Source of the DNA: Flavobacteriales bacterium
GTDB lineage: Bacteria; Bacteroidota; Bacteroidia; UBA10329
Assembly: GCA_021741155.1 (NCBI GenBank)
Contig: JAIOYP010000004.1
Span: forward strand, 1-64,000
Reading direction: 5' to 3'
DNA length: 64,000 nt
Below, in pieces: positions 1-64,000 of the stretch. The translations under genes were made by a program, and so were the position numbers. Below the pieces are notes generated by a model. The model had not been told where the DNA came from and made no database searches. It saw only the letters and a program-made list of their open reading frames with translations. Numbering within the stretch: position 1 is the first letter of the stretch; each line of letters starts with the position of its first letter.

Positions 1-907
1 TTTTCACTAACGGATGGCGCACAATGTCGCTTCCGCCTAATTCTATAAATGATATTCCTTTCACTCCATTGAGCATATTCCAGGCAGTTCTAAGACCGCT
101 CTGAACCTTCTTTGGAAGGTCAACTTGCGTCACATCCCCAGTAACGATAAACTTGGCTGAATTCCCCATTCTAGTCAGGAACATCCGCGTTTGCGCTTCC
201 GTTGCGTTCTGCGCTTCATCCAATATCACAAAAGCATGATCGAGTGTTCTTCCCCGCATAAAACCGAGTGGCGCAATTTGAATAACACCCGTTTCGAGAT
301 ACTGCGCCAATTTCACTGGCGGCAGCATATCCATAAGCGCATCATATAAAGGTTGCAAATACGGGTCGAGCTTTTCCTTCATGTCACCAGGAAGAAAACC
401 GATGCTTTCTCCTGCTTCCACCGCTGGTCGCGTGAGAATAATCCGCTTTACTTCTCGCTTTTTTAACGCCCGTACAGCCAGTGCAACTGCCGTGTATGTC
501 TTTCCTGATCCGGCTGGCCCAATGACGAAAATCATGTCATCCTTTTCGCTTGCAGCAACAATCTTTTTTTGATTTGGAGTTCTCGCTCTTACCAAATTTC
601 CAGATGGTCCATAAACCAGCACCGATTCATCAATCTTGCCAGAATCTAAGTTCGATTCGCTCAATAACAAACGCTCGATTTCTAAAAGAGGTAAACTTCC
701 AAACTTGTTGTAATGCCCTACAAATTGATTGAATCGTGCTTCAAACTCCTCTAGCGAGTCTTCGTCTCCTATTAACTTTAAAACTTGTCCACGAGCTATC
801 AGTTTTAACTTCGGGAAGTACTTTGCAATTGCCTTGAGTTTCCGCTCATTTACCCCAAAAAATTCCAATGGAGGAATTGGATCAATCGTTAATGTTTTTT
901 CGCTCAA
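1..907 (-). CDS. phoH: PhoH-family ATPase, C-terminus cut by window edge
   Basis: Leftward reading frame open from 907 to base 1 (about 302 codons), so only the last few residues should be missing. It contains a Walker A (GPAGSGKT) and a Walker B-like segment (FVILDEAQN), plus the PhoH signature region with GFLPGDMKEK. PhoH proteins are cytoplasmic P-loop NTPases, often linked to RNA metabolism or phosphate stress; the exact role is unsettled. The only in-frame start is TTG at 905-907: a TAA lies three codons upstream, and the protein then begins (M)SEKTLTIDPIPPLEFFG, the usual N-terminus of Bacteroidota PhoH. It is divergent from the SAM hydrolase gene, with a 124-bp gap in which I see no clear promoter box. 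Confidence 0.9.
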   Translation of the reverse strand, partial: MSEKTLTIDPIPPLEFFGVNERKLKAIAKYFPKLKLIARGQVLKLIGDEDSLEEFEARFNQFVGHYNKFGSLPLLEIERLLLSESNLDSGKIDESVLVYGPSGNLVRARTPNQKKIVAASEKDDMIFVIGPAGSGKTYTAVALAVRALKKREVKRIILTRPAVEAGESIGFLPGDMKEKLDPYLQPLYDALMDMLPPVKLAQYLETGVIQIAPLGFMRGRTLDHAFVILDEAQNATEAQTRMFLTRMGNSAKFIVTGDVTQVDLPKKVQSGLRTAWNMLNGVKGISFIELGGSDIVRHPLVK

Positions 908-1031
908 GAAGCCATCAAATTAAGGTGTTTCAACTTTGGGTACGCGTTCTTATTATGTAGATTTGGAACGGTTACAAAGTAACGCAAATTGCCCTCAACG
1001 ATTCACCCGAAACCAGTCAATTAACCAACAG

Positions 1032-1814
1032 ATGTCGATCATAACCCTAACCACTGATATGGGCTTGCGCGATCATTACGTTGGTGTGCTAAAAGGCGCC
1101 ATCTACAGGCACTATCCTGAGGCTAGAATTATAGACCTTTCGCATCAGGTGAAGTCGTTTTATGTACCTGAAGCGGCAATGATTGTTCGTAATTCGTATC
1201 CAGATTTCCCAAAGGGAACGGTGCATTTGATTGGTGTGAGTCCGAATAGAACCGACCGCATCAATCACTTGGCTGTGGAATTTAGAGGGCAGTATTTTAT
1301 TGGGGCTGACAACGGCATGTTCCCATTGATTTTTGACCGCGCTCCAACCAAGATCGTGGATTTGAGTTTGATTACTCAAACAGCAACGTCTTCCATTTTT
1401 CCAAGTCGCGACATTTTTGCTGTGGCAGCAACCCATCTGGCAAAGGGTGGTATCATGGAAATTCTTGGAAGACCAGCAGACATCATTAACGAAAAGACCG
1501 CTTTTGTTCCCGTTATTGATGGCAGAACCATACGTGGCATTGCCATTCATGTGGATGTTTATGGAAACATCATCACCAACGTGGACAGAACCTTATTTAA
1601 TACTGTTGGACAAGGGCGACCATTTGAAATTCGCTTTCGTAAAGAACAACACGTTATTAATCGTGTTTATGATTCATACGCTGATGTTCCACATGGAGAA
1701 AAAATGGCTTTATTTGGAGCTTCAGGACTTTTAGAAATAGCAATTAACCGTTCAAATGCTTCTCTGCTTTTAGGAGTGAAGCACGAAGACGTCATTAGCA
1801 TCACATTCCAATGA
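1032..1814 (+). CDS. SAM hydrolase / SAM hydroxide adenosyltransferase (DUF62 family)
   Basis: 260-residue protein of the fluorinase/chlorinase fold. Most bacterial members hydrolyse S-adenosylmethionine to adenosine and methionine. Family motifs are visible: an N-terminal TLTTDMGLRDHYVG segment, a GADNG motif in mid protein, and a C-terminal DVYGNIITN segment that contributes to the adenosyl site. The reading frame extends upstream to 936, but the ATG at 1032 is chosen because it starts directly with MSIITLTTD, as in the family. Its 3' end overlaps the next gene by 4 bp (ATGA), so the two are probably co-translated. Halogenase activity would be an unusual alternative; nothing here suggests it. 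Confidence 0.88.
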   Translation: MSIITLTTDMGLRDHYVGVLKGAIYRHYPEARIIDLSHQVKSFYVPEAAMIVRNSYPDFPKGTVHLIGVSPNRTDRINHLAVEFRGQYFIGADNGMFPLIFDRAPTKIVDLSLITQTATSSIFPSRDIFAVAATHLAKGGIMEILGRPADIINEKTAFVPVIDGRTIRGIAIHVDVYGNIITNVDRTLFNTVGQGRPFEIRFRKEQHVINRVYDSYADVPHGEKMALFGASGLLEIAINRSNASLLLGVKHEDVISITFQ

Positions 1815-2101
1815 TAACACGCATCGTTCACCTCACTTTTCAGGAACATCAGGTAGATGAATTTTTCAAAATATTTGATGTCAGTGGACCTAAGATTCGC
1901 GCTTGTAAAGGCTGCAAACAGCTTGAGTTAGTACAAGACATCTACCATCCACATATGTTTTTCACCATAAGTAAATGGGACAGCGAAGAATCGCTTGAGG
2001 CTTACCGTAATTCTGAAGTATTCCGTGGAACGTGGAAGAAAATGAAAAAACTATTTTCTGTTCCGGCCCACGCCTGGACAACCACTGATACTGGTAAATA
2101 G
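1811..2101 (+). CDS. Antibiotic biosynthesis monooxygenase (ABM) domain protein
   Basis: 96-residue single-domain protein with the ABM ferredoxin-like fold pattern: an N-terminal strand MITRIVHLTF, a central CKGCKQLELVQD strand and the WDSEESLEAYRNS helix that is typical of the family. Such small dimeric proteins act as quinol or haem mono-oxygenases or have no known substrate. The start overlaps the SAM hydrolase stop by 4 bp. A true antibiotic pathway is not suggested by the surroundings, which are housekeeping genes. Confidence 0.8.
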   Translation: MITRIVHLTFQEHQVDEFFKIFDVSGPKIRACKGCKQLELVQDIYHPHMFFTISKWDSEESLEAYRNSEVFRGTWKKMKKLFSVPAHAWTTTDTGK

Positions 2102-2120
2102 CATTCTATCTTTGGCGTAG

Positions 2121-4010
2121 ATGAATCCCACGCCAGAATCCATTCTCAAACAATACTGGGGCTTTGATGCTTTTCGTGCGCAGCAGCGCGAGATCATTCA
2201 AGAAGCTTTGGATGGCAAAGATGTGCTTGCTTTGCTCCCAACTGGTGGCGGAAAATCCATCTGTTTTCAAGTTCCTGCGCTTTGCAAGGAAGGAATTTGC
2301 ATTGTAGTTTCTCCGCTTGTAGCGTTGATGAAAGATCAGGTCGAAAACTTGAAGAAGAAAGGCGTCAACGCCATGCTGTTGCATTCGGGAATGCGGTTTT
2401 CGCAGATTGATGCTGCACTAGATACCTGCGTTTATGGCGATGTGAAATTCCTTTATCTCAGTCCCGAAAGACTTCGAAATGAAATGGTTCAAGTTCGGAT
2501 TCAGAAGATGAATGTGAATTTGTTGGCTGTAGATGAAGCGCATTGCATTTCGCAATGGGGCTACGATTTCCGTCCGCCCTATTTGCAGATTGCAGAAATA
2601 AGAGAATTACTTCCAAAAGTTCCCGTGTTGGCTTTGACGGCCACAGCCACACCAAAAGTGGTTGACGATATTCAAATCAAGCTTGCATTCAAGAAGAAGA
2701 ATGTCATCCGAAAATCATTCGCGAGAGAGAACCTTTCGTACATGATTCTCAAGGAAGATGACCTCAAAGGGCGCATGCTTCGGATACTCTCAAAAACACC
2801 CGGAAGTGCCATTGTTTACGTTCGAAATCGAAGACGAACAAAGGAAATAGCTCAATTTCTGCAAACGCAGAACGTATCGGCTTCCTTCTATCACGCTGGG
2901 CTTTCCTTTGACGAACGACAAATCCGTCAAGAGGATTGGATTAACGACAAAACACGCGTCATTGTAGCTACCAATGCCTTCGGAATGGGCATCGACAAGC
3001 CCGATGTTAGATTGGTGATTCACGTTGGTTTTCCAGATAGTTTGGAAGGATACTTTCAGGAAGCTGGTCGTGGTGGACGTGATGGCTTAGAAAGCTTTGC
3101 TGTGGCATTGGTGAATAACCATGACATCGCAGAATTGCAGAAGAAAATGAATCACGAATTCACAACCCGTGAGCGGATTAAAGAGGTGTATTACTCCATC
3201 GGAAGCTCATTACAACTAGCCGAAGGAAGTGGCGAAGACGAATGGTTTGATTTTGATTTGGCTACGCTTTCCGAACGATACAAATGGAACCCAAAAGAAG
3301 TAATGGAAGCCATTTCGTTCTTAGAAAAAGCTGATCATCTGATTATTTCAGCCAACTCTGACCCACGTTCACAACTCAAAATCCGAGTCAACCACGATAC
3401 GCTTTACGACATTGAAATACGCAATCCGAAAATTGGAAGGCTAACGAAAGTGTTGCTCCGCTCCTACGGAAGAATGTTTGAGGAATTCGTGCCCATCAGC
3501 GAAACGTTAATCGCCAAACGGGCTGGTTATTCGTTAGAGCAAACTGTTGCCATTTTGGACAAACTTCACAAGTTAGAAGTAGCCGATTACCGTCCGTCTA
3601 CTGGTTTGCCCAAACTCAGTTTTGTAGGTGGAAGAGTTCGAAAACAGGACATTCATATTTCTAAAGAAGTGTATGAAATACGTATCAACTTGATTCGAGA
3701 ACGCATTAAAGCCGCGCTTCATTTTGTGCAAACCGATAAGGTTTGTCGAAGTCAAATTCTTCTGAAATATTTTGGCGAAACAGACAGTCAAAGTTGTGGT
3801 AAGTGCGATGTCTGCCGTGGGCTTTCTAAGTTCAATTTGAACCAAGAAGATATGGAATTGGTGAAATCAATCGTCATTTCTGAAACCAGTCTGGAAGAGC
3901 TTTTTGATAAGATTGAGAAGCCTGAAAAAGAGATATTGAAAGCAGTTCAGTTGCTACTTGACAATAACGAGCTTGTATATCATATGAATGGAAAGATTGG
4001 TTTGCCGTGA
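2121..4010 (+). CDS. recQ: ATP-dependent DNA helicase, RecQ family
   Basis: 629-residue superfamily 2 helicase that unwinds recombination and repair intermediates with 3'-5' polarity. Visible motifs: Walker A LLPTGGGKSICFQVPAL near residue 40, DEAH box AVDEAHCISQWGYDFR near 140, a motif IV-VI region with ATNAFGMGIDKPDVR and QEAGRGGRDG near 290-330, and the RQC zinc site ending in SCGKCDVCRG near 565. The length fits short RecQ proteins lacking a recognisable HRDC domain at the end. It is followed with a 4-bp overlap by a DNA glycosylase, making a repair gene pair. Confidence 0.95.
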   Translation: MNPTPESILKQYWGFDAFRAQQREIIQEALDGKDVLALLPTGGGKSICFQVPALCKEGICIVVSPLVALMKDQVENLKKKGVNAMLLHSGMRFSQIDAALDTCVYGDVKFLYLSPERLRNEMVQVRIQKMNVNLLAVDEAHCISQWGYDFRPPYLQIAEIRELLPKVPVLALTATATPKVVDDIQIKLAFKKKNVIRKSFARENLSYMILKEDDLKGRMLRILSKTPGSAIVYVRNRRRTKEIAQFLQTQNVSASFYHAGLSFDERQIRQEDWINDKTRVIVATNAFGMGIDKPDVRLVIHVGFPDSLEGYFQEAGRGGRDGLESFAVALVNNHDIAELQKKMNHEFTTRERIKEVYYSIGSSLQLAEGSGEDEWFDFDLATLSERYKWNPKEVMEAISFLEKADHLIISANSDPRSQLKIRVNHDTLYDIEIRNPKIGRLTKVLLRSYGRMFEEFVPISETLIAKRAGYSLEQTVAILDKLHKLEVADYRPSTGLPKLSFVGGRVRKQDIHISKEVYEIRINLIRERIKAALHFVQTDKVCRSQILLKYFGETDSQSCGKCDVCRGLSKFNLNQEDMELVKSIVISETSLEELFDKIEKPEKEILKAVQLLLDNNELVYHMNGKIGLP

Positions 4011-4597
4011 AGAAACTGCCATTGCATTTTTACGACCGTGAGGATGTAGTGCTCATCGCTCAAGAACTAATCGGAAAAGTTCTTTGTACGAATGTAGATG
4101 GCATTATTACCAAAGGAATCATTACAGAAACAGAAGCTTACGCTGGTGAGATTGATAAAGCCTCGCATGCTTTTGGAGGCAAACGCACCGACCGAACAGA
4201 GATTATGTTCGGGAAACCCGGTATTTCCTACGTTTATCTTTGCTATGGAGTCCATTCCCTTTTCAACGTGGTGACTAATAAAGAAGGCATTCCCCACGCA
4301 GTTCTTATCCGCGGCATCTATCCAATTGAAGGCGTTGAAACAATTGTTTCGAGAAGAAAAACGAAAGAACCATTGCACAAAATTGCAGATGGCCCAGGAA
4401 AATTAAGCAAAGCACTCGGAATCGAATTCCGCCAACATAATAATTTGGATTTGCTTGGTGATGAAGTTTGGATTGAAGACCATTCAACTACCGTAAATAT
4501 GAAAGACGTTCTAGTAGGACCTCGAATTGGGGTTGATTATGCTGCAGAAGATGCACTTCTGCCCTATCGGTTTTTGTGGAAGCGGGCGCTTCAATAA
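4007..4597 (+). CDS. 3-methyladenine DNA glycosylase (AAG/MPG family)
   Basis: 196-residue monofunctional glycosylase that removes alkylated purines in base-excision repair. The family core ITETEAYAG (with the catalytic Glu), RTEIMFGKPGISYVYLCYG and the C-terminal VGPRIGVDYA segment are present. The start is GTG at 4007, overlapping the TGA of recQ (GTGA); no better in-frame ATG lies before the conserved region. The coupling to recQ suggests joint expression of two repair functions. Confidence 0.92.
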   Translation: MKKLPLHFYDREDVVLIAQELIGKVLCTNVDGIITKGIITETEAYAGEIDKASHAFGGKRTDRTEIMFGKPGISYVYLCYGVHSLFNVVTNKEGIPHAVLIRGIYPIEGVETIVSRRKTKEPLHKIADGPGKLSKALGIEFRQHNNLDLLGDEVWIEDHSTTVNMKDVLVGPRIGVDYAAEDALLPYRFLWKRALQ

Positions 4598-4613
4598 ACT
4601 ATTCACTTTAGAA

Positions 4614-4621
4614 TACCTTTG
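4614..4621 (+). promoter_or_regulatory. Bacteroidetes-type -7 box (TAccTTTG)
   Basis: Exact match to the Bacteroidota -7 consensus TAnnTTTG, followed by CCGCCC and, 6 bp after the box, the ATG at 4628. Transcription would start at or within a few bases of the start codon, so the message is probably leaderless or nearly so. Confidence 0.7.
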
Positions 4622-4627
4622 CCGCCC

Positions 4628-5773
4628 ATGAAAACAATCATTCTAAACAAAGGTAAAGAGAGTTCATTACTGAGAAAACACCGTTGGGTGTTCTCGGGTG
4701 CTATTGCCAACACATCAGCCAAGCCGGAAAATGGCGAATTGGTGAGCGTAGAAGATTCTCAAGGGAATTACATCGGTGCTGGGCATTACCATAATGGTTC
4801 CATTGCCGTGAGGATGCTCACGTTTGAAAAAGAACGAGTTGATCAAACCTTTTGGAATCAGCGTTTTCAAGAAGCATTTGAAGTCAGAAAAGGCCTTGGT
4901 TTATTAACCAAAGAAACCAACTGTTTCCGTCTCATTCATGCCGAAGGTGATGGTTTGCCAGGTTGTGTGGTTGATATTTATAATGATTGTGCGGTGGTGC
5001 AAAGCCACACAGATGGCATGGCCAATTGCTCTAAGGAAATAACCAAAGCACTGGACAACATTAAAGGCTTGAAGTTGAACTCCATTTACCATCGAAATCT
5101 GGCTTCAAAAGAGCATGCATTTCTGAAAGGAAAGAAAGAGGAAACCGAAGTTTTAGAGAACGGAATCAAGTTCAAAGTCAACTGGGTGAACGGACAAAAG
5201 ACAGGCTTTTTCATCGATCAACGAGATAATCGCGCCTTGGTTGGAGATTACGCCAAAGGACGAACGGTGCTGAATACGTTCAGCTACACAGGTGGTTTCT
5301 CTGTGTATGCCTTGGCAAAAGGTGCCAAAAAGGTCACTTCTGTGGATATTTCACAACCTGCGGTTGATTTGGCGGCAGAAAACGCCACCATCAACGGACT
5401 AGACAAGAACCACGAAGCTGTTTGCGAAGATGCTTTCAAGTTTGTGGAGAAGTCTGATGGTTACGATATGATAATTCTGGATCCGCCAGCATTTGCCAAG
5501 TCAATAAAAGCACGGCATCGCGCTGTACAAGGCTACAAGCGACTGAATGAAACGGCACTGAAGAAGATTGCTCCGAATAGTCTTCTGTTCACGTTTTCGT
5601 GTTCACAGGTGGTTAACCCGCAAATGTTTGAAAGCGCGGTTCTAGCCGCTGCCATCAACGCTGGACGAAACGTTCGTGTACTTAAACGATTGGGTCACGC
5701 GGTGGATCATCCCGTCAATATCTATCATCCAGAAGGAGAATATTTGAAAGGCTTGATGCTGCACGTGAGTTAA
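4628..5773 (+). CDS. rlmI: Class I rRNA (cytosine-C5) methyltransferase, RlmI-like
   Basis: 381-residue SAM-dependent methylase of the RlmI/RlmK family, which in E. coli makes m5C1962 in 23S rRNA. It has an N-terminal PUA domain (residues about 1-75, LRKHRWVFSGAI), a middle domain, and a Rossmann domain with NTFSYTGGFSVYALAKGA (SAM loop), the acidic VDIS segment, ILDPPAFAK and a C-terminal SCSQVV segment bearing Cys. The ATG at 4628 is preferred to an upstream TTG (4619) because the TTG lies inside the -7 box. The stop TAA shares one base with the MATE start. Confidence 0.88.
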   Translation: MKTIILNKGKESSLLRKHRWVFSGAIANTSAKPENGELVSVEDSQGNYIGAGHYHNGSIAVRMLTFEKERVDQTFWNQRFQEAFEVRKGLGLLTKETNCFRLIHAEGDGLPGCVVDIYNDCAVVQSHTDGMANCSKEITKALDNIKGLKLNSIYHRNLASKEHAFLKGKKEETEVLENGIKFKVNWVNGQKTGFFIDQRDNRALVGDYAKGRTVLNTFSYTGGFSVYALAKGAKKVTSVDISQPAVDLAAENATINGLDKNHEAVCEDAFKFVEKSDGYDMIILDPPAFAKSIKARHRAVQGYKRLNETALKKIAPNSLLFTFSCSQVVNPQMFESAVLAAAINAGRNVRVLKRLGHAVDHPVNIYHPEGEYLKGLMLHVS

Positions 5774-7110
5774 TGCATGAAACGATTTCATATCGTAACA
5801 TCTGGCGCATTTCCTACCCTCTTATCCTCGGATTTGTAGCTGTAACGGTTATTAACGTAACAGACACAGCTTTTCTTGGTCGAGTAAGTGAAGTAGCCAT
5901 CGGTGCGTCTGGATTGGGTGGTATTTATGTGCTCGTAATGCTGATGGCGGCTTTCGGTCTTGGAATTGGTGCGCAAATTATCATGGCGCGTTTCCATGGC
6001 GAGGAAAAACCAGAGAAGATTGGGCTCGTGTTCGACCACATGATGTACTTGCTTCTGACGCTTTCGGGAATCATGATTCTATTTCATTTTGTGTTTGCCG
6101 AAGCACTGCTTTCACGAATTATTGCGTCCAAGGAAATCCTCGAAAGCACACTTGTTTATGCGAATATTCGGGTTGTAGGATTGATTCCTGCTGCCATCGT
6201 GGTTGGTTATCGCTGCTTCCTCACAGGAATAAGCGATACACGCGCCATTTCGTACGCAGCTGGAATGATGGCCGCCTTGAACCTGGTTTTCAACTACTTG
6301 TTCGTGTTTGGCAATCTGGGTTTCCCCCGAATGGAAATTGCAGGAGCTGGCTATGCATCTGTTCTTTCTGAAACCTTGAGCTTGATTTACCTTATTGTTT
6401 GGGTGAGACGAAAACGTTTGGGAGTTCAGTTCAACTGTTTTCACTTCCCTAAACCGAGTTTTGTTCAGATACGTTCCATCATGCGAATTGCAACTCCCGT
6501 GATGGTGCAGCACATCGTTTCCATTGGTTCGTGGATGACGTTTTTCCTCATTATTGAAGGAATGGGCGAACGTGAACTCGCAATTTCCAACGTGGTTAGA
6601 AGCGGCTATTCTGTACTGATGATTCCGTTAATCGGTATTGGACAAGGAACACAAACATTGGTAAGTAAACTTATCGGGCAAGGCGGAACGCATCTCGTAA
6701 CTACACTCATCAAACGACTATTAATCATCAGCGTGGTTTCTTCCGTGGTGTTGATGTTGCTCAACCTGATTAACCCGAAGTTGTTGCTTTCTGTCTTTAC
6801 AAACGACTTTACGCTCATTTCAGAAGCCATTCCTGTCATCTACATCATTTCCATTTCCATTATCATGTTTGCTGTTTCCATGATTCTACTTTCGGTTGTT
6901 TCTGGCACAGGAAACACCTTTATTACCTTGCTAATTGAGCTGACAACACTTCTTATTTATCTCAATTTCAGTTACCGAATGGTGCATGAATGGCATCAGC
7001 CATTGAATATGGTATGGACCTCAGAGTTCGTGTATTTCGGCTGTATGGGACTTTTCTCAGGACTCTATCTTTGGAGCGGAAAATGGAAAAACGCAAAGGT
7101 GCATGAATAA
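5773..7110 (+). CDS. MATE family efflux transporter
   Basis: 445-residue inner-membrane protein with about 12 hydrophobic segments arranged as two six-helix halves; the first helix carries the MATE-like IWRISYPLILGF start and the VTDTAFLGRVS segment. MATE proteins export cationic drugs or metabolites by Na+ or H+ antiport. The ATG overlaps the preceding stop by one base (TAATG), so it probably shares a message with the methylase gene. The substrate cannot be inferred. Confidence 0.9.
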   Translation: MHETISYRNIWRISYPLILGFVAVTVINVTDTAFLGRVSEVAIGASGLGGIYVLVMLMAAFGLGIGAQIIMARFHGEEKPEKIGLVFDHMMYLLLTLSGIMILFHFVFAEALLSRIIASKEILESTLVYANIRVVGLIPAAIVVGYRCFLTGISDTRAISYAAGMMAALNLVFNYLFVFGNLGFPRMEIAGAGYASVLSETLSLIYLIVWVRRKRLGVQFNCFHFPKPSFVQIRSIMRIATPVMVQHIVSIGSWMTFFLIIEGMGERELAISNVVRSGYSVLMIPLIGIGQGTQTLVSKLIGQGGTHLVTTLIKRLLIISVVSSVVLMLLNLINPKLLLSVFTNDFTLISEAIPVIYIISISIIMFAVSMILLSVVSGTGNTFITLLIELTTLLIYLNFSYRMVHEWHQPLNMVWTSEFVYFGCMGLFSGLYLWSGKWKNAKVHE

Positions 7111-7142
7111 TCTTTTTGAAGAATCAATCGGACATACTTTTA

Positions 7143-7226
7143 GCCACAGATACACTGATTTTCACTGATTCCCATGATTTTTCATCATATCTGTGAAAAA
7201 TCCGTGCTAATCAGTGTATCTGTGGC
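7143..7226. repeat. Intergenic palindrome with 18-bp perfect arms
   Basis: An 18-bp arm at 7143-7160 (GCCACAGATACACTGATT) is repeated in perfect inverted orientation at 7209-7226. The 48-bp spacer contains further CTGTGAAAAATCC-like material. It lies between the MATE and fmt genes, which share orientation. It could fold as a large RNA hairpin, but has no U-run, so I read it as a REP-like repeat and not a classical terminator. Confidence 0.85.
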
Positions 7227-7268
7227 CATTTCATGTAAACCGAAAGCAATCATTACATTGGAATAAAC

Positions 7269-8234
7269 ATGAGTAAGGAAAGAATCGTTTTTATGGGTAC
7301 GCCCGATTTTGCGGTGGCAACGCTAAAAGCACTGTTGGATGCTGGCGCAAATGTAGTTGGAGTAATCACTGCGCCTGACAGACCTGCTGGTCGCGGCATG
7401 AAATTGCAACCATCAGCAGTAAAGCAGTTTGCAGTCGAGAATGAGTTGAACGTGCTGCAACCAACCAATCTTAAATCAGAAGAATTTCTAAATGAATTGA
7501 GAACGTTGAAAGCAACACTTCAAGTAGTAGTTGCATTCAGAATGCTGCCCGAAGTGGTTTGGAATATGCCAGAAAAAGGCACATTCAACTTACACGCCTC
7601 ACTCCTACCTCAATACCGTGGTGCTGCGCCTATCAATTGGGCCGTTATCAATGGCGAGAAAGAATCGGGTGTAACCACCTTTTTCTTGCAACAACAAATT
7701 GACACAGGAAACATCATCTTTCAGGAGAAAGTAGCTATTGGGGAGAATGAAACTGCTGGTGAATTGCACGATAAACTGATGACTGTTGGTGCTGGACTTG
7801 TCGTAAAAACGCTGGAAGCGATTGAGAACGGAAACGCACCTTCCATTCCTCAGAACATGACTGTTGGAGAATTACAAGAAGCTCCCAAAATCTTCAAGGA
7901 AACGTGTAAGATTGATTGGAATAAAACGGTTGATGAAGTCTTCAATCACGTCCGCGGACTTTCACCTTATCCTACTGCGTTTACGTCTCTTGTTTCGGGT
8001 GATGAGGAAATTGGGTTAAAGGTGTTTGAAGCGAGAAAAACGGAAAAAGGAGAAAAGGAGAAAAGGAAGGAAGAAGGAGATAACGGAACGATTCAGGTTG
8101 AGAGCCAACGCATGTTTGTGAAATGTGCGGACGGCTGGTTAGAGATTCTCGAACTGCAAATGGCAGGAAAGAAACGAATGGAAACAACGGCTTTTCTGCT
8201 GGGGTTTAACGTTTCGGAATACATTTGCGAGTAG
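7269..8234 (+). CDS. fmt: Methionyl-tRNA formyltransferase
   Basis: 321-residue enzyme that formylates initiator Met-tRNA. Seen: FMGTPDFAV at the N-terminus, the formyl-folate domain with NLHASLLPQYRGAAPINWA (catalytic Asn/His region) and the C-terminal OB-like domain ending with LQMAGKKRM. Between about residues 255 and 272 there is a lysine/glutamate-rich stretch (KTEKGEKEKRKEEGD) encoded by a nearly pure-purine tract at 8032-8082. This looks like an insertion in the variable loop of the C-terminal domain. The rest is normal, so the enzyme should work. Confidence 0.95.
   Translation: MSKERIVFMGTPDFAVATLKALLDAGANVVGVITAPDRPAGRGMKLQPSAVKQFAVENELNVLQPTNLKSEEFLNELRTLKATLQVVVAFRMLPEVVWNMPEKGTFNLHASLLPQYRGAAPINWAVINGEKESGVTTFFLQQQIDTGNIIFQEKVAIGENETAGELHDKLMTVGAGLVVKTLEAIENGNAPSIPQNMTVGELQEAPKIFKETCKIDWNKTVDEVFNHVRGLSPYPTAFTSLVSGDEEIGLKVFEARKTEKGEKEKRKEEGDNGTIQVESQRMFVKCADGWLEILELQMAGKKRMETTAFLLGFNVSEYICE
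8032..8082 (+). repeat. Purine tract inside fmt
   Basis: About 50 bases made almost only of A and G (GAAAAAGG / GAGAAAAGGAG units), encoding the Lys/Glu-rich insert. It resembles the intergenic purine tracts at 30261-30375, 31969-32091 and 40493-40518. Confidence 0.6.
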
Positions 8235-8240
8235 TGTGCG

Positions 8241-8330
8241 TTAGGGATTGGAGCGGCATCCTTTTTTGCTTTTGGGCAAAAAAGATATAGCGTAAAGCCC
8301 GCCCCCGATTTTTCATCGGGGGAACGCCCA
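8241..8330 (+). repeat. Conserved-looking two-hairpin intergenic element
   Basis: After a GATTGGAGCGGCATCC lead there is a 9-bp perfect stem (CTTTTTTGC 8261-8269 with GCAAAAAAG 8276-8284), then AGATATAGCGTAAAGCCCG, then an 8-bp perfect stem (CCCCCGAT 8302-8309 with ATCGGGGG 8315-8322). The GGAGCGGCATCC...TATAGCG.AAAGCCC string is one I associate from memory with a recurrent intergenic element of Bacteroidota; whether it is a structured RNA or a DNA repeat is not known to me. It sits just after the fmt stop and may help end transcription. Confidence 0.6.
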
Positions 8331-8414
8331 AAACCAACAAACCAACGTTGCATTGCTTGTGGAAAACTGACGTGTATCAGACACGGAACAAGTTCGCAGA
8401 AAGCATTTTACAAT

Positions 8415-8422
8415 TACCTTTG
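8415..8422 (+). promoter_or_regulatory. -7 box (TAccTTTG) of pckA
   Basis: Exact TAnnTTTG match 32 bp before the pckA ATG, leaving a short A-rich leader (CAAAAACAAAAACAATACAA type) in place of a Shine-Dalgarno, as usual for Bacteroidota highly expressed genes. Confidence 0.7.
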
Positions 8423-8454
8423 CGCCTCTTATTTCAAAAACAAAAACAATACAA

Positions 8455-10068
8455 ATGGATGAATACGGTAGAAAGGCTGAAGGTGCAACTGTAGCGAACC
8501 TTGGCTTGAAAAACGTAGCTGCGGCTTATTGGAATTTGACGCCAGCTGAACTTGTTGAAGAAACAATTATCAACGGAATGGGTGCCCTTACAGACACGGG
8601 TGCACTGGCTGTGGATACAGGAGAGTTCACTGGTAGATCGCCAAAAGACCGCTTCATTGTTTGTGATGAAAAAACGGAAAATGCTGTTGCTTGGGGCAAC
8701 ATCAATATCAAGTTTACTCCTGAAAAATTTGACCACCTTTATGAGAAGGTTTGTACGTATTTTCAAGGGAAAGAAGTGTATGTACGCGATGCGTATGCTT
8801 GCGCCAGCGAGAAGCACCGAATGAATATTCGTGTTGCAACTGAGCTTCCTTGGAGCAACTTGTTTGCAAACAATCTTTTCTTGCGACCAACCGAAGAAGA
8901 AGTAGCAAATTTTGACCCTGAGTGGACAATTATTTGCGCTCCTGGTTTTCATGCCGACCCAGCAACTGATGGAACACGTCAACACAATTTTGCGGTATTG
9001 AACTTCACCAAAAAGATGATTCTTATTGGTGGAACGGCTTACACGGGTGAGATTAAAAAGGGAATTTTCTCCGTACTGAATTTTGTGCTTCCACATGAGA
9101 GAAATGTGCTTTCCATGCACTGTTCTGCCAACGTTGGAAAAGATGGTGACACCGCAATTTTCTTCGGTCTTTCTGGAACAGGAAAAACGACACTTTCTGC
9201 CGATCCTGAAAGAAAACTCATTGGTGACGATGAGCACGGTTGGGATGGCGATACCATTTTCAACTTTGAAGGCGGTTGCTATGCAAAATGTATTGACCTA
9301 ACGAGAGAAAAAGAGCCACAGATTTTTGATGCCATCAAGTTTGGTTCTCTTGTTGAGAATATCAATTTCTACGAAGGAACATGCACGGTAGATTACGAGA
9401 ACATTGACAAAACGGAGAATACGCGTGCTGCCTATCCAATCAACCACATTGATAATGTGATGAACCCATCTTACGGAAAGAATCCAAAGAACATCTTCCT
9501 TTTAACGGCAGATGCGTTCGGTATCCTCCCTCCTATTTCTAAGCTTACGAAAGGACAGGCGATGTATTATTTCATCTCTGGTTACACGGCAAAAGTTGCT
9601 GGAACTGAGGTTGGAGTAACGGAACCACAACAAACGTTCTCTGCTGGTTTTGGCGAGGCTTTCCTTCCGCTTCCTGCAACGCGATACGCAGAGCTTTTAG
9701 GAGAGAAAATGAAAGAGCACAGCGTAAATGTGTGGTTGATTAACACGGGTTGGTCTGGCGGTTCTTACGGAACTGGAAGCCGCATCAAGTTAAAATATAC
9801 GCGTGCAATGATTACCGCTGCTATGAACGGAGCGTTAGACAACGTTGAGTTCAAAACAGATAGCATTTTCGGATTGGCTATGCCAACTTTATGTCCAGAT
9901 GCTCCAACTGAATTGCTAAACCCACGTGAAACTTGGGCTGACAAAGCTGCTTACGATGCAAAAGCTGAGAAATTGGCTGCTTCGTTTGTGAAGAACTTTG
10001 AGCAATATGCCGATTTGGCAAATGACGAAATCATGGCCGCTGCGCCTAAAGTTTCGCAAAGCGCATAG
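8455..10068 (+). CDS. pckA: Phosphoenolpyruvate carboxykinase (ATP)
   Basis: 537 residues, the usual length. It interconverts oxaloacetate and PEP with ATP and is the entry to gluconeogenesis. Key segments: TGRSPKDRFIV (substrate Arg) near residue 60, the kinase-1a P-loop FFGLSGTGKTTLSAD near 240, GDDEHGWDGD (metal ligands) near 263, and the FEGGCYAKCIDL lid-side segment. It stands alone between its own promoter and a clear terminator. Together with the pyruvate carboxylase gene at 44.7-48.1 kb it gives the full pyruvate to PEP bypass. Confidence 0.97.
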   Translation: MDEYGRKAEGATVANLGLKNVAAAYWNLTPAELVEETIINGMGALTDTGALAVDTGEFTGRSPKDRFIVCDEKTENAVAWGNINIKFTPEKFDHLYEKVCTYFQGKEVYVRDAYACASEKHRMNIRVATELPWSNLFANNLFLRPTEEEVANFDPEWTIICAPGFHADPATDGTRQHNFAVLNFTKKMILIGGTAYTGEIKKGIFSVLNFVLPHERNVLSMHCSANVGKDGDTAIFFGLSGTGKTTLSADPERKLIGDDEHGWDGDTIFNFEGGCYAKCIDLTREKEPQIFDAIKFGSLVENINFYEGTCTVDYENIDKTENTRAAYPINHIDNVMNPSYGKNPKNIFLLTADAFGILPPISKLTKGQAMYYFISGYTAKVAGTEVGVTEPQQTFSAGFGEAFLPLPATRYAELLGEKMKEHSVNVWLINTGWSGGSYGTGSRIKLKYTRAMITAAMNGALDNVEFKTDSIFGLAMPTLCPDAPTELLNPRETWADKAAYDAKAEKLAASFVKNFEQYADLANDEIMAAAPKVSQSA

Positions 10069-10095
10069 TTAGGGTTTGATGCATCAAACCCCTAC

Positions 10096-10125
10096 AAAAC
10101 CCTTCTCGGAAACGCGAAGGGTTTT
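10096..10125 (+). terminator. Rho-independent terminator after pckA
   Basis: Perfect 10-bp stem AAAACCCTTC / GAAGGGTTTT with a 10-base loop, followed by TCTTATTTTC. A smaller palindrome (GGGTTTGATGCATCAAACCC) lies just before it. Confidence 0.85.
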
Positions 10126-10183
10126 CTTATTTTCGGGCGGTTGGTTCTGAACAAAAACAATTGACTTTTAAGTTATTAAAGAC

Positions 10184-10732
10184 ATGAAATACCTTTTATC
10201 CTTTTTCCTTTTTACGGCCATCTCCTTTCAATCTTTGGCGAAAGACGATTTCTCTCTTACGGTTTATGAAACCTACGCTGATTATCAGAATAAGAGCGGA
10301 AAATCGCTTTATGAGTTCATTGGCTACGATTGGACCATGGGTTCTCTCCATCTTTTTTTCAGGGTAAAAAAGAAAGAAGAAAGCAAAGTAAAAGTGACTA
10401 CCGTTTGGGGATTTACCATTGGAGAGCAACTTTATCGGGTGATGGACGGAAGACCGTACCGTATTCTCTTACAAGGAAAAGCTATTTATTGCGAGAACGG
10501 AATTGCTCACCTCGACATACTCATAGGTGATGAAAAAGAGGCTGATGTAGAACTAGGTGGTTACAGTTTTCTTTCGGAGAATCTGAATTCAGAGATTATT
10601 GAATTTCCATCAGCCAAAGCCAATAAGGCGTTTGGAGAAAATGCTGCTTTGAAACCACTTTTCGAGTGCGTGGAGAAAATGAAAAAAAGCAAAACGGAAA
10701 AAATTCGGGAGTGTGTGAAGGAAAATATTTGA
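10184..10732 (+). CDS. Exported hypothetical protein
   Basis: 182 residues with a clear Sec signal peptide (MKYLLSFFLFTAISFQSLA, then KDDFSL). The mature part is mixed alpha/beta with charged Lys/Glu-rich stretches (VKKKEESKVKV) and two late Cys. I recognise no family. It is probably periplasmic. It stands alone between the pckA terminator and the toxin-antitoxin pair. Confidence 0.65.
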   Translation: MKYLLSFFLFTAISFQSLAKDDFSLTVYETYADYQNKSGKSLYEFIGYDWTMGSLHLFFRVKKKEESKVKVTTVWGFTIGEQLYRVMDGRPYRILLQGKAIYCENGIAHLDILIGDEKEADVELGGYSFLSENLNSEIIEFPSAKANKAFGENAALKPLFECVEKMKKSKTEKIRECVKENI

Positions 10733-10787
10733 ACTAGCAGACAACATCAGACAAGTCTGCGTTTGATTTATGGAGCAAGCAATTGCT

Positions 10788-10795
10788 TACCTTTG
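10788..10795 (+). promoter_or_regulatory. -7 box (TAccTTTG) of the PIN toxin-antitoxin pair
   Basis: Exact consensus; only 4 bp separate it from the ATG at 10800, implying a leaderless transcript. A TTTG at 10762-10765 lies 22 bp upstream as a possible -33 element. Confidence 0.65.
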
Positions 10796-10799
10796 ATAT

Positions 10800-11015
10800 A
10801 TGTCTGCGATTCGCATAGAAATAATCAATCCGAAAGCACTGAAACTTTTGCAAGGAATGCAGGAGCTTAACCTTATTAAAGTAAGCGAAGAGCCTGTATC
10901 TGAACTTACCTCATATCTCGAAAAAATGAGGAGGAATTGCAAATCAGCACCTGACCTTGACGAAATTGCCAATATGGTGAATGAGGTTAGAGCAGAGCGA
11001 TATGGAAAGAAGTAA
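10800..11015 (+). CDS. Probable antitoxin of a PIN-type toxin-antitoxin pair
   Basis: 71 residues, overlapping the PIN gene by 14 bp. The sequence (INPKALKLLQGMQELNLIKV...) resembles small unnamed proteins encoded just before COG1569-type PIN toxins. The C-terminal part (LDEIANMVNEVRAERYGKK) would form the toxin-contacting helix. There is no obvious DNA-binding fold apart from a possible N-terminal strand-helix. The assignment rests on context and size. Confidence 0.7.
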   Translation: MSAIRIEIINPKALKLLQGMQELNLIKVSEEPVSELTSYLEKMRRNCKSAPDLDEIANMVNEVRAERYGKK

Positions 11016-11427
11016 GCCTCTCAGATTGGTCATAGACACCAATCTTTGGATAAGCTTCGTCATTTCAAACAAGTTAAACATGTTGGATGATTTTCTAAAA
11101 TCGTCCAATGCCATTTTACTTTTCAGTCCCGAACTTATTGATGAGATAACCAAAACAGTTTTCAAACCAAAGCTGAAATCATTCTTCCCATCCGGAGCAG
11201 TCGATGAAATGTTCAAAATCATTGAACCTTTTTCTGAAATGGTAAAACCAACCAGTAAGGTTACAATCTGCCGTGACCCTAATGACGATTTTCTGTTGAC
11301 CTTATCCAAAGACGGAAATGCAGACTTTCTAGTAACAGGTGATAAAGATTTGCTCGCTATACAACAGTATAAAACAACCAGAATAATCACATTCTCAGAG
11401 TTGGCAACTACACGCAAGCTTACCTAG
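11002..11427 (+). CDS. PIN-domain toxin (type II toxin-antitoxin)
   Basis: 141-residue PIN nuclease. Acidic residues of the active site are visible: VIDTN at the N-terminus, ELIDEI in the middle, and CRDPNDDFLL ... FLVTGDKDLL near the end. Such proteins are Mg-dependent ribonucleases held in check by the partner. The ATG at 11002 is chosen because it begins MERSKPLRLVIDTN, right before the first catalytic Asp; a longer frame to 10981 exists. Convergent with the subtilase gene, leaving 3 bp. Confidence 0.85.
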   Translation: MERSKPLRLVIDTNLWISFVISNKLNMLDDFLKSSNAILLFSPELIDEITKTVFKPKLKSFFPSGAVDEMFKIIEPFSEMVKPTSKVTICRDPNDDFLLTLSKDGNADFLVTGDKDLLAIQQYKTTRIITFSELATTRKLT

Positions 11428-11430
11428 TAA

Positions 11431-13095
11431 TCAGTCTCTCAGCTTCGCCATTTTCTGATAGAACTTACCCGAATCTGATTCAATTTGGAGTGTGTAAAGA
11501 CCTTGAGTCAGCCCGTGTAGGCCAGAAAAACTGTAGTTCAAGCCGCTGAAATCCTCGGCAGTCCGCTCTATTCTTCGCACTTCTTGGCCAAGACTATTTA
11601 CCAAGCGGATTACTACATCTTGTCTTCCTGATGAATAGAATGTTCCGTTGATTTGGTCCGAGAATGGATTTGGATAGACTGGAAACAACTCGCTCTTATC
11701 CAAGTTTGTTGGACTGAGACCCGACAGAATAAGGTTTGCCTTCGCAAAGTTCGGGATGCCATAACCGTACAGATGGTCGGGTGTCTTGAATTTGTGAGCA
11801 CTTGCTTCAATGGCATGAAATACATCCATGTTGGTAGCGGAATCTAGGTTTGCTTGCCACAGACAAGCTACCATTCCAGCCATAATTGGACCAGAAAAGG
11901 AGGTTCCATTTCCAACCCCAAAAGTTCCTCCGCTACCGAGTATGGCTGCTGCTTGGCCTTGGGCACACACATTCGGTTTGATATCGCCATCAGATGAAGG
12001 TCCGATTGAACTGAAATTAGCGATGTATCCTTCTGGAGTAACTGCCCCAATTGCCAAAACGCTATCGCCATCCGCAGGAGAACCAATGTATTGCCAGGCG
12101 TTATTTCCAGAATTCCCAGCACTATTCACAACCAAAATTCCTTTGGATGCGGTAATATCTGCCCCAATAGAACCGCGAACGGTATTTCCGTCCATATCTG
12201 CATAGGAAAAATCATACTGCGAGTTATCGAAGGTTGTATAGCCAAGTGACGAGTTGATAACATCAGCACCTGCACTATCCGCAAACTCAGCTGCTGCAAC
12301 CCAATAATCCAGTTCAATAGGTAGTTCCACAGCTCCGTCTTCGGTTCTGAGCAAGAGATAGCTTGCCTTTGGCGCTGTGCCAATAAATTCGCCAGGAACG
12401 TTTGCCGCCATGGTTGACAACACCGACATACCATGCGAATTATCTTCATAAATGGAATTATTACGCGACACGAAATCCCATCCGCCAATAATTCGGCCGT
12501 CATTTCTTAAGCTGTCGAAGGCTGGAAAAACATCCACATTTGGGAAACCTGCATCTAAAATGGCAATAAGCATTCCTTCGCCTCTGAATCCAAGATTGTG
12601 AAGAGAAACTCCGCCCAACATGTCAATCTGATTGAAGGCGATTCCGTAATCGCTTTCGGTAAAATCGTTTGAAACAGCTGATTTCTCAGCTCCTACGAAC
12701 TCAAACTTATCATACGGTTTCTGATTTTGCTCTTTCTTGCCAACAGGTTCGGTATTGAGCACGAAAGGAAGGTTCTTGATTTCAACAAGCGTGACCGAAT
12801 CGGGTACGTGAACAGAAACGGAATTGAACCATTTGGAATGCGTGAGATACTCAGCACCTGTATTCAAAACCGCTTGAATGTAGCTTGGGTCAACGGGTAA
12901 ATCATTCTCTGAAAGCTGAATATGCTGCCGATTTCTTCTATCCAACGCCCGTTGCGAAAGGAATTCTAGCGGTTGCGTTAGCTCGTAAGGCGTATTGTCC
13001 TTATTCGTGAATTGAATCCAGTGTTGTTTCTGAAATGATTGACCAGAAGACAATAAAGGCATTAGAATAACAGCTATGAACCCCAGCCATTTCAT
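11431..13095 (-). CDS. Secreted S8 (subtilisin-like) serine protease with T9SS sorting domain
   Basis: 554 residues. Signal peptide MKWLGFIAVILMPLLSSGQ; peptidase S8 domain with Asp181 (IAILDAGFP), His221 (NSHGMSV) and Ser399 (GTSFSGP), plus the oxyanion Asn in NSAGNSG. The last 80 residues form a type A type IX secretion C-terminal domain (FPVYPNPFSDQ ... GLYTLQIES). It should be exported and attached to, or released from, the cell surface. It overlaps the upstream lipoprotein gene by 4 bp and so is translated with it. Confidence 0.93.
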   Translation of the reverse strand: MKWLGFIAVILMPLLSSGQSFQKQHWIQFTNKDNTPYELTQPLEFLSQRALDRRNRQHIQLSENDLPVDPSYIQAVLNTGAEYLTHSKWFNSVSVHVPDSVTLVEIKNLPFVLNTEPVGKKEQNQKPYDKFEFVGAEKSAVSNDFTESDYGIAFNQIDMLGGVSLHNLGFRGEGMLIAILDAGFPNVDVFPAFDSLRNDGRIIGGWDFVSRNNSIYEDNSHGMSVLSTMAANVPGEFIGTAPKASYLLLRTEDGAVELPIELDYWVAAAEFADSAGADVINSSLGYTTFDNSQYDFSYADMDGNTVRGSIGADITASKGILVVNSAGNSGNNAWQYIGSPADGDSVLAIGAVTPEGYIANFSSIGPSSDGDIKPNVCAQGQAAAILGSGGTFGVGNGTSFSGPIMAGMVACLWQANLDSATNMDVFHAIEASAHKFKTPDHLYGYGIPNFAKANLILSGLSPTNLDKSELFPVYPNPFSDQINGTFYSSGRQDVVIRLVNSLGQEVRRIERTAEDFSGLNYSFSGLHGLTQGLYTLQIESDSGKFYQKMAKLRD

Positions 13096-13802
13096 TCTCC
13101 GAAATCGGTTATCACCATTTCATAAATGAACCCAACTGTATCCGCTCCTTGAATGTTGTACATTCTTACTTGTTTGTGGATGAGTCCTACATTCTTTGCA
13201 TACACCTCTTGCGAAAACATATCAAGTCCGAAAATGGTTGGTCTATCCATCTGCAACACAGTAACTGTTGAATCAAACGTCAATCCGTTTATCGTGTATG
13301 GTTCGTGAACGTTCTTGTATTCGTATTCCCAAACTTCTGGAACTGTGTTTTGATGATACAGTTCCTGCAAACTCAAGAGTGTGTTCTTACTGTTTCCGTC
13401 CCATTTTTTACCATCCTTAACTGGAAAATTGTGCTTGATGAACTCGACATTCTCTTCGTTCTGTTCGGCAAGTTTTGCCGTCTTCACCCGATACCAAACG
13501 TCCTTGATTTTCCATTCTGACAAAGGCGAAAGCCTTGAATACCGTTCCACTCGGGTTGCTGGTCTTCCTTCTTCATCCGTAAATGGTGACTCATTCAAAT
13601 CACGTAGGAAGTAATGCACTTCGGCAAAGCCCAACTGACCAGCAGGGTCATCTTGCCATGTAGAATCAACCTTGTATTCAATGAAACGTCCAATCTCCGT
13701 TGGGAAATACTCGTAGCCAATGAACGGCAAATCTCCATCCTCCAAATAGCATCCGCTTAGAAGCGAACTTGCAATAGCGAATAGAAGAATCTTACTTTTC
13801 AA
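13092..13802 (-). CDS. Lipoprotein of unknown function, TTG start
   Basis: 236 residues if started at TTG 13802-13800, which gives a textbook lipoprotein signal (MKSKILLFAIASSLLSGC). The frame stays open up to 13970, but that extension is translated repeat DNA (TRFKLETRNSKLE-like) and then overlaps mnmA, so I reject it. The mature protein has no domain I recognise; WEYEYKNVHEPYTING and a Tyr/Val-rich C-terminus suggest a beta-rich fold. It is coupled to the subtilase by a 4-bp overlap. Confidence 0.7.
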   Translation of the reverse strand: MKSKILLFAIASSLLSGCYLEDGDLPFIGYEYFPTEIGRFIEYKVDSTWQDDPAGQLGFAEVHYFLRDLNESPFTDEEGRPATRVERYSRLSPLSEWKIKDVWYRVKTAKLAEQNEENVEFIKHNFPVKDGKKWDGNSKNTLLSLQELYHQNTVPEVWEYEYKNVHEPYTINGLTFDSTVTVLQMDRPTIFGLDMFSQEVYAKNVGLIHKQVRMYNIQGADTVGFIYEMVITDFGE

Positions 13803-13808
13803 AATCGT

Positions 13809-13870
13809 GGGTTTCGGGTTTCTAATTTCGGATTTGGTGATTTCCAGTTTCGAATTTCGGGTTTCTAATT
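13809..13870. repeat. GTTTCGGGTTTCTAATTT-type intergenic repeat
   Basis: Degenerate direct repeats of GTTTCGGGTTTCTAATTT and AGTTTCGAATTTCGG units fill the gap between mnmA and the lipoprotein gene. The same kind of sequence recurs at 23196-23236 (minus-strand reading ETRNRKLET). Confidence 0.75.
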
Positions 13871-13875
13871 TAAAC

Positions 13876-14967
13876 CTAGTGGTCTTTCTTGATGAATCCG
13901 CCACCAAGCACATCATCGCCTTCATAAAACACGGCTGATTGACCTGGCGCAATCGCACTAACCTCTTCATAAAAATGAACGTTCATTTCTGTTCCGCGTT
14001 GCTCCAAACGCGCCATACTACCAGCATGTTTGTAACGCACTTTCACCAACGCTTCCATCGTTTCGGGAAGGCTTGCATATTTCTGAAGATTCAGACCTCG
14101 AACGCTCATTTGAGTCTTCAATAAATCTGTCTCAACACCCAACGTAACCGTATTTGTATCTGGATGAATACCAGTAACATACATTGGCTCTCCTAATGCA
14201 ATTTCCAAGCCTTTGCGTTGCCCAATTGTATAGAATGGATAACCCCGATGCTTACCTAAAATTTTGCCTTCCTTATCTACAAAAAGACCGCCATCAACCT
14301 CTTCCTCTAAGCCTTTTACTCTACGTTTCAGAAAGCCACGATAGTCGTTATCAGGGATGAAGCATATCTCGTAACTCTCGCTCTTTTTGGCAATGGCTTC
14401 ATAGCCACTATCCAACGCAACTTGACGAATATCTTTCTTGTGCATTTTCCCCAACGGGAAGATGGTTCTTGCCAGATTTTGCTGACTCAAGCCCCAAAGT
14501 ACATACGATTGATCCTTAGATTGGTCAACACCTTTCGATATGATGTATCGACCGTTCTCCTCACGAACCTGAGCGTAATGTCCTGTTGCGATGAACTCAC
14601 AACCAAGCTGATCGGCTCGCTTTAAAAGTGCATCCCATTTGATGTGCGTATTGCACAAGACGCATGGATTCGGTGTTCTTCCTGCTACGTATTCTTCTAC
14701 AAAATTGTCGATGATATAATCTCCGAACTCTTCTCTAATATCAATAATGATGTGCGGAAATCCGAAGTCAACGGCCATTTGACGTGCATCGTTGATATCA
14801 TCTAAACTACAGCAACCCGTAGTTTTTGTATTGCCGCCAGCGGAAGCGTAATCCCACGTTTTCATAGTAACGCCAACCACCTCATAACCTTCCTTATGCA
14901 GCATCATGGCTACGACCGAACTGTCGAGACCACCACTCATTGCCACTAAAACTTTTCCCTTACTCAT
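13876..14967 (-). CDS. mnmA: tRNA-specific 2-thiouridylase MnmA
   Basis: 363 residues. It puts sulfur on U34 of tRNA-Lys, -Glu and -Gln. The PP-loop SGGLDSSV, the CCSLDD segment, the NPCVLCN catalytic Cys and the CFIPDNDYRGFL motif are all seen. Two catalytic cysteines are present (Cys in NPCVLCN and Cys in YEICFIP). ATG 14967 lies within the end of the MORN gene (8-bp overlap) and gives MSKGKVLVAMSGG, which is better than an upstream ATG at 14988. Confidence 0.95.
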   Translation of the reverse strand: MSKGKVLVAMSGGLDSSVVAMMLHKEGYEVVGVTMKTWDYASAGGNTKTTGCCSLDDINDARQMAVDFGFPHIIIDIREEFGDYIIDNFVEEYVAGRTPNPCVLCNTHIKWDALLKRADQLGCEFIATGHYAQVREENGRYIISKGVDQSKDQSYVLWGLSQQNLARTIFPLGKMHKKDIRQVALDSGYEAIAKKSESYEICFIPDNDYRGFLKRRVKGLEEEVDGGLFVDKEGKILGKHRGYPFYTIGQRKGLEIALGEPMYVTGIHPDTNTVTLGVETDLLKTQMSVRGLNLQKYASLPETMEALVKVRYKHAGSMARLEQRGTEMNVHFYEEVSAIAPGQSAVFYEGDDVLGGGFIKKDH

Positions 14968-15985
14968 TGCCTTTTGGCTCCCAATCAATTGTACTAATTA
15001 GTGTTCCGTTTTCCCACACTTCAACTCGCTGTGTGCTACCATCTTCGTTGTAATACGTAACTTTTCCGTTGAGCTGATCTTCGTGATACCAGCCTTTCAT
15101 TTTAACCTGTGTTCCTACCAATTGTTGCGTAATCTCATCTGGACCATCCATTTTTCCTGGCGTTTCTTCGTAGGTCCATTCTCCAGCATCGTAAAATTCC
15201 TGAAACTCCCCTTCCTTCTGCCCCTTCTTGTAGTTGTAAACGCTTTTGGGAATCTCATCATCGTAATACTCCTTAAACTCCCCGTTCTCAGGCTTCGTGG
15301 TTTTCAGCACACCATTCTTATAGACCTGCTGTGTATAAACCGAACCATTTTCGTTGAAATTTAGCCACGTTCCTACTCTAATTCCTAAAGCATAAGTGCC
15401 CTGTACCTTTCGTTTGCCGTCCTCACGAAACATGACAAATTTCCCGTCAAGATTTCCGTTCACATAAGTTGCATCAACCCACGGTTTTCCATTGTCAAAA
15501 AACTTCTTCCAAACTCCTTCTTTCACTCCATGACTGAAGTTGGTTTCCTCACCCAATTGCTTGTTTTCGTAGTAGGTTTTCTGAGCGCCATGAAGCGTAT
15601 CTAGAATGTAGGTTTCCTCTAAAACCAGCAATTCGTTCTCATTGAAATACTGCCAAAGGCTGTCCTTTTTCTGCTCACGAAAAATACCCTTAGCCTTTAT
15701 CTTCCCATTTGGATGATACACGTGGTTTGCTACCTTTCCATTGCCAATGTGATTATTGGTAGCCTGCAACTTTCCTGTATCATAGTAATACTGAAACAGT
15801 CCATAAGGCTTGTCGTCCTTGAACTGGCCTTCGTACCGGACACGTTCATTGCTGTAAAGCTTCTTCCACTTTCCTTGCTTTAATCCTTTGGCGTCTGTCT
15901 GGTTCAAGTCTTGCGAAAACGACAGTGCAGAAAAGGTAAATACCAAGATGGCGGACAGCGATATTATTCTGAGGGATGGATTCAT
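14960..15985 (-). CDS. Exported MORN-type repeat protein
   Basis: 341 residues with signal peptide (MNPSLRIISLSAILVFTFSALSFSQ) and about 11 MORN_2-like repeats of roughly 22-24 residues (pattern G..KeG.w..Y...G.....). Proteins with this repeat are often named YwqK-family 'antitoxins' in databases, but that name has little support here: it is secreted and has no toxin neighbour. Overlaps mnmA by 8 bp. Confidence 0.75.
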   Translation of the reverse strand: MNPSLRIISLSAILVFTFSALSFSQDLNQTDAKGLKQGKWKKLYSNERVRYEGQFKDDKPYGLFQYYYDTGKLQATNNHIGNGKVANHVYHPNGKIKAKGIFREQKKDSLWQYFNENELLVLEETYILDTLHGAQKTYYENKQLGEETNFSHGVKEGVWKKFFDNGKPWVDATYVNGNLDGKFVMFREDGKRKVQGTYALGIRVGTWLNFNENGSVYTQQVYKNGVLKTTKPENGEFKEYYDDEIPKSVYNYKKGQKEGEFQEFYDAGEWTYEETPGKMDGPDEITQQLVGTQVKMKGWYHEDQLNGKVTYYNEDGSTQRVEVWENGTLISTIDWEPKGNE

Positions 15986-16039
15986 TGATTGTGCAAAGAT
16001 ACGGTTGGGGTTTGCCGCGACAAACCATTACAAACTAAG

Positions 16040-16717
16040 TTATAACGGTCTATTTGCCACGATCATTTCACGTTTTCCGGGCGGGCCTGGAACTTTGGTT
16101 ACTTCAAATCCTGCGCCAAGCATGTTTCTTCGCGCATATCCTTTGCAACAATAGGTGGTTAAAACGCCTTTGGGGTTCATCCAAGAGAATAGCTTTTCAA
16201 ACACATCTTGCGTCCATAATTCGGGCTGGGTTTCTGGTTCAAATGCATCATAATACACAAGGTCAAATTTCACCGAAGGTTCAAAATCCAAGAGCGAAAT
16301 GTGGTGTTTTGCGAAAGAGAAGTTTGAGCTAATGAAAACATCTTTATTCCAATCAGCACCATGAATTGAATCAAACAAACCTCGATTCTCAGCTAGCTCA
16401 TCGGGCAATTGATATTCCATCCAAATAGACTCTGGCAACGGAAAAAGCTCTAGCGTATGGTAGTTTATTCGGATGTTTCGTTCTACGGAAATGATGGCGG
16501 TAAGTAATGTATTGAGCCCTGTTCCAAAGCCCATTTCCAGAATAGTGATTTCTGTCATACCACTTTCAATCACCTTTTCTAAACCTTTAGCGATGAAAAC
16601 GTGTTGAGACTCCGTTAGCGCACCATGCCTTGAATGATAGGTTGAACCTAACTCTTCATTCAAGATGGTTTGAGAACCATCTTTGGTAGAAACGATTTTT
16701 AACGAAGATTCACTCAT
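16040..16717 (-). CDS. mnmD: tRNA (mnm5s2U34) methyltransferase MnmD
   Basis: 225 residues. A stand-alone version of the methyltransferase half of MnmC: adds the last methyl to nm5s2U34 in tRNA. SAM site EMGFGTGLNTLLTA near residue 67, and the DLVYYDAFEPETQPELWT motif near residue 148. ATG 16717 gives MSESSLKIVSTKDGS; the longer frame to 16822 is rejected as it overlaps the divergent gene. There is no MnmC oxidase half, consistent with a lineage using only the glycine-independent route. Near mnmA, which acts on the same base. Confidence 0.88.
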   Translation of the reverse strand: MSESSLKIVSTKDGSQTILNEELGSTYHSRHGALTESQHVFIAKGLEKVIESGMTEITILEMGFGTGLNTLLTAIISVERNIRINYHTLELFPLPESIWMEYQLPDELAENRGLFDSIHGADWNKDVFISSNFSFAKHHISLLDFEPSVKFDLVYYDAFEPETQPELWTQDVFEKLFSWMNPKGVLTTYCCKGYARRNMLGAGFEVTKVPGPPGKREMIVANRPL

Positions 16718-16744
16718 TATTGACAAGACAAAAAAATAACAGAT

Positions 16745-17353
16745 ATGATTACGAAGGAACAATTTGAAAGCGGTTATACCTACGAGGAATACAGGAAGTT
16801 GGTAGATGAAAAGTTTGCGCAAGGTCTAACCACGGGACCTACCACAGATCCAACTTACTTGGAGCACACCAAAATGAATGTGCACCGTATGAACAGATGG
16901 GACAAAACGATTGAATTGAGCGCTGAAACTAAGGCACGTTTGGCGGAAATTCCGTGTCAGGTAAACTGGTTATTGCTTGCAGAAGGTTGGTGTGGAGATG
17001 CAGCTCAAAACGTGCCATTCCTAAACAAGATGGCCGAAGCATCTCCAAATATCCACCTTCGCATTCTTTTACGAGATGAGCATTTGGATTTAATGGACAA
17101 ATACTTGACTAACGGTGGAAGAGCCATTCCAAAGTTGGTTGCGCTTGATTCTGACATGAATGAAATAGGCCAATGGGGACCAAGACCAGCCGAGATTCAG
17201 GAAATGGTACGAGTTGGAAAACACGATAAAGGAATGAATTCTGAGGAAATCGGAATTATGGTACAGAAATGGTATGCAAAGGATAAAGGAGCCAGCATTG
17301 AACAAGAAATGATGGCCATTATTGCCCAAATGAATTGCGTTTTAGACCAATGA
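16745..17353 (+). CDS. Thioredoxin-fold protein, single-Cys active site
   Basis: 202 residues without signal peptide. The thioredoxin fold is inferred from the WLLLAEGWCGDAAQNVPFL segment: the motif is WCGDA, so the second Cys of CxxC is missing. AIPKLVALD supplies the cis-proline strand. It therefore cannot be a dithiol oxidoreductase of the standard kind; a Cys-based peroxidase-like or structural role is possible. Divergent from mnmD with 27 bp between start codons. Confidence 0.75.
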   Translation: MITKEQFESGYTYEEYRKLVDEKFAQGLTTGPTTDPTYLEHTKMNVHRMNRWDKTIELSAETKARLAEIPCQVNWLLLAEGWCGDAAQNVPFLNKMAEASPNIHLRILLRDEHLDLMDKYLTNGGRAIPKLVALDSDMNEIGQWGPRPAEIQEMVRVGKHDKGMNSEEIGIMVQKWYAKDKGASIEQEMMAIIAQMNCVLDQ

Positions 17354-17402
17354 CTTAACCTTTATTAACTAAACGCGTATATTTAGTCACGAATTGCATC
17401 TA

Positions 17403-17410
17403 TACATTAG
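17403..17410 (+). promoter_or_regulatory. -7-like box (TAcaTTAG)
   Basis: One mismatch to TAnnTTTG; 6 bp (CTGCCC) before the ATG at 17417. Same compact layout as at 4614 and 55300. Confidence 0.5.
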
Positions 17411-17416
17411 CTGCCC

Positions 17417-17773
17417 ATGAAACGAACGATACTATTCTTGCTTCTTGCATTATTGTCTGTACAAGGCGTTGCGGTTGCCAATACTGACAATGGAATCGTT
17501 ACTGTAGGTGAACAAAATTCACTTCCTACTTGGGACGCTAAGATTTATCCAAACCCGAACAACGGAGTTTTCAGTTTGATGATAACAGGAAGTTCTGCTG
17601 CGTTCGAAGTATTCGTATTCAATATCCTTGGAGAAAAGGTCTTTGAAATGGAGATTCTTGGCGATCACGGTGCTAAAATTGATCTTTCAAGACTTGAAAA
17701 AGGACTCTATTTGATTCAGATTATTGATAAGAATCGAAGCGAAGTTCTTACCAGAAGAATGAACATCGAGTAA
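17417..17773 (+). CDS. Short exported protein that is almost only a T9SS sorting domain
   Basis: 118 residues: signal peptide (MKRTILFLLLALLSVQGVAVA), a linker of about 18 residues, then a full type A T9SS C-terminal domain (AKIYPNPNNGVFSLMI ... GLYLIQIIDKNRS). No functional domain lies between. It may be a remnant of a larger surface protein or a small carrier in its own right. Its own promoter-like box and clean start argue for expression. Confidence 0.8.
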   Translation: MKRTILFLLLALLSVQGVAVANTDNGIVTVGEQNSLPTWDAKIYPNPNNGVFSLMITGSSAAFEVFVFNILGEKVFEMEILGDHGAKIDLSRLEKGLYLIQIIDKNRSEVLTRRMNIE

Positions 17774-17775
17774 TT

Positions 17776-18528
17776 TTACTTGAATCCTCGCTCCTTCTTA
17801 ATCCTTTCGTAGGCCTCCGTTAATTTTTGGAATTTCTCCTTAGCTGCATCTTGATGTTCGGGTCCTAGGTGGCTTACTTTATCAGGATGATATTTAACCG
17901 CCATTTTGCGGTAAGCTTTCTTCACTTCATCATCTGTAGCTGATTTCGGAATCTCTAGAATCTGATAAACACTTTCATTATTCTGAACCAAAAACATGGC
18001 CTTGATGCTCATGAAATCAGCCTTACTGATTCCCATGTACGTGGCAATGCGCGTGAGAATATCTACCTCATTTCCGTGAATTTCTTGATCGGCATTGGCC
18101 ACCTGAAACAAGTATTGAAGTAGCTGTAAGCGAGAAGAGAGATCCATAAACGTCCTAATCTGCACACTTACCTTCTGAATCTCTATCGGCTGTTTTAGAA
18201 TCTCGCGAAGCAATAGCAATTGCTGTTGCGCCTTTTCCTCACCGAATTGAGCAATGAGAAACCGTTTCACAAATTCAAGTTCCGACTTCTTGATAGAGTT
18301 GTCGGCTTTCATCACGGCAGCAGTAAGAATGAGCAATGAAGCCTCAAAATCTCCTGCAGTTGTGCGATTTGGAGTGCTCCCAGGGCCAACCTGCGGATCT
18401 CCCCAATTCATTACATCGCCACTTGCGTTGTCATACAACGAGCCGAGCGCAAATCCAATTAATGCTCCGATTGGACCACCGAATGCCCAACCTGCCGTTC
18501 CCCCTAACCACTTTGCGTATTTCGCCAT
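17776..18528 (-). CDS. TerB-like / J-domain protein (DjlA-like)
   Basis: 250 residues: an N-terminal Gly/Ala-rich hydrophobic segment (GGTAGWAFGGPIGALIGFALGSLYD, likely membrane associated), a TerB/DjlA-like helical domain (about 60-170) and a C-terminal J-domain with the HPD motif (YHPDKVSH) that stimulates DnaK. The layout matches DjlA co-chaperones. Convergent with the T9SS-tail gene. Confidence 0.85.
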   Translation of the reverse strand: MAKYAKWLGGTAGWAFGGPIGALIGFALGSLYDNASGDVMNWGDPQVGPGSTPNRTTAGDFEASLLILTAAVMKADNSIKKSELEFVKRFLIAQFGEEKAQQQLLLLREILKQPIEIQKVSVQIRTFMDLSSRLQLLQYLFQVANADQEIHGNEVDILTRIATYMGISKADFMSIKAMFLVQNNESVYQILEIPKSATDDEVKKAYRKMAVKYHPDKVSHLGPEHQDAAKEKFQKLTEAYERIKKERGFK

Positions 18529-18545
18529 TGGCCGCGAAAATAAAA

Positions 18546-19052
18546 CTAGCTTCTCGTTAATCGTGAGATCAGTTCGGTTTGATCCGAATATTCTTCTGAG
18601 AGCGGCAAGCGAGCAGCCATTTCAAAATCCCGAAAATCAAATCCTGGAGAAACAGTACAACCAACTAGACACCAGCTTCCGCCTTCGGTCACTTCGGATG
18701 CGAACCAGCTTCTTCCTTTCACCACCAACTGTGGTTCCTCCACTCCTTCTAGGTCTAGACCAAGTTGATGCTTCTGGTATCTTCCATTTGGTTGAATTTC
18801 ATGAATGGTCAATCCATCGCCATCATAGAAATGCCACATTTCATCGCTATTGATGCGATGAAAAGCGGAGAAATTTTCCTTTGTGAGGAGGAAATAGATG
18901 CCCGTTGAATAACTTCTTGGGCCATCAATTCCTTTCAGTTCAGCCTCGGGAATGACACCCGTGGAGCGATAGGTTTCCTTATACCAACCACCTTCTGGGT
19001 GTTTGAGCATTTGAAGCTGATCGATGTAAAACTGTGCCTTTTCTGGAATCAT
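18546..19052 (-). CDS. Cupin protein (DUF985 type)
   Basis: 168 residues. The pattern HPEGGWYKETYRS and FSAFHRINSDEMWHFYDGD is typical of DUF985 cupins; the His residues are likely metal ligands. The reaction is unknown. It is 18 bp upstream of the J-domain gene's start, in a leftward gene run. Confidence 0.8.
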   Translation of the reverse strand: MIPEKAQFYIDQLQMLKHPEGGWYKETYRSTGVIPEAELKGIDGPRSYSTGIYFLLTKENFSAFHRINSDEMWHFYDGDGLTIHEIQPNGRYQKHQLGLDLEGVEEPQLVVKGRSWFASEVTEGGSWCLVGCTVSPGFDFRDFEMAARLPLSEEYSDQTELISRLTRS

Positions 19053-19054
19053 TA

Positions 19055-19411
19055 TTAACCTCGAACTTCCTTCTTTTTTCCTCCTAACGATTCCATGATG
19101 GAGGTGATTACCGACAACACCAAGCTAAATAGCAATGCCCACCAGAATCCGTCAACATAGAAGCCATCCACCATGTAGCTGCCCATCATGATGATACCTG
19201 CATTGATCACCAACAGGAACAGCCCAAGTGTAAAAATGGTGATGGGAATGGTGAGGATGACAAGCAGAGGTTTGAGAAAACCATTGAGCAAAGCAAGTAC
19301 GATGGCAACCCAGATCGCGTCAAGATAATCGGTTATGTGCGCTCCTGGCAACAGCCATGCCGTGAGAAAAACGGCCAACGATGAGATGATAATTTTTATG
19401 AGAATGTTCAT
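19055..19411 (-). CDS. Small four-helix membrane protein (phage holin family IV-like)
   Basis: 118 residues from the ATG at 19411, with four hydrophobic segments (ILIKIIISSLAVFLTAWLL, AIWVAIVLALLNGFL, IFTLGLFLLVINAGII, WWALLFSLVLSVIT) and the LNGFLKPLLVILTIPITIFTLGLF signature of the PF04020 family. The 'holin' name is historical; there is no phage here. ATG overlaps the stop of the upstream dehydrogenase gene (ATGA). Confidence 0.83.
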   Translation of the reverse strand: MNILIKIIISSLAVFLTAWLLPGAHITDYLDAIWVAIVLALLNGFLKPLLVILTIPITIFTLGLFLLVINAGIIMMGSYMVDGFYVDGFWWALLFSLVLSVITSIMESLGGKKKEVRG

Positions 19412-20514
19412 TTTGTATAGGTTATACGGTAAATACAATTGGCGTGATCGTCAGAAACAAGCAGGCTTCCATCTTCCATTTCGAGAACATCAACGGGGCG
19501 ACCCAAACGTTCCGCTCCACTTAGCCAGCCTTCGGCAAACACTTCATACTTAACAGCTAGATTGCCATTCAGTTCAACACGCGTAATGCGATAGCCATCG
19601 GGTACTGTCTTGTTCCATGAGCCATGTTCGGCAATGAAGACGGAGTTTCTGAATTCTTCTGGAAACACCTTTTTCTCAATAAAACTCATTCCAAGAGAAG
19701 CAACATGTGCGCCTAAATTCTGAGCTGGAGCCGTATACTTTTCACACGATTTATCGTCTCCAAATTTAGGGTCGGAAAATTCTCCTGAATGGCAATAAGG
19801 ATAGCCGAAATGCATTCCCTTCTCTGGCGCTCGGTTCAATTCATCAAACGGTTTGTTCTCTCCAAACCAATCGCGGCCATTGTCCGTAAACCAAAGTTCC
19901 TTGGTTTTTGGATGCCAATCAAACCCAACCGAGTTACGGATTCCGTGAGCGAAAACCTCAAAATCTGAACCATCAGCATTCATTCTTGTGATGGAGGCAA
20001 AACGTTTGTCTTCATCTTCTTTCAAACAGATATTACATGGTGCGCCAACAGGAACGTAGAGTTTTCCATCTGGCCCAAAGGCGATGTATTTCCATCCATG
20101 ATGTTTCTCATCAGGAAAATCATCTTTGATGGCTTGCATATTGGGTGGATTGGCAAGTTTTGAATCGATGCCACGCATCACAGAAACCTTGCTGATCTCA
20201 GCGATATAAAGGTCGCCATCGCGATAAGCAACACCGTTTGGTTGGTTCAAGCCTTCGGCAAGTACATAGGTTTTGTCGGATTTCCAATCTCCATCCTCAT
20301 CCACCACGGCATACACTTTTCCTGCATTTCGACTACCCACGAAAATGACTCCTTTTGGACCCTGCGCCAGCGAACGTGCATTCTCAACATCTGTGGCAAA
20401 CAATTCAATCTTAAAACCCTCGGGGAGTTTTATCAGATGAATCATATCCTGAATTTTCTGCGCTTTAGCAGAAAAAGAAAGAAGAAGGATGACAACGATT
20501 GGGAAATACCTCAA
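19408..20514 (-). CDS. Periplasmic sorbosone/glucose dehydrogenase-like beta-propeller
   Basis: 368 residues with signal peptide (MRYFPIVVILLLSFSAKAQ). The six-bladed propeller signature is visible: LPEGFKIELFA, GVIFVGSRNAGKVYAV, GPDGKLYVPVGAP, HGIRNSVGFDWHP and SVFIAEHGSWN. Family members oxidise sugars with PQQ; whether this cell makes PQQ is not shown here. Overlaps both neighbours by 4 bp, so it belongs to one message with the hydrolase and holin-like gene. Confidence 0.85.
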   Translation of the reverse strand: MRYFPIVVILLLSFSAKAQKIQDMIHLIKLPEGFKIELFATDVENARSLAQGPKGVIFVGSRNAGKVYAVVDEDGDWKSDKTYVLAEGLNQPNGVAYRDGDLYIAEISKVSVMRGIDSKLANPPNMQAIKDDFPDEKHHGWKYIAFGPDGKLYVPVGAPCNICLKEDEDKRFASITRMNADGSDFEVFAHGIRNSVGFDWHPKTKELWFTDNGRDWFGENKPFDELNRAPEKGMHFGYPYCHSGEFSDPKFGDDKSCEKYTAPAQNLGAHVASLGMSFIEKKVFPEEFRNSVFIAEHGSWNKTVPDGYRITRVELNGNLAVKYEVFAEGWLSGAERLGRPVDVLEMEDGSLLVSDDHANCIYRITYTK

Positions 20515-21359
20515 ACCTGATCGGATAAGAATTGTAATGCCAATTGATTAAACTTTTCCGGTTCTTCAAATTGCGGCACATGACCGCACTTCTCAAACGT
20601 TTCGAAGCGAGCATTAGGTACCAAGGCATGTATTTTTTGTCCGTAAGCGTAAGGAAGAATGGCATCCTCTTTTCCCCAAAGAATGAGTTTGGGAAAGTCG
20701 AGATGATTTAACCGTTCGTAATGCGGCACATGATTCTCCAGCATAAAATTCCGAAGTGTGCTCAATAACGCACGTTTTGAACCTCTAATGGCCAAAGGAG
20801 CTGAAAACCACTTGGCAAAATCTCCATGCTTTTTCTTGTCGAACACTCCTTTAATTGGAGCTCGTTTCAAAATCGGACCTCCCAAAGTTCCTATTAAGGC
20901 TTCGCCAATTCCTTTAGGCTGCATCACTCTTATTCCGGGGTCATTTGGGGTTGGAATGCCATAGCAATCGACCAAAAAAATGGATTTTATCTTTTCGGGA
21001 TGATGACTTGCAAATCGGGTACTGATGGCGCCTCCCATCGAAAGTCCAACCAAATGAAACTTCTCCTTTAAGCCAATAAATTCAATCAAATCAGAAACTT
21101 GCGCCATAAAGAGTTCACTTCCATGTTCGCGTTTTACACGCTCTGAAAATCCGCGTCCGTACAAATCAAAGCGCAGCACGCGATATCCTTGGGCTATCAA
21201 AAAGTGGAATTGATTATCCCACACATGCATATGACCAATAAGCCCGTGAATAAGCACAACCACTTCCCCATTTTCCGGACCAGCAAACTCGTATCGAACC
21301 TTACCGTTGGAAAGCTGAGCGTACGCTCCGTGCTTTTCCATTTCCTTTAAAACGCCCAT
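20511..21359 (-). CDS. Alpha/beta-fold hydrolase
   Basis: 282 residues: oxyanion HG (LIHGLIGHMHVWD), nucleophile elbow GLSMGGA (Ser), acid in LWGKEDAILP, and His near GHVPQFEEPEKF. The fold and triad are complete. Substrate unknown; esterase, C-C hydrolase or dehalogenase-like are all possible. It is the first gene of the leftward run 21359-17776. Confidence 0.85.
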   Translation of the reverse strand: MGVLKEMEKHGAYAQLSNGKVRYEFAGPENGEVVVLIHGLIGHMHVWDNQFHFLIAQGYRVLRFDLYGRGFSERVKREHGSELFMAQVSDLIEFIGLKEKFHLVGLSMGGAISTRFASHHPEKIKSIFLVDCYGIPTPNDPGIRVMQPKGIGEALIGTLGGPILKRAPIKGVFDKKKHGDFAKWFSAPLAIRGSKRALLSTLRNFMLENHVPHYERLNHLDFPKLILWGKEDAILPYAYGQKIHALVPNARFETFEKCGHVPQFEEPEKFNQLALQFLSDQV

Positions 21360-21391
21360 GGTTCAAATTTATCAAACTGATACGAGGTTAT

Positions 21392-21499
21392 TGCACAGAG
21401 TATAATGAAGAAAATAGAGATGCACAGAGACTTATCAGCAAGTGTAACCTATCCATCAGAATTCTCTGCGAAACTCATGTTCTCAACTTAATCTCTGTG
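21392..21499. repeat. CACAGAG/CTCTGTG intergenic palindrome cluster
   Basis: Copies of GCACAGAG at 21392 and 21422 face TCTCTGTG at 21492-21499, and an ATTCTCTGCG half lies between. It fills the gap between the divergent hydrolase and YggS genes. Same style as 7143-7226 and 49961-50045. Confidence 0.65.
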
Positions 21500-21526
21500 A
21501 AACTAAGAATAGGACTGTTGAGATTT

Positions 21527-21534
21527 TTACTTTG
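21527..21534 (+). promoter_or_regulatory. -7-like box (TTacTTTG)
   Basis: One mismatch to TAnnTTTG, 8 bp before the ATG at 21543. Confidence 0.5.
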
Positions 21535-21542
21535 CGCTCAGA

Positions 21543-22211
21543 ATGAGAACAATTGAAGAAAACATACGCGACATAAAATCGGAAATTCCGAACCACGTTA
21601 CGTTGGTTGCTGTTTCTAAAACAAAACCAAACGAGGTTTTGATGGAGGCTTACGAAGCCAGTCAGCGCATTTTTGGAGAGAACCGAGTGCAGGAGCTGGT
21701 GCCCAAATCTGAAACGCTGCCAAAAGATATTGCCTGGCACATGATTGGGCATTTGCAGCGCAACAAGATTAAATACATTGCTCCATTTGTTAGCTTGATT
21801 CATTCGGTTGACGAGGTGAATCTGCTTCCGGAGATTGACAAGCAAGCCGCCAAGAACAACCGAAACATCCGAGTTCTTCTTCAATTCCACATCGCCCAAG
21901 AAGACACCAAGTTTGGATTGAGTTTGGAGGAGGCTGAAACGTATCTCACTTCTTCTGAATATGCGCAGCTGAAAAACATAGAGGTGGCTGGCGTGATGGG
22001 AATGGCAACTTTTACGGAAGATGAGGCTCAAGTTAGGAATGAGTTCAAAACCTTGAAGAACATCTTTGACAGATTGAAAAGTGACTTCTTCTCTTCACAA
22101 CCTTCATTCAAAGAAATCTCGATGGGAATGTCTGGCGATTACAGGCTTGCCATTGAAGAAGGAAGTACGATGGTTCGGGTTGGAAGCTCCATTTTTGGTG
22201 TGCGAGGCTAG
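21543..22211 (+). CDS. PLP homeostasis protein (YggS/PLPBP family)
   Basis: 222 residues; binds pyridoxal phosphate on the Lys of VAVSKTKP (residue about 26) and is thought to buffer PLP. The FGENRVQEL, WHMIGHLQRNK and SMGMSGDY...GSTMVRVGSSIFG motifs of the family are all present. Stands alone and divergent from the hydrolase. Confidence 0.93.
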   Translation: MRTIEENIRDIKSEIPNHVTLVAVSKTKPNEVLMEAYEASQRIFGENRVQELVPKSETLPKDIAWHMIGHLQRNKIKYIAPFVSLIHSVDEVNLLPEIDKQAAKNNRNIRVLLQFHIAQEDTKFGLSLEEAETYLTSSEYAQLKNIEVAGVMGMATFTEDEAQVRNEFKTLKNIFDRLKSDFFSSQPSFKEISMGMSGDYRLAIEEGSTMVRVGSSIFGVRG

Positions 22212-22310
22212 CATGCTTGTTACAGTGTTGGAGAACATCTTCCAGAATTCAAATAATTGTATCTCCTTCTCCAACTAGGCTAACCCAGTTCGTTGAACAG
22301 ACCCGAAGTT

Positions 22311-23238
22311 TTAAATCGGCTGAACCGAATTCTCAGGAATCCATCCCACGCTTCCGTTAGAAAGTTTGATACGGATCCAACCATTCAGCTCATCCGAAGT
22401 ACTGACGACCAATCCTTCATGAATAACGAACAAATCTTTGCCTTTTTGATCGGGTGCGCTTTTGGCATTCACCGTTGAAGCAAATACCACGGCCCGCTTG
22501 TCATTTACGGCATAATCGTAATTTTTTTGAGCAGAGTAAATGGAAAAACCGAACCAAAGCAACGCGATAATACCTGAGTAAAACGTTAATCGTTTCATTC
22601 CTTCCTCAGTCAAAAATCTGAAGAGCAACAATCCGCCAAGTGCAAGAATAAGAGAAATAATTGCTGACCAAGCCCAACCATCTGTTGAGAAGGTGTTGAG
22701 CACCGCTTCCCACCATGTGATAAAGAAAAGTTGAGGAATCTCTTCTATTCTATCCTTTACGCTCATATTGGCCAATTTCAGATTAAACTGAATGTCTTCA
22801 TCCTTAGGAGCTAGCTTTAATGCTCGTTCGTAATTGAGAATGGTTGGTGCTATTTGCTTGGCTTTGAAGTAGGCGTTACCCAAGTTGTAGTATATCTCAG
22901 CCGAAACATATTCCTGCGCTAGAATTTCTTCGTAAAGCCCAATAGCATCGGAGTAACGCTCTTCAATGAGAGCAGTGTCTGCTTTAGATTTAGTTGTTTC
23001 AACTTGTGCCATAATTGAAGTTGGCAAGAACCATAGCAGACCAATTACCACCAATATCCACTTCGGATTTACGATTGACGATTTACGATTGACGATTTCA
23101 GAATACCGTCTGTCATGCTGAGGAACGAAGCATCTCATATTCAATTGACCGAAATAAAGAGATTCCTCGTTCCTCGGAATGACAAACGCGTCTTGAGTTT
23201 CAAGTTTCCTATTTCGAGTTTCATATTTCAAGTTTCCG

Positions 23239-23246
<8 letters not shown>
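22311..23246 (-). CDS. batE: BatE-like TPR/SH3 protein with repeat-derived N-terminus
   Basis: Last gene of the Bat operon. After a signal-like segment (WILVVIGLLWFLPTSIMAQ) come a TPR pair (ERYSDAIGLYEEILAQE, SAEIYYNLGNAYFKAKQ), two membrane helices (GWAWSAIISLILALGGLLLF and LTFYSGIIALLWFGFSIY) and a C-terminal bacterial SH3 domain. The ATG at 23246 overlaps the batD stop (ATGCTTAA), so coupling fits this start. That puts about 60 residues of translated repeat DNA (KYETRNRKLET, VIPRNEES, VNRKSSIVN) before the signal segment. There is no ATG between 23138 and the hydrophobic core. Bat proteins are envelope proteins tied to aerotolerance in Bacteroides. Confidence 0.85.
23065..23236. repeat. 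Composite repeat block inside the batE 5' end
   Basis: Three repeat types in series: ACGATTGACGATTT direct repeats (23071-23098), a GCTGAGGAACGAAGCATCTCA arm (23117-23137) paired loosely with GATTCCTCGTTCCTCGGAATGAC (23161-23183), and AGTTTC(C/A)TATTTC units (23196-23236). The block stays open in the batE frame. Confidence 0.8.
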
Positions 23247-25059
<1,813 letters not shown>

Positions 25060-25099
25060 TTTCTAATTATTCATTCTTAATTTTTGATTCCAAAAAAGA

Positions 25100-25957
25100 C
25101 TACCAATCTTTATCGATATTTCCCTTTACTCCTTTCTTGATCTTCTGTTCTTCCAGTCGATCTCGAATCTTCTTTTCGTCTTGATCTAATGCATCTAGAG
25201 CACGTTCGGCATCCTCCTTAGAAATCTCTCCCTCCTTAGGTTGTTGCTCTTTCTGCTCGTCTTGCTTCTCTTGATCTTTTTGCTGTTGATCTTGGTCTTT
25301 TTTGTCCTGATCCTTTTTCTCGTCCTGCTTTTGATCTTGCTTTTGCTGATCCTGTTTCTGCTGGTCGTCTTTCTTGTCTTTATCCTTATCCTGATTTTTC
25401 TGCTGCTCTTGTTCCTGTTGTTGCTGCAACATGCGTTTGGCGTAGGACAAGTTATACTTCGTGTCGATATCCGTTGGATTGTTGCGCAACGATTGCTTGT
25501 AAGCATCCACACCTTCCTGATATTTCTTCGTTTTCATGAACGAATTACCCAAGTTATGAAATGCTGCAGCCTTCTGTTCTTTATCGTCTGTTAGGTTTGG
25601 CAACGCTTGAAATGCACTTGCAGCCTCTTCATAACGCTCTTGTTTAAACAGCGCATCGCCCAAATTGAAACCAGAAATGAAGGCATCTGCTCCTCCTGTC
25701 TGCCCTTCACGGTAGGTCATTTCAGCTTCTCCGAACTTGCCGTCTTTGTAAAGCCCGTTTCCTTTTTTGATAAGGTCGTTGGGTTGTTGGGCATGTGCTG
25801 ATGCTAAAACCAAAAGCATGAGTGCCAGAAACAAACCAGCCTGCTTTATAGCAAAGAGATTGCCACGCTCGTACCTCGCTCGCAATGACGAGGACGAGGT
25901 AGTGTGGGCGTATTTCCATACGCCCCTACAAATCCCTATCAACTCATTCAACTTCAT
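25100..25957 (-). CDS. batC: BatC-like TPR protein with repeat-derived N-terminus
   Basis: Signal segment (KQAGLFLALMLLVLASAHAQ), then TPR repeats (LIKKGNGLYKDGKFGEAEMTYREGQ; AFHNLGNSFMKTKKYQEGVDAYKQSL; PTDIDTKYNLSYA) and a long Gln/Lys/Asp tail typical of BatC. The ATG at 25957, 14 bp after the batB stop, is the only good start but puts about 35 residues of translated repeat DNA (RGVWKYAHTTSSSS, RARYERGN) before the signal core. The open frame to 26005 is not needed. Probably a periplasmic, membrane-tethered member of the Bat complex. Confidence 0.85.
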   Translation of the reverse strand: MKLNELIGICRGVWKYAHTTSSSSLRARYERGNLFAIKQAGLFLALMLLVLASAHAQQPNDLIKKGNGLYKDGKFGEAEMTYREGQTGGADAFISGFNLGDALFKQERYEEAASAFQALPNLTDDKEQKAAAFHNLGNSFMKTKKYQEGVDAYKQSLRNNPTDIDTKYNLSYAKRMLQQQQEQEQQKNQDKDKDKKDDQQKQDQQKQDQKQDEKKDQDKKDQDQQQKDQEKQDEQKEQQPKEGEISKEDAERALDALDQDEKKIRDRLEEQKIKKGVKGNIDKDW

Positions 25958-25970
25958 CAACTCTATAAAC
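25856..25970. repeat. Composite repeat block at the batB/batC junction
   Basis: From left to right: a GAGATTGCCACGCTCG..CGCTCGCAATGACG element (25856-25891), a perfect 8-bp hairpin GGGCGTAT-TTCC-ATACGCCC (25906-25925), and CAACT-CATTCAACTTCATCAACT repeats (25940-25962). All of it is open in the batC frame. Confidence 0.8.
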
Positions 25971-27008
25971 TTATTTCTTGTTCTTAAACAGATTAAATCC
26001 GCCAAACACCTTCAATTTGCGCGAAGGTAACAGCACCTCAATCAACAGCAAGAGCAATGCCACAGCAATGAAATACTGGAAACGGTCTTCATAACTCGTA
26101 AACATCTTGCTTTCGAATTCTTCGCGCTGCATTCCTTCCAGTTCATCCATCAGCACATCTAGGCCTGTTTTAGAATTATTGGCACGCACATATGTTCCTC
26201 CGCCAGATGCAGCCACTTGCTGCAACATGGTTTCGTTCAATTTGGTAACCACCGTGTTTCCTGAGCGGTCTTTACGGTAGCCAAGCATTTGTCCACGTAC
26301 ATAGGTTGGAATAGGCGCTCCATCTACCGAACCAATTCCGATAGTATGCACCTTAATACCCAACTCTGCTGCTGCGGCTGCTTGCTTCAATGCATCGTCT
26401 TCATGATTCTCACCATCCGTAATGACGATAATTGATTTGTTTGCTTTTGAGTTGGCGCTAAACGAACCCATTGCCAATTCGATGGCCTTTCCGATGGCTG
26501 TTCCTTGGGTTGGAACGATATCCGTATTAATGGAGCGAAGAAACAGCTTGGCAGCAGAATGATCTACCGTCATTGGTAGTTGGATGTAAGCTTCGCCAGC
26601 AAACACTACCACTCCAATCTTGTCATTCTTCAAACGGTCTACCAAGCGAGAAATAGCCTGCTTGGCACGTTCTAGTCGGTTTGGAGTTAAATCTTCAGCC
26701 AGCATACTGTTCGACACATCCAAACAAATCATGAGTTCAAAACCTTCACGCTTCACTTCTTCATACTTGGTTCCAATCTGCGGATTTGCAATTCCAACAA
26801 GGATGAATGCCAAAGCGAGAATGAATAAGAATCGTTTCCAGCGCGGTAATGCTTTGGAAAGCGTGGGCATTAGATTTTGAATAATCTCAGCATCGCCCAA
26901 CTGCTTCAGCACGTTCTTTCTCCAACGGGCATTCAACCAGAACACGAGTAGCAGCACTGGAATAACCAGCAGCGCGTAGAGCCATATTTCGTTTGCGAAT
27001 CGGAACAC
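25971..27008 (-). CDS. batB: BatB-like VWA protein
   Basis: 345 residues: two N-terminal membrane helices (YALLVIPVLLLVFWL; FLFILALAFILVGIA), a von Willebrand A domain with MIDAS motif DVSNS (about residue 98), a TPMT-like 'T' in GTAIG and ITDGENHEDD, and a C-terminal helix (FQYFIAVALLLLLIEVLL). Inner-membrane component with the VWA facing the periplasm. Followed after a short gap by batC. Confidence 0.92.
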   Translation of the reverse strand: MFRFANEIWLYALLVIPVLLLVFWLNARWRKNVLKQLGDAEIIQNLMPTLSKALPRWKRFLFILALAFILVGIANPQIGTKYEEVKREGFELMICLDVSNSMLAEDLTPNRLERAKQAISRLVDRLKNDKIGVVVFAGEAYIQLPMTVDHSAAKLFLRSINTDIVPTQGTAIGKAIELAMGSFSANSKANKSIIVITDGENHEDDALKQAAAAAELGIKVHTIGIGSVDGAPIPTYVRGQMLGYRKDRSGNTVVTKLNETMLQQVAASGGGTYVRANNSKTGLDVLMDELEGMQREEFESKMFTSYEDRFQYFIAVALLLLLIEVLLPSRKLKVFGGFNLFKNKK

Positions 27009-27015
27009 CTTTTTA

Positions 27016-27048
27016 GAATTACGAATTACGAATTACGAATGAAGAATT
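27016..27048. repeat. GAATTACGAATTACG repeat between batA and batB
   Basis: Three tandem copies of GAATTAC(G) and then GAATGAAGAATT. Part of a 98-bp spacer that also holds TTCTTCATTTTTAATTTG. Confidence 0.8.
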
Positions 27049-27106
27049 GGGCAGAACCTTCAAACTCACTCCTATTTTTAATCGCTGATTCTTCATTTTT
27101 AATTTG

Positions 27107-28105
27107 TTAAACAATTGATCTCAGGATGGTTTGTTTCAACAGTACCTCACAAGCTAAGAGCAACAAAGCAGCAATAGCAAACGGCAGAAATTCCTCTTTC
27201 CGATTACGATATTCAGTTACATCTATCTTAGAACGCTCCAACTCATCAATTTCCTTGTAGACTTCCTCCAAGCTGGCATTGTCGGTAGCGCGGAAATACT
27301 TTCCATCGGTCATGTTTGCAATGCTGGTGAGTAGCTCCTCATTAATCTTTACTTCTACATCTTGGTAAACGGTTCTTCCGAACGGATCGGTGAACGGCAT
27401 GGGTGCCAAACCTCTCGTTCCAACGCCAATCGTGTACACACGCACTCCAAATTCTTTGGCGATTTCGGCAGCGGTAACTGGCGCAATGGAGCCCGAATTG
27501 TTATCGCCATCCGTAAGAAGAATAACCACTTTGCTTAGGGCTTCGCTGTCTTTAAGTCGTTTCACTGAGGTTGCCAATCCCATTCCGATGGCGGTTCCAT
27601 CTTCAAGCATGCCGCTTTTTACATCAGCAAACAGATTGAGAATAACCGAGTGGTCGGTAGTAAGCGGGCACTGCGTGAAGCTTTCGCCAGCAAAAACCAC
27701 TAGCCCTAGCCTATCATTTGGGCGATTGCCGATAAAGGTCTTGGCTACCTTTTTGGCTGCTTCCAAACGGTTGGGTTTAAAATCTTCCGCTTGCATAGAG
27801 CCCGAAATGTCAATCGCCATCACGATATCGATTCCTTCGGTCGTTACATCTTGCCAACTGCTAGACGACTGAGGACGCGCTAGAACCACAATAAGCAGCG
27901 TTACAGCCAACATGCGCAGAATGAAGGGCAGATGGATGAGTTTTGACTTGATAGTGGCTTCAGCGCCCTTAGATGAAGCCACATTGGAATAACGAAACTC
28001 CACGCGGCTCTTACGTTGCAAGAAAACGTAGTACGCCACCATCGGAATGAGGATGAGCGCAAGCCACAGCAGCTCAGGATTCTTGAATGCGATATCAGCC
28101 ATCAT
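27107..28105 (-). CDS. batA: BatA-like VWA protein
   Basis: 332 residues: N-terminal helices (LLWLALILIPMVAYYVFL; FILRMLAVTLLIVVLA), VWA domain with MIDAS DISGS near residue 100 and LLTDGDNNSG, and a C-terminal helix (LPFAIAALLLLACEVLL). Two ATGs at the start (28105 or 28102); either is close to the upstream stop (5-8 bp). Paralogue of batB next to it; the pair is the usual core of the Bat operon. Confidence 0.92.
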   Translation of the reverse strand: MMADIAFKNPELLWLALILIPMVAYYVFLQRKSRVEFRYSNVASSKGAEATIKSKLIHLPFILRMLAVTLLIVVLARPQSSSSWQDVTTEGIDIVMAIDISGSMQAEDFKPNRLEAAKKVAKTFIGNRPNDRLGLVVFAGESFTQCPLTTDHSVILNLFADVKSGMLEDGTAIGMGLATSVKRLKDSEALSKVVILLTDGDNNSGSIAPVTAAEIAKEFGVRVYTIGVGTRGLAPMPFTDPFGRTVYQDVEVKINEELLTSIANMTDGKYFRATDNASLEEVYKEIDELERSKIDVTEYRNRKEEFLPFAIAALLLLACEVLLKQTILRSIV

Positions 28106-28110
28106 CCTTT

Positions 28111-29382
28111 CTAGTCCTCTACTTTCGGTTCGTCTAACGGCATAACCAGCGTGGCATTTACAAACTGCCGTGCAATATCAAAACACTGCTCGTTCTCGTT
28201 TGAGATAGGCGTGTATTTGGCAAACTTGGCAAGATCGGCCATTTGCAGCATCTGCTTCAGCGTTTGCGTTTTGGTGTCTTCCAATCCTTTTAGCTTGAGA
28301 GCCGAAACAGTTTCGTGCGTGGTCATTTCTAGCGCCAACACGTCATATCTGAACTCAATGTACTCTCTCACAATGTCCGATAATTCGATATAGAATTGCT
28401 TGGTTTGGTTGTTCTGCCACAGTTTTTTCAAGCGCAGTTCTTCCAATTTCTCCAAGGCAATTTCGTGTGCTGGGCGCTTTGGTTTTGGTCTCGCAATAGG
28501 AGCCTCTGGTACCTTGCGGTATTTTTTCCAAAGAAGGAATCCTCCAATGAGTAGGGCAATAATAATCAGTGCCAATACTCCCCATTTGATAAGCGATTGC
28601 CAGTTGAACGGAACATCATACGGTTCTTTAATGTCCTTGATGTCGGCTTCCATCTCTACAGGAATATCCGATACGAAGAGCAACAGCGGTTCGGTTGATA
28701 GCGATTGTGAGCTATCGCCATTGAAGATGAATGTGATTGGCGGCAGCACAATAAAACCCGTATCGAAACTGGTAAGCACCAATCGCTGATGAATGATGGT
28801 TTCTCCCGTTTCCTTCTTAATGGTATCTGGAATAGACGCTTGTACAATCTCCAATTGACCTGTGATGCTATCCTTAAAACTTGGCCATGCAACAGGAATC
28901 AGCTCATTAAACTCTACAGAAATATCGAGGTTTACTTGGTCGCCAATGAGTATTTGGGTGCTATCGAGCACGGCTTTTACGGTGGCGTTTTGGGCGAACG
29001 AAAAGGTGATTAGCAGATTAGCTAATGAGATAATTAGCAAATACTTAAACATTGAACCTGAAACTTTGAACTCGCTTCTCATTGGCAAATTAGCTAATGT
29101 GCTAATTAGCGAATGCTTGAGTATCGAAACCCTTCGACTACGCTCAGGGAGGCCGCCTTGGTTGAGCGAAGTCGAAACCTTGAACTCGCTTCTCATTTGC
29201 TCATTAGCTAATTTGCTAATTAACAAATGCTTGAGTATCGAAACCCTTCGACTACGCTCAGGGAGGCCGCCTTGGCTGAGCGAAGTCGAAACTTTGAATT
29301 CGCTTCTCATTTGCTCATTGGCTAATTTGCTAATTAGCAAATACTTGCACTTTGAACCTTGAACCTTGAACTCTCCCATCAT
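28111..29382 (-). CDS. DUF4381-like membrane protein with tandem repeat-derived N-terminus
   Basis: The conserved part starts near residue 131 with QNATVKAVLDSTQILIGDQV: a periplasmic beta domain, one transmembrane helix (IKWGVLALIIIALLIGGFLLW) and a cytoplasmic helical tail. The signal peptide is MFKYLLIISLANLLITFSFA at Met111 (29052). The ATG at 29382 overlaps the DUF58 stop (ATGA), so translation probably starts there, reading through two tandem 38-residue units (SEFKVSTSL(S/N)QGGLPERSRR...) coded by 114-bp DNA repeats. Met101/Met111 are the alternative starts and would restore a normal exported protein. Fills the position of this gene in Bat operons. Confidence 0.8.
   Translation of the reverse strand: MMGEFKVQGSKCKYLLISKLANEQMRSEFKVSTSLSQGGLPERSRRVSILKHLLISKLANEQMRSEFKVSTSLNQGGLPERSRRVSILKHSLISTLANLPMRSEFKVSGSMFKYLLIISLANLLITFSFAQNATVKAVLDSTQILIGDQVNLDISVEFNELIPVAWPSFKDSITGQLEIVQASIPDTIKKETGETIIHQRLVLTSFDTGFIVLPPITFIFNGDSSQSLSTEPLLLFVSDIPVEMEADIKDIKEPYDVPFNWQSLIKWGVLALIIIALLIGGFLLWKKYRKVPEAPIARPKPKRPAHEIALEKLEELRLKKLWQNNQTKQFYIELSDIVREYIEFRYDVLALEMTTHETVSALKLKGLEDTKTQTLKQMLQMADLAKFAKYTPISNENEQCFDIARQFVNATLVMPLDEPKVED
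29060..29342. repeat. Tandem 114-bp repeat with TTCGACT..CGCTCAG hairpins
   Basis: Two copies, GCTTGAGTATCG starting at 29115 and 29229, exactly 114 bp apart (38 codons). Each holds a hairpin (TTCGACTACGCTCAG facing CTGAGCGAAGTCGAA, about 15 bp with one mismatch) and an AT-rich GCTAATTTGCTAATTAG stretch; that stretch also occurs at 29008-29035 and 29321-29340, so the block has about four partial units. Confidence 0.88.
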
Positions 29383-30251
29383 CTCGCTCCTCTTCGTTTA
29401 AACAGGTTCATTAACGGTTTGATATACGAACCATCCGTTCTTACTTCGGCCATATCTACACCCGATTTTAGCAATAGGTCTTTCAACTCAGCTTCAAACC
29501 GTAGGCTATTGGCTTTTAGTTTGATGCGTGTTTGTTTGTTGGAAGTGTCAACCCACACCAATTCGCCTGTTTCGGCATCTGTAATTGGCAAAAGTCCCAC
29601 ATTCGGAATCTCTTGCTCCAATTGGTCATACACGCGAATGGCTACCAAATCGTGCTTCTTGTTTGCCAATTTGAGGGCATCGGAATAGCCTTTGTCCATA
29701 AAATCGGTAAGTAAAAAGGTGATGCTACGTTTCTTAACCACATTGGTGAGGTAGCGCAATGCTTCGCTTAAGTCGGTGCCTTTGTGCTCAGGAGTGAAGT
29801 CAATTAACTCACGAATGATGCGCAAAATGTGGCTCTTTCCCTTCTTGGGCGGAATGAATTTCTCTACCCTATCGCTGAAGAAGATGATGCCCACTTTGTC
29901 GTTATTCTGAATGGCAGAGAACGAAAGCACCGCACAAATCTCGGTCATTAGCTGACGCTTCATCATCACCTTAGAACCAAAATCGCCCGAACCACTTACG
30001 TCTACCACAAGCATAACGGTGAGTTCTCTTTCTTCTTCAAATACTTTAACGTAAGGGTCTCCTGCTCTGGCGGTTACGTTCCAGTCGATGGTACGCACAT
30101 CATCGCCCATTTGGTATTCCCTCACTTCAGAAAAAGCCATACCGCGCCCCTTAAAAGCAGAGTGATACTGACCAGAGAATATCTGATTGCTCAGACCTCT
30201 TGTCTTAATCTCTACTTTCCGTACGCGTTTTAAAAGCTCTGACGTTTCCAT
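29379..30251 (-). CDS. DUF58 protein of the Bat operon
   Basis: 290 residues from ATG 30251 (METSELLKRVRKVEIK). DUF58 core: YQMGDDVRTIDWNVTAR near residue 55 and a VWA-like start VVDVSGSGDFG near 85; FLLTDFMDKGYSD follows. The open frame to 30389 is purine-repeat DNA and is rejected. Cytoplasmic VWA-like protein that in MoxR systems is predicted to work with the AAA+ ATPase. ATGA overlap with the next gene. Confidence 0.92.
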   Translation of the reverse strand: METSELLKRVRKVEIKTRGLSNQIFSGQYHSAFKGRGMAFSEVREYQMGDDVRTIDWNVTARAGDPYVKVFEEERELTVMLVVDVSGSGDFGSKVMMKRQLMTEICAVLSFSAIQNNDKVGIIFFSDRVEKFIPPKKGKSHILRIIRELIDFTPEHKGTDLSEALRYLTNVVKKRSITFLLTDFMDKGYSDALKLANKKHDLVAIRVYDQLEQEIPNVGLLPITDAETGELVWVDTSNKQTRIKLKANSLRFEAELKDLLLKSGVDMAEVRTDGSYIKPLMNLFKRRGAR

Positions 30252-30260
30252 GTTATTTTC

Positions 30261-30375
30261 AAGGGACGAGGGAGAGGGACAAAGGACAAGAGTGTCTCCT
30301 CCTACAATCACCCTAGATGCCGTTAGTTTTTCTGTGTTAAAGACAAGAGTAAAGGACGAAAAACGAGAGGACGGA
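30261..30375. repeat. GGGACGAGGG purine tract, left side of the four-helix-bundle gene
   Basis: GGGACGAGGGAGAGGGAC and AAAGGACAAGAG runs at 30261-30291, and GAGTAAAGGACGAAAAACG at 30346-30366, purine on the plus strand. The mirrored pyrimidine tract on the other side of the gene is at 30791-30870. Confidence 0.8.
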
Positions 30376-30397
30376 ACCTCCAATGTCAATCTTCACC

Positions 30398-30766
30398 TCA
30401 CTTTTTGCTATTCTTCTCTTCTAATGTTTTAATCGTTTTACTCAACATGGCTATAATGCCATTCAACTTCTGTGTTCTGTCGCTTACTAGCTCTGCTGGT
30501 AGCAATTTAGCGGAGCGTTGATACCAACCTTTGGTTTCTCTGGCTGAGCCTCTTGAAATTCGCAGAAACTGCGGATATTCTTTTCCATGTCCTCTTCCAT
30601 ACCCTTCCTCAATATTTGCTGAAACAGAACCACAACTCCGAATCAACTGACGAGCCACTTCTTTTCCTCTGAAATCTTTGGCAAGAACATCACAATCATC
30701 CCAACATGCATCATATAGCTGCATCGATTGCTGGTAGAATATCAGATTATCAAGTGGGTCACTCAT
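30398..30766 (-). CDS. Four-helix-bundle protein (S23 / 23S-rRNA-intervening-sequence family)
   Basis: 122 residues from ATG 30766 (MSDPLDNLIFYQQSMQLYDACWDD). The family pattern is clear: QLYDACWDDCDVLAKDFRGKEV, SCGSVSANIEEGYGRG, KEYPQFLRISRGSARETKGW. Members form pentameric bundles and include Avd of diversity-generating retroelements and proteins coded inside 23S rRNA insertions; function is unclear. Here it sits between moxR and DUF58, which are normally adjacent, in the operon's orientation. No reverse transcriptase or variable repeat is near, so it is not a DGR. A TTG at 30811 would extend it into repeat DNA; I reject that. Confidence 0.88.
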   Translation of the reverse strand: MSDPLDNLIFYQQSMQLYDACWDDCDVLAKDFRGKEVARQLIRSCGSVSANIEEGYGRGHGKEYPQFLRISRGSARETKGWYQRSAKLLPAELVSDRTQKLNGIIAMLSKTIKTLEEKNSKK

Positions 30767-30790
30767 TTCAGTCAGTTTAGATTTCAAACT

Positions 30791-30870
30791 CTCGTCCCTC
30801 TCTCGTCCCAATATTCAAAGAATCCTTCCCCTCGTCCTTCGTCCCAATATCTCAAAGAATCCGTGCCCTC
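30791..30870. repeat. Mirrored pyrimidine tract with two copies of a 24-bp unit
   Basis: Two copies of a CTCGTCCCAATAT(T/C)TCAAAGAATCC-type unit at 30802-30825 and 30839-30862, inside CTCGTCCC-rich sequence. The same unit occurs in the opposite orientation at 32053-32075. Confidence 0.85.
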
Positions 30871-30882
30871 GCCCCTAACAGT

Positions 30883-31869
30883 CTAAGGAACTTCGACTGT
30901 GTTTAAGATATCTGCAATAATCTCCTCAGAAGTAATGTTTTCTGCTTCGGCTTCGTAGGTAAGTCCAATACGGTGACGCAACACATCGTTGCAAACCGCA
31001 CGCACATCCTCAGGAATAACGTAGCCTCTGCGCTTGATAAAGGCGTATGCCTTCGCTGCCTTGGCCAAGGCAATACTTGCACGTGGCGAACCTCCGAAGC
31101 TGATAAGGTCTTTGAGTTTGGCTAGACCGTTATCTTCTGGGTAACGACTGGCAAATACAATATCAACGATGTATTTCTCAATCTTCTCGTCCATATACAC
31201 TTGGCGCACCACATCGCGAGCTTTAATGATGTCTTCTGGCTTCAGAACGGCATTTGCCTTTGGGTATTCTCCTGCCAAGTTGTGGCGGATAATCTGTGCC
31301 TCATCAGCCTTATTTGGGTACGATATCACCACTTTAAGCATAAAACGGTCAACCTGTGCCTCTGGCAATGGGTAGGTTCCCTCCTGCTCAATTGGGTTCA
31401 TGGTAGCCATTACCAAAAACGGCTCTTCCAACTTATACGTGGTATCGCCAATGGTAACCTGCTTCTCTTGCATGGCCTCAAGCAATGCACTTTGCACCTT
31501 GGCAGGGGCACGGTTAATCTCATCTGCTAGAATGAAATTAGAGAAGATTGGTCCTTTACGGACGTCAAAACCACCTGTTTTCTGATTGTAAATCTGTGTA
31601 CCCACCACATCGGCTGGCAATAAATCTGGCGTAAACTGAATACGGCTAAAACCCGCATTGATGGTGGATGCCAATGTGTTGATGGCTAGCGTCTTTGCCA
31701 GTCCAGGTACACCTTCCAGGAGAACGTGTCCTTTTGATAACAGACCGATTAGTAGGCTTTCTACCATGTGTTTTTGTCCTACAATCACCTTGTCCATTTC
31801 CATGGTTAGGATATCGACAAAGGCACTCTCCTTCTCGATCAGCTCGTTGATCTGCTTGATGTCTGTCAT
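30883..31869 (-). CDS. moxR: MoxR-type AAA+ ATPase
   Basis: 328 residues from ATG 31869 (MTDIKQINELIEKES). Walker A GVPGLAKT near residue 58; Walker B region ILADEINRAPAKVQSALLEAMQE near 120; sensor ATMNPIEQEGTYPLPEAQVDRF. MoxR ATPases act as chaperones in activating VWA-domain proteins; here the partners are DUF58, BatA and BatB in the same run. First gene of the operon; the longer frame to 31920 crosses the promoter and is rejected. Confidence 0.95.
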   Translation of the reverse strand: MTDIKQINELIEKESAFVDILTMEMDKVIVGQKHMVESLLIGLLSKGHVLLEGVPGLAKTLAINTLASTINAGFSRIQFTPDLLPADVVGTQIYNQKTGGFDVRKGPIFSNFILADEINRAPAKVQSALLEAMQEKQVTIGDTTYKLEEPFLVMATMNPIEQEGTYPLPEAQVDRFMLKVVISYPNKADEAQIIRHNLAGEYPKANAVLKPEDIIKARDVVRQVYMDEKIEKYIVDIVFASRYPEDNGLAKLKDLISFGGSPRASIALAKAAKAYAFIKRRGYVIPEDVRAVCNDVLRHRIGLTYEAEAENITSEEIIADILNTVEVP

Positions 31870-31891
31870 GATTAATTTTCGTTTGGTTGCG

Positions 31892-31921
31892 CAAAAATAT
31901 AGATCGCTTACAACCACCAAA
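31892..31921 (-). promoter_or_regulatory. Promoter of the moxR-bat operon
   Basis: On the minus strand: TTTG (31918-31921), an 18-bp spacer, then TAttTTTG (31892-31899). Both boxes match the Bacteroidota consensus and the spacing is normal. 22 bp then lead to the moxR ATG. Confidence 0.75.
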
Positions 31922-31968
31922 CAGATAAAACCGTTAAGTGGGGTTAACGGGTTCTTAAAAAGTGTTAA

Positions 31969-32091
31969 TCCGCCTGTGGCGGGACGGGAGAAAGGGACGA
32001 GGGAAAAAGGAAAAACGAGAAAATGGAAAAAGGTAGTTGCAACGAGGGGACCGATTCTTTGAATATTAGGACGAGGAAAGAGACGGATTCC
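31969..32091. repeat. GGGACGAGGG purine tract with GATTCTTTGAATATT unit
   Basis: In the 427-bp gap between moxR and the next lipoprotein gene. Begins CCGCCTGTGGCGGGAC and continues as purine tract to about 32048; the unit GATTCTTTGAATATTAGGAC at 32053-32072 matches the two units at 30802-30862 in reverse. Probably another copy of the same element type, without a gene. Confidence 0.8.
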
Positions 32092-32111
32092 TAAACTTTA
32101 TTCAATGAATT

Positions 32112-32164
32112 ACAGCCTCATTCTAATCTATTTCTTATCCAAAATAGGTAAGAACAGAGGCTGT
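32112..32164. terminator. Possible terminator hairpin in the moxR-lipoprotein gap
   Basis: 8-bp perfect arms ACAGCCTC (32112-32119) and GAGGCTGT (32157-32164) with an inner TTCTTA/TAAGAA pair. A CTTTCAATTTG tail follows on the plus strand. Could end the lipoprotein transcript reading leftward. The rest of the gap to 32296 shows nothing else. Confidence 0.45.
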
Positions 32165-32296
32165 CTTTCAATTTGAATTTGTTCCTTAGTGTGTCGGGTC
32201 TAGCCGATTATCTAGTGAATGCGAGCATCATTACCATTTAACCCAACAATCCGCACAAAACAACCTTGGTGGCGGCAAAAAGCTTAAACGGGTTTG

Positions 32297-32860
32297 TCAA
32301 TGACACACCAGATTCTGTCCACAAATCTTTTTACGATTACTGAGTAGTCCTCCATTCATCACCAATTGCACATCGCTGAAATTGAGCGTCACATTTCCAC
32401 TGGCATCGGCAGTTGCTTGAACTGTTCCGCTCTGATCATCACTGAACCAACTACTCTGGTTGTCTTCTGTTTCCTCGTAAAAATTCATTCTGAAAGTAGC
32501 TAATCCAGCAGGTGCAGCAGTGCCTGATATTTGCCACATGCCGTTATCGAGCTGATAGGTGGTAGTTTGTCCTGCTGGCGGAACACTGCTAAGTGTGACG
32601 TTTATAGCGGGAATAATGAGCGTACTGCCCGAACCGTAGATTACATCTCGCAAATGCGTGACCCAGATAGCTCCATTAATTGGAGTCTGCCCACAACTGT
32701 GAGCACCTGCCGTATGGAATGGAAAGGCTTTGCCGTCTATGATTATTAAATCATCAGTAAGGTCTGCGCAAGTGAGAGAGCCCGTATCTGGATTATCTTC
32801 TGCACAACCAGAAATGAGTAGTGTTGCAAAGGCAATGGCCGCGTAAGTTGGTATTTTCAT
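32297..32860 (-). CDS. Lipoprotein of unknown function
   Basis: 187 residues with lipobox LISGC at Cys19 (MKIPTYAAIAFATLLISGC). The mature part is rich in Thr, Ser and Gly with hints of beta strands (TFRMNFYEETEDNQSSWFS; ASGNVTLNFSDVQLVM). No family recognised. Outer-membrane anchoring is likely. Divergent from the CPBP gene. Confidence 0.7.
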   Translation of the reverse strand: MKIPTYAAIAFATLLISGCAEDNPDTGSLTCADLTDDLIIIDGKAFPFHTAGAHSCGQTPINGAIWVTHLRDVIYGSGSTLIIPAINVTLSSVPPAGQTTTYQLDNGMWQISGTAAPAGLATFRMNFYEETEDNQSSWFSDDQSGTVQATADASGNVTLNFSDVQLVMNGGLLSNRKKICGQNLVCH

Positions 32861-33036
32861 GATAAGGATTTTTGCGTGAATTTAAACTGGAAAAAAATAG
32901 CTGACACCATAGTTGAAAACTTATTTTTCAGGTTCAATCGGTTGCAATTACATGAATTTCAAAAACCGATTGAGAAATCATTTTTGGTAGCCGAAGGAAT
33001 AATCGTTAGCACATTTTACAACAAAGCAACTTCACA

Positions 33037-33726
33037 ATGAATTGGAAAAAAATTGGATTGTTTCTTTCACTGGCATTCAGCATTAGTTGGCTAAGTGCAG
33101 CGGTTATTTACCATTCAGGTATGACCTACGGGTCGGGAATCTCCCTGTTTATAGTTGCCTGTTTTTACATGCCCGCTCCTGCTCTTTCGGCTTTCATTGT
33201 TCAGAAATACATCTATAAAGAACTGTTCGAGCCATTTGGTTGGATTTGGAAAGGCATCAACTGGAAGTGGATTATTGGCACCATTCTCATCTCCATATTC
33301 TTCATTTTAGGAACCATGGCAGTTGTTGCACTGGCAGGCAACACACTGAGTATTTCTAGCTTCGGAACATTGGATTTTTCGGAGGATGCCATCATTCAGA
33401 AATTGGTTGAAATTGTTACTCTTGCCGACCCTAACCTACCTATAGATATAGAAAGTGAACTTGAAACAATGGCATTTGCAATTGGTGCTATTCCACTTTT
33501 AGCTGTCACTTTCTTAAGTGGAATCTTTGCAGCTTTCACCATCAACCTACCATTCATGTTTGGCGAAGAATTTGGCTGGCGCGGACTGCTACTCAAAGAA
33601 ACGCAGCAATTGGGTTTCATAAAAAGCAATCTGCCTATCGGTTTTATTTGGGAATCGTTGCGGATAAGCATAAAATATTTCTTTATTGAAGTAGTAAGAG
33701 AGCGAAAGCTATATGATAGTTGCTAA
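33037..33726 (+). pseudogene. Truncated CPBP-family intramembrane metalloprotease
   Basis: 229-residue open frame with about five membrane helices and the first CPBP catalytic motif (FGEEFGWRG, the EExxxR box, near residue 184). Family members continue with an IGFIWGxWH-type helix giving catalytic His and then another His/Asn motif. Here the similarity stops at IGFIW and the frame runs into an unrelated tail (ESLRISIKYFFIEVVRERKLYDSC). The His residues are therefore missing, so the product is probably inactive; a deletion around 33650 is the simplest cause. Confidence 0.6.
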
Positions 33727-33767
33727 TCGTGAAACCAAGCACCAATACTCACTCCTAAAACCTTCCG

Positions 33768-33775
33768 TATCTTTG
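33768..33775 (+). promoter_or_regulatory. -7 box (TAtcTTTG) of the U32 gene
   Basis: Exact consensus followed by CCGCCCC and an A-rich leader (CAAAAAAACC) to the ATG at 33799. Confidence 0.7.
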
Positions 33776-33798
33776 CCGCCCCAAAAAAACCATCTATC

Positions 33799-35031
33799 AT
33801 GACGGGAAATATAGAAGTAATGAGCCCTGCGGGGTCTTTCGATTCGCTAATGGCAGCCATACAAGGTGGTGCCGATTCGGTCTATTTCGGAATTGAGCAG
33901 TTGAACATGCGCGCGAGGGCTGCAAATAACTTCACCTTTGAAGACTTGGAGAAGATTGCAGAAATCTGCCATCCAAAAGGAGTGAAGACTTATCTTACGC
34001 TCAACACCATCATTTACGACCACGATTTATCGTTGATGAAGCGGATTGTAGATGGCGTAAAGAAGGCAGGAATTACAGCTATCATTGCTTCAGATCAGGC
34101 GGTAATAAACTATGCTGCTAAGATTAAGGTAGAAGTGCATATCAGCACTCAGACCAATGTAACCAACTTAGAAACCGTTGAGTTCTTCTCGCATTTTGCG
34201 GATGTGATGGTTACCTCTCGTGAGTTAAGCCTCAAGCAGGTCAAAGACATCACCAAAGGCATTGTGAGAGACGACTTGCGTGGACCTTCTGGTGAGTTGG
34301 TGCGTATCGAAATCTTCGCCCATGGAGCGCTTTGCATGGCTGTTTCTGGTAAGTGCTATTTGAGTTTGCACACTAACAATTCATCTGCAAACAGAGGTGC
34401 TTGCGTGCAAAATTGCCGCAGAACATACACCGTTACCGATGACGAAGGCAATCAATTGGAGATTGATAACGAATACATTATGTCGCCAAAAGACCTTTGC
34501 ACTATTGGTTTCTTAGATCAAGTGATTGATGCTGGTGTTACTGTTCTTAAAATTGAAGGCCGAGGCAGAGCACCAGAGTATGTAAAAGAAGTAACCAAGT
34601 GCTACAAAGAAGCAGTGGAGTCTATTCAAGATGGAAACTACACCAAAGAGAAAATTGCAGGTTGGAACGAACGTTTAGCTACCGTTTACAACCGTGGTTT
34701 TTGGGATGGTTATTATTTAGGTAAAGAGCTAGGCGAGTGGAGCGAAGGACACGGTTCCCAAGCCACCACAAAGAAGAAATACGTGGGTAAAGGCGTGAAG
34801 TATTTCCCTAAAATCAATGTGGCTGAGTTCCTGATGGAATCACATTCACTTAAAGTGGGAGATAAAATTTTGGTTACTGGACCAACAACTGGCGTGGTGG
34901 AGAAAATCATTTCTGAAATGCGTGTTGATGATAAGATGGTAGATGTGGTAGAGAAAGGCGTAAGCTTCTCCATTCCTATTGATGAAATCATTCGTCCTTC
35001 CGATAAACTCTACCGTGTAGAGCCTGCATGA
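33799..35031 (+). CDS. U32 peptidase-family protein (TrhP/RlhA-like RNA hydroxylation type)
   Basis: 410 residues. The MSPAGSFDSLMAAIQGGADSVYFG start and the HGALCMAVSGKCYLS ... RGACVQNCRRTY cysteine set (four Cys) are diagnostic. In E. coli the relatives TrhP and RlhA are needed for prephenate-dependent 5-hydroxylation of tRNA or rRNA and the Cys set is thought to hold an iron-sulfur cluster. 'Peptidase' is the older name. Overlaps a 4Fe-4S ferredoxin by 4 bp, which fits a redox role. Confidence 0.88.
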   Translation: MTGNIEVMSPAGSFDSLMAAIQGGADSVYFGIEQLNMRARAANNFTFEDLEKIAEICHPKGVKTYLTLNTIIYDHDLSLMKRIVDGVKKAGITAIIASDQAVINYAAKIKVEVHISTQTNVTNLETVEFFSHFADVMVTSRELSLKQVKDITKGIVRDDLRGPSGELVRIEIFAHGALCMAVSGKCYLSLHTNNSSANRGACVQNCRRTYTVTDDEGNQLEIDNEYIMSPKDLCTIGFLDQVIDAGVTVLKIEGRGRAPEYVKEVTKCYKEAVESIQDGNYTKEKIAGWNERLATVYNRGFWDGYYLGKELGEWSEGHGSQATTKKKYVGKGVKYFPKINVAEFLMESHSLKVGDKILVTGPTTGVVEKIISEMRVDDKMVDVVEKGVSFSIPIDEIIRPSDKLYRVEPA

Positions 35032-35255
35032 TTCGCATTACCCAGCAACGAGACAAATGCATTGGCTGCAACTACTGCGTAGAAGTAGCATTACAACGCT
35101 GGCGTATGAGTAAGAAAGACGGCAAATGCACCCTCATTGGTGCGAAGGAAAAGCGCGGCTTCCATTCCGTTATAGTTGGCGATGATGAATTGGAAGAAAG
35201 CCTAGAAGCGGTTAAAGTATGCCCCGTTAAAATTATTAAGGTGGAGAAGATTTAG
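35028..35255 (+). CDS. Small 4Fe-4S ferredoxin
   Basis: 75 residues with CIGCNYC (CxxCxxC) at the N-terminus and CPV at the C-terminal end, giving four ligands for one [4Fe-4S] cluster. No second cluster. The ATG overlaps the U32 stop, so it is probably the electron donor of that protein or supports its cluster. Confidence 0.85.
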   Translation: MIRITQQRDKCIGCNYCVEVALQRWRMSKKDGKCTLIGAKEKRGFHSVIVGDDELEESLEAVKVCPVKIIKVEKI

Positions 35256-35280
35256 TTTGAGGCGTAAGTAGTAAGTCGAA

Positions 35281-35288
35281 AAAAAAAA
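35281..35288. repeat. Left copy of 8-bp target site duplication (A8)
   Basis: Eight A residues directly outside the left inverted repeat. The same eight bases follow the right inverted repeat at 37005-37012, on the same strand. A 10-A run surrounds the left copy, so exact bounds are ambiguous by a base or two. Confidence 0.6.
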
Positions 35289-35293
35289 CGGAA

Positions 35294-36271
35294 TTAGAAA
35301 CTTGTCGGGTCATTGGTTTTAACTGCGTTTTTAACGAGTGTTTCAAACATATCATCCTCGTGCCTATTGTTGTACTTGAAAACGAACTCGGCAACATAGT
35401 TCGGAAGGTACTTCGGACTTACTTGGTGGTATTGCCCAATGATGCCACGTTTGACTATCGCCCAGAAACTTTCAATCGAATTGGTGTTGATGCCTTTGTA
35501 TGACCACATCTTTTGATGGTCAATCTTGATGTGTTCGATTATCTCTGAAAGTCGGTTGTAGCCGCTGTATTCATCGGTAACGAGAATTGATTCACTTTCT
35601 TTCACATTGTCTTGAACCATCTTCCGCAAATTCCGTGCGGTCAACTTTTCCATCACTTCGGCAACCACGTTCCCATCTCGCTGAACGATTCCGACCACAG
35701 ATATTTTGGTTGTTCCGCGACCACGTTTCGGTTTTACTTTCGGGTACTTTTTCTTGTACTCCCCTTCCGTAATCTCAAAGTCTTGTTTCAGGTCGTAGAG
35801 TTTATAGTCTAGCTTTTCTTTCTGACCTTCCGTAAGCATCATTTTGGCATTCTTACGAGGTTTGCCGCCTATGTAAGTCTCATCCATTTCCACTACACCG
35901 TCAAGTTTGCCGTTGTCTTCAACCATAAGTTCGCGAATGGTCATATACATATTCCATGCGGTCGGGTAACTCACTCCGAGGTTTCGTTGAAGTTGCAACG
36001 CGGAAACGCCCTTTTTCGCATCCGTAATTATCGCAAAGGCATAGAACCACGTCTTCAACGGAATCCGAGTGCGGTGCAATGCTGTTCCTGCGGTCACACT
36101 GGATGTCTTGCGGCAATCCTTGCAGGTGAAACGGTGGTCTTTCAGTCGCACACCAAGATTAACGCTATCGCAAAATCCGCATTTCGGCTTTTTGCCGTAA
36201 CGCGCTTGCTCCAAATGCACAATACAGTCAAGTTCAGTTGGAAAGGCTTCGTTTATCTGAATCAGATTCAT
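35294..36271 (-). CDS. IS1595-family (ISXO2-like) transposase
   Basis: 325 residues: N-terminal zinc ribbon (CGFCDSVN ... CKDCRKTSS), helix-turn-helix-like part (ALQLQRNLGVSYPTAWNMY) and an ISXO2-like DDE domain (EMDETYIGG with first Asp; LVTDEYSGY second Asp; TNSIESFWAIVKRGI with Asn/Glu and the final residues). The full frame suggests an active or recent insertion. The TAA sits in the left inverted repeat. Confidence 0.92.
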   Translation of the reverse strand: MNLIQINEAFPTELDCIVHLEQARYGKKPKCGFCDSVNLGVRLKDHRFTCKDCRKTSSVTAGTALHRTRIPLKTWFYAFAIITDAKKGVSALQLQRNLGVSYPTAWNMYMTIRELMVEDNGKLDGVVEMDETYIGGKPRKNAKMMLTEGQKEKLDYKLYDLKQDFEITEGEYKKKYPKVKPKRGRGTTKISVVGIVQRDGNVVAEVMEKLTARNLRKMVQDNVKESESILVTDEYSGYNRLSEIIEHIKIDHQKMWSYKGINTNSIESFWAIVKRGIIGQYHQVSPKYLPNYVAEFVFKYNNRHEDDMFETLVKNAVKTNDPTSF

Positions 36272-36935
36272 TCTTATTAATTATGTGGAACTGAAAAAAA
36301 TTCTTCCAATTATGAGACCCAATACTCCACAACTGAATGACTACTCCATTGAAGGTGAGATATGCTAGAGAAGACAGAATAATTCCAGCAACAACAAAAT
36401 TCACGGTAGAAACAAAAATGTACTCCCCTGATATTAACCCATTATAGGTTGCGTATAACTGAAGTAATACTACTGTTAATCGGTAGTAAGGCTTCATGTA
36501 GTCGATATATACTGGTTGGGGTAAATCTTGGCGAAATGTGACTATTAATTGATACAGGAAAAACTTGGCGGAATGTGGTTTTGTGTCATCATATTCAATC
36601 TCAAATGGAGGAACATACTTTAGATAAATACCCATCGTAAAATCTAAGACAATAGCTAGAAGTCGATTCCCAATGTGAATGAAGAACCAAGGCAAAAAGA
36701 CGTAGAAGAATAGATAAAAACCAAAGTATGTGCCGACCGATATTAACAACTCACCAGAGACAATGTAATTCGCAATAACGCTCAGAGTTATGTCGTCAGG
36801 TATGATGATTTTGCCTCCGAGCGCCTTCCATGCGTAAACACTAAAAAAAACATTCACAATCAAGCCCATTACGTATGTCTTGTTTTTAACGCAAAGGTCA
36901 ATTGCCTTTTCGTAGATACCACTTTCTGAAGCCAT
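36234..36935 (-). CDS. Passenger membrane protein of the IS1595 element, unknown function
   Basis: 233 residues with about five hydrophobic segments (TYVMGLIVNVFFSVYAW; FGFYLFFYVFLPWFFI; LLAIVLDFTMGIYL; LTVVLLQLYATYNGL; FVVAGIILSSLAYL) and an Asn/Asp/Ser-rich C-terminus. No family recognised. It lies entirely inside the inverted repeats, shares the transposase's direction and overlaps it by 38 bp, so it is a real passenger. Base composition is more AT-rich than the neighbours. It is not obviously a resistance gene. Confidence 0.72.
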   Translation of the reverse strand: MASESGIYEKAIDLCVKNKTYVMGLIVNVFFSVYAWKALGGKIIIPDDITLSVIANYIVSGELLISVGTYFGFYLFFYVFLPWFFIHIGNRLLAIVLDFTMGIYLKYVPPFEIEYDDTKPHSAKFFLYQLIVTFRQDLPQPVYIDYMKPYYRLTVVLLQLYATYNGLISGEYIFVSTVNFVVAGIILSSLAYLTFNGVVIQLWSIGSHNWKNFFQFHIINKNESDSDKRSLSN

Positions 36936-37004
36936 TCAATTTTTATTAAAAATAGAATCGAATGTACCCTATTTATGTGTTGCCCCGTCATCTTGCTAAT
37001 TCCG

Positions 37005-37012
37005 AAAAAAAA
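37005..37012. repeat. Right copy of the A8 target site duplication
   Basis: Eight A residues directly after the right inverted repeat, matching 35281-35288. Confidence 0.6.
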
Positions 37013-37057
37013 TTAGCTCTCGGAGTTTTTGGAAGGAAGGTACGTGCAAAAAAATGA

Positions 37058-37228
37058 ACAGCTTTGGACATTAAGGCCATTGCCCGAAAATTGGCAGTTC
37101 TCAACCACAAACTGCAGACCAAAGGACTTGATTTTGTCGAGAAAGGGATAAAGGAGTATGAAGAGAAATTAGTCAGACAGAAACCACAGGCCAAACTAAA
37201 AGCAGCAAGAAATTTAGGACTGGAATAG
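37058..37228 (+). pseudogene. IS110-type transposase, C-terminal remnant
   Basis: An open stretch of 56 codons ending in TAG, reading TALDIKAIARKLAVL ... KGLDFVEKGIKEYEEKLV ... NLGLE. This matches the C-terminal end of IS110/IS1111-group transposases as I remember them (KAIARKLAVL, YVEKGIKEYEE). There is no start codon and the frame is closed just upstream (TGA at 37055-37057). A decayed insertion next to the IS1595 element. Confidence 0.65.
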
Positions 37229-37259
37229 ACTGAAAAACAAGTGGTTATATAATTAGAAC

Positions 37260-37325
37260 GAAGGGTCTCAGTTTCTTTCCCGGATTACCAGTAAGCTTAT
37301 GTTCGGAGAAAAACTGAGACCCTTC
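37260..37325. repeat. 15-bp perfect inverted repeat
   Basis: GAAGGGTCTCAGTTT at 37260-37274 and its exact complement AAACTGAGACCCTTC at 37311-37325, with a 36-bp loop. It lies 32 bp after the IS110 remnant; it may be an end of that element or a terminator. It lies in the 312-bp gap before the CBS gene. Confidence 0.85.
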
Positions 37326-37373
37326 ATTCCTTAGGAAGGCAAACGGATGGCTGAAAGGTCTGCCACTTGCTTC

Positions 37374-37394
37374 GCTGAGGAACGAAGCGTCTCA
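37374..37394. repeat. GCTGAGGAACGAAGCGTCTCA repeat arm
   Basis: Matches 23117-23137 at 20 of 21 bases. The rest of the gap to 37539 shows TCAACTTGG/TCAACTTAG repeats near 37485-37520 and nothing else. Confidence 0.8.
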
Positions 37395-37539
37395 CAAAAA
37401 GCGGTAAACAACGGGAGAATCAGATTTTTAAAACGCAGTGCTTTCTTTATAGGTGAGAATGTTCAATCATCAAACTGATTTGTATCAACTTGGTCAATCT
37501 GATTACTGGTCAACTTAGTCATTCAATTAAGAACGAGAT

Positions 37540-37953
37540 ATGTTAGTAGAAGAAGTAATGACCGCGCACACGCGCACCGTAAGTCCAGAGCAAAGTTTGA
37601 GTGATGTACGGAAGATTTTTGAAGAAGAAAACTTTCGGCATTTACCTGTAATGGGAAATGATGGATTGGTGGGGATAATAACGCTAACCGATTTGATGCG
37701 CGTAACCTACGGAGCACACATAGCGGAAGCAGATTTTGAAGTGAATGACCTCATCCTCGAAACAACCATTGTAGAAGAATGTATGAGTAAGAAATTACGC
37801 ACGGTAGAACCAGGCACAAGCTTAGCGGAAGCCGCTCGGATTATGCGCAAATACAAGGTAGGCTGTGTTCCAGTAGTTAATTTCGGATACTTGCTCGGTT
37901 TGGTAACAACAACCGATGTGCTATCAGCCTACATTTCTCTAAAAGAAGAGTAA
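37540..37953 (+). CDS. Two-CBS-domain protein
   Basis: 137 residues forming one Bateman pair: first CBS about 1-60 (VMTAHTRTVSPEQSLSDVRKIF ... HLPVMGNDGLVGIITLTDLM), second about 75-135 (CMSKKLRTVEPGTSLAEAARIM ... CVPVVNFGYLLGLVTTTDVL). Such proteins sense adenine nucleotides and act on unknown partners. No other domain is attached. Confidence 0.9.
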   Translation: MLVEEVMTAHTRTVSPEQSLSDVRKIFEEENFRHLPVMGNDGLVGIITLTDLMRVTYGAHIAEADFEVNDLILETTIVEECMSKKLRTVEPGTSLAEAARIMRKYKVGCVPVVNFGYLLGLVTTTDVLSAYISLKEE

Positions 37954-37957
37954 GGAC

Positions 37958-38085
37958 TTACCAGATATCGTCAAAGTCAACAACTACGCGGTCGGTTTTC
38001 GGGTGTGCCTGACAGGTAAGAACCAAGCCTGAGGCAACTTCCTTATCTGTAAGAGAGTAGTTAAGCGTCATCGATACTTCGCCTT
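37958..38085 (-). pseudogene. Duplicated 3' end of the PaaE-like reductase gene
   Basis: This segment is about 94% identical (8 mismatches in 128 bp) to the 3' end of the gene at 39275-40357, in the same orientation. It codes the last 42 residues of that protein (ending VVVDFDDIW) with only two changes near the start (Ser for Thr, Leu for Arg). An open frame continues to 38206 but that part is unrelated. The iron-sulfur cysteines of the ferredoxin domain are not included except the last. Confidence 0.8.
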
Positions 38086-38232
38086 GAGTGGTTTTAGTCT
38101 CATTTTGCTGATCACTCAGTTCCAGAATTATTTTTGGCCTACTGAAATGGAAATTAGAAAAACATCTACCTTTCACGCTGGCAACTGCTTGTGGAATGTT
38201 CTGCACACAAGTTGCTTTAACCCTCCTAACCT

Positions 38233-39141
38233 ATGAAAACTCCACGTTTACTCCAAAGACTGCTTTCGTATACCCTGCTCTTAGGTTCAGTGCTCCTTCT
38301 GCCGTCCTGTTTCCGCTGTGTGGGCGTTTACTGCGAAAACGGTACCTGCGATAAGGGCTACTGTGACTGCGACCCTGGGTATTATGGAGATGCATGCCAA
38401 TACCAGAACATTTCATCGGCTGGATATAATTGTGTTTCGGGTTCATGCACATACGTGTCTGAGAATGCAAGTTATCTCACCGTGAATGAATGTTACAGTC
38501 AGTGTGGAAGTTCGTGTAATTACGATGTGTTCACTGCTGCAAACTGTCAGGTAGGGTATGTGCCAGTTGCCGCCAATGCTTGCTGCCCTGCATCAAATCC
38601 TTTTTACTGTTCAGAAACAGGCTTGTGCTATACCACCTGCGAGGCTGCCGATGCGGCTTGCAGTGTATCAACTGTTGTAATGGGTTCTACGAGTTCGGGC
38701 GGTGCAGGTTATGCATGCGATGGCGGCAGTTGCATCAGTGTGAGCTCAGGTGCCAGTTATTCAACACTTTCCGAATGTCAAAGCGCATGCGTCAATAATG
38801 CATTTAGTCTCAACGATAATTGGCTCGGGGCAGACGGAACAGGGATATCCATTTCGGGCACAGGAGGAACATTCTATAGCTTTGGGGGGAATTGGCAACT
38901 AATGGCCAACAGCGGATACGTAAGCGTTGGAAGTGCAAAACTCAGATACATTTCAACATTGACATCCAATACATGGGGCTGTCAGGTACTTTTCCTTCAG
39001 ATCATCGATGGAGTGCCTGAAGCTACGGCTTGGTCGTCAAATGGTACTATTACCATGAGTCCAGATGGCAACGTGATATCTGTTGCTGGCACGAGTCCAT
39101 TTGGTTCAGGGTTAGCCACGACAAACTATACGCGGCAATAA
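38233..39141 (+). CDS. Cysteine-rich EGF-like lipoprotein
   Basis: 302 residues with lipobox LPSC (Cys26), an EGF-like module (CENGTCDKGYCDCDPGYYGDAC), two CVSGSC/CDGGSC..ECxSxC repeats near residues 70-95 and 160-190, and a C-terminal domain without Cys (about residues 190-302). More than 20 Cys in all, so it needs disulfide formation. Seems surface exposed. It lies between the two copies of the PaaE 3' end. Function not known. Confidence 0.75.
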   Translation: MKTPRLLQRLLSYTLLLGSVLLLPSCFRCVGVYCENGTCDKGYCDCDPGYYGDACQYQNISSAGYNCVSGSCTYVSENASYLTVNECYSQCGSSCNYDVFTAANCQVGYVPVAANACCPASNPFYCSETGLCYTTCEAADAACSVSTVVMGSTSSGGAGYACDGGSCISVSSGASYSTLSECQSACVNNAFSLNDNWLGADGTGISISGTGGTFYSFGGNWQLMANSGYVSVGSAKLRYISTLTSNTWGCQVLFLQIIDGVPEATAWSSNGTITMSPDGNVISVAGTSPFGSGLATTNYTRQ

Positions 39142-39274
39142 TATGCGTTAATAGCAAACTAGGATAATCAACTCATTTATTACCTAACAAGGGGAAGAGC
39201 AAACGTTATAGAACAGAAATAATAATGGAGATATATGATTACTCAAGCCATGATGGAAAATGGTTTGGGAAATT

Positions 39275-40357
39275 TTACCAAATATCGTCAAAGTCAACAA
39301 CTACGCGGTCGGTTTTCGGGTGTGCCTGACAGGTAAGAACCAAGCCTGAAGCCACTTCCTTGTCTGTAAGTGAGTAGTTACGAGTCATCGTTACTTCGCC
39401 TTCTTTTATGCGTGCCAAGCAGGTGCAGCACACTCCTCCTTTGCAAGAATAAGGAACATCCAATCCAGTACGGTCTGCTGCATCTAAGATGGTTTCATGA
39501 CCCGGATTCATCTCAAAAGCAAACTCATCACCGTCCATTACAACGGTAATATGGCTTCGCACAGATTCCTTCGTTTCTTCGCTAACAGGAGTTGAGGAAA
39601 ATCCTGCAGTTGGATTAGGAGACCCGAAGAGTTCGAAATGCAGCTTTTCTTCTGCAACGCCTTTTTCTTCCAATACTTTTTTTGCAGCGTGAATAATCTG
39701 CTCAGGCCCACACATGTAGAAAGCGTCAACCTCAGCTGGGTCAAAGAGAACCTCGCTAAACTTTCGAATCTTTTCCTCGTCAATCCGTCCTCTGAAAAAG
39801 TCGGAACCCATTTCCTCCTTACTCATCACGTAATGAATCTCCAATCTATCTGGAAAACGGTTTTTTAGCGCATTAATCTCATCCACATAAATAATGGTGG
39901 AAGCATAACGATTGCCGTAGAAACACGTGAAATGACTCTGAGGCTCGGTTTCTAATACGTGCTTCATCATGCTGATGATAGGCGTAACGCCACTTCCTGC
40001 ACAAAAACTCACATAATGCTTCTTGTTTGATGGGTCTGTGTGTATCACAAATCGACCACGAGGTGCAAGTGTATTGAGGGTGTCGCCAACCTTCAATTCC
40101 TGATTGGCATAGGTAGAAAAACGTCCGCCAGGAACTTCTTTTACCCCAACACGCAATTCTCCTTCTTGCGGAGACGAACTAATGGAATAGGATCGTTTCA
40201 ATTCCTCACCGTTCACCACATGCTTAAACATTACATACTGTCCAGGTATAAACTTGAATTCCTCGGCAAGATCTGCTGGTATTCTCAGTTTGATGGAAAC
40301 CGCCTCAACGGTTTCTCGCTTTATATCAACAACCTCAAGCGGGTGAAAAGTAGCCAT
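39275..40357 (-). CDS. Ferredoxin reductase with C-terminal 2Fe-2S domain (PaaE-like)
   Basis: 360 residues. FAD domain with RSYSISSSP near residue 56; NAD(P) domain with GSGVTPIISMMKHVL near 120 and YMCGPEQII near 222; plant-type 2Fe-2S domain with CKGGVCCTC near 310 and a late Cys (LTCQAHP). In phenylacetate degradation PaaE carries electrons to the PaaA epoxidase. No paaABCD genes are near, so another oxygenase or desaturase may be the partner. Intact copy of the gene whose end is duplicated at 37958. Confidence 0.9.
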   Translation of the reverse strand: MATFHPLEVVDIKRETVEAVSIKLRIPADLAEEFKFIPGQYVMFKHVVNGEELKRSYSISSSPQEGELRVGVKEVPGGRFSTYANQELKVGDTLNTLAPRGRFVIHTDPSNKKHYVSFCAGSGVTPIISMMKHVLETEPQSHFTCFYGNRYASTIIYVDEINALKNRFPDRLEIHYVMSKEEMGSDFFRGRIDEEKIRKFSEVLFDPAEVDAFYMCGPEQIIHAAKKVLEEKGVAEEKLHFELFGSPNPTAGFSSTPVSEETKESVRSHITVVMDGDEFAFEMNPGHETILDAADRTGLDVPYSCKGGVCCTCLARIKEGEVTMTRNYSLTDKEVASGLVLTCQAHPKTDRVVVDFDDIW

Positions 40358-40492
40358 GCAACGCCTTTTTTAGTTCTGACAAATCTATCATATCTCTCAT
40401 CAAGGGCAAATGAGTATCGGCATTTCTCTTTCGTACCTGAAATACACGAGTGCGATAAAATAGCATGCTACGCGTTCATATTTCCTTGTTTT

Positions 40493-40549
40493 GGGACGAG
40501 AGACGAGAGACGAGGGGGAACCGTCCTTTGTCCCTTGTCCTTTGTCCCA
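40493..40549. repeat. GGGACGAGAGACGAG tract facing GTCCTTTGTCCC
   Basis: Purine run 40493-40518 then pyrimidine run 40522-40549 (TCCTTTGTCCCTTGTCC type), an imperfect inverted arrangement of the same units found around the four-helix-bundle gene. Sits in the 228-bp gap between the reductase and acyl-CoA dehydrogenase genes. Confidence 0.8.
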
Positions 40550-40584
40550 TTTTTCGAGCTCATATTCTTGTTGGGCAACATGCG

Positions 40585-42273
40585 TTAAGACTTAATCGTT
40601 TCGGTTTTTACAAAGCCCAACACTTCTGCTTCGTTTAGCGAAGCATCGCTCATTTTATAGGTGAGCCAGTAGTTGAGCGTTTGCGTGTATTCCTCTTTTT
40701 TTGGATGGAGGCGAAGGAAATCCAACCAAAGCAATGCAATGGTTAACTCTGCTAAATAGAACGCCACATCGCGCGAAGACGCTACCATGTCTTCAGCAGA
40801 CTTGGCGCTGGATACAAAGCCAAAAAATGTGTTCAGTTTGATGCTAATTCGTGTGTGAAAATCCGTCAGCGAAGCTGGATAATTTTGCTTCATCAACTCC
40901 TTGGAGTACACCGCAAACGCATTCAATCCGTTCTCTTTTTCTGCTGCGCGAAGCATATCCAACGAAAGCACATTTGTGGTTCCCTCCCAAATACTAAGTG
41001 TTTGGGTATCTCTCAGAATGGATGGAATGCCGCTATCTTCTAAGTAGCCCATTCCACCAAACATTTCGATGCATTCTGATGCAGATTTAATGGCTTGTTT
41101 GGCCGTGTAAAGCTTGGCAACTGGCGTTAACAAGCGAAGTAACGATTGCTCCGTTTCTGAAGCTAAATTGCATTCTTCTTTCCCCAATAATCGTGTAAGA
41201 AATAAACCAAGAATAAGATTGGATTGATAGGTAATCTCCAATTTTTTCAAGCTCTTTTCATACAACACATGCTTGCCAATATTCTTTCCAAATGCTTCTC
41301 GTTGGGTGGCGTAAGCCTTTGGCAGCGCATACGCCCTGCGCATGTACGAAATGGCGCTTACCGTATTGTAAATCCGAGTGATGTTGAAGAGCGTGGAAAT
41401 CGTTTTCACGCCCTTTCCTTTCTCGCCCACCAAACGCGCTTTTGCACCTGTCAATTCCAATTGAGCGGTCGGCAACGCTCGTGTTCCGAGCTTGTCTTTG
41501 AGTGCTTCTACCACAATTCCATTCAGCTTTCCATCTGGGTTTCTTATTGGAAGATGGAACACCGATAGTGAAGCACGTTTTCCTTCTTGCGGCTGCTCGG
41601 TCGAAGCCAAGGTAAACGCCATATCGGCTGTAATGGCTGAGGTAAACCACTTGTGTCCTTTCAACTCATAATGTTCTCCATCAGGATAAGCAAATGTCAT
41701 CGAGCGCGCAACATCTGAACCGCCTGTTCGCTCGGTCATCCATTGTCCGCTGGTTTTGAATTTTTTCGGGTCGCGAGAAGTCAATCCATCAAATGGTTCG
41801 CCTTTCAGAAATTTATCTCCGAAGATTTCAATCAATCGGGCTGCGCCATCCGTCATGGCCAACGGACAGGTGTAAATAGCCGAAGAAGCCGTGTACATGT
41901 ACAGCTTCACAAACTGATAAAGGCGCGAATATTCCTTTTGCTCACGTTCGTAGGCAATTGCCACCAAACCATCTTCTGCCGCCACGCGTTCCAGTTGTAT
42001 CCAGCCATCTGCCAGTGTTATTTCATCCACACGGTTTCCCCAAGCATCAAACTGCGTGAGGGTTGGTTCGTTCACTTCTGCTTCGCGTGCCCAAACAAGG
42101 AAATCGCGCCCAACTCTTCCACCAAATCGCTTGAGGTCGGGTTTAATTTCTGCCAACGTTTGTGCTGGCATGTAGGTTCTGAGATAATCGTTAAGGAAGA
42201 AATCGTCTTCAAACTCATTCCCCAAGTGGGGTACCTGCTGAATGAAATCGGAGTAAGGCGTATGCTTTTTCAT
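40585..42273 (-). CDS. Acyl-CoA dehydrogenase family protein (AidB-like)
   Basis: 562 residues from ATG 42273 (MKKHTPYSDF). FAD-dependent acyl-CoA dehydrogenase fold; GQWMTERTGGSDVARSM and FKNxxR-like motifs, plus RDTQTLSIWEGTTNVLSLDML with the usual FAD-binding EGT. The long N-terminus (about 130 residues before the core) and MTERTGGSD are like AidB and related subgroups, not the short beta-oxidation enzymes. Substrate unknown. The ATG at 42318 is rejected as it adds a non-conserved stretch. Confidence 0.87.
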   Translation of the reverse strand: MKKHTPYSDFIQQVPHLGNEFEDDFFLNDYLRTYMPAQTLAEIKPDLKRFGGRVGRDFLVWAREAEVNEPTLTQFDAWGNRVDEITLADGWIQLERVAAEDGLVAIAYEREQKEYSRLYQFVKLYMYTASSAIYTCPLAMTDGAARLIEIFGDKFLKGEPFDGLTSRDPKKFKTSGQWMTERTGGSDVARSMTFAYPDGEHYELKGHKWFTSAITADMAFTLASTEQPQEGKRASLSVFHLPIRNPDGKLNGIVVEALKDKLGTRALPTAQLELTGAKARLVGEKGKGVKTISTLFNITRIYNTVSAISYMRRAYALPKAYATQREAFGKNIGKHVLYEKSLKKLEITYQSNLILGLFLTRLLGKEECNLASETEQSLLRLLTPVAKLYTAKQAIKSASECIEMFGGMGYLEDSGIPSILRDTQTLSIWEGTTNVLSLDMLRAAEKENGLNAFAVYSKELMKQNYPASLTDFHTRISIKLNTFFGFVSSAKSAEDMVASSRDVAFYLAELTIALLWLDFLRLHPKKEEYTQTLNYWLTYKMSDASLNEAEVLGFVKTETIKS

Positions 42274-42340
42274 GGTGCGTAATTGACTGGCTAAGTTAAG
42301 CCAGTTGATTTGTAACAAGCATGATTTTGGTTAGTAAATC

Positions 42341-42348
42341 TATGTTCG
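42341..42348 (+). promoter_or_regulatory. -7-like box (TAtgTTCG)
   Basis: One mismatch to TAnnTTTG; only 4 bp (GCCC) before the ATG at 42353, again implying a leaderless message. Confidence 0.5.
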
Positions 42349-42352
42349 GCCC

Positions 42353-43114
42353 ATGAAACCATGGATAATTGAACATTTCGACCTGTTTGTTGGGATGTGG
42401 ATGGCGCTTGCCGGTGGCACATTCGTTCTACTTCAGTTTGTGACCGCTCCTTTCGGACGGCACACCAAAGACAGCTGGGGCCCAATGATTAAGAACAAAT
42501 ACGGCTGGCTACTGATGGAATTGCCTTCTTTCGTCATTATCCTCATTTCCTTGTTGGTTGGCTCAAAAGTTAATGCCATCACGTGGATTATTGGTGGACT
42601 GTGGCTGTTGCACTACTTCAACCGCACGTTTGTATTTCCCTTTCGGATAAAGAGTGGTGATAAGCTTATGCCACTATTCATTACCGGTTCTGCCATCCTT
42701 TTCAATCTATTTAACGCAGGATTGAACGCCTATTATTTAGCCGAGTTGAGTTCATACTCGGTTGATTGGATTACAAGCTGGCAGTTTATTGTTGGATTAC
42801 CGCTTTTTATGCTCGGTTTTGCCATCAACTTTTGGTCGGATGAAATACTTATGAATCTACGCAAACCAGGCGAAACTGGCTACGTTATTCCGCATGGTGG
42901 CTTGTTCAAGTATGTGAGTGCTCCAAACTTGTTTGGCGAAATCATTGAATGGACAAGCTTCGCCATTCTTGCATGGAGTTTACCCGCTTTATCCTTTGCG
43001 CTATGGACGTTTGCCAATCTTGTTCCAAGAGCGGTGGCGCACCATAAATTCTATCTGCGGAAGTTCTTTGACTATCCGAAAGAACGAAAAGCGGTTTTTC
43101 CATTTGTTTATTGA
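42353..43114 (+). CDS. Steroid 5-alpha-reductase-like membrane enzyme
   Basis: 253 residues with about six membrane helices. The C-terminal FSDEILMNLRKPGETGYVIPHGGLFKYVSAPNLFGE block (spread over residues 160-200) is the NADPH-binding signature of the SRD5A family (KYVSAPNLFGE). Bacterial homologues are of unknown substrate; reduction of an enone lipid is the likely reaction class. Not part of an operon. Confidence 0.88.
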   Translation: MKPWIIEHFDLFVGMWMALAGGTFVLLQFVTAPFGRHTKDSWGPMIKNKYGWLLMELPSFVIILISLLVGSKVNAITWIIGGLWLLHYFNRTFVFPFRIKSGDKLMPLFITGSAILFNLFNAGLNAYYLAELSSYSVDWITSWQFIVGLPLFMLGFAINFWSDEILMNLRKPGETGYVIPHGGLFKYVSAPNLFGEIIEWTSFAILAWSLPALSFALWTFANLVPRAVAHHKFYLRKFFDYPKERKAVFPFVY

Positions 43115-43267
43115 TCGTTCTAATTTGATTTGGGCCTGACACTGTTTGGAGTCTGTTCAATAAACTGTGTCGATAGTCAGAAAAGTGTATCAAATCAAGA
43201 AAGATGCTCCATTTAGCATATTAGGTTGATTCCGATAATCAAGTTGATGCCATCTCTTTTGGGACAA

Positions 43268-44104
43268 TCACATTGTAAAATGCCTAATGGTTGCCGCAAG
43301 AGCTGTTTGCGTGTCTTTGGGCAATTCAGGTTCCTCAAACGGGTGCTTTCCTCCAAACGTATGATCGCCATCATCAATCAATAACAATTCTGAATTTGTG
43401 GTCCAGCGATGCAACTGCTTGGCGTAATCGGCTGCCACTGTTTGGTCGTTGGTGCCGTGTATAAACAGTGACGGGACTTCGATTCGTTCACCACATTTTT
43501 GCAAATCATAACGCTCTTCTTGTGCAAAATAATCTTCCACAAACTGGTAATACATCGGCATTTCCTGATTGGTCCGTGCATTTGGAACGTAGATAACGCC
43601 TTCTTTCATCCATTCGTCAAAATCAGCCTTGGTGCGTTTTGTATCTCCTATAGAAGCCCAAGTTGCTAGCCCTTTCACTCGCTCATCCTCACTAGTAGCC
43701 ATCACGGCAATTCCTCCACCTCTACTGTGTCCAAACAGCATTACTTTATTTCGATTGATCTTTGAATCAGGAAAAAGCGAGCCTTCTGAAATGCCAGTAA
43801 TCACAGACTCGGTATCAAAAAGTTCTTTGTGATAATTGTTGTGACCAAAAGCTTCTAGGTCAGCAAATTCGGTAGGCTGATCAACCGTAGTTCCATTATG
43901 ACTAAAATTGAAGCTAACGAAGGCAAAACCAGCTTGGGCAAACTCATCGCCTATGCGTGGAAAATGTCCCCAATCTTTAAATCCTTTGAAGCCATGAACA
44001 AAAATGACCACAGGCTGGTTCGAAAGTTGATTATCGAAACGAAGGTCAACCAACATTGGTCTATTTTCGGAACCATTGATAATGGAAGTAATAAGTTGAA
44101 GCAT
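43268..44104 (-). CDS. Alpha/beta hydrolase (dienelactone hydrolase-like)
   Basis: 278 residues from ATG 44104 (MLQLITSIINGSEN). Oxyanion FVHGFKGFKDWGHF, nucleophile FGHSRGGG with Ser, acid FIHGTNDQTV, His in DDGDHTFGG. Complete triad. The class (PF12146-like or DLH-like) cannot be settled by eye. Divergent from the DUF922 gene by 32 bp. Confidence 0.85.
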   Translation of the reverse strand: MLQLITSIINGSENRPMLVDLRFDNQLSNQPVVIFVHGFKGFKDWGHFPRIGDEFAQAGFAFVSFNFSHNGTTVDQPTEFADLEAFGHNNYHKELFDTESVITGISEGSLFPDSKINRNKVMLFGHSRGGGIAVMATSEDERVKGLATWASIGDTKRTKADFDEWMKEGVIYVPNARTNQEMPMYYQFVEDYFAQEERYDLQKCGERIEVPSLFIHGTNDQTVAADYAKQLHRWTTNSELLLIDDGDHTFGGKHPFEEPELPKDTQTALAATIRHFTM

Positions 44105-44136
44105 TTTCAGTTCTAATATCGTTCGAAGGTAACGCC

Positions 44137-44691
44137 ATGAAATCAATACTGTTTTCGTTCTTACTATTTATCGCCATCGGTGATGCTGCTTTATCTCAGA
44201 ATCGAGAGTGCAAAGACTGCATTCCGTGGAATGAAAATCGAAGGTTGAAGTGGAGTGACTTTAAAGCTTCGCCAAAAAAGCTATCGCCAAACGAAGCTTT
44301 GACAGAAAGTGGAATGTCGATTGACCTTAATTGCGATGGAAAAACCTCAACTGCTGTGGTAAAAAGCTATTTCAATCCGCATAAGAGTTGGACGAAGGAT
44401 AATGAGTCGGCATACCTTCTCCGTCATGAGCAATTACACTTCGATATTACAGAGCTTTTCGTTAGAAAACTGAGAAAGCAACTGGCCGTTTTTGGGAACG
44501 ATTGCGGCAAATTGAGTAAACACATTCAAGAATACTACGACCGTAATTACAAGGAATTTGTTGCCTATCAAGATGCGTATGACCGCGAAAGTGAGCATAG
44601 TTTAGTTAAGGAAAAACAAGCTTACTGGGAACGAAAAGTTGAACGTGAACTGAATGAATTGAGTTCTTATTCTTCTCTAGCCAAAAACTAA
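44137..44691 (+). CDS. DUF922-type putative exported metalloprotease
   Basis: 184 residues with signal peptide (MKSILFSFLLFIAIGDAALS). The DUF922 pattern WNENRRLKWSDFKA and the HExxH-like zinc motif in RHEQLHFDITE (about residue 92) are both seen, so a zinc metalloprotease is likely. Followed by a Lys/Glu-rich tail. Convergent with pyruvate carboxylase (4-bp overlap). Confidence 0.8.
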   Translation: MKSILFSFLLFIAIGDAALSQNRECKDCIPWNENRRLKWSDFKASPKKLSPNEALTESGMSIDLNCDGKTSTAVVKSYFNPHKSWTKDNESAYLLRHEQLHFDITELFVRKLRKQLAVFGNDCGKLSKHIQEYYDRNYKEFVAYQDAYDRESEHSLVKEKQAYWERKVERELNELSSYSSLAKN

Positions 44692-47600
44692 TTCAACACC
44701 AAAACCAAATCGTCCGATTCCACCATCGTTCCATCTTCCAGCACAATTCGCTTCACGGTTCCTGAGCCGGTGGCAGTAACAGTTGTTTCCATCTTCATTG
44801 CTTCAATAATGAACAGCGGCTGATTCTTCTTCACCTTCTCGCCTTTCTTAACCAACACATTGCTTAAAAGCCCTTGTAATGGCGCTCCAATTTGGTTTGC
44901 GTCTTCCTTCGAAGCTTTTTCGTGCTCAACCTTAACGATATTTAGGCTTTTGTCTAGTATTTCGATGTTGCGCGTCATACCATTCACACGGAAGAAAAGC
45001 GTTCGCATGCCGTTCTGGTCAGCAGGTCCAACAGAAAGAAGTTCGATGATGATGTTCTTGCCTTCACCAATTTCTACCAAGGTCTCATCTCGGAGCTTCA
45101 TTCCGTAGAAGAAATTGCCTGTTGGAATCTTGCTCACATCTCCAAATAGCTGTTTCTGTTTGAAGTAATCCTTGAAAACCTTCGGATACATGAGGTACGA
45201 CAAGTAATCGGTAAATTTGAGGGAAGCATCGAATTTCTTCTTGAAGTCCGTAAAACCTTTCTCAAAATCAATCGGCTCCAAATGGCTGTTCGGCCGATCC
45301 GTAAACGGCACACGGTCTTTCAGAACAAGTTTTTGAACATCCTTCGGAAAACCGAAATGAGGCTGACCCAAGTGGCCAAGGAAGAAATCGACAACGCTTT
45401 CTGGGAATGAGATTGTATCGCCTCTTTCGCGCACATCCTGAATAGTTAACCCATTGGAAACTAAATATAAAGCCATATCACCTACAACTTTAGATGAAGG
45501 CGTCACCTTTATCACATCACCAAAAAGTTCGTTCACTTCGCCATACATCAATTTGATGTCTTCGAACTTATCTGCTAAGCCCAACGCAATGGCTTGTGGC
45601 TTCAGATTGGAGTATTGTCCGCCAGGAATTTCGTGCTGAAAAACACTAGCTGTGCTTGCCATCATGCCGCTTTCAAACGGATAATAGTAATCGCGTACAT
45701 TCTCGAAATAGTTCGAGAATTCGTTCAGTTTATGAATGTCAATCGGGTTTTCGCGTTCGTGGAAACGCATCATTTCTACAATGGAGTTGAAATTCGGTTG
45801 TGATGTCAATCCAGAAATGGAAGCCAACGACACATCCACTACATCTACCCCAGCTTCAATTGCCTTCAAATACGTGGCAGGTTGAAGCGAAGAAGTATCG
45901 TGCGTGTGAAGATGAATAGGGATTTTCACCGTACCCTTCAAGGCAGTGACAAGCTCAGTTGCAGCGTACGGCTTGAGCAAACCAGCCATATCCTTGATCG
46001 CCAGAATATGCGCTCCAGCGTTCTCAATATCCTTGGCCAGTTGCAAATAATATTCGAGTGTGTATTTACTTCGTTCTGGGTTCAGAATATCGCCCGTGTA
46101 GCAAATAGCGCCTTCAGCAATTCCCTCAGTTCTCGAACGAACATATTCAATACACGGCCCAATGCCTTTCATCCAGTTCAAACTGTCAAAAATTCGGAAG
46201 ACGTCAACCCCAGTTTCCCAAGATTTCTCTACGAATTTCTCGACCATATTGTCGGGATAAGCCTTGTAGCCAACTCCATTTGAACCGCGGATGAGCATCT
46301 GCAAAAGCGTATTTGGAATCGCTTTTCTGAGTTCAGCCAATCGTTCCCAAGGGTCTTCATGCAAATAGCGCAATGCCACATCAAATGTTGCTCCTCCCCA
46401 AACCTCATAACTGAAAATCTCAGGATGATTTTTGGCATAACTTTCCGCCACACGAAGCATGTCGTAGGTTCTCATTCGAGTAGCAAACAACGATTGATGC
46501 GCATCACGCATCGTAGTGTCCGTGTAATGAATCATCTTCTCCTTTCGGAGCCATTCAGAAAAACGTTCTGGGCCGAGTTCGTTCAACAAGTCTTTCGTTC
46601 CCTTGGGATACGCTCCAAAACGCTTGTATTCAGGAACGATAGGCTTCAACAGAACCTTGCGATTATCCGTGAATTTCACATCAGGGTTTCCGTTCACGGT
46701 AATCTCACCCAAAAACTTAACAATCTTGGTGGCGCGATCGCGGCCTTTCACGAATTTGAAAAGTTCAGGATGGCTTGGAATGAAATTTACTGTAGCCTCT
46801 CCTCGCTTGAAAACCTCGTGATTGACGATATTCTCCACAAAACGGATATTGGTCTTCACGCCACGAATTCGATATTCCTGTAAACAGCGCGTCATCTTTC
46901 TAGCTGCGCCATCAAGCGTGCGTGAGTGAGCGCAAACTTTTACAAGCAATGAGTCGAAAAACGGACTGATACGCACACCTGAATACACACTTCCCGGATC
47001 GAGGCGAATACCGAATCCTTCGGCTGGACGATAAGTGTACAGCGTTCCGTGATCTGGTTTGAAATCGTTCTCAGGGTCTTCAGCAGTAATGCGACATTGA
47101 ATGGCGAAACCATTAACTGTAATGGCCGATTGATCGGGAATCGCAATCTCGTCCTCATATAGTTTGAAGCCCATCGCGATACGAATCTGCAATTTCACGA
47201 TGTCAATTCCTGTGACCATTTCAGTCACGGTGTGCTCTACTTGAATCCGAGGATTGACCTCAATGAAAAAGATTTCCCCTTTCGGATTGACTAGGAATTC
47301 AACCGTACCAACGTTATTGTACTTGACAGCTTTGGCGATCTTCACCGCATACTCAAACAGCCGTTTACGAATACTCTGATCCAATCCCATGGCTGGCGCC
47401 ACCTCAACTACCTTCTGAAACCTTCGTTGCACGGAACAATCGCGTTCGTGCAAATGGATAGTATTTCCTTCGTTATCTGCTACAATTTGAACCTCAATGT
47501 GTTTCGGATTCTCGATGTATTTCTCCAGAAAAACCGTGTCATCACCAAAGGCGCGACCAGCTTCACGTTTTGCTTCATTGAAAGCATTTTCTAACTCACC

Positions 47601-48128
47601 AGCCTCGCGAATGACACGCATTCCGCGGCCACCACCACCTGAAGCAGCTTTCAGCATCAACGGAAATCCAATACGTTTTGCTTCTGCAAGAGCAGTTTTC
47701 ACATCAACAAGTTCCTTCTCGCTGCTTTCAATAATCGGAACATCGCAACTTTTGGCCACTTTCTTGGCGGCCACTTTATCTCCCAATTGAGCCATAACCT
47801 CTGGAGTTGGACCGATAAAAACGATGCCGTTCTCACGACATCTTCTCGCAAATTCCTCGTTTTCCGAAAGGAAACCATAACCGGGATGAATGGCATCCAC
47901 GTTCTTCTCCAACGCGAGATTGATGATTTCTTCGATGTCCAAATACGGCTTCAACGGCTCCGTGTCCTTGCCAAGCTGGTAACTCTCATCCGCCTTGTAG
48001 CGATGTAGCGAATAACGATCCTCAAACGTGTATACGGCAACAGTTCGTAGCTTCAATTCCACACAAGCGCGGAGAATACGGATAGCGATTTCGCCTCGGT
48101 TGGCGACAAGTACTTTTCTAATCTTCAT
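44688..48128 (-). CDS. pyc: Pyruvate carboxylase (single-chain)
   Basis: 1146 residues, the full one-chain form. Domains in order: biotin carboxylase with ATP-grasp (KAASGGGGRGMRVI; EVNPRIQVEHTVTE), carboxyltransferase (TTMRDAHQSLFATRMRT; HTHDTSS), and a C-terminal biotinyl domain with EAMKMETTV (biotin on Lys). Converts pyruvate to oxaloacetate for the TCA cycle. With pckA at 8.5 kb it supports gluconeogenesis. Confidence 0.97.
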   Translation of the reverse strand: MKIRKVLVANRGEIAIRILRACVELKLRTVAVYTFEDRYSLHRYKADESYQLGKDTEPLKPYLDIEEIINLALEKNVDAIHPGYGFLSENEEFARRCRENGIVFIGPTPEVMAQLGDKVAAKKVAKSCDVPIIESSEKELVDVKTALAEAKRIGFPLMLKAASGGGGRGMRVIREAGELENAFNEAKREAGRAFGDDTVFLEKYIENPKHIEVQIVADNEGNTIHLHERDCSVQRRFQKVVEVAPAMGLDQSIRKRLFEYAVKIAKAVKYNNVGTVEFLVNPKGEIFFIEVNPRIQVEHTVTEMVTGIDIVKLQIRIAMGFKLYEDEIAIPDQSAITVNGFAIQCRITAEDPENDFKPDHGTLYTYRPAEGFGIRLDPGSVYSGVRISPFFDSLLVKVCAHSRTLDGAARKMTRCLQEYRIRGVKTNIRFVENIVNHEVFKRGEATVNFIPSHPELFKFVKGRDRATKIVKFLGEITVNGNPDVKFTDNRKVLLKPIVPEYKRFGAYPKGTKDLLNELGPERFSEWLRKEKMIHYTDTTMRDAHQSLFATRMRTYDMLRVAESYAKNHPEIFSYEVWGGATFDVALRYLHEDPWERLAELRKAIPNTLLQMLIRGSNGVGYKAYPDNMVEKFVEKSWETGVDVFRIFDSLNWMKGIGPCIEYVRSRTEGIAEGAICYTGDILNPERSKYTLEYYLQLAKDIENAGAHILAIKDMAGLLKPYAATELVTALKGTVKIPIHLHTHDTSSLQPATYLKAIEAGVDVVDVSLASISGLTSQPNFNSIVEMMRFHERENPIDIHKLNEFSNYFENVRDYYYPFESGMMASTASVFQHEIPGGQYSNLKPQAIALGLADKFEDIKLMYGEVNELFGDVIKVTPSSKVVGDMALYLVSNGLTIQDVRERGDTISFPESVVDFFLGHLGQPHFGFPKDVQKLVLKDRVPFTDRPNSHLEPIDFEKGFTDFKKKFDASLKFTDYLSYLMYPKVFKDYFKQKQLFGDVSKIPTGNFFYGMKLRDETLVEIGEGKNIIIELLSVGPADQNGMRTLFFRVNGMTRNIEILDKSLNIVKVEHEKASKEDANQIGAPLQGLLSNVLVKKGEKVKKNQPLFIIEAMKMETTVTATGSGTVKRIVLEDGTMVESDDLVLVLN

Positions 48129-48146
48129 TGGATATACTTAGACTGC

Positions 48147-48154
48147 CGAAAATA
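48147..48154 (-). promoter_or_regulatory. -7-like box of pyc (TAttTTCG)
   Basis: On the minus strand, one mismatch to TAnnTTTG, 18 bp before the pyc ATG (48128). Confidence 0.5.
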
Positions 48155-48232
48155 AGGAAATGAACTCCTTTGGAGCGGAATTTGTAATCGGAATGCGAAC
48201 AGGTAATCAACCGGATCACTTTCGTATAAATA

Positions 48233-48306
48233 CGAATCATACCGTATCATTTTTATTATTCTGTTTTCGTATCATTATCGTATATTTGCGAATCATATCG
48301 TATCAT
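48233..48306. promoter_or_regulatory. Direct 18-bp repeats flanking the fic promoter (putative operator)
   Basis: CGAATCATACCGTATCAT at 48233-48250 and CGAATCATATCGTATCAT at 48289-48306 (17 of 18 identical, 56 bp apart), with a partial copy CGTATCATTATCGTAT at 48268-48283. The exact -7 box TAtaTTTG is at 48281-48288, so one copy sits right after it. ATCATTATTAATGAT (48303-48317) is a further near-palindrome. Confidence 0.75.
48281..48288 (+). promoter_or_regulatory. -7 box of fic (TAtaTTTG)
   Basis: Exact consensus 40 bp before the ATG, embedded between the operator-like direct repeats. Confidence 0.65.
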
Positions 48307-48328
48307 TATTAATGATAATTGAACTAAA

Positions 48329-49366
48329 ATGGAACGTATTTACAATTTCGACCTAACGCTTGATTGGAAGCTCATTTCAGCAATTAGTACCATTGACCGT
48401 TTTGATGCGTCTTGGAGCTCGATAGAGAAGACGGAAGGCACCAGTTTAAAGCAGTTGCGTTCCATTGCAACGGTTCGCAGCGTGGGTGCTTCCACTCGGA
48501 TTGAAGGTTCTAGAATGAGCGATGAGGAAGTGGATGTGCTCTTGCAAAGCATCGACCTCACGAAACTGGAAGACCGCGATGCGCAGGAAGTAGCGGGCTA
48601 TTTCAATGTGCTTGACCTGATAATTGACGGTGCGGAAAGCATTCCTGTTTCGGAGAATTCAGTTAAAAACCTGCACAATCAACTGCTGAAACATAGCACG
48701 AAAGACCAATGGCATAAGGGCAATTACAAGCAGCATAGCAACAGCGTTGAGGCCATTTTGCCCGATGATTCGAAACAGATTGTGTTTGAAACCACTCCGC
48801 CAGGGTTTGAAACGGAGGATGCCATGCGTGGCATGATAGATTGGTATCGCAACGACCGAGAAACGCATCCATTAGTGAAATGTGCGCTTTTCTCGTACGA
48901 GTTTGTGAGCATTCACCCGTTTCAGGACGGAAACGGAAGATTGAGCAGATTGATCTCTACGCTACTGCTTCTCAAAAACGGCTATTCTTGGATTCAGTAT
49001 GTGAGTTTTGAGCACGAAATCGAGAATCGAAAATCAGAATATTACCAACAATTGAGAAGTGCGCAGGCACAACGACCGAATGAGGATGTTTCTGATTGGA
49101 TCCATTTTTTTCTTGATGCGTTGATGAGCATCCAACGGCAATTGATGGAAAAGCTGGAAATGACAGGCATTTCGAGTGGTCTTTCGCCAAAGCGAAAATC
49201 CATGTTGGCGTTTATTTCGGATCATCCAGGAGCAAAGTCTGGCGATATTGCATCAAGATTGAACATTCCAAACCCAACGGTGAAGAGAATTCTCAAGGAG
49301 TTGTTTGACCAAAATCTGATTGAAAAGCACGGAACAGGCCGCGGTACAAATTATTCGTTAAAATGA
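48329..49366 (+). CDS. Fic-domain protein with C-terminal winged helix
   Basis: 345 residues. The catalytic loop HPFQDGNGR (residues 196-204) is the intact Fic motif for transfer of AMP or another nucleotide part to a target. An inhibitory motif STRIEG (residues 55-60) of the (S/T)xxxE(G/N) form lies N-terminal, giving a class II, self-inhibited Fic. The C-terminus (about 285-345) is a winged helix (GDIASRLNIPNPTVKRILKEL), so the protein may bind its own operator repeats. Widely seen in bacteria, sometimes as a phage-defence or stress gene. Confidence 0.9.
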   Translation: MERIYNFDLTLDWKLISAISTIDRFDASWSSIEKTEGTSLKQLRSIATVRSVGASTRIEGSRMSDEEVDVLLQSIDLTKLEDRDAQEVAGYFNVLDLIIDGAESIPVSENSVKNLHNQLLKHSTKDQWHKGNYKQHSNSVEAILPDDSKQIVFETTPPGFETEDAMRGMIDWYRNDRETHPLVKCALFSYEFVSIHPFQDGNGRLSRLISTLLLLKNGYSWIQYVSFEHEIENRKSEYYQQLRSAQAQRPNEDVSDWIHFFLDALMSIQRQLMEKLEMTGISSGLSPKRKSMLAFISDHPGAKSGDIASRLNIPNPTVKRILKELFDQNLIEKHGTGRGTNYSLK

Positions 49367-49404
49367 TGGAGTGATGATTGTTCCAACAAGAAAACTATTG
49401 ACTT

Positions 49405-49412
49405 TATATTCG
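49405..49412 (+). promoter_or_regulatory. -7-like box (TAtaTTCG)
   Basis: One mismatch to TAnnTTTG; 4 bp (TGCC) before the ATG at 49417. A TTG at 49379-49381 is 23 bp upstream. Confidence 0.5.
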
Positions 49413-49416
49413 TGCC

Positions 49417-49959
49417 ATGATTAATTCAAAATCACTGTTTTACGCCTTCTTTCTTGTAACTTTTTCTTTCTCTTCCTGCATGTCTCAAAATGCAAAGGAA
49501 AAGGCCAAAATCAATTGGGTTTCTATCGAAGAAGCTGATGCCCTGAGAACAAAAGCACCCCGAAAAATACTGATTGACGTATACACCGACTGGTGTGGAT
49601 GGTGCAAGAAAATGGACGCGACCACGTTCTCTGACCCCAAAGTGGTTGAGTACATAAACGCCAATTATTACGCTGTAAAATTGGACGCTGAGCAGAAGGA
49701 ACCGATTACAGTAGGCGGAAAAACGTATGTATTTGTAGAGCAAGGAAGACGAGGCTATCACGAGATTGCGAATGAACTGCTTCAGGGAAAAATGTCTTAT
49801 CCAACAACGGTTTTTCTGGATGAAAACATGAATATGATACAGCCTGTCGCTGGATACCTAGATGCGGAAACTATTCAGCCAATCTTGGAATATCTAGCTA
49901 CGAATTCCTTCAAGGAAACGCCTTGGGAAGAATGGTTGAAGAAGAGAGACGCGCATTAG
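49417..49959 (+). CDS. Thioredoxin-fold lipoprotein with CxxC
   Basis: 180 residues with a lipoprotein-like signal (MINSKSLFYAFFLVTFSFSSC). The thioredoxin site WCGWCKKM is complete, with TTVFLDEN as the cis-Pro strand (YPTTVF). A periplasmic or outer-membrane-facing disulfide reductase or isomerase is likely. Such a function would suit the Cys-rich lipoprotein at 38.2 kb, but they are not linked. Confidence 0.85.
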   Translation: MINSKSLFYAFFLVTFSFSSCMSQNAKEKAKINWVSIEEADALRTKAPRKILIDVYTDWCGWCKKMDATTFSDPKVVEYINANYYAVKLDAEQKEPITVGGKTYVFVEQGRRGYHEIANELLQGKMSYPTTVFLDENMNMIQPVAGYLDAETIQPILEYLATNSFKETPWEEWLKKRDAH

Positions 49960-49960
49960 T

Positions 49961-50045
49961 TTAACCGCAAAGACGAAGAGATTACGCTGAGTTCGCAAAG
50001 AAAAACTCTACGTCCTTTGAGATTTCTTGACGTCTCCGCGATTAA
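49961..50045. repeat. Imperfect palindrome at the end of bioA
   Basis: Arm TTAACCGCAAAGACG (49961-49975) faces CGTCTCCGCGATTAA (50031-50045); about 12 of 15 pair. The bioA stop codon (50042-50044) lies in the right arm. Also holds CGCAAAG and TCCTTTGAG internal repeats. Confidence 0.65.
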
Positions 50046-51319
50046 ATCCTAAACTCCCGAATAGCGGAATAGACCAAATTTAACTCATCTTCCGTAATGC
50101 AATAAGGTGGAATGATGTAAATGATATTCCCAAGTGGACGGAGAATGATTCCGCGCTCCATGAAGAAATCGTACAAACGGTCGCGCAGTGAGTTGAAATA
50201 ACCCGTTTGAGAGCCTGTTCCATATTCAATGGCCAAGATGACGCCTTTATGCCGAACGGCTGCCACACCGCTCAATTCTGCGGCTTCTAGGGCAAACTTC
50301 GTGTGTTGCTGTTCAATCCGCCTGATGCTTTCCCACGTTTCGGGCTTTTCCATGAGGTCGAGGCTGGCGCAACCAGCAGCACACGCCAAGGGATTGGCCG
50401 TGTAGGAATGGCCGTGCAGAAAGGTTTTCATCTTTCCTTCTTCCCCCTCTGACCAGAACGATTGATGCATTTGCTCCGTGCAGACCGTCACGCCCATTGG
50501 CAGGAAACCGCCCGTGATGCCTTTGCTCAACGCAATGAGGTCTGGTTTTTCTTCGCATTGGTCCATTGCAAATAGAGAACCAGTACGCCCGAAACCAGTC
50601 ATAACTTCATCAGCTATTATGACAATTCCTTTGTCGCGACACATGGAAATCATCTTATCTAAAACTGCAGAAGAATACACTTGCATACCAGCTGTTCCTT
50701 GAACTAGCGGTTCATAAATAAAAGAAGCAACTTCTTCTTTTTCAATTAGTTGAGATAATCTATCTAAACACTCACTTTCCTTTCCTGAAACAGGTGTGGG
50801 AATGAATTCAACTTCAAACAAAAATGGGTCGAAGGGCTTAGAAAACACGCCTCTACCTCCTACTGCCATCGCTCCGAATGTATCTCCGTGATAGGCATCT
50901 TCCAACGCGATCACTTTACGTTTTGGCGTTCCTTGGTTGAACCAATATTGGAAGGACATTTTTAGCGCCACCTCCACAGCGGTGGAACCATTATCAGAAT
51001 AGAAAACCTTGGTGAATTGCTCAGGCATTTTCTCAAGCAATCGTGTTGCCAACTCTACCGCAGGTTCGTGTGTAAACCCAGCAAACATCACATGCTCCAA
51101 TTTCATCACCTGTTCCGCTACACGCTTTGCGATGTACGGATTGCAATGCCCGTGCAAGTTCACCCACCAACTCGAAATCGCGTCTAAGTAGCGTTTGCCA
51201 TCAGCATCAAGGAGCCACGCACCTTCTCCACGCACAATGGGCACGTTGACTGTATCCATATTCACAGCTGTGAACGGATGCCAGACTGACTTGCTATCGT
51301 TTTCTCTCCAGTTGTTCAT
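50042..51319 (-). CDS. bioA: Adenosylmethionine-8-amino-7-oxononanoate aminotransferase
   Basis: 425 residues of the class III PLP aminotransferase fold. Makes DAPA in biotin synthesis. Evidence: WHPFTAVNMD and the ISSWWVNLHGHCNP start, PLP Lys in LIALSKGITGG, IIADEVMTGFGRTG, and the C-terminal YIIPPYCITEDEL. No other bio genes are in the window. The product supplies biotin to pyruvate carboxylase. Confidence 0.94.
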   Translation of the reverse strand: MNNWRENDSKSVWHPFTAVNMDTVNVPIVRGEGAWLLDADGKRYLDAISSWWVNLHGHCNPYIAKRVAEQVMKLEHVMFAGFTHEPAVELATRLLEKMPEQFTKVFYSDNGSTAVEVALKMSFQYWFNQGTPKRKVIALEDAYHGDTFGAMAVGGRGVFSKPFDPFLFEVEFIPTPVSGKESECLDRLSQLIEKEEVASFIYEPLVQGTAGMQVYSSAVLDKMISMCRDKGIVIIADEVMTGFGRTGSLFAMDQCEEKPDLIALSKGITGGFLPMGVTVCTEQMHQSFWSEGEEGKMKTFLHGHSYTANPLACAAGCASLDLMEKPETWESIRRIEQQHTKFALEAAELSGVAAVRHKGVILAIEYGTGSQTGYFNSLRDRLYDFFMERGIILRPLGNIIYIIPPYCITEDELNLVYSAIREFRI

Positions 51320-51429
51320 GATGAGTAAATGTGCGAATTAGCAGAATGAATTTTATAAAAAAGGATCTGTTTCCGTTCAAGGTTTATCCTTTCTAAGTGC
51401 TGAGGGGGTTTAGGGAGTAGGCTCACCGT

Positions 51430-52602
51430 TTATTGAACAGACTCCTTCAGTATATCGAGAAGTGGCTTCGTAGCACCTTGCCAACTGAAATGATTGGTGA
51501 CCATTTGATGGCCAGCAGTAGCTATTCGTTCTGCTTTTGCAGCATTATTGAGTAGGTCTATAATGTGCTGCGCATACTCCTGCGGGCTTTCTCCGATTAG
51601 AATTTCTATTTCTGGCTTGGCTTTCAACGCGTTGTTTGCCAAGGTCGAGGTCACGCACGGAATACACATGGCCATGGCTTCAAGTAGTTTGTTTTGAAGG
51701 CCAGTACCAATCATCATTGGCGCTACAAAAACCTTCGCCTTTGCGTAACAATCGCGGATATCCTCGACCCAGCCCGTAACTTCAGTGAGTTCAGATGCTA
51801 GATCTTTTACTTTTTGATCAGGTCGCGCTCCAGCCAACATGAGTTTGGCGTTCGGAATTTGCGCTCGCACTAACGGCATAACCTCTTTTTCGAGAAAAAC
51901 CGCAGCTTCCACATTGGGCGGGTAACCCATGTTTCCTGCAAAAAGAACATCAACTGTCTTCACTTCAAAACTTGGTTTGAAATCTTCCAGTTCCACACCA
52001 TTCCGAACAATGGTCACATCATTTCGCTGCAGGAACGGGAGTTGTTCACGATCCTGTTCTGATATTATGGTACAATAGTCAAATTGCTTAAAAACTTGCT
52101 GTTCGTAGCGGTTCAGTCGTTTCAATTCTGAATTCAGAATCGGTTTCCAATACCAAGGGTCGGTCTCCAACCTGCGTTCAATTCCTTTTGAAAATGCATC
52201 CTGAAAATCAATCACTTTCGGAATGTCAGCCACGTTCTGAACATATTTAGCTGTACGAATAAGCTGACAATAAATGGCATCTGGTTTCCAGTCTTTAATG
52301 CATTTATTCACCTGTTTCTGTGCAGATGACTGATAGAAATAGGCCACCTGAAGTGGCTCATTACTGAAAACTGCCGAAGTAAGGTTTGCGAGTTGATTCA
52401 TTCTCGAAATCCGAATAGTTTTTAACTCGGCACAGTACTTTTTTACTTCATCAATCCAAACTTGTTCAAGTTCAATTTCATGCAATGCACAGAGAAAAAC
52501 CTCGTGATGTTTGGATAGAATACGTAACTGATGGAACGCTCGCAATTTGTCGCCTTTTTCGAGCGGATACGGAAATCGCGAAAGCAGAACAAAAAGGCGC
52601 AA
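51430..52602 (-). CDS. Glycosyltransferase, GT4-type
   Basis: 390 residues. GT-B fold with N-terminal LFVLLSRFPYPLEKGDKLRAFHQL (acceptor domain) and a C-terminal PMMIGTGLQNKLLEAMAMCIPCV block, the usual nucleotide-sugar pattern with Glu. Likely acts on envelope polysaccharide or glycolipid. 9 bp after the next GT in the same direction. Confidence 0.85.
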   Translation of the reverse strand: MRLFVLLSRFPYPLEKGDKLRAFHQLRILSKHHEVFLCALHEIELEQVWIDEVKKYCAELKTIRISRMNQLANLTSAVFSNEPLQVAYFYQSSAQKQVNKCIKDWKPDAIYCQLIRTAKYVQNVADIPKVIDFQDAFSKGIERRLETDPWYWKPILNSELKRLNRYEQQVFKQFDYCTIISEQDREQLPFLQRNDVTIVRNGVELEDFKPSFEVKTVDVLFAGNMGYPPNVEAAVFLEKEVMPLVRAQIPNAKLMLAGARPDQKVKDLASELTEVTGWVEDIRDCYAKAKVFVAPMMIGTGLQNKLLEAMAMCIPCVTSTLANNALKAKPEIEILIGESPQEYAQHIIDLLNNAAKAERIATAGHQMVTNHFSWQGATKPLLDILKESVQ

Positions 52603-52611
52603 AGCGGTTGG

Positions 52612-53805
52612 TTACAGGTTTGCGTAAAAATAGGTCAATTTTGAACTGAGGTTTTTGAGGTCGAATTCTACTTCGGCCAGTTTTCTTGCTTCAGTTCCTA
52701 TGGAAGTAATCAAATCTGGATTATCATGAAGCAAGCGAATTTTCTGAACGAATTCGTCAGGAGAATTGGCAATGAGCATGTTCTCTCCGTCTTCATAAGG
52801 AATTCCTGTGGCGCCCAATGAGGTTGTAATTACCACTTTTCCAAATGCCAATGCTTCTATGATTTTCACTCTCATTCCGCTGCCAGAAAGCAACGGGACA
52901 ATTGCCACGTTTTTGTCTGAAATGAATTCAGAAACACTCGAAACCTCGGCTTCAATCCTCAAATTTCCCGAAGAACCAGAAAGGAGGGAAGCTGGCATTT
53001 TTCTTCCGGCCAAGGAGCACGAAACGCTAGGAAATTGGGCTTCAATTTTCGGCCAAATCTCATTCAAGAACCAGGTAATCCCATCGATGTTCGGTTGCCA
53101 ATCCATTGCTCCCAAATGGTAAAGATGTAAGCTATCTGTTTGCAGCGGATTTGATTGAATTGAATTTACATCCATTCCAATGGGAACGATTTCGAATGGA
53201 ACGGAAATCCCTAAATGTTTCAGCTCAGAAGCATCCTCCTTCGTAATCGCTACAATTCCATCTACCTTCATTAATACATCTAGCTCATACTTTTTCAATC
53301 GCGAAGCGAGCAGATTTAGATACCGCTTTTTGATAGAATTTCTTTCCTGAGATGCCAATTGCTCCCATATCTTGAACTCAATATTATGAGCTCGAACCAC
53401 AACTTTTGCTTTGGAATGCAATCGAATAGCGTTCAAATAAGGCGTACAGAAAATACTTTCGAGATGAATAATATCGAATTCCGAAGCTTTTAGAATTTCA
53501 ACCAATCGGTTCTCAAATTCTTGGCTATAAAAGCGTTCAATATTGTAAGAATCGGATGAGAATAGATTCAGAATGGCATCAAGGGGCTTGATTCGCGTGT
53601 CCATTTCTACCGCTTGCATCTCTGTCTTTGTCAAGATTTCTGATGGAACTTTTGAAGCTGAAAAAGGATGCTTGTGAGTTGACATGCACAGCACTTTAAC
53701 CAAATGTCCATCCAACAGGAAACCTTCCGTTATGGCTGCCATGGCAATACAGCCGCCATCAACCTTTGGGTAAGGTGGTTTAAGACAAACCTGAAGTATC
53801 CGCAC
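52612..53805 (-). CDS. Glycosyltransferase, GT4-type
   Basis: 397 residues; GT-B fold with ILQVCLKPPYPKVDGGCIAM and a C-terminal PLLSGSGMRVKIIEALAFGKVVI block like its neighbour. Overlaps the LptF/G-like gene by 26 bp and precedes the other GT4, so all three are probably one message. Confidence 0.85.
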   Translation of the reverse strand: MRILQVCLKPPYPKVDGGCIAMAAITEGFLLDGHLVKVLCMSTHKHPFSASKVPSEILTKTEMQAVEMDTRIKPLDAILNLFSSDSYNIERFYSQEFENRLVEILKASEFDIIHLESIFCTPYLNAIRLHSKAKVVVRAHNIEFKIWEQLASQERNSIKKRYLNLLASRLKKYELDVLMKVDGIVAITKEDASELKHLGISVPFEIVPIGMDVNSIQSNPLQTDSLHLYHLGAMDWQPNIDGITWFLNEIWPKIEAQFPSVSCSLAGRKMPASLLSGSSGNLRIEAEVSSVSEFISDKNVAIVPLLSGSGMRVKIIEALAFGKVVITTSLGATGIPYEDGENMLIANSPDEFVQKIRLLHDNPDLITSIGTEARKLAEVEFDLKNLSSKLTYFYANL

Positions 53806-55231
53806 TTGGATTCAGTTTTTTGCGAAGCAATTCAAATAGAAACTTCACAGGTTTGAAATAAGATTCCCATTCAAATATCTTGGAATCGGTAGCGGCTTTG
53901 TACGTAAGAAACAATCCAACAGGAAAAAGGACTGCTGATGAAAGCCACATTCCTTCCGCAACCGTCCACACTCCTTCTTTGGCAAATTTTTCTCCTGTAA
54001 TGGATAGCAAATAATAGATAAGGAAGAACACAATGGAGAATACGGTTGGAAGTCCCAGTCCACCTTTTCGGATGATGGCGCCAAGTGGCGCTCCAATGAA
54101 AAATAGAATGAGACACGCGATGGAAAGTGTGAATTTCCGATGAACCTCAATCCAATACCTGCTGATACGCGACATGCGCGCTTCAATATCATCCTTTGCA
54201 GAATGCGTGTAAGAACGTGTGCTCCGAGCCATATTTAACGAAGCCTCTACAATTCTTGAATGTTGCGTCTCATCGAATAGAGCGAGAGCATTGCCATCGT
54301 ATGCTTTCGGTTTTGTCTTTAAATTAGAAGTATCCGACTTCAACGCAATGAAATTCCGCTTCAGATTATCGTAAAAATTCGATTTTCTTTCCGTCAGACT
54401 TTGGTCTAAAGTGTCGATGTTCTCTATCAACTGCCCAAAGCTTTGCATCTTGTAATTGTCTTTGAAAATTTCCTCACTACTCCTACGCATATTGAATTCG
54501 GCCATATCAAACCGAATGATTTGCCGCTGAAATTCGTTTCGCATATGCGGATAGGTGCGTTCATCTCGGCTTCGATTATCCTTCTGCTCGTAGCTATTTC
54601 CGTTGTAAAGTGTGAGCATCAGGTAGCGATCACCTTCAAATTCCATTCGTCCCGAATCGGCCACAATAATTTTGTTGTTGCCCTTGTTCTCGGTGTGGTC
54701 ATATATGAGTACATCATAGAGGGAAACATCATCTTCTCCCTTTGAGCCAACGCGAATAGCGTAGTTGTCAATGCCTTTGTAAAACACACCCGGACGAAGG
54801 TCCATCGTTGGCTTTTTGTGCCTAATGTCATACAAAAGTGTTCCCATTTTGAGGTTGGCAATCGGCAACAGATTATTTGAGAAATAGAAAGCCAATCCAC
54901 TAATAATGATGGAGAAAATGATGAGTGGAAACATGACTCTGCCAAGCGAAACTCCTGCCGAACGGAGTGAAACCAATTCGTAGTGTTCCCCCAAAGAACC
55001 CATAGTCATAATAGAAGAAATGAGCACAGAAAGAGGCAAAGCCAACGAAACCAAACTGGCTGATGCGTAGAACATTAACTCGCCAATGACATGCCATTCG
55101 AGTCCTTTACCTACAAGATCATCAATGTATTTCCATAAAAACTGCATGAGCAGAATGAAAAGCGAGATGAAAAAAGTCATCACAAACGGCCCCAAATACG
55201 AGGTGATGACGAGCTTATGGAGTTTCTTCAC
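53780..55231 (-). CDS. LptF/LptG-family permease
   Basis: 483 residues of the YjgP/YjgQ family, inner-membrane part of the lipopolysaccharide exporter. Two N-terminal helices (YLGPFVMTFFISLFILLMQFLW; LMFYASASLVSLALPLSVLISS), a long periplasmic beta-jellyroll domain (about 120-390), and C-terminal helices (FTLSIACLILFFIGAPLGAII; PTVFSIVFFLIYYLLSI). Start GTG 55231. Exact LptF or LptG is unclear because only one is present here. Confidence 0.88.
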   Translation of the reverse strand: MKKLHKLVITSYLGPFVMTFFISLFILLMQFLWKYIDDLVGKGLEWHVIGELMFYASASLVSLALPLSVLISSIMTMGSLGEHYELVSLRSAGVSLGRVMFPLIIFSIIISGLAFYFSNNLLPIANLKMGTLLYDIRHKKPTMDLRPGVFYKGIDNYAIRVGSKGEDDVSLYDVLIYDHTENKGNNKIIVADSGRMEFEGDRYLMLTLYNGNSYEQKDNRSRDERTYPHMRNEFQRQIIRFDMAEFNMRRSSEEIFKDNYKMQSFGQLIENIDTLDQSLTERKSNFYDNLKRNFIALKSDTSNLKTKPKAYDGNALALFDETQHSRIVEASLNMARSTRSYTHSAKDDIEARMSRISRYWIEVHRKFTLSIACLILFFIGAPLGAIIRKGGLGLPTVFSIVFFLIYYLLSITGEKFAKEGVWTVAEGMWLSSAVLFPVGLFLTYKAATDSKIFEWESYFKPVKFLFELLRKKLNPSADTSGLS

Positions 55232-55251
55232 GAATGATTGCTTTTCGAGGT

Positions 55252-55259
55252 CAAATATA
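55252..55259 (-). promoter_or_regulatory. -7 box (TAtaTTTG) of the LptF/G-GT4 operon
   Basis: Exact consensus on the minus strand, 20 bp before the GTG start. Divergent with the box at 55300. Confidence 0.65.
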
Positions 55260-55299
55260 AGGTCTGAAGTAGGGCTGCCGCGTCATTCATCTAAACGTC

Positions 55300-55307
55300 T
55301 AAATTTG
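55300..55307 (+). promoter_or_regulatory. -7 box (TAaaTTTG) of the GT2 gene
   Basis: Exact consensus; CCGCCCA (7 bp) separates it from the ATG at 55315, the same CCGCCC string as at 4622. Confidence 0.7.
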
Positions 55308-55314
55308 CCGCCCA

Positions 55315-56070
55315 ATGATAAACGGGAAAAAAATTGTTGTAGTACTTCCGGCATACAATGCTGCGGAAACATTGGAAACCACTTATCGCGAGATTCCTTT
55401 CGATATTGTTGACGAAGTTGTTTTGGTGGACGATGCCAGTCCTGATAATACGATTGAGGTTGGAAGTAAACTTGGCATTAAACATATCGTAAAGCACCAG
55501 AAGAACCGTGGTTATGGTGGAAATCAGAAGTCGTGCTACGCAAAAGCATTGGAACTGAATGCCGACATTGTAATAATGCTTCATCCTGATTATCAGTATA
55601 CTCCAAAACTCATTCATTCAATGAGTTATATGATTGCTAATGATGTTTATCCAGTGGTTTTTGGTTCGAGAATTTTGGGTAAAGGAGCGCTTTTGGGAGG
55701 AATGCCTGTGTATAAGTACATAGCCAATCGCTTTCTGACGCTGACTCAGAATATTTTGATTAATCAAAAACTATCGGAATACCACACTGGCTATAGAGCG
55801 TTTTCAAAAGAAGTTTTGTTAGCCATTGATATGGAAGCCAATTCAGACGATTTTGTGTTTGACAATCAGATGGCAAGCCAGATTTTTATGGCTGGATTTC
55901 AGATTGGAGAAATAACCTGCCCGACCAAATATTTTGATGAGGCGTCTTCTATCAACTTCAGTCGAAGCGTAACGTATGGTTTAGGCGTTCTGAAAACATC
56001 TCTTCTGCACAGATTGCACATGTGGGGATTGGTAAAATCCAAAATCTACCGAAGTTCCAGGAAAGGATAA
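55315..56070 (+). CDS. Glycosyltransferase family 2, dolichol-P-mannose synthase-like
   Basis: 251 residues without long membrane segments. GT2 signature VVLPAYNAAETL, VVLVDDASPDNT (nucleotide and metal Asp) and HPDYQYTP (DxD-like region). Probably charges a polyprenyl phosphate with a sugar, feeding the GT39 enzyme encoded next to it. Convergent overlap of 25 bp with that gene's 3' end. Confidence 0.87.
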   Translation: MINGKKIVVVLPAYNAAETLETTYREIPFDIVDEVVLVDDASPDNTIEVGSKLGIKHIVKHQKNRGYGGNQKSCYAKALELNADIVIMLHPDYQYTPKLIHSMSYMIANDVYPVVFGSRILGKGALLGGMPVYKYIANRFLTLTQNILINQKLSEYHTGYRAFSKEVLLAIDMEANSDDFVFDNQMASQIFMAGFQIGEITCPTKYFDEASSINFSRSVTYGLGVLKTSLLHRLHMWGLVKSKIYRSSRKG

Positions 56071-57698
56071 TTCGAGTCCGTTCGTTCGAGAATCACGTAG
56101 CCACCTTTTCTGTCAATCTCTTTGAGGTGCGGAAAATATCCAAGGTTTGAGTTCAAGTCTTGAATTCTGGAGATGAAGTAAACGGGTCGATCTACCTTTT
56201 CAAAAACCATCCATTTTGGTTCATCATCCGTTTGAACAGGAATCGGTTTTCGCTGTCCGTAGAACAAATGTGCATAGGAGTGAAAGCCTAGCGGCTGTAA
56301 ATAATATTCTCCCGCTTTTTCCTTGTAAAAGTTGAAAAGTGAAGTTTGCGTGTATCGGTCAATTTTAGGAGCAATTACGGCTGACAAAAGCGTAACAGTT
56401 ATCAAACTCGTGGCAAATAATCCTGTAACGGCATTTTTATTTCGATTCAAGAATAAAACGGACGCGATTGTTCCAATCAGAAATAAGATTCCAATCAACA
56501 CATCAAACCTTCCATCTGGAATCGTTTGACTGAAATTTCCATAGGCCAATCCGTCATTCTCTAAAAGCGAAAGGATTGGTTTCTTGATGGTGTCTAACAT
56601 TCCAATGAGCACAAATGCAGTTCCGAGTGCAATCCCGAAAAACAAGATTAAAGCCTTTTGCCATGTCTTGAAAGAAATGCTGTTTTCGATGGAATGGTGA
56701 ATAAACCAAGCAACCAGAAATGAGATTGGGAAATAGGTGAGAGACGAATAATGGACAATTTTGGTTTTGACGATGGAAAACACAATCAATACAACCCAAA
56801 AGAGAATCGTCATCCATTTCTTGTAATGGGCAATTTCGGTTGGCGCTTCGGTTTTTTGCGTCCAACTGAAAATGAGAAACAATGACATCGGAAAACATCC
56901 GAGCAATAACACAAGCGGATGGTAGAAAAACGGCTGTCCGTGTCCAGCTTCGCTTTGAGAAAACAAACGGATGTGATAATCGATAGCCTCTTGAATCACA
57001 TAGCCGTGACCTCTCGCGATTTCTAAGAGGAACCATGAAAACCCAACGGCAATTACAATTCCTGAATACATTAATCCATCCAAGATTTTCCACTTATGTT
57101 TTTTGAATGAAGTGACGAAGTAAACCGCAGCAGAGATTCCGACAAGTCCGAAGGCGGTTGGGCCTTTAGTCATTACGGCTAGGCCAATTAAAAAGGCAGA
57201 AATTCCGAGATGTTTCCTGTTCAGTATTTCATTTTTCGTAGCAAGAATAAGTTGATGGATTCCCAGAAAGATAAACAGATTGAACCATGGGTCAATAATT
57301 CCGGAACGGAAGTAAAACTGAGGAAGCAACGAGCCAGCATAAACCAAAATCCAAAGCAATCCGAATCTGTTGGAAACTAATTTTGATCCGATATTGAAAA
57401 GCACAACCAGCGTTAATGCTCCACAAATGGCATTTGGGAATCGTGCTGCAAATTCGTTTATTCCAAAAGCAGACATGCTCAAAGCCTGCATCCAAATAAA
57501 AAGAGGTGGTTTTTCCCAAAAAGGCTTGAAATTGATTTGAACGTAGCTGAATTCGCCAGTTACGAGCATTTCACGTGCTGCTTCGGCAAAATTCACCTCA
57601 TCCCAATCGAATAGATGTGAACCTCCCAAAAACGGAATAAAGAGTAGAAGTGAAGCCAGAAAAATGGCAACAGAAATGGAATTTCTATTCCAACTCAT
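56046..57698 (-). CDS. GT39-family (ArnT/PMT-like) membrane glycosyltransferase
   Basis: 550 residues from ATG 57698 with about 11 membrane helices. The N-terminal FDWDEVNFAEAAREML holds the catalytic Asp-Glu of GT39/ArnT enzymes, and KPPLFIWMQA follows. Transfers a sugar from polyprenyl phosphate to lipid A, a lipid or a protein. The PAP2 gene overlaps its start by 4 bp (ATGA). Confidence 0.9.
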   Translation of the reverse strand: MSWNRNSISVAIFLASLLLFIPFLGGSHLFDWDEVNFAEAAREMLVTGEFSYVQINFKPFWEKPPLFIWMQALSMSAFGINEFAARFPNAICGALTLVVLFNIGSKLVSNRFGLLWILVYAGSLLPQFYFRSGIIDPWFNLFIFLGIHQLILATKNEILNRKHLGISAFLIGLAVMTKGPTAFGLVGISAAVYFVTSFKKHKWKILDGLMYSGIVIAVGFSWFLLEIARGHGYVIQEAIDYHIRLFSQSEAGHGQPFFYHPLVLLLGCFPMSLFLIFSWTQKTEAPTEIAHYKKWMTILFWVVLIVFSIVKTKIVHYSSLTYFPISFLVAWFIHHSIENSISFKTWQKALILFFGIALGTAFVLIGMLDTIKKPILSLLENDGLAYGNFSQTIPDGRFDVLIGILFLIGTIASVLFLNRNKNAVTGLFATSLITVTLLSAVIAPKIDRYTQTSLFNFYKEKAGEYYLQPLGFHSYAHLFYGQRKPIPVQTDDEPKWMVFEKVDRPVYFISRIQDLNSNLGYFPHLKEIDRKGGYVILERTDSNYPFLELR

Positions 57699-58369
57699 GA
57701 AGGCCAAAGTCGCTTGTTCAATTTCGAACTAGGATTGATTTCGGCAGGATGCATGATGAATATGTATCCGAGATACGCCATGAAGAAACCAATCCAGCCA
57801 CCAACTATCGTGTCTTGAATGAAATGTTGAGAAATGTAAACTCGTGAGAAGGCAATCATCAAAGCCAAAACGATGAAGAAGTAGGTTGCCCATTTTTGCT
57901 TGACGAAAAAAGCCATCATTAGACAGACTAATAAGCCTGTAGCGGCATGCCCAGATGGAAAACTATTATGAAGCATTAAGTCAACTCCTTCGATGCTCGG
58001 AAGTCCGCCATCTTTAAAAAACATGGCCGGACGGTGGTCGCCTGCAAACACAGAACGTTTCAAGGTTTGAACCACAATGCCCATTACCAAGCTTGAAATA
58101 CCTAGTGCCAAAGCCCAAGAATATCTCACAAGAAGCAAGAGTCCAAAGGCTATAACTGGAACAAGCCCGTGGCCAACGTGAGTGAGATACTTAAAAGTAA
58201 GGTCGAGGTACGGTGTGTGGTACGAATTGAGAAACTTATGAGCACCCTCCTTTCCAAAAGCTACATAAATCGCTGAACCGATTATCGTATAAAATAAAAG
58301 CCCCACCGCAAATGGTAGGGCAATTGAACGTGATTCTACTATGGCTTTCTTTATTTGCACGAAGGCCAA
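57695..58369 (-). CDS. PAP2-family phosphatase
   Basis: 224 residues with about six helices. The three-part acid phosphatase motif is complete: KRSVFAGDHRP, SFPSGHAATG and SRVYISQHFIQDTIVG. May recycle undecaprenyl diphosphate or act on lipid A phosphates. Coupled to the GT39 gene, so a shared envelope-lipid role is likely. Confidence 0.9.
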   Translation of the reverse strand: MAFVQIKKAIVESRSIALPFAVGLLFYTIIGSAIYVAFGKEGAHKFLNSYHTPYLDLTFKYLTHVGHGLVPVIAFGLLLLVRYSWALALGISSLVMGIVVQTLKRSVFAGDHRPAMFFKDGGLPSIEGVDLMLHNSFPSGHAATGLLVCLMMAFFVKQKWATYFFIVLALMIAFSRVYISQHFIQDTIVGGWIGFFMAYLGYIFIMHPAEINPSSKLNKRLWPS

Positions 58370-58388
58370 AGGTAAAATCAGAAAGCTA

Positions 58389-58763
58389 TTAACTTCCTAA
58401 AATGTGTAGCAATTCATCAACTTGCTGATTCCACAAAGCCCGAGCTTCTTCTTCTTCTTCTTCTTCTGCAAAAAAGGTAACCATCAACGCAAGATCTTTG
58501 GTAAGTGGATCAGTCTTCAATCTAAATTCAAGAAAAGTTCCTTCCTCCAAATGCATCCAATGGAATTTGACAAACTCAAGATTTTTTTTGCTCAACAGTT
58601 TTGCAACCTCTTTTTCCCCATCCCAAGAGAAGTGATATAGTCCTTCTTTATCGATGGTTACATCATCTGCAAACCATTCCGCCAAGCCACTAGCAGTACT
58701 TAATCTACTATAAAGCACGCCTGGAGAGGAGTGTACTGTGTATTCAGCTTCGACCTTTTTCAT
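58389..58763 (-). CDS. START-like domain protein (SRPBCC superfamily)
   Basis: 124 residues with a lipid- or ligand-binding START-like fold: an N-terminal VEAEYTVHSSPGVLYSRLST, then FLEFRLKTDPLTKDL. A Glu-rich stretch (EEEEEEE) near the C-terminus is coded by an uninterrupted GAA run at 58446-58466. Typical Bacteroidota START_2 protein of unknown ligand. Divergent from the tRNA. Confidence 0.8.
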   Translation of the reverse strand: MKKVEAEYTVHSSPGVLYSRLSTASGLAEWFADDVTIDKEGLYHFSWDGEKEVAKLLSKKNLEFVKFHWMHLEEGTFLEFRLKTDPLTKDLALMVTFFAEEEEEEEARALWNQQVDELLHILGS

Positions 58764-58854
58764 TGGTAATCAAATTGTTACGGATTTGTCCGTACGCGAA
58801 TTCTGCAATATAGAAAATTTAGTAACACTAACTGCAAGCAATCATTTTTTTAGG

Positions 58855-58885
58855 TTTGGAGATGGATGCTGAGATACTATATTTG
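58855..58885 (+). promoter_or_regulatory. Promoter of tRNA-Met
   Basis: TTTG at 58855-58858, a 19-bp spacer, and TAtaTTTG at 58878-58885: a complete Bacteroidota -33/-7 pair. The tRNA begins 14 bp later. Confidence 0.85.
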
Positions 58886-58899
58886 CAGCCGCAAAAAAT

Positions 58900-58973
58900 G
58901 GCGAGGTAGCTCAGATGGTTAGAGCGCAGGATTCATAACCCTGAGGTCGGGGGTTCAATTCCCCCTCTCGCTA
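58900..58973 (+). tRNA. tRNA-Met (CAT), elongator type
   Basis: Cloverleaf: acceptor GGCGAGG with TCTCGCT (two G-U pairs), D arm GCTCAGATGGTTAGAGC, anticodon loop TTCATAA with CAT at 58934-58936, T arm GGGGGTTCAATTCCCCC, discriminator A at 58973. CCA is not encoded. The first pair is G-U, unlike a C-A mismatch of an initiator. Confidence 0.95.
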
Positions 58974-58976
58974 CGC

Positions 58977-59004
58977 ACAAAGGCTCGGTTTTCCGGGCCT
59001 TTGT
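58977..59004 (+). terminator. Terminator after tRNA-Met
   Basis: 8-bp stem ACAAAGGC / GCCTTTGT with a 12-base loop, followed by CATTTT. A tandem pair of GGTACAACAT (59013-59022 and 59024-59033) follows at once. Confidence 0.7.
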
Positions 59005-59079
59005 CATTTTAAGGTACAACATAGGTACAACATCTATTGCCTTTTCTTTTCCATACCTTTCGGTGCTAAATTGAAGCGG

Positions 59080-59349
59080 ATGAACGTAATATGCCTGCAC
59101 GATGAAGCGTTCTTCACACTCGTTGAAGAGGTTGTGGAGCGCATTAAAGAGAAGCGGAACCTCAATGAAGACCGTTGGATTCTTCCCGATGAAGCCATGT
59201 CGGTGCTCGGAATCAAAAGTAAGACCACTCTCCAGAAGCTTCGTGATGAAGGAAAAATTCGCTTTTCTCAACCTCAGAAGAAGGTGATCCTTTACGATCG
59301 AGAGTCTCTCATCAAGTATTTAGACACTCATTCAAAAGATGTTTTCTAA
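59080..59349 (+). CDS. Small helix-turn-helix DNA-binding protein (excisionase-like)
   Basis: 89 residues from ATG 59080 (MNVICLHDEAFF); a TTG at 59071 is possible. C-terminal HTH_17/MerR-like fold: LPDEAMSVLGIKSKTTLQKLRDEGKIRFSQPQ, as in Bacteroidota mobile-element regulators and excisionases. A weak box TAccTTTC is at 59054-59061. One-base overlap with the next gene. Confidence 0.8.
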   Translation: MNVICLHDEAFFTLVEEVVERIKEKRNLNEDRWILPDEAMSVLGIKSKTTLQKLRDEGKIRFSQPQKKVILYDRESLIKYLDTHSKDVF

Positions 59350-59621
59350 TGGACAACTACGAAGAAAGAGATTCAGCAGCCCAACACGAAGATGAATTTG
59401 ACGAGGTCGAATACTCCAAGGGATTCAATTGGGGGTTTGTAATTGGAGAACATAACCCTTCGCTTGCCAAAGATTTGATGGATAGCTTAGAGCCAGATGA
59501 TGGTCGTGCCAGTGGTCTCATTGAAGGTTTTCGAGAGTTCTTTCGAGAAAAAGAGCATGACCGGATGAGCGACCTTGAGAATTTAAGAAACAGAGGGAGA
59601 AACTTCGGCCGAGAGATTTAA
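59349..59621 (+). CDS. Small acidic protein of unknown function
   Basis: 90 residues, rich in Asp and Glu (about a third of the residues). GFNWGFVIGEHNPSLAKDLMDSLEPDDGRASGLIEGFREFF is the central part. ATG overlaps the HTH stop by one base (TAATG). I recognise no family. Perhaps a DNA-mimic-like or regulatory protein, but that is a guess from the charge. Confidence 0.65.
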   Translation: MDNYEERDSAAQHEDEFDEVEYSKGFNWGFVIGEHNPSLAKDLMDSLEPDDGRASGLIEGFREFFREKEHDRMSDLENLRNRGRNFGREI

Positions 59622-59774
59622 CCGCAGAATCACCGATTACGCCATGATCTCTGCTTGACTTCATTTGGGCAAACGAATAGAATAAAGGAAGTGTTACAAC
59701 TATGCTTTGCACTTTTGTTTGATGCAACCATAAGCAACTCTTGATTGATAATGATTCTGATATAAGGATATATA

Positions 59775-61859
59775 ATGAGTAAGCAACAAAAAATAACGAC
59801 CGATATAAAAGTGCCAAACAAGGATTTGGAGGTATTGAGATTGAATTTTCCGCACTGCTTTGACAAAGACGGAAACTTTCAATTGGAAAAATTCAAAAGC
59901 ACCTTGACTGAGAATGAAATTAATTTCTCTAATGAAAGTTACGGACTAGACTGGCTAGGAAAATCCTATGCAAGACTTCTGGCAAGCGACCCTGCAACCA
60001 CTTTACTGAAAGCAGACGAAACACATAACGCCAAACCTGAGAACGCAAACTCTGAAAATTTGCTCATAAAAGGCGACAATTTGGAGGCATTGAAACACCT
60101 TGCCAACGCCTACTATGAGCAAGTAAAAATGATTTATATCGACCCCCCATACAATACAGGCAATGATGGGTTTGTGTATGAAGACGACAGAAAGTTTACC
60201 GTAAAGGAATTACAAAATCTAATTGGGGTTGATGCTGAAAAAGCAAAACGCATATTAGATTTTACTAAGCAAAAGAGCAATAGCCATTCAGCTTGGCTAA
60301 CATTTCTTTATCCACGACTTTATATTGCCAAACAACTCTTGAAAGATGAAGGTGTAATTTTCATTTCGATTGATGACAACGAAGTAACACAGCTTCATTT
60401 GCTGATGGATGAGATTTTTGGGGAAGCTAATTTTATCGGTAATATCCCAACTGTAATGAATCTTAAAGGAAATCAAGATAGCTTTGGTTTTGCAGAAACA
60501 CACGAATATTTTCTGGTATATGCAAAGGATAAAAATAAAGCCTTGTTAAATAAATTTGATGTAGATGAAGATGAATTAAATGCAATATGGCAAGAAGATG
60601 AATATGGCTTATTCAAAGAAGCTGATAATTTAAGGGCAACAGGAGAAAACGCACCACGCTCAAAAAGACCAAATCTTTGGTACCCTATTTTTTTGAATGA
60701 AGAGAAAAACGAATTTTATATTACCGATGATGATGTACCACGCAATGTATCTGATACAAAAATTTTTCCGATAAATCCAGATGGAGAAGAGTTGTCGTGG
60801 TATTGGGGAAAGACAACCTTTCAAGAAAAACAACACAATTTAATTTTAAAAAATACACTAAACGGATGGCAATTTTACCGAAAACAAAGACCTGAATTAG
60901 GAGATTTGCCTACAAAAAAGCCAAAGTCGTTTTTCTACAAATCTGATTACAGCACTAGCACTGCAACTACCCAATTAAAAAATTTATTTGGAAAAAAGGT
61001 TTTCAAGGGGCCAAAACCAAAGCCATTCGTGATGGACTTGTTAGTCTTAGGAATGGAGAAGGAGGATATTGTATTAGACTTTTTTGCAGGTTCTGGTACA
61101 ACAGCGGATGCCTTATTACAGGTTAATGCAAACGATTGTGGTAATCGTAAATTTATTTTAATTCAAATTCCTGAAATTATAGACCCGAAGAAGAATAAAG
61201 TCGCTTTCGACTTCTTGAAAGATGAATTAAAAATTGAAGTACCAACTATTTTTGATATAACCAGAGAAAGAATTTTAAGGGCATCCAAAAATATTCTTGC
61301 AGGTTCAATTAATACTCATATATCTGAGAAGCAAAAAGAAATCAAAGAACTAGAAACCAAAGTAGACCTTGAAGGAAAAGACGATAAAGTAAAGCAACTC
61401 AAAGCAGACGTAAAATTTCTTAAAGAACAAGATCTTGGTTTCAAAATCTTTGAGACAATGCCAATTTGGGAAGATTATGATTTTGAATCTGATGAACTAC
61501 ACAGTCAAGCCTCCTTATTTGATGAGAGCAAGTTAACTGGAGACGATATTAAGGCTTTGCTAACTACTTGGAAAACGTATGATGGAATTGCGTTGACGCA
61601 AGATTTGGAAAAGGTGGACTTTGGTAGTTACACCGCGTATTTCGGCAATGGAAAATTATATTTAATGTATAAGGGTTTCACTACTGATACCTTGAAAAGC
61701 TTACTTGAGAAAATTGATTCTGACAAGAATTTCAATCCTACCTCTATTATCGCGTTTGGTTACCACTTTGACAGCAAGAGCTTGAGAGAGCTTTCTGAAA
61801 ATGTGAAGTCATATAGCAACAAGAAGCATATTGACATTGACTTTGTAACTAGATACTAA
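59775..61859 (+). CDS. mod: Type III restriction-modification methyltransferase (Mod)
   Basis: 694 residues. DPPY motif in YIDPPYNTGNDGF (residue about 120), then the SAM loop FFAGSGTTADALL (about 437): motif IV before I, the beta-class order of type III Mod. The last 150 residues hold the coiled-coil and specificity-like part. Methylates adenine in an asymmetric site, usually together with Res. The res gene starts 1 bp after. Confidence 0.95.
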   Translation: MSKQQKITTDIKVPNKDLEVLRLNFPHCFDKDGNFQLEKFKSTLTENEINFSNESYGLDWLGKSYARLLASDPATTLLKADETHNAKPENANSENLLIKGDNLEALKHLANAYYEQVKMIYIDPPYNTGNDGFVYEDDRKFTVKELQNLIGVDAEKAKRILDFTKQKSNSHSAWLTFLYPRLYIAKQLLKDEGVIFISIDDNEVTQLHLLMDEIFGEANFIGNIPTVMNLKGNQDSFGFAETHEYFLVYAKDKNKALLNKFDVDEDELNAIWQEDEYGLFKEADNLRATGENAPRSKRPNLWYPIFLNEEKNEFYITDDDVPRNVSDTKIFPINPDGEELSWYWGKTTFQEKQHNLILKNTLNGWQFYRKQRPELGDLPTKKPKSFFYKSDYSTSTATTQLKNLFGKKVFKGPKPKPFVMDLLVLGMEKEDIVLDFFAGSGTTADALLQVNANDCGNRKFILIQIPEIIDPKKNKVAFDFLKDELKIEVPTIFDITRERILRASKNILAGSINTHISEKQKEIKELETKVDLEGKDDKVKQLKADVKFLKEQDLGFKIFETMPIWEDYDFESDELHSQASLFDESKLTGDDIKALLTTWKTYDGIALTQDLEKVDFGSYTAYFGNGKLYLMYKGFTTDTLKSLLEKIDSDKNFNPTSIIAFGYHFDSKSLRELSENVKSYSNKKHIDIDFVTRY

Positions 61860-61860
61860 T

Positions 61861-64000
61861 ATGCAAGGATTTAATTTTGAAAGAAATCTTAACCATCAGT
61901 CACACGCAGTAGATAGCACTATTGCCGTGTTCGAGGATGTCCCCCTTCTTCAGTCGACAGAAGTAGACAAGAATTTCATCAACCCTGCGTTTGATTTTTT
62001 GTCCGACAGAGCATATCCGCAGAACATAAAAACAATTCAAGGAAGCAATGGCATTGATGAAAAGATAAACCGTAACAGCAATATCATTGATATAATGATG
62101 GAAACTGGAACAGGTAAAACCTACACATATACTAAAACCATATTTGAACTCAATAAGTACTACGGCATTTTTAAGTTCATTGTCGTAGTTCCAACTTTAT
62201 CCATCAAAGCAGGTACCATTGATTTTTTGAAGTCAGACAGCAGTCGTGAGCACTTCAAGGAGCAGTATGGGAAAACGCTTCACTTGCACATTGTAGAAAG
62301 TAAGAAGAACAATAAGAGCAAAAAATCTTTCATCCCGCCAGCAGTTACCAGTTTTGTGAATGCTGGGAACTTTGAGAAGAATAGTATTCAGGTATTGATA
62401 ATCAATTCGGGGATGATCAACTCTGAAACGATGCAGAAGAGCTTTGATAAGGGACTGTTTGATACATACACTGTTCCTTTCGATGCCATTGGAGCAACGA
62501 GACCATTTATGATTATTGACGAACCACACAAGTTCGGTACAGGGGGTAAGAGTTGGGAGAACATCCAGAAAATGAAGCCCCAGTTTATTCTCCGCTATGG
62601 TGCAACATTTCAAGGATATGAAAACTTGGTGTACACGTTAACCGCAGTTGATTCGTTCAATAGAAACTTGGTAAAGGGTGTAATTGGGCACGTCACAGAG
62701 TTTGAAAGTGGCAAGAACGCTGTGGTGAAATTTATTGATTCTGATGGCATAGAAGCCAGCTTTGAATTACTTGAGAATGGGAAACGAAAAACCGTTACCA
62801 TATCAAAAAAGGAAAGTCTGAAAAAGATTCATTCCGAAATGACCGATCTGACGGTTGAAAATTTGAACAAGAGCACGGTTGTCTTGTCTAACGGTTTGGA
62901 AATGAAGAAGGGCGATAAAATCAATCCTTACTCATATGCTGAGAAGTTGCAAGAAACCATGATTCAAAAAGCCATCAAGCACCATTTTGAAATTGAAAGG
63001 ACCTTGCTCACAAGGGATGTGAAAATAAAACCGCTTACTCTTTTCTTCATAGACAACATTGAGGAGTACCGAAACAAAGACGGGTATATCCGAAAAACTG
63101 TTGAGCAGTTCATTGAGTTGGAAATAAAGGAACTGCTGAAAACTGAGAAAGACACTTTCTATAGAGCATACCTTGAGGAGGCGTTGCTTGATCTCTCAAT
63201 TACACACGCAGGATATTTCTCAAAGGACAATACAGAGAAGGACGAAGCTATAGAGAAAGAGATAAACGAAATTTTGCACGATAAGCAAGCGATGCTTGAT
63301 TTGAAGAACCCAAGACGCTTCATCTTTTCTAAGTGGACTTTGCGTGAAGGATGGGATAATCCCAATGTATTTCAGATCTGTAAGCTCCGAAGTAGTGGGA
63401 GCGAAATTTCAAAGCTTCAGGAAGTTGGGCGTGGTTTACGTTTACCAGTGAATGAATATGGTAACCGTGTTAAAGACGAGCAGTTTTATCTCAACTACTT
63501 TGTGGACTTCACCGAGAGCGATTTTGTGGACACATTGGTAAACGAAATCAATGAGAAATCTGGAGCAATATCTGTGGAAGTAGTTCCCGACAAGCTTTCT
63601 GATGCGATGGTGAAGAAAATTTGCGAGGTCTATGGAATAGAAGAAGAGGAGCTCTTAGAAATACTGGATGCAAATAATGTAGTTACAAGGTCAAATTCGT
63701 TCAAAGCTGGTGGGTTTGACTTTATCAAGCAGAACTATCCGCGAATTTTTGAAGGTGTTGATTCTAGTAAGGTTCGCAAAGCAACAAGTGAGAAGAAGAA
63801 GGTTATTGTGAGAACGGAGAAGTATCAAGAGTTGAAAGACCTATGGGAAAAACTGAATGAGAAAGTAATTCTGGAGTATAAGTTTGAGAAAGAGGAAGAT
63901 TTCAAGATTTTGCTTACTAACTTTTTAATAGCACAAAAAGACAACTTTACTGCAGATGGAATCAACCAAAGAGTATCAAGAATTGAGATAAGAGACAACA
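61861..64000 (+). CDS. res: Type III restriction enzyme, Res subunit (cut by window end)
   Basis: At least 713 codons and open at the end. SF2 helicase motifs: METGTGKTYTYT (Walker A, about residue 80), IIDEPHKFG (motif II, here DEPH), EVGRGLRLP (motif VI, about residue 521). The C-terminal nuclease domain lies beyond the window. ATG at 61861 directly follows the mod stop. Res needs Mod for recognition. Confidence 0.93.
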   Translation, partial: MQGFNFERNLNHQSHAVDSTIAVFEDVPLLQSTEVDKNFINPAFDFLSDRAYPQNIKTIQGSNGIDEKINRNSNIIDIMMETGTGKTYTYTKTIFELNKYYGIFKFIVVVPTLSIKAGTIDFLKSDSSREHFKEQYGKTLHLHIVESKKNNKSKKSFIPPAVTSFVNAGNFEKNSIQVLIINSGMINSETMQKSFDKGLFDTYTVPFDAIGATRPFMIIDEPHKFGTGGKSWENIQKMKPQFILRYGATFQGYENLVYTLTAVDSFNRNLVKGVIGHVTEFESGKNAVVKFIDSDGIEASFELLENGKRKTVTISKKESLKKIHSEMTDLTVENLNKSTVVLSNGLEMKKGDKINPYSYAEKLQETMIQKAIKHHFEIERTLLTRDVKIKPLTLFFIDNIEEYRNKDGYIRKTVEQFIELEIKELLKTEKDTFYRAYLEEALLDLSITHAGYFSKDNTEKDEAIEKEINEILHDKQAMLDLKNPRRFIFSKWTLREGWDNPNVFQICKLRSSGSEISKLQEVGRGLRLPVNEYGNRVKDEQFYLNYFVDFTESDFVDTLVNEINEKSGAISVEVVPDKLSDAMVKKICEVYGIEEEELLEILDANNVVTRSNSFKAGGFDFIKQNYPRIFEGVDSSKVRKATSEKKKVIVRTEKYQELKDLWEKLNEKVILEYKFEKEEDFKILLTNFLIAQKDNFTADGINQRVSRIEIRDN

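Follow-up and report, generated by a model that had tools for sequence, protein, structure and literature searches.

S23 gene within a Bat-type operon

The window, which is the whole stretch of 64,000 nucleotides of Flavobacteriales contig JAIOYP010000004.1 that was analysed, contained a Bat-type operon on its minus strand, and this operon carried a gene of the S23/IVP family. The genes moxR (ending at 30883) and DUF58 (starting at 30251) were separated by 631 bases that held the S23 gene as their single gene, and all three were located on the minus strand. The features of the locus were as follows.

40492..40549, no strand assigned: compact, gene-free pair of opposed arms, resembling an empty element
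31978..32086, plus strand: gene-free, one-sided tract located upstream of moxR, with a 44-column match to the upstream arm
30883..31869, minus strand: moxR, upstream host gene (Pfam AAA_3/AAA_lid_2)
30790..30877, minus strand: upstream arm (operon sense), a degenerate array of GGGACGA in which a GGATTCTTTGA..ATATTGGGACGA unit recurs
30398..30766, minus strand: S23/IVP four-helix-bundle gene, 122 amino acids (PF05635 / TIGR02436, AlphaFold2, Foldseek)
30340..30376, plus strand: downstream arm, inner degenerate part (AAAGGACGA / ACGAGAGGACGG), limits set by eye
30262..30293, plus strand: downstream arm, outer part, with GGGACGA words on the opposite strand, adjoining the DUF58 start
29379..30251, minus strand: DUF58 gene, downstream host gene (Pfam DUF58)
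28111-29382, minus strand: further gene of the Bat-type operon (ORF list/Pfam)
27107-28105, minus strand: BatA-type VWA gene of the Bat-type operon (ORF list/Pfam)
25971-27008, minus strand: second VWA gene of the Bat-type operon (ORF list/Pfam)

The S23 protein of the window matched PF05635 with 64.6 bits (cut-off 33.8) and TIGR02436 with 76.8 (cut-off 24). No Pfam family other than PF05635 was detected in it at E 0.001, and no RAYT tyrosine (HUH) transposase domain was found. AlphaFold2 predicted a confident four-helix bundle (mean pLDDT 96.4), for which 2rld and 2gsc were the top Foldseek matches (E 3e-4); the TM score by query length was 0.80-0.86 for eight of the nine listed chains and 0.68 for the remaining one. 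The solved relative from Xanthomonas is a homopentamer. Fifteen columns were invariant over 35 S23 relatives, including Q38, R41, N49, E51, E52, R56, E75, and R95, and, judged from the alignment, this seems more conservation than a purely structural scaffold would require. The accessory protein of diversity-generating retroelements (DGR), Avd (4dwl), appears to share the modelled fold, with a TM score of 0.74-0.77 by query length, but its identity to S23 is only 7-8% and the Foldseek E value of 0.2-0.4 is not significant; PF05635 is described as Avd-like in a passage of PMC10053308. A role in defence and carriage by phages were both considered for S23 and rejected, as three S23 proteins had no PADLOC match at E 0.1 and the window protein matched no phage record at E 1e-5.

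The original prediction had placed a four-helix-bundle gene between mirrored purine tracts in this operon, and this description was borne out by the PF05635 match and by the distribution of the words: counted in operon sense, GGGACGA-type words and their complements numbered 5 and 0 on the upstream side of the S23 gene, and 0 and 3 on its downstream side. The word GGGACGAG occurred five times in the window compared with 0.94 expected, and five or more copies were seen in none of 100 shuffles. Taken by itself, the mirror match at this locus was modest (score 25, p about 0.01, 2000 shuffles), and the case for mirrored arms is strong because of the other loci described below. Two tracts without a gene had also been taken for empty copies. 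The pair at 40492-40549 does have the compact opposed arms of such a copy, with a weak gapless match of its own (score 15), whereas the tract at 31978-32086 is one-sided and does not have that form. At gathering thresholds, Rfam identified only a tRNA and a Flavo-1 RNA (RF01705, 8235-8308, 50.8 bits) in the whole window, and the S23 gene lies outside any 23S rRNA gene.

Two further repeat features of the window were recognized by eye. AATTAGC-type tracts, CCCTTCGACTACGCTCAGG palindrome halves, and TTTGAACCT repeats form a composite at 29040-29390, through which the listed gene 28111-29382 reads at its 5' end; this part is probably repeat DNA that precedes the true start. An open reading frame at 37958-38206 shares its terminal residues with the reductase-like gene at 39275-40357, as in a partial duplication.

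Mirrored arrays at S23 genes in general

The source genome contained four PF05635 genes, one of which has an in-frame stop. The remaining three S23 genes were located between cysN and cysD, between hisF and hisA, and beside FAD-binding-subunit-like and hemerythrin-like genes, these neighbours being named from a reading of the open reading frames and not from a family search. All three were flanked by mirrored words that exceeded 100 shuffles, namely GATTGACGATTTTAGA at the his locus, GAAAGCTGA at the cys locus, and GGGTTACGGGTTGCGAG at the fourth gene. Alignment of such genes had been expected to reveal a common border. Mirrored tracts were indeed present at every one of them, but the word differed and no border sequence was common to them; the borders are arrays of a seven-letter word that is particular to each S23 clade, and not simple terminal repeats of one shared sequence. 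Because each clade has its own word, the pattern would escape anyone who scanned the genome for four-helix genes next to GGGACGAG.

PF05635 genes were found in 120 of the 149 genomes of the class that were searched, with up to 23 per genome. Mirroring was assessed by comparing the 250 bases on the left side of each S23 gene with the reverse complement of the 250 bases on its right side, against dinucleotide shuffles. Within the genus, 39 S23 matches were found and 30 loci were tested, 24 of which had an inverted flank match above all 100 shuffles. Relatives of the window protein were collected from 84,980 species, and among the best 80 of the 120 found, which are not a random sample of S23, 71 of the 78 testable loci exceeded all 50 shuffles; according to the record titles, they belong to Bacteroidota, Ignavibacteria, Chloroflexota, Planctomycetota, Poribacteria, and other lineages. 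Ten of 14 loci on cyanobacterial plasmids (two from one search and 12 hand-chosen from 44 records) exceeded all 100 shuffles.

The loci were pooled after three of 139 had been dropped for short flanks, which left 136; L045 was excluded as it is the same place as L131, and the loci contributed by the class-wide PF05635 search are the top-scoring ones and not a random sample. The S23 genes' own inverted flanks scored above the 99% shuffle level at 105 of the 136 loci and above the 99.9% level at 78, and no mirror match above the 99% level was present at 31. The same comparison without reversal passed these levels at only 17 and 10 loci, and windows shifted by 900 bases did so in 1 and 0 of 253 cases. 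When the left flank of one S23 locus was compared with the right flank of another, 124 (99%) and 50 (99.9%) of 3000 combinations passed; this control is not empty because different S23 loci can share a word, and the own mirror scores of 58 of the 136 loci exceeded its 99% level. A period of seven is evident in the arrays: the best lag was 7 in 63 of 90 arms and 8 in 21, and identity at lag 7 was 0.543 compared with 0.316 in shuffled arms. The arms also have a fixed polarity: of 101 upstream arms, 91 are richer in G than in C when read on the coding strand. The locus of the window is one case of a general pattern, which is far wider than had been supposed; in the main, the original prediction was correct.

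On the cyanobacterial plasmids, some S23 genes were located inside CRISPR-Cas operons, as cas6-S23-cas4 in L309 and L314 and as cas10-S23-cmr3 in L312, and might be misread there as accessory genes of the Cas system. The mirrored arrays were strong in L309 and L314, and short and weak in L312.

The same mirrored-array design was observed at genes of a second family, GxxExxY/PDDEXK_3 (PF13366; L078-L100 and L273-L299; also the hisA-hisF junction L302), with other words (CACAGAG, CGCAAAG, ACGCGGAT, and ACGAATT). Among 48 of these loci, a count that includes L286 (at a contig edge, with wrong coordinates), 33 scored above 99.9% of shuffles, compared with 10 in the same-strand control and 0 of 93 in the shifted control. 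The neighbours were in the sense of the gene at 38 of 46 loci and against it at one.

Sites with and without the gene

The junction of moxR and DUF58 was recovered from 30 genomes or copies, and S23 was present in three of them: G000, the congener G004 (73-74% identical), and G013 from another family (62-63%). Within the genus, where the junction was recovered from eight genomes including the source genome itself, S23 was missing in six. These six junctions span 65-152 bases, and several contain other tracts or palindromes, as judged by eye (TCAGATT/TGAGACG, TAAGCGA, or palindromes in L049-L054). G006 and G007 had no S23 match at all, yet harbored other tracts at the moxR junction. The varied tracts of the congeners suggest that this spot attracts arrays repeatedly. 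A similar situation was found between hisA and hisF, which was recovered from five of nine genomes of the genus. Two of the five, G000 and G005, contained S23, and their hisA and hisF matches were 457 and 478 bases apart; in G007 and G008, which lack it, the match to hisA extends into the start of hisF. The two S23 proteins are 91% identical, and the upstream arm is much longer in G005 than in G000. In G002, a gap of 29 bases between hisA and hisF holds a word of the GxxExxY-type element.

These junctions agree with two expectations of the original prediction, that gene and tracts form one insertion and that close relatives would have an uninterrupted moxR-DUF58 junction. Relatives did not all carry a gene free of tracts at this place, nor were the other S23 genes of the genome devoid of bordering tracts.

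S23 proteins of the window type were located between at least six gene pairs: moxR and DUF58, two VWA genes, thioredoxin and a protein without a Pfam match, acyl-CoA dehydrogenase and an HMGL-like lyase, an Exo_endo_phos gene (on the opposite strand) and glutaredoxin, and 3-hydroxyacyl-CoA dehydrogenase and thiolase. The moxR-DUF58 site recurred in three genomes of the junction survey and in six loci of the neighbour set; old vertical inheritance with many losses could be an alternative explanation of this recurrence. One cluster of gene pairs held S23 in both Chloroflexota and Bacteroidia (L153, L182, L184, and L204; L104, L118, and L120-L122), and Pfam, which was applied within this cluster to L153, identified its pair as 3-hydroxyacyl-CoA dehydrogenase and thiolase.

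Neighbours were defined as the longest open reading frames and not as annotated genes. On this basis, the 125 S23 loci with two predicted neighbours included 85 distinct neighbour pairs, a number that is inflated because some neighbours are spurious open reading frames within tracts; the 57 loci of one S23 group occupied 44 sites. S23 was in the sense of both neighbours at 107 of the 125 loci and against both at only two, the neighbours being mixed at the other 16. The supposition that the gene uses the promoter of its host operon fits this bias, and expression of S23 from the host operon may explain why mainly copies in sense orientation remain. No target-site duplication was identified at S23 elements.

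The gaps between S23 and its neighbours were short (medians 69 and 58 bp), and this compact placement, together with the recurrence of the moxR site, would also fit a resident regulator, in which the heptamer arrays are translational or transcriptional control sites of operons and S23 is a local or global regulator that does not move. A passage of PMC4679880 likewise proposes that TAACTGA arrays before start codons are sites of a post-transcriptional regulator. A resident gene is difficult to reconcile with so many neighbour pairs and with 44 sites within a single S23 group, or with genomes of the same genus that lack S23 at moxR-DUF58 and at hisA-hisF, and we regard this explanation as quite improbable.

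Array words and the S23 clade

The word of an array follows the clade of the S23 protein beside it. S23 proteins of the window type (about 58-74% identity) mostly had GGGACGA or a near form, whereas remoter members had GTGACGG, GTGGCGA, GCGAATG, GCAAATC, and others. For the word tests, eight loci with stops in the match were dropped from the pooled set (128 left), followed by 27 that scored below 27, and the 101 remaining loci do not include the window's own (score 25); phyla were assigned from record titles. Considering only non-homologous sites, mean word similarity was approximately 0.09 below 40% S23 identity and 0.33 above 60%. Over 4898 pairs of such sites, S23 identity and word similarity were correlated with a Mantel rho of 0.253 (null maximum 0.128, 300 permutations), and the correlation remained at 0.238 when GC content was removed (null maximum 0.099, 500 permutations). 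The 3105 cross-phylum pairs, with GC content likewise removed, gave 0.231 (null maximum 0.0997, 300 permutations).

A quick maximum-likelihood tree of the group of window-protein relatives, in which some homologous sites are still included, gave the same picture. Over the 63 loci that fell into word classes of three or more, the word class changed 12 times, compared with at least 25 times in shuffles within phyla and at least 29 times in free shuffles. At two other clustering cut-offs (57 and 63 loci), the changes numbered 13 and 7 compared with 26 and 10 in within-phyla shuffles. Neutral flanks should have lost recognizable words at 60% protein identity, and the words have therefore probably been kept or renewed.

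S23 genes within one genome had unlike words, with a mean similarity of 0.068 over 14 pairs, and the idea that S23 elements share fixed borders was rejected on this ground.

Dispersed arrays and their cognate S23

Arrays were also found away from S23 genes, and mainly in genomes that encode the corresponding protein. Among 59 relatives, GGGACGAGGGA was present in 17 copies in G000, 45 in G004, 19 in G013, and 15 in G043, and in five or fewer in each of the other 55. Of these 59 genomes, G000, G004, and G013, and no others, had an S23 match of at least 63% identity; the next-best window-type match by score had 58.7 bits and 38% identity, and higher identities occurred only in short partial matches (at most 55% over approximately 42 residues). 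This co-occurrence was significant in a rank test (p 5.5e-5), with a median of 0 copies in the genomes without window-type S23. The seven other genomes of the genus, which lack this type of S23, contained 0, 0, 0, 0, 0, 1, and 3 copies. G043 is an exception, as its best S23 match has 40 bits and 39% identity; its copies are either a relic, the mark of a lost gene, or the arrays of a different S23 with the same word.

A second word behaved similarly. The TAAGNNN arrays, searched as TAAGNNNTAAGNNNTAAG, numbered 9 in G008, 20 in G004, 13 in G005, and 17 in G051, the genomes with an S23 of the L030 type at 70% identity or more, and had a median of 1 in the remaining 55 genomes (p 6e-4). Exceptions without a matching S23 were G019 (27), G044 (18), and G033 (11). 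The control pattern, TAAGNNN read backwards, is no clean baseline because it is itself a possible word, reaching 94 in one genome. The dispersed stretches in G004, G013, and G043 were one-sided in 36 of 40 cases by script count; their arrays are short, and some merge into other words.

Arrays can lengthen by replication slippage, and the unequal upstream arms of the two hisA-hisF elements, whose S23 proteins are nearly the same, indicate that arm length does shift fast. The arrays might accordingly be supposed to grow in permissive gaps with S23 carried along or tolerated and no functional link between the two. Slippage alone accounts neither for inverted arms with fixed polarity, nor for words that follow the clade across phyla, nor for the co-occurrence of arrays and S23 genes in genomes; we consider it very improbable indeed, and the outcome of the clade and co-occurrence tests led us to drop pure slippage.

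A proposed matched pair of word and protein

We propose, with a probability of roughly 0.6, that the S23 locus is a small dispersed-repeat element in which an S23 gene is bracketed by inverted arrays of a degenerate word of seven letters, and in which word and protein are matched, moving and evolving as a pair. Its observed part comprises the architecture, the period of seven, the polarity, the placement in sense, the sites with and without the gene, the tracking of word and clade, and the co-occurrence of arrays with S23. These observations suggest a spreading word-array element with S23 as its cognate protein, REPIN/RAYT-like in logic and related to the intervening sequences (IVS) of 23S rRNA.

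In REPIN/RAYT systems, a protein gene is flanked by inverted repeats, the repeats are dispersed in the genome, and the repeat type matches the protein clade. The S23 elements are similar in that their word follows the protein clade and arrays are dispersed where S23 is present, apart from the four exceptional genomes G043, G019, G044, and G033. They differ in containing neither RAYT nor an HUH nuclease, and their repeat unit is a degenerate 7-nt word, arranged in arrays, where REPINs have a palindrome of 20-40 nt. Following the logic of RAYT and REPIN, S23 would recognize its own word in DNA or in the transcript, and the spread or persistence of the arrays would depend on it; cutting and joining would be supplied by host functions or by an S23 activity so far unrecognized.

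The IVS of 23S rRNA likewise combine a PF05635 protein with inverted ends, and in Coxiella, as a passage of PMC4990558 describes, two or three tandem heptamers (depending on the strain) are located just before the S23 ORF, and the element is excised by RNase III. The combination of heptamers before the ORF and RNase III cutting makes an RNA stem a serious rival for the elements described here. In that case the elements would be an mRNA version of the IVS, whose arms form a stem under selection and from which RNase III cuts out S23 while sparing the host genes. The common protein family and the bias toward sense placement fit such a stem, as does the predicted RNA fold, in which the arms pair over most of their length in 18 hand-picked elements including that of the window. 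Selection for RNA pairing should leave mismatches of the wobble type, but over 107 loci the mismatches between arms were wobble-compatible in 100 cases and of the A-C type in 132, which is the wrong direction (p 0.04); counted by locus the numbers were 26 and 42 (p 0.07). One-sided arrays are, moreover, common. A selected stem is thus unlikely, and the wobble test led us to set it aside as the main reading. As the mismatches do not lean to G-U, recognition of the word by a protein is favoured over pairing of the arms. The S23 elements further differ from the IVS in their setting: they occur in many phyla at junctions of protein-coding genes within operons, and a genome often has several. Nor does the complementarity of their arms give the impression of being under selection for an RNA stem.

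The arrays closely resemble the bacterial heptamer repeats, including the cyanobacterial STRR, which are also degenerate seven-letter arrays in mostly intergenic positions. Examples in passages of the cited papers are GGGAATC in Xanthomonas and GGGGAYT in Nostoc (PMC4692102), TAACTGA in Beggiatoaceae and others (PMC4679880), and GGGACCG in Geobacter (PMC2700814). For Xanthomonas, a passage of PMC4692102 reports 70 and 75 inverted array pairs in two genomes, the prominent ones at different genes. The difference is that no S23 partner has been named for these repeats: terms for S23 or a four-helix protein occur 0 times in the main texts of PMC4692102, PMC4679880, and PMC2700814, and among the titles and abstract beginnings listed in searches of open-licence papers, none linked S23 to heptamer arrays. 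The one text found to combine the two is PMC4990558, which deals with the IVS of Coxiella; PMC5041132 bears on neither subject. An S23 protein, XCC0516 (PDB 2gsc), is encoded by Xanthomonas campestris, and its predicted word is therefore GGGAATC.

A bolder form of the proposal holds that S23 proteins are the long-sought agents of the bacterial heptamer repeats, each clade reading and propagating its own word. They would be ring-shaped four-helix proteins without a recognized nuclease and would represent a class of mobile DNA in its own right, with the rRNA IVS as one branch; a second and unrelated family, GxxExxY (PDDEXK_3), would use the same mirrored design with other words. We advance this extension tentatively and put it at somewhat less than even odds.

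Implications

The association between S23 and the arrays joins two unexplained features of bacterial genomes: an S23/IVP protein whose structures have been solved and whose function is not known, and scattered seven-letter repeats, which are found in Bacteroidota, Cyanobacteria, Xanthomonas, and others and whose origin is left open in the passages of the cited papers considered here. The array beside each S23 gene predicts the binding site of its protein, and both S23 and the repeats are therefore testable. The results suggest that an S23 gene with its changing word constitutes a type of spreading element that has attracted little notice, and that might account for both of these old puzzles. 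The same relationship is a possible reason why intervening sequences of 23S rRNA carry an S23 ORF. If S23 does act on the words, it would imply a protein-word code that extends over many phyla, and a class of mobile elements without a known transposase.
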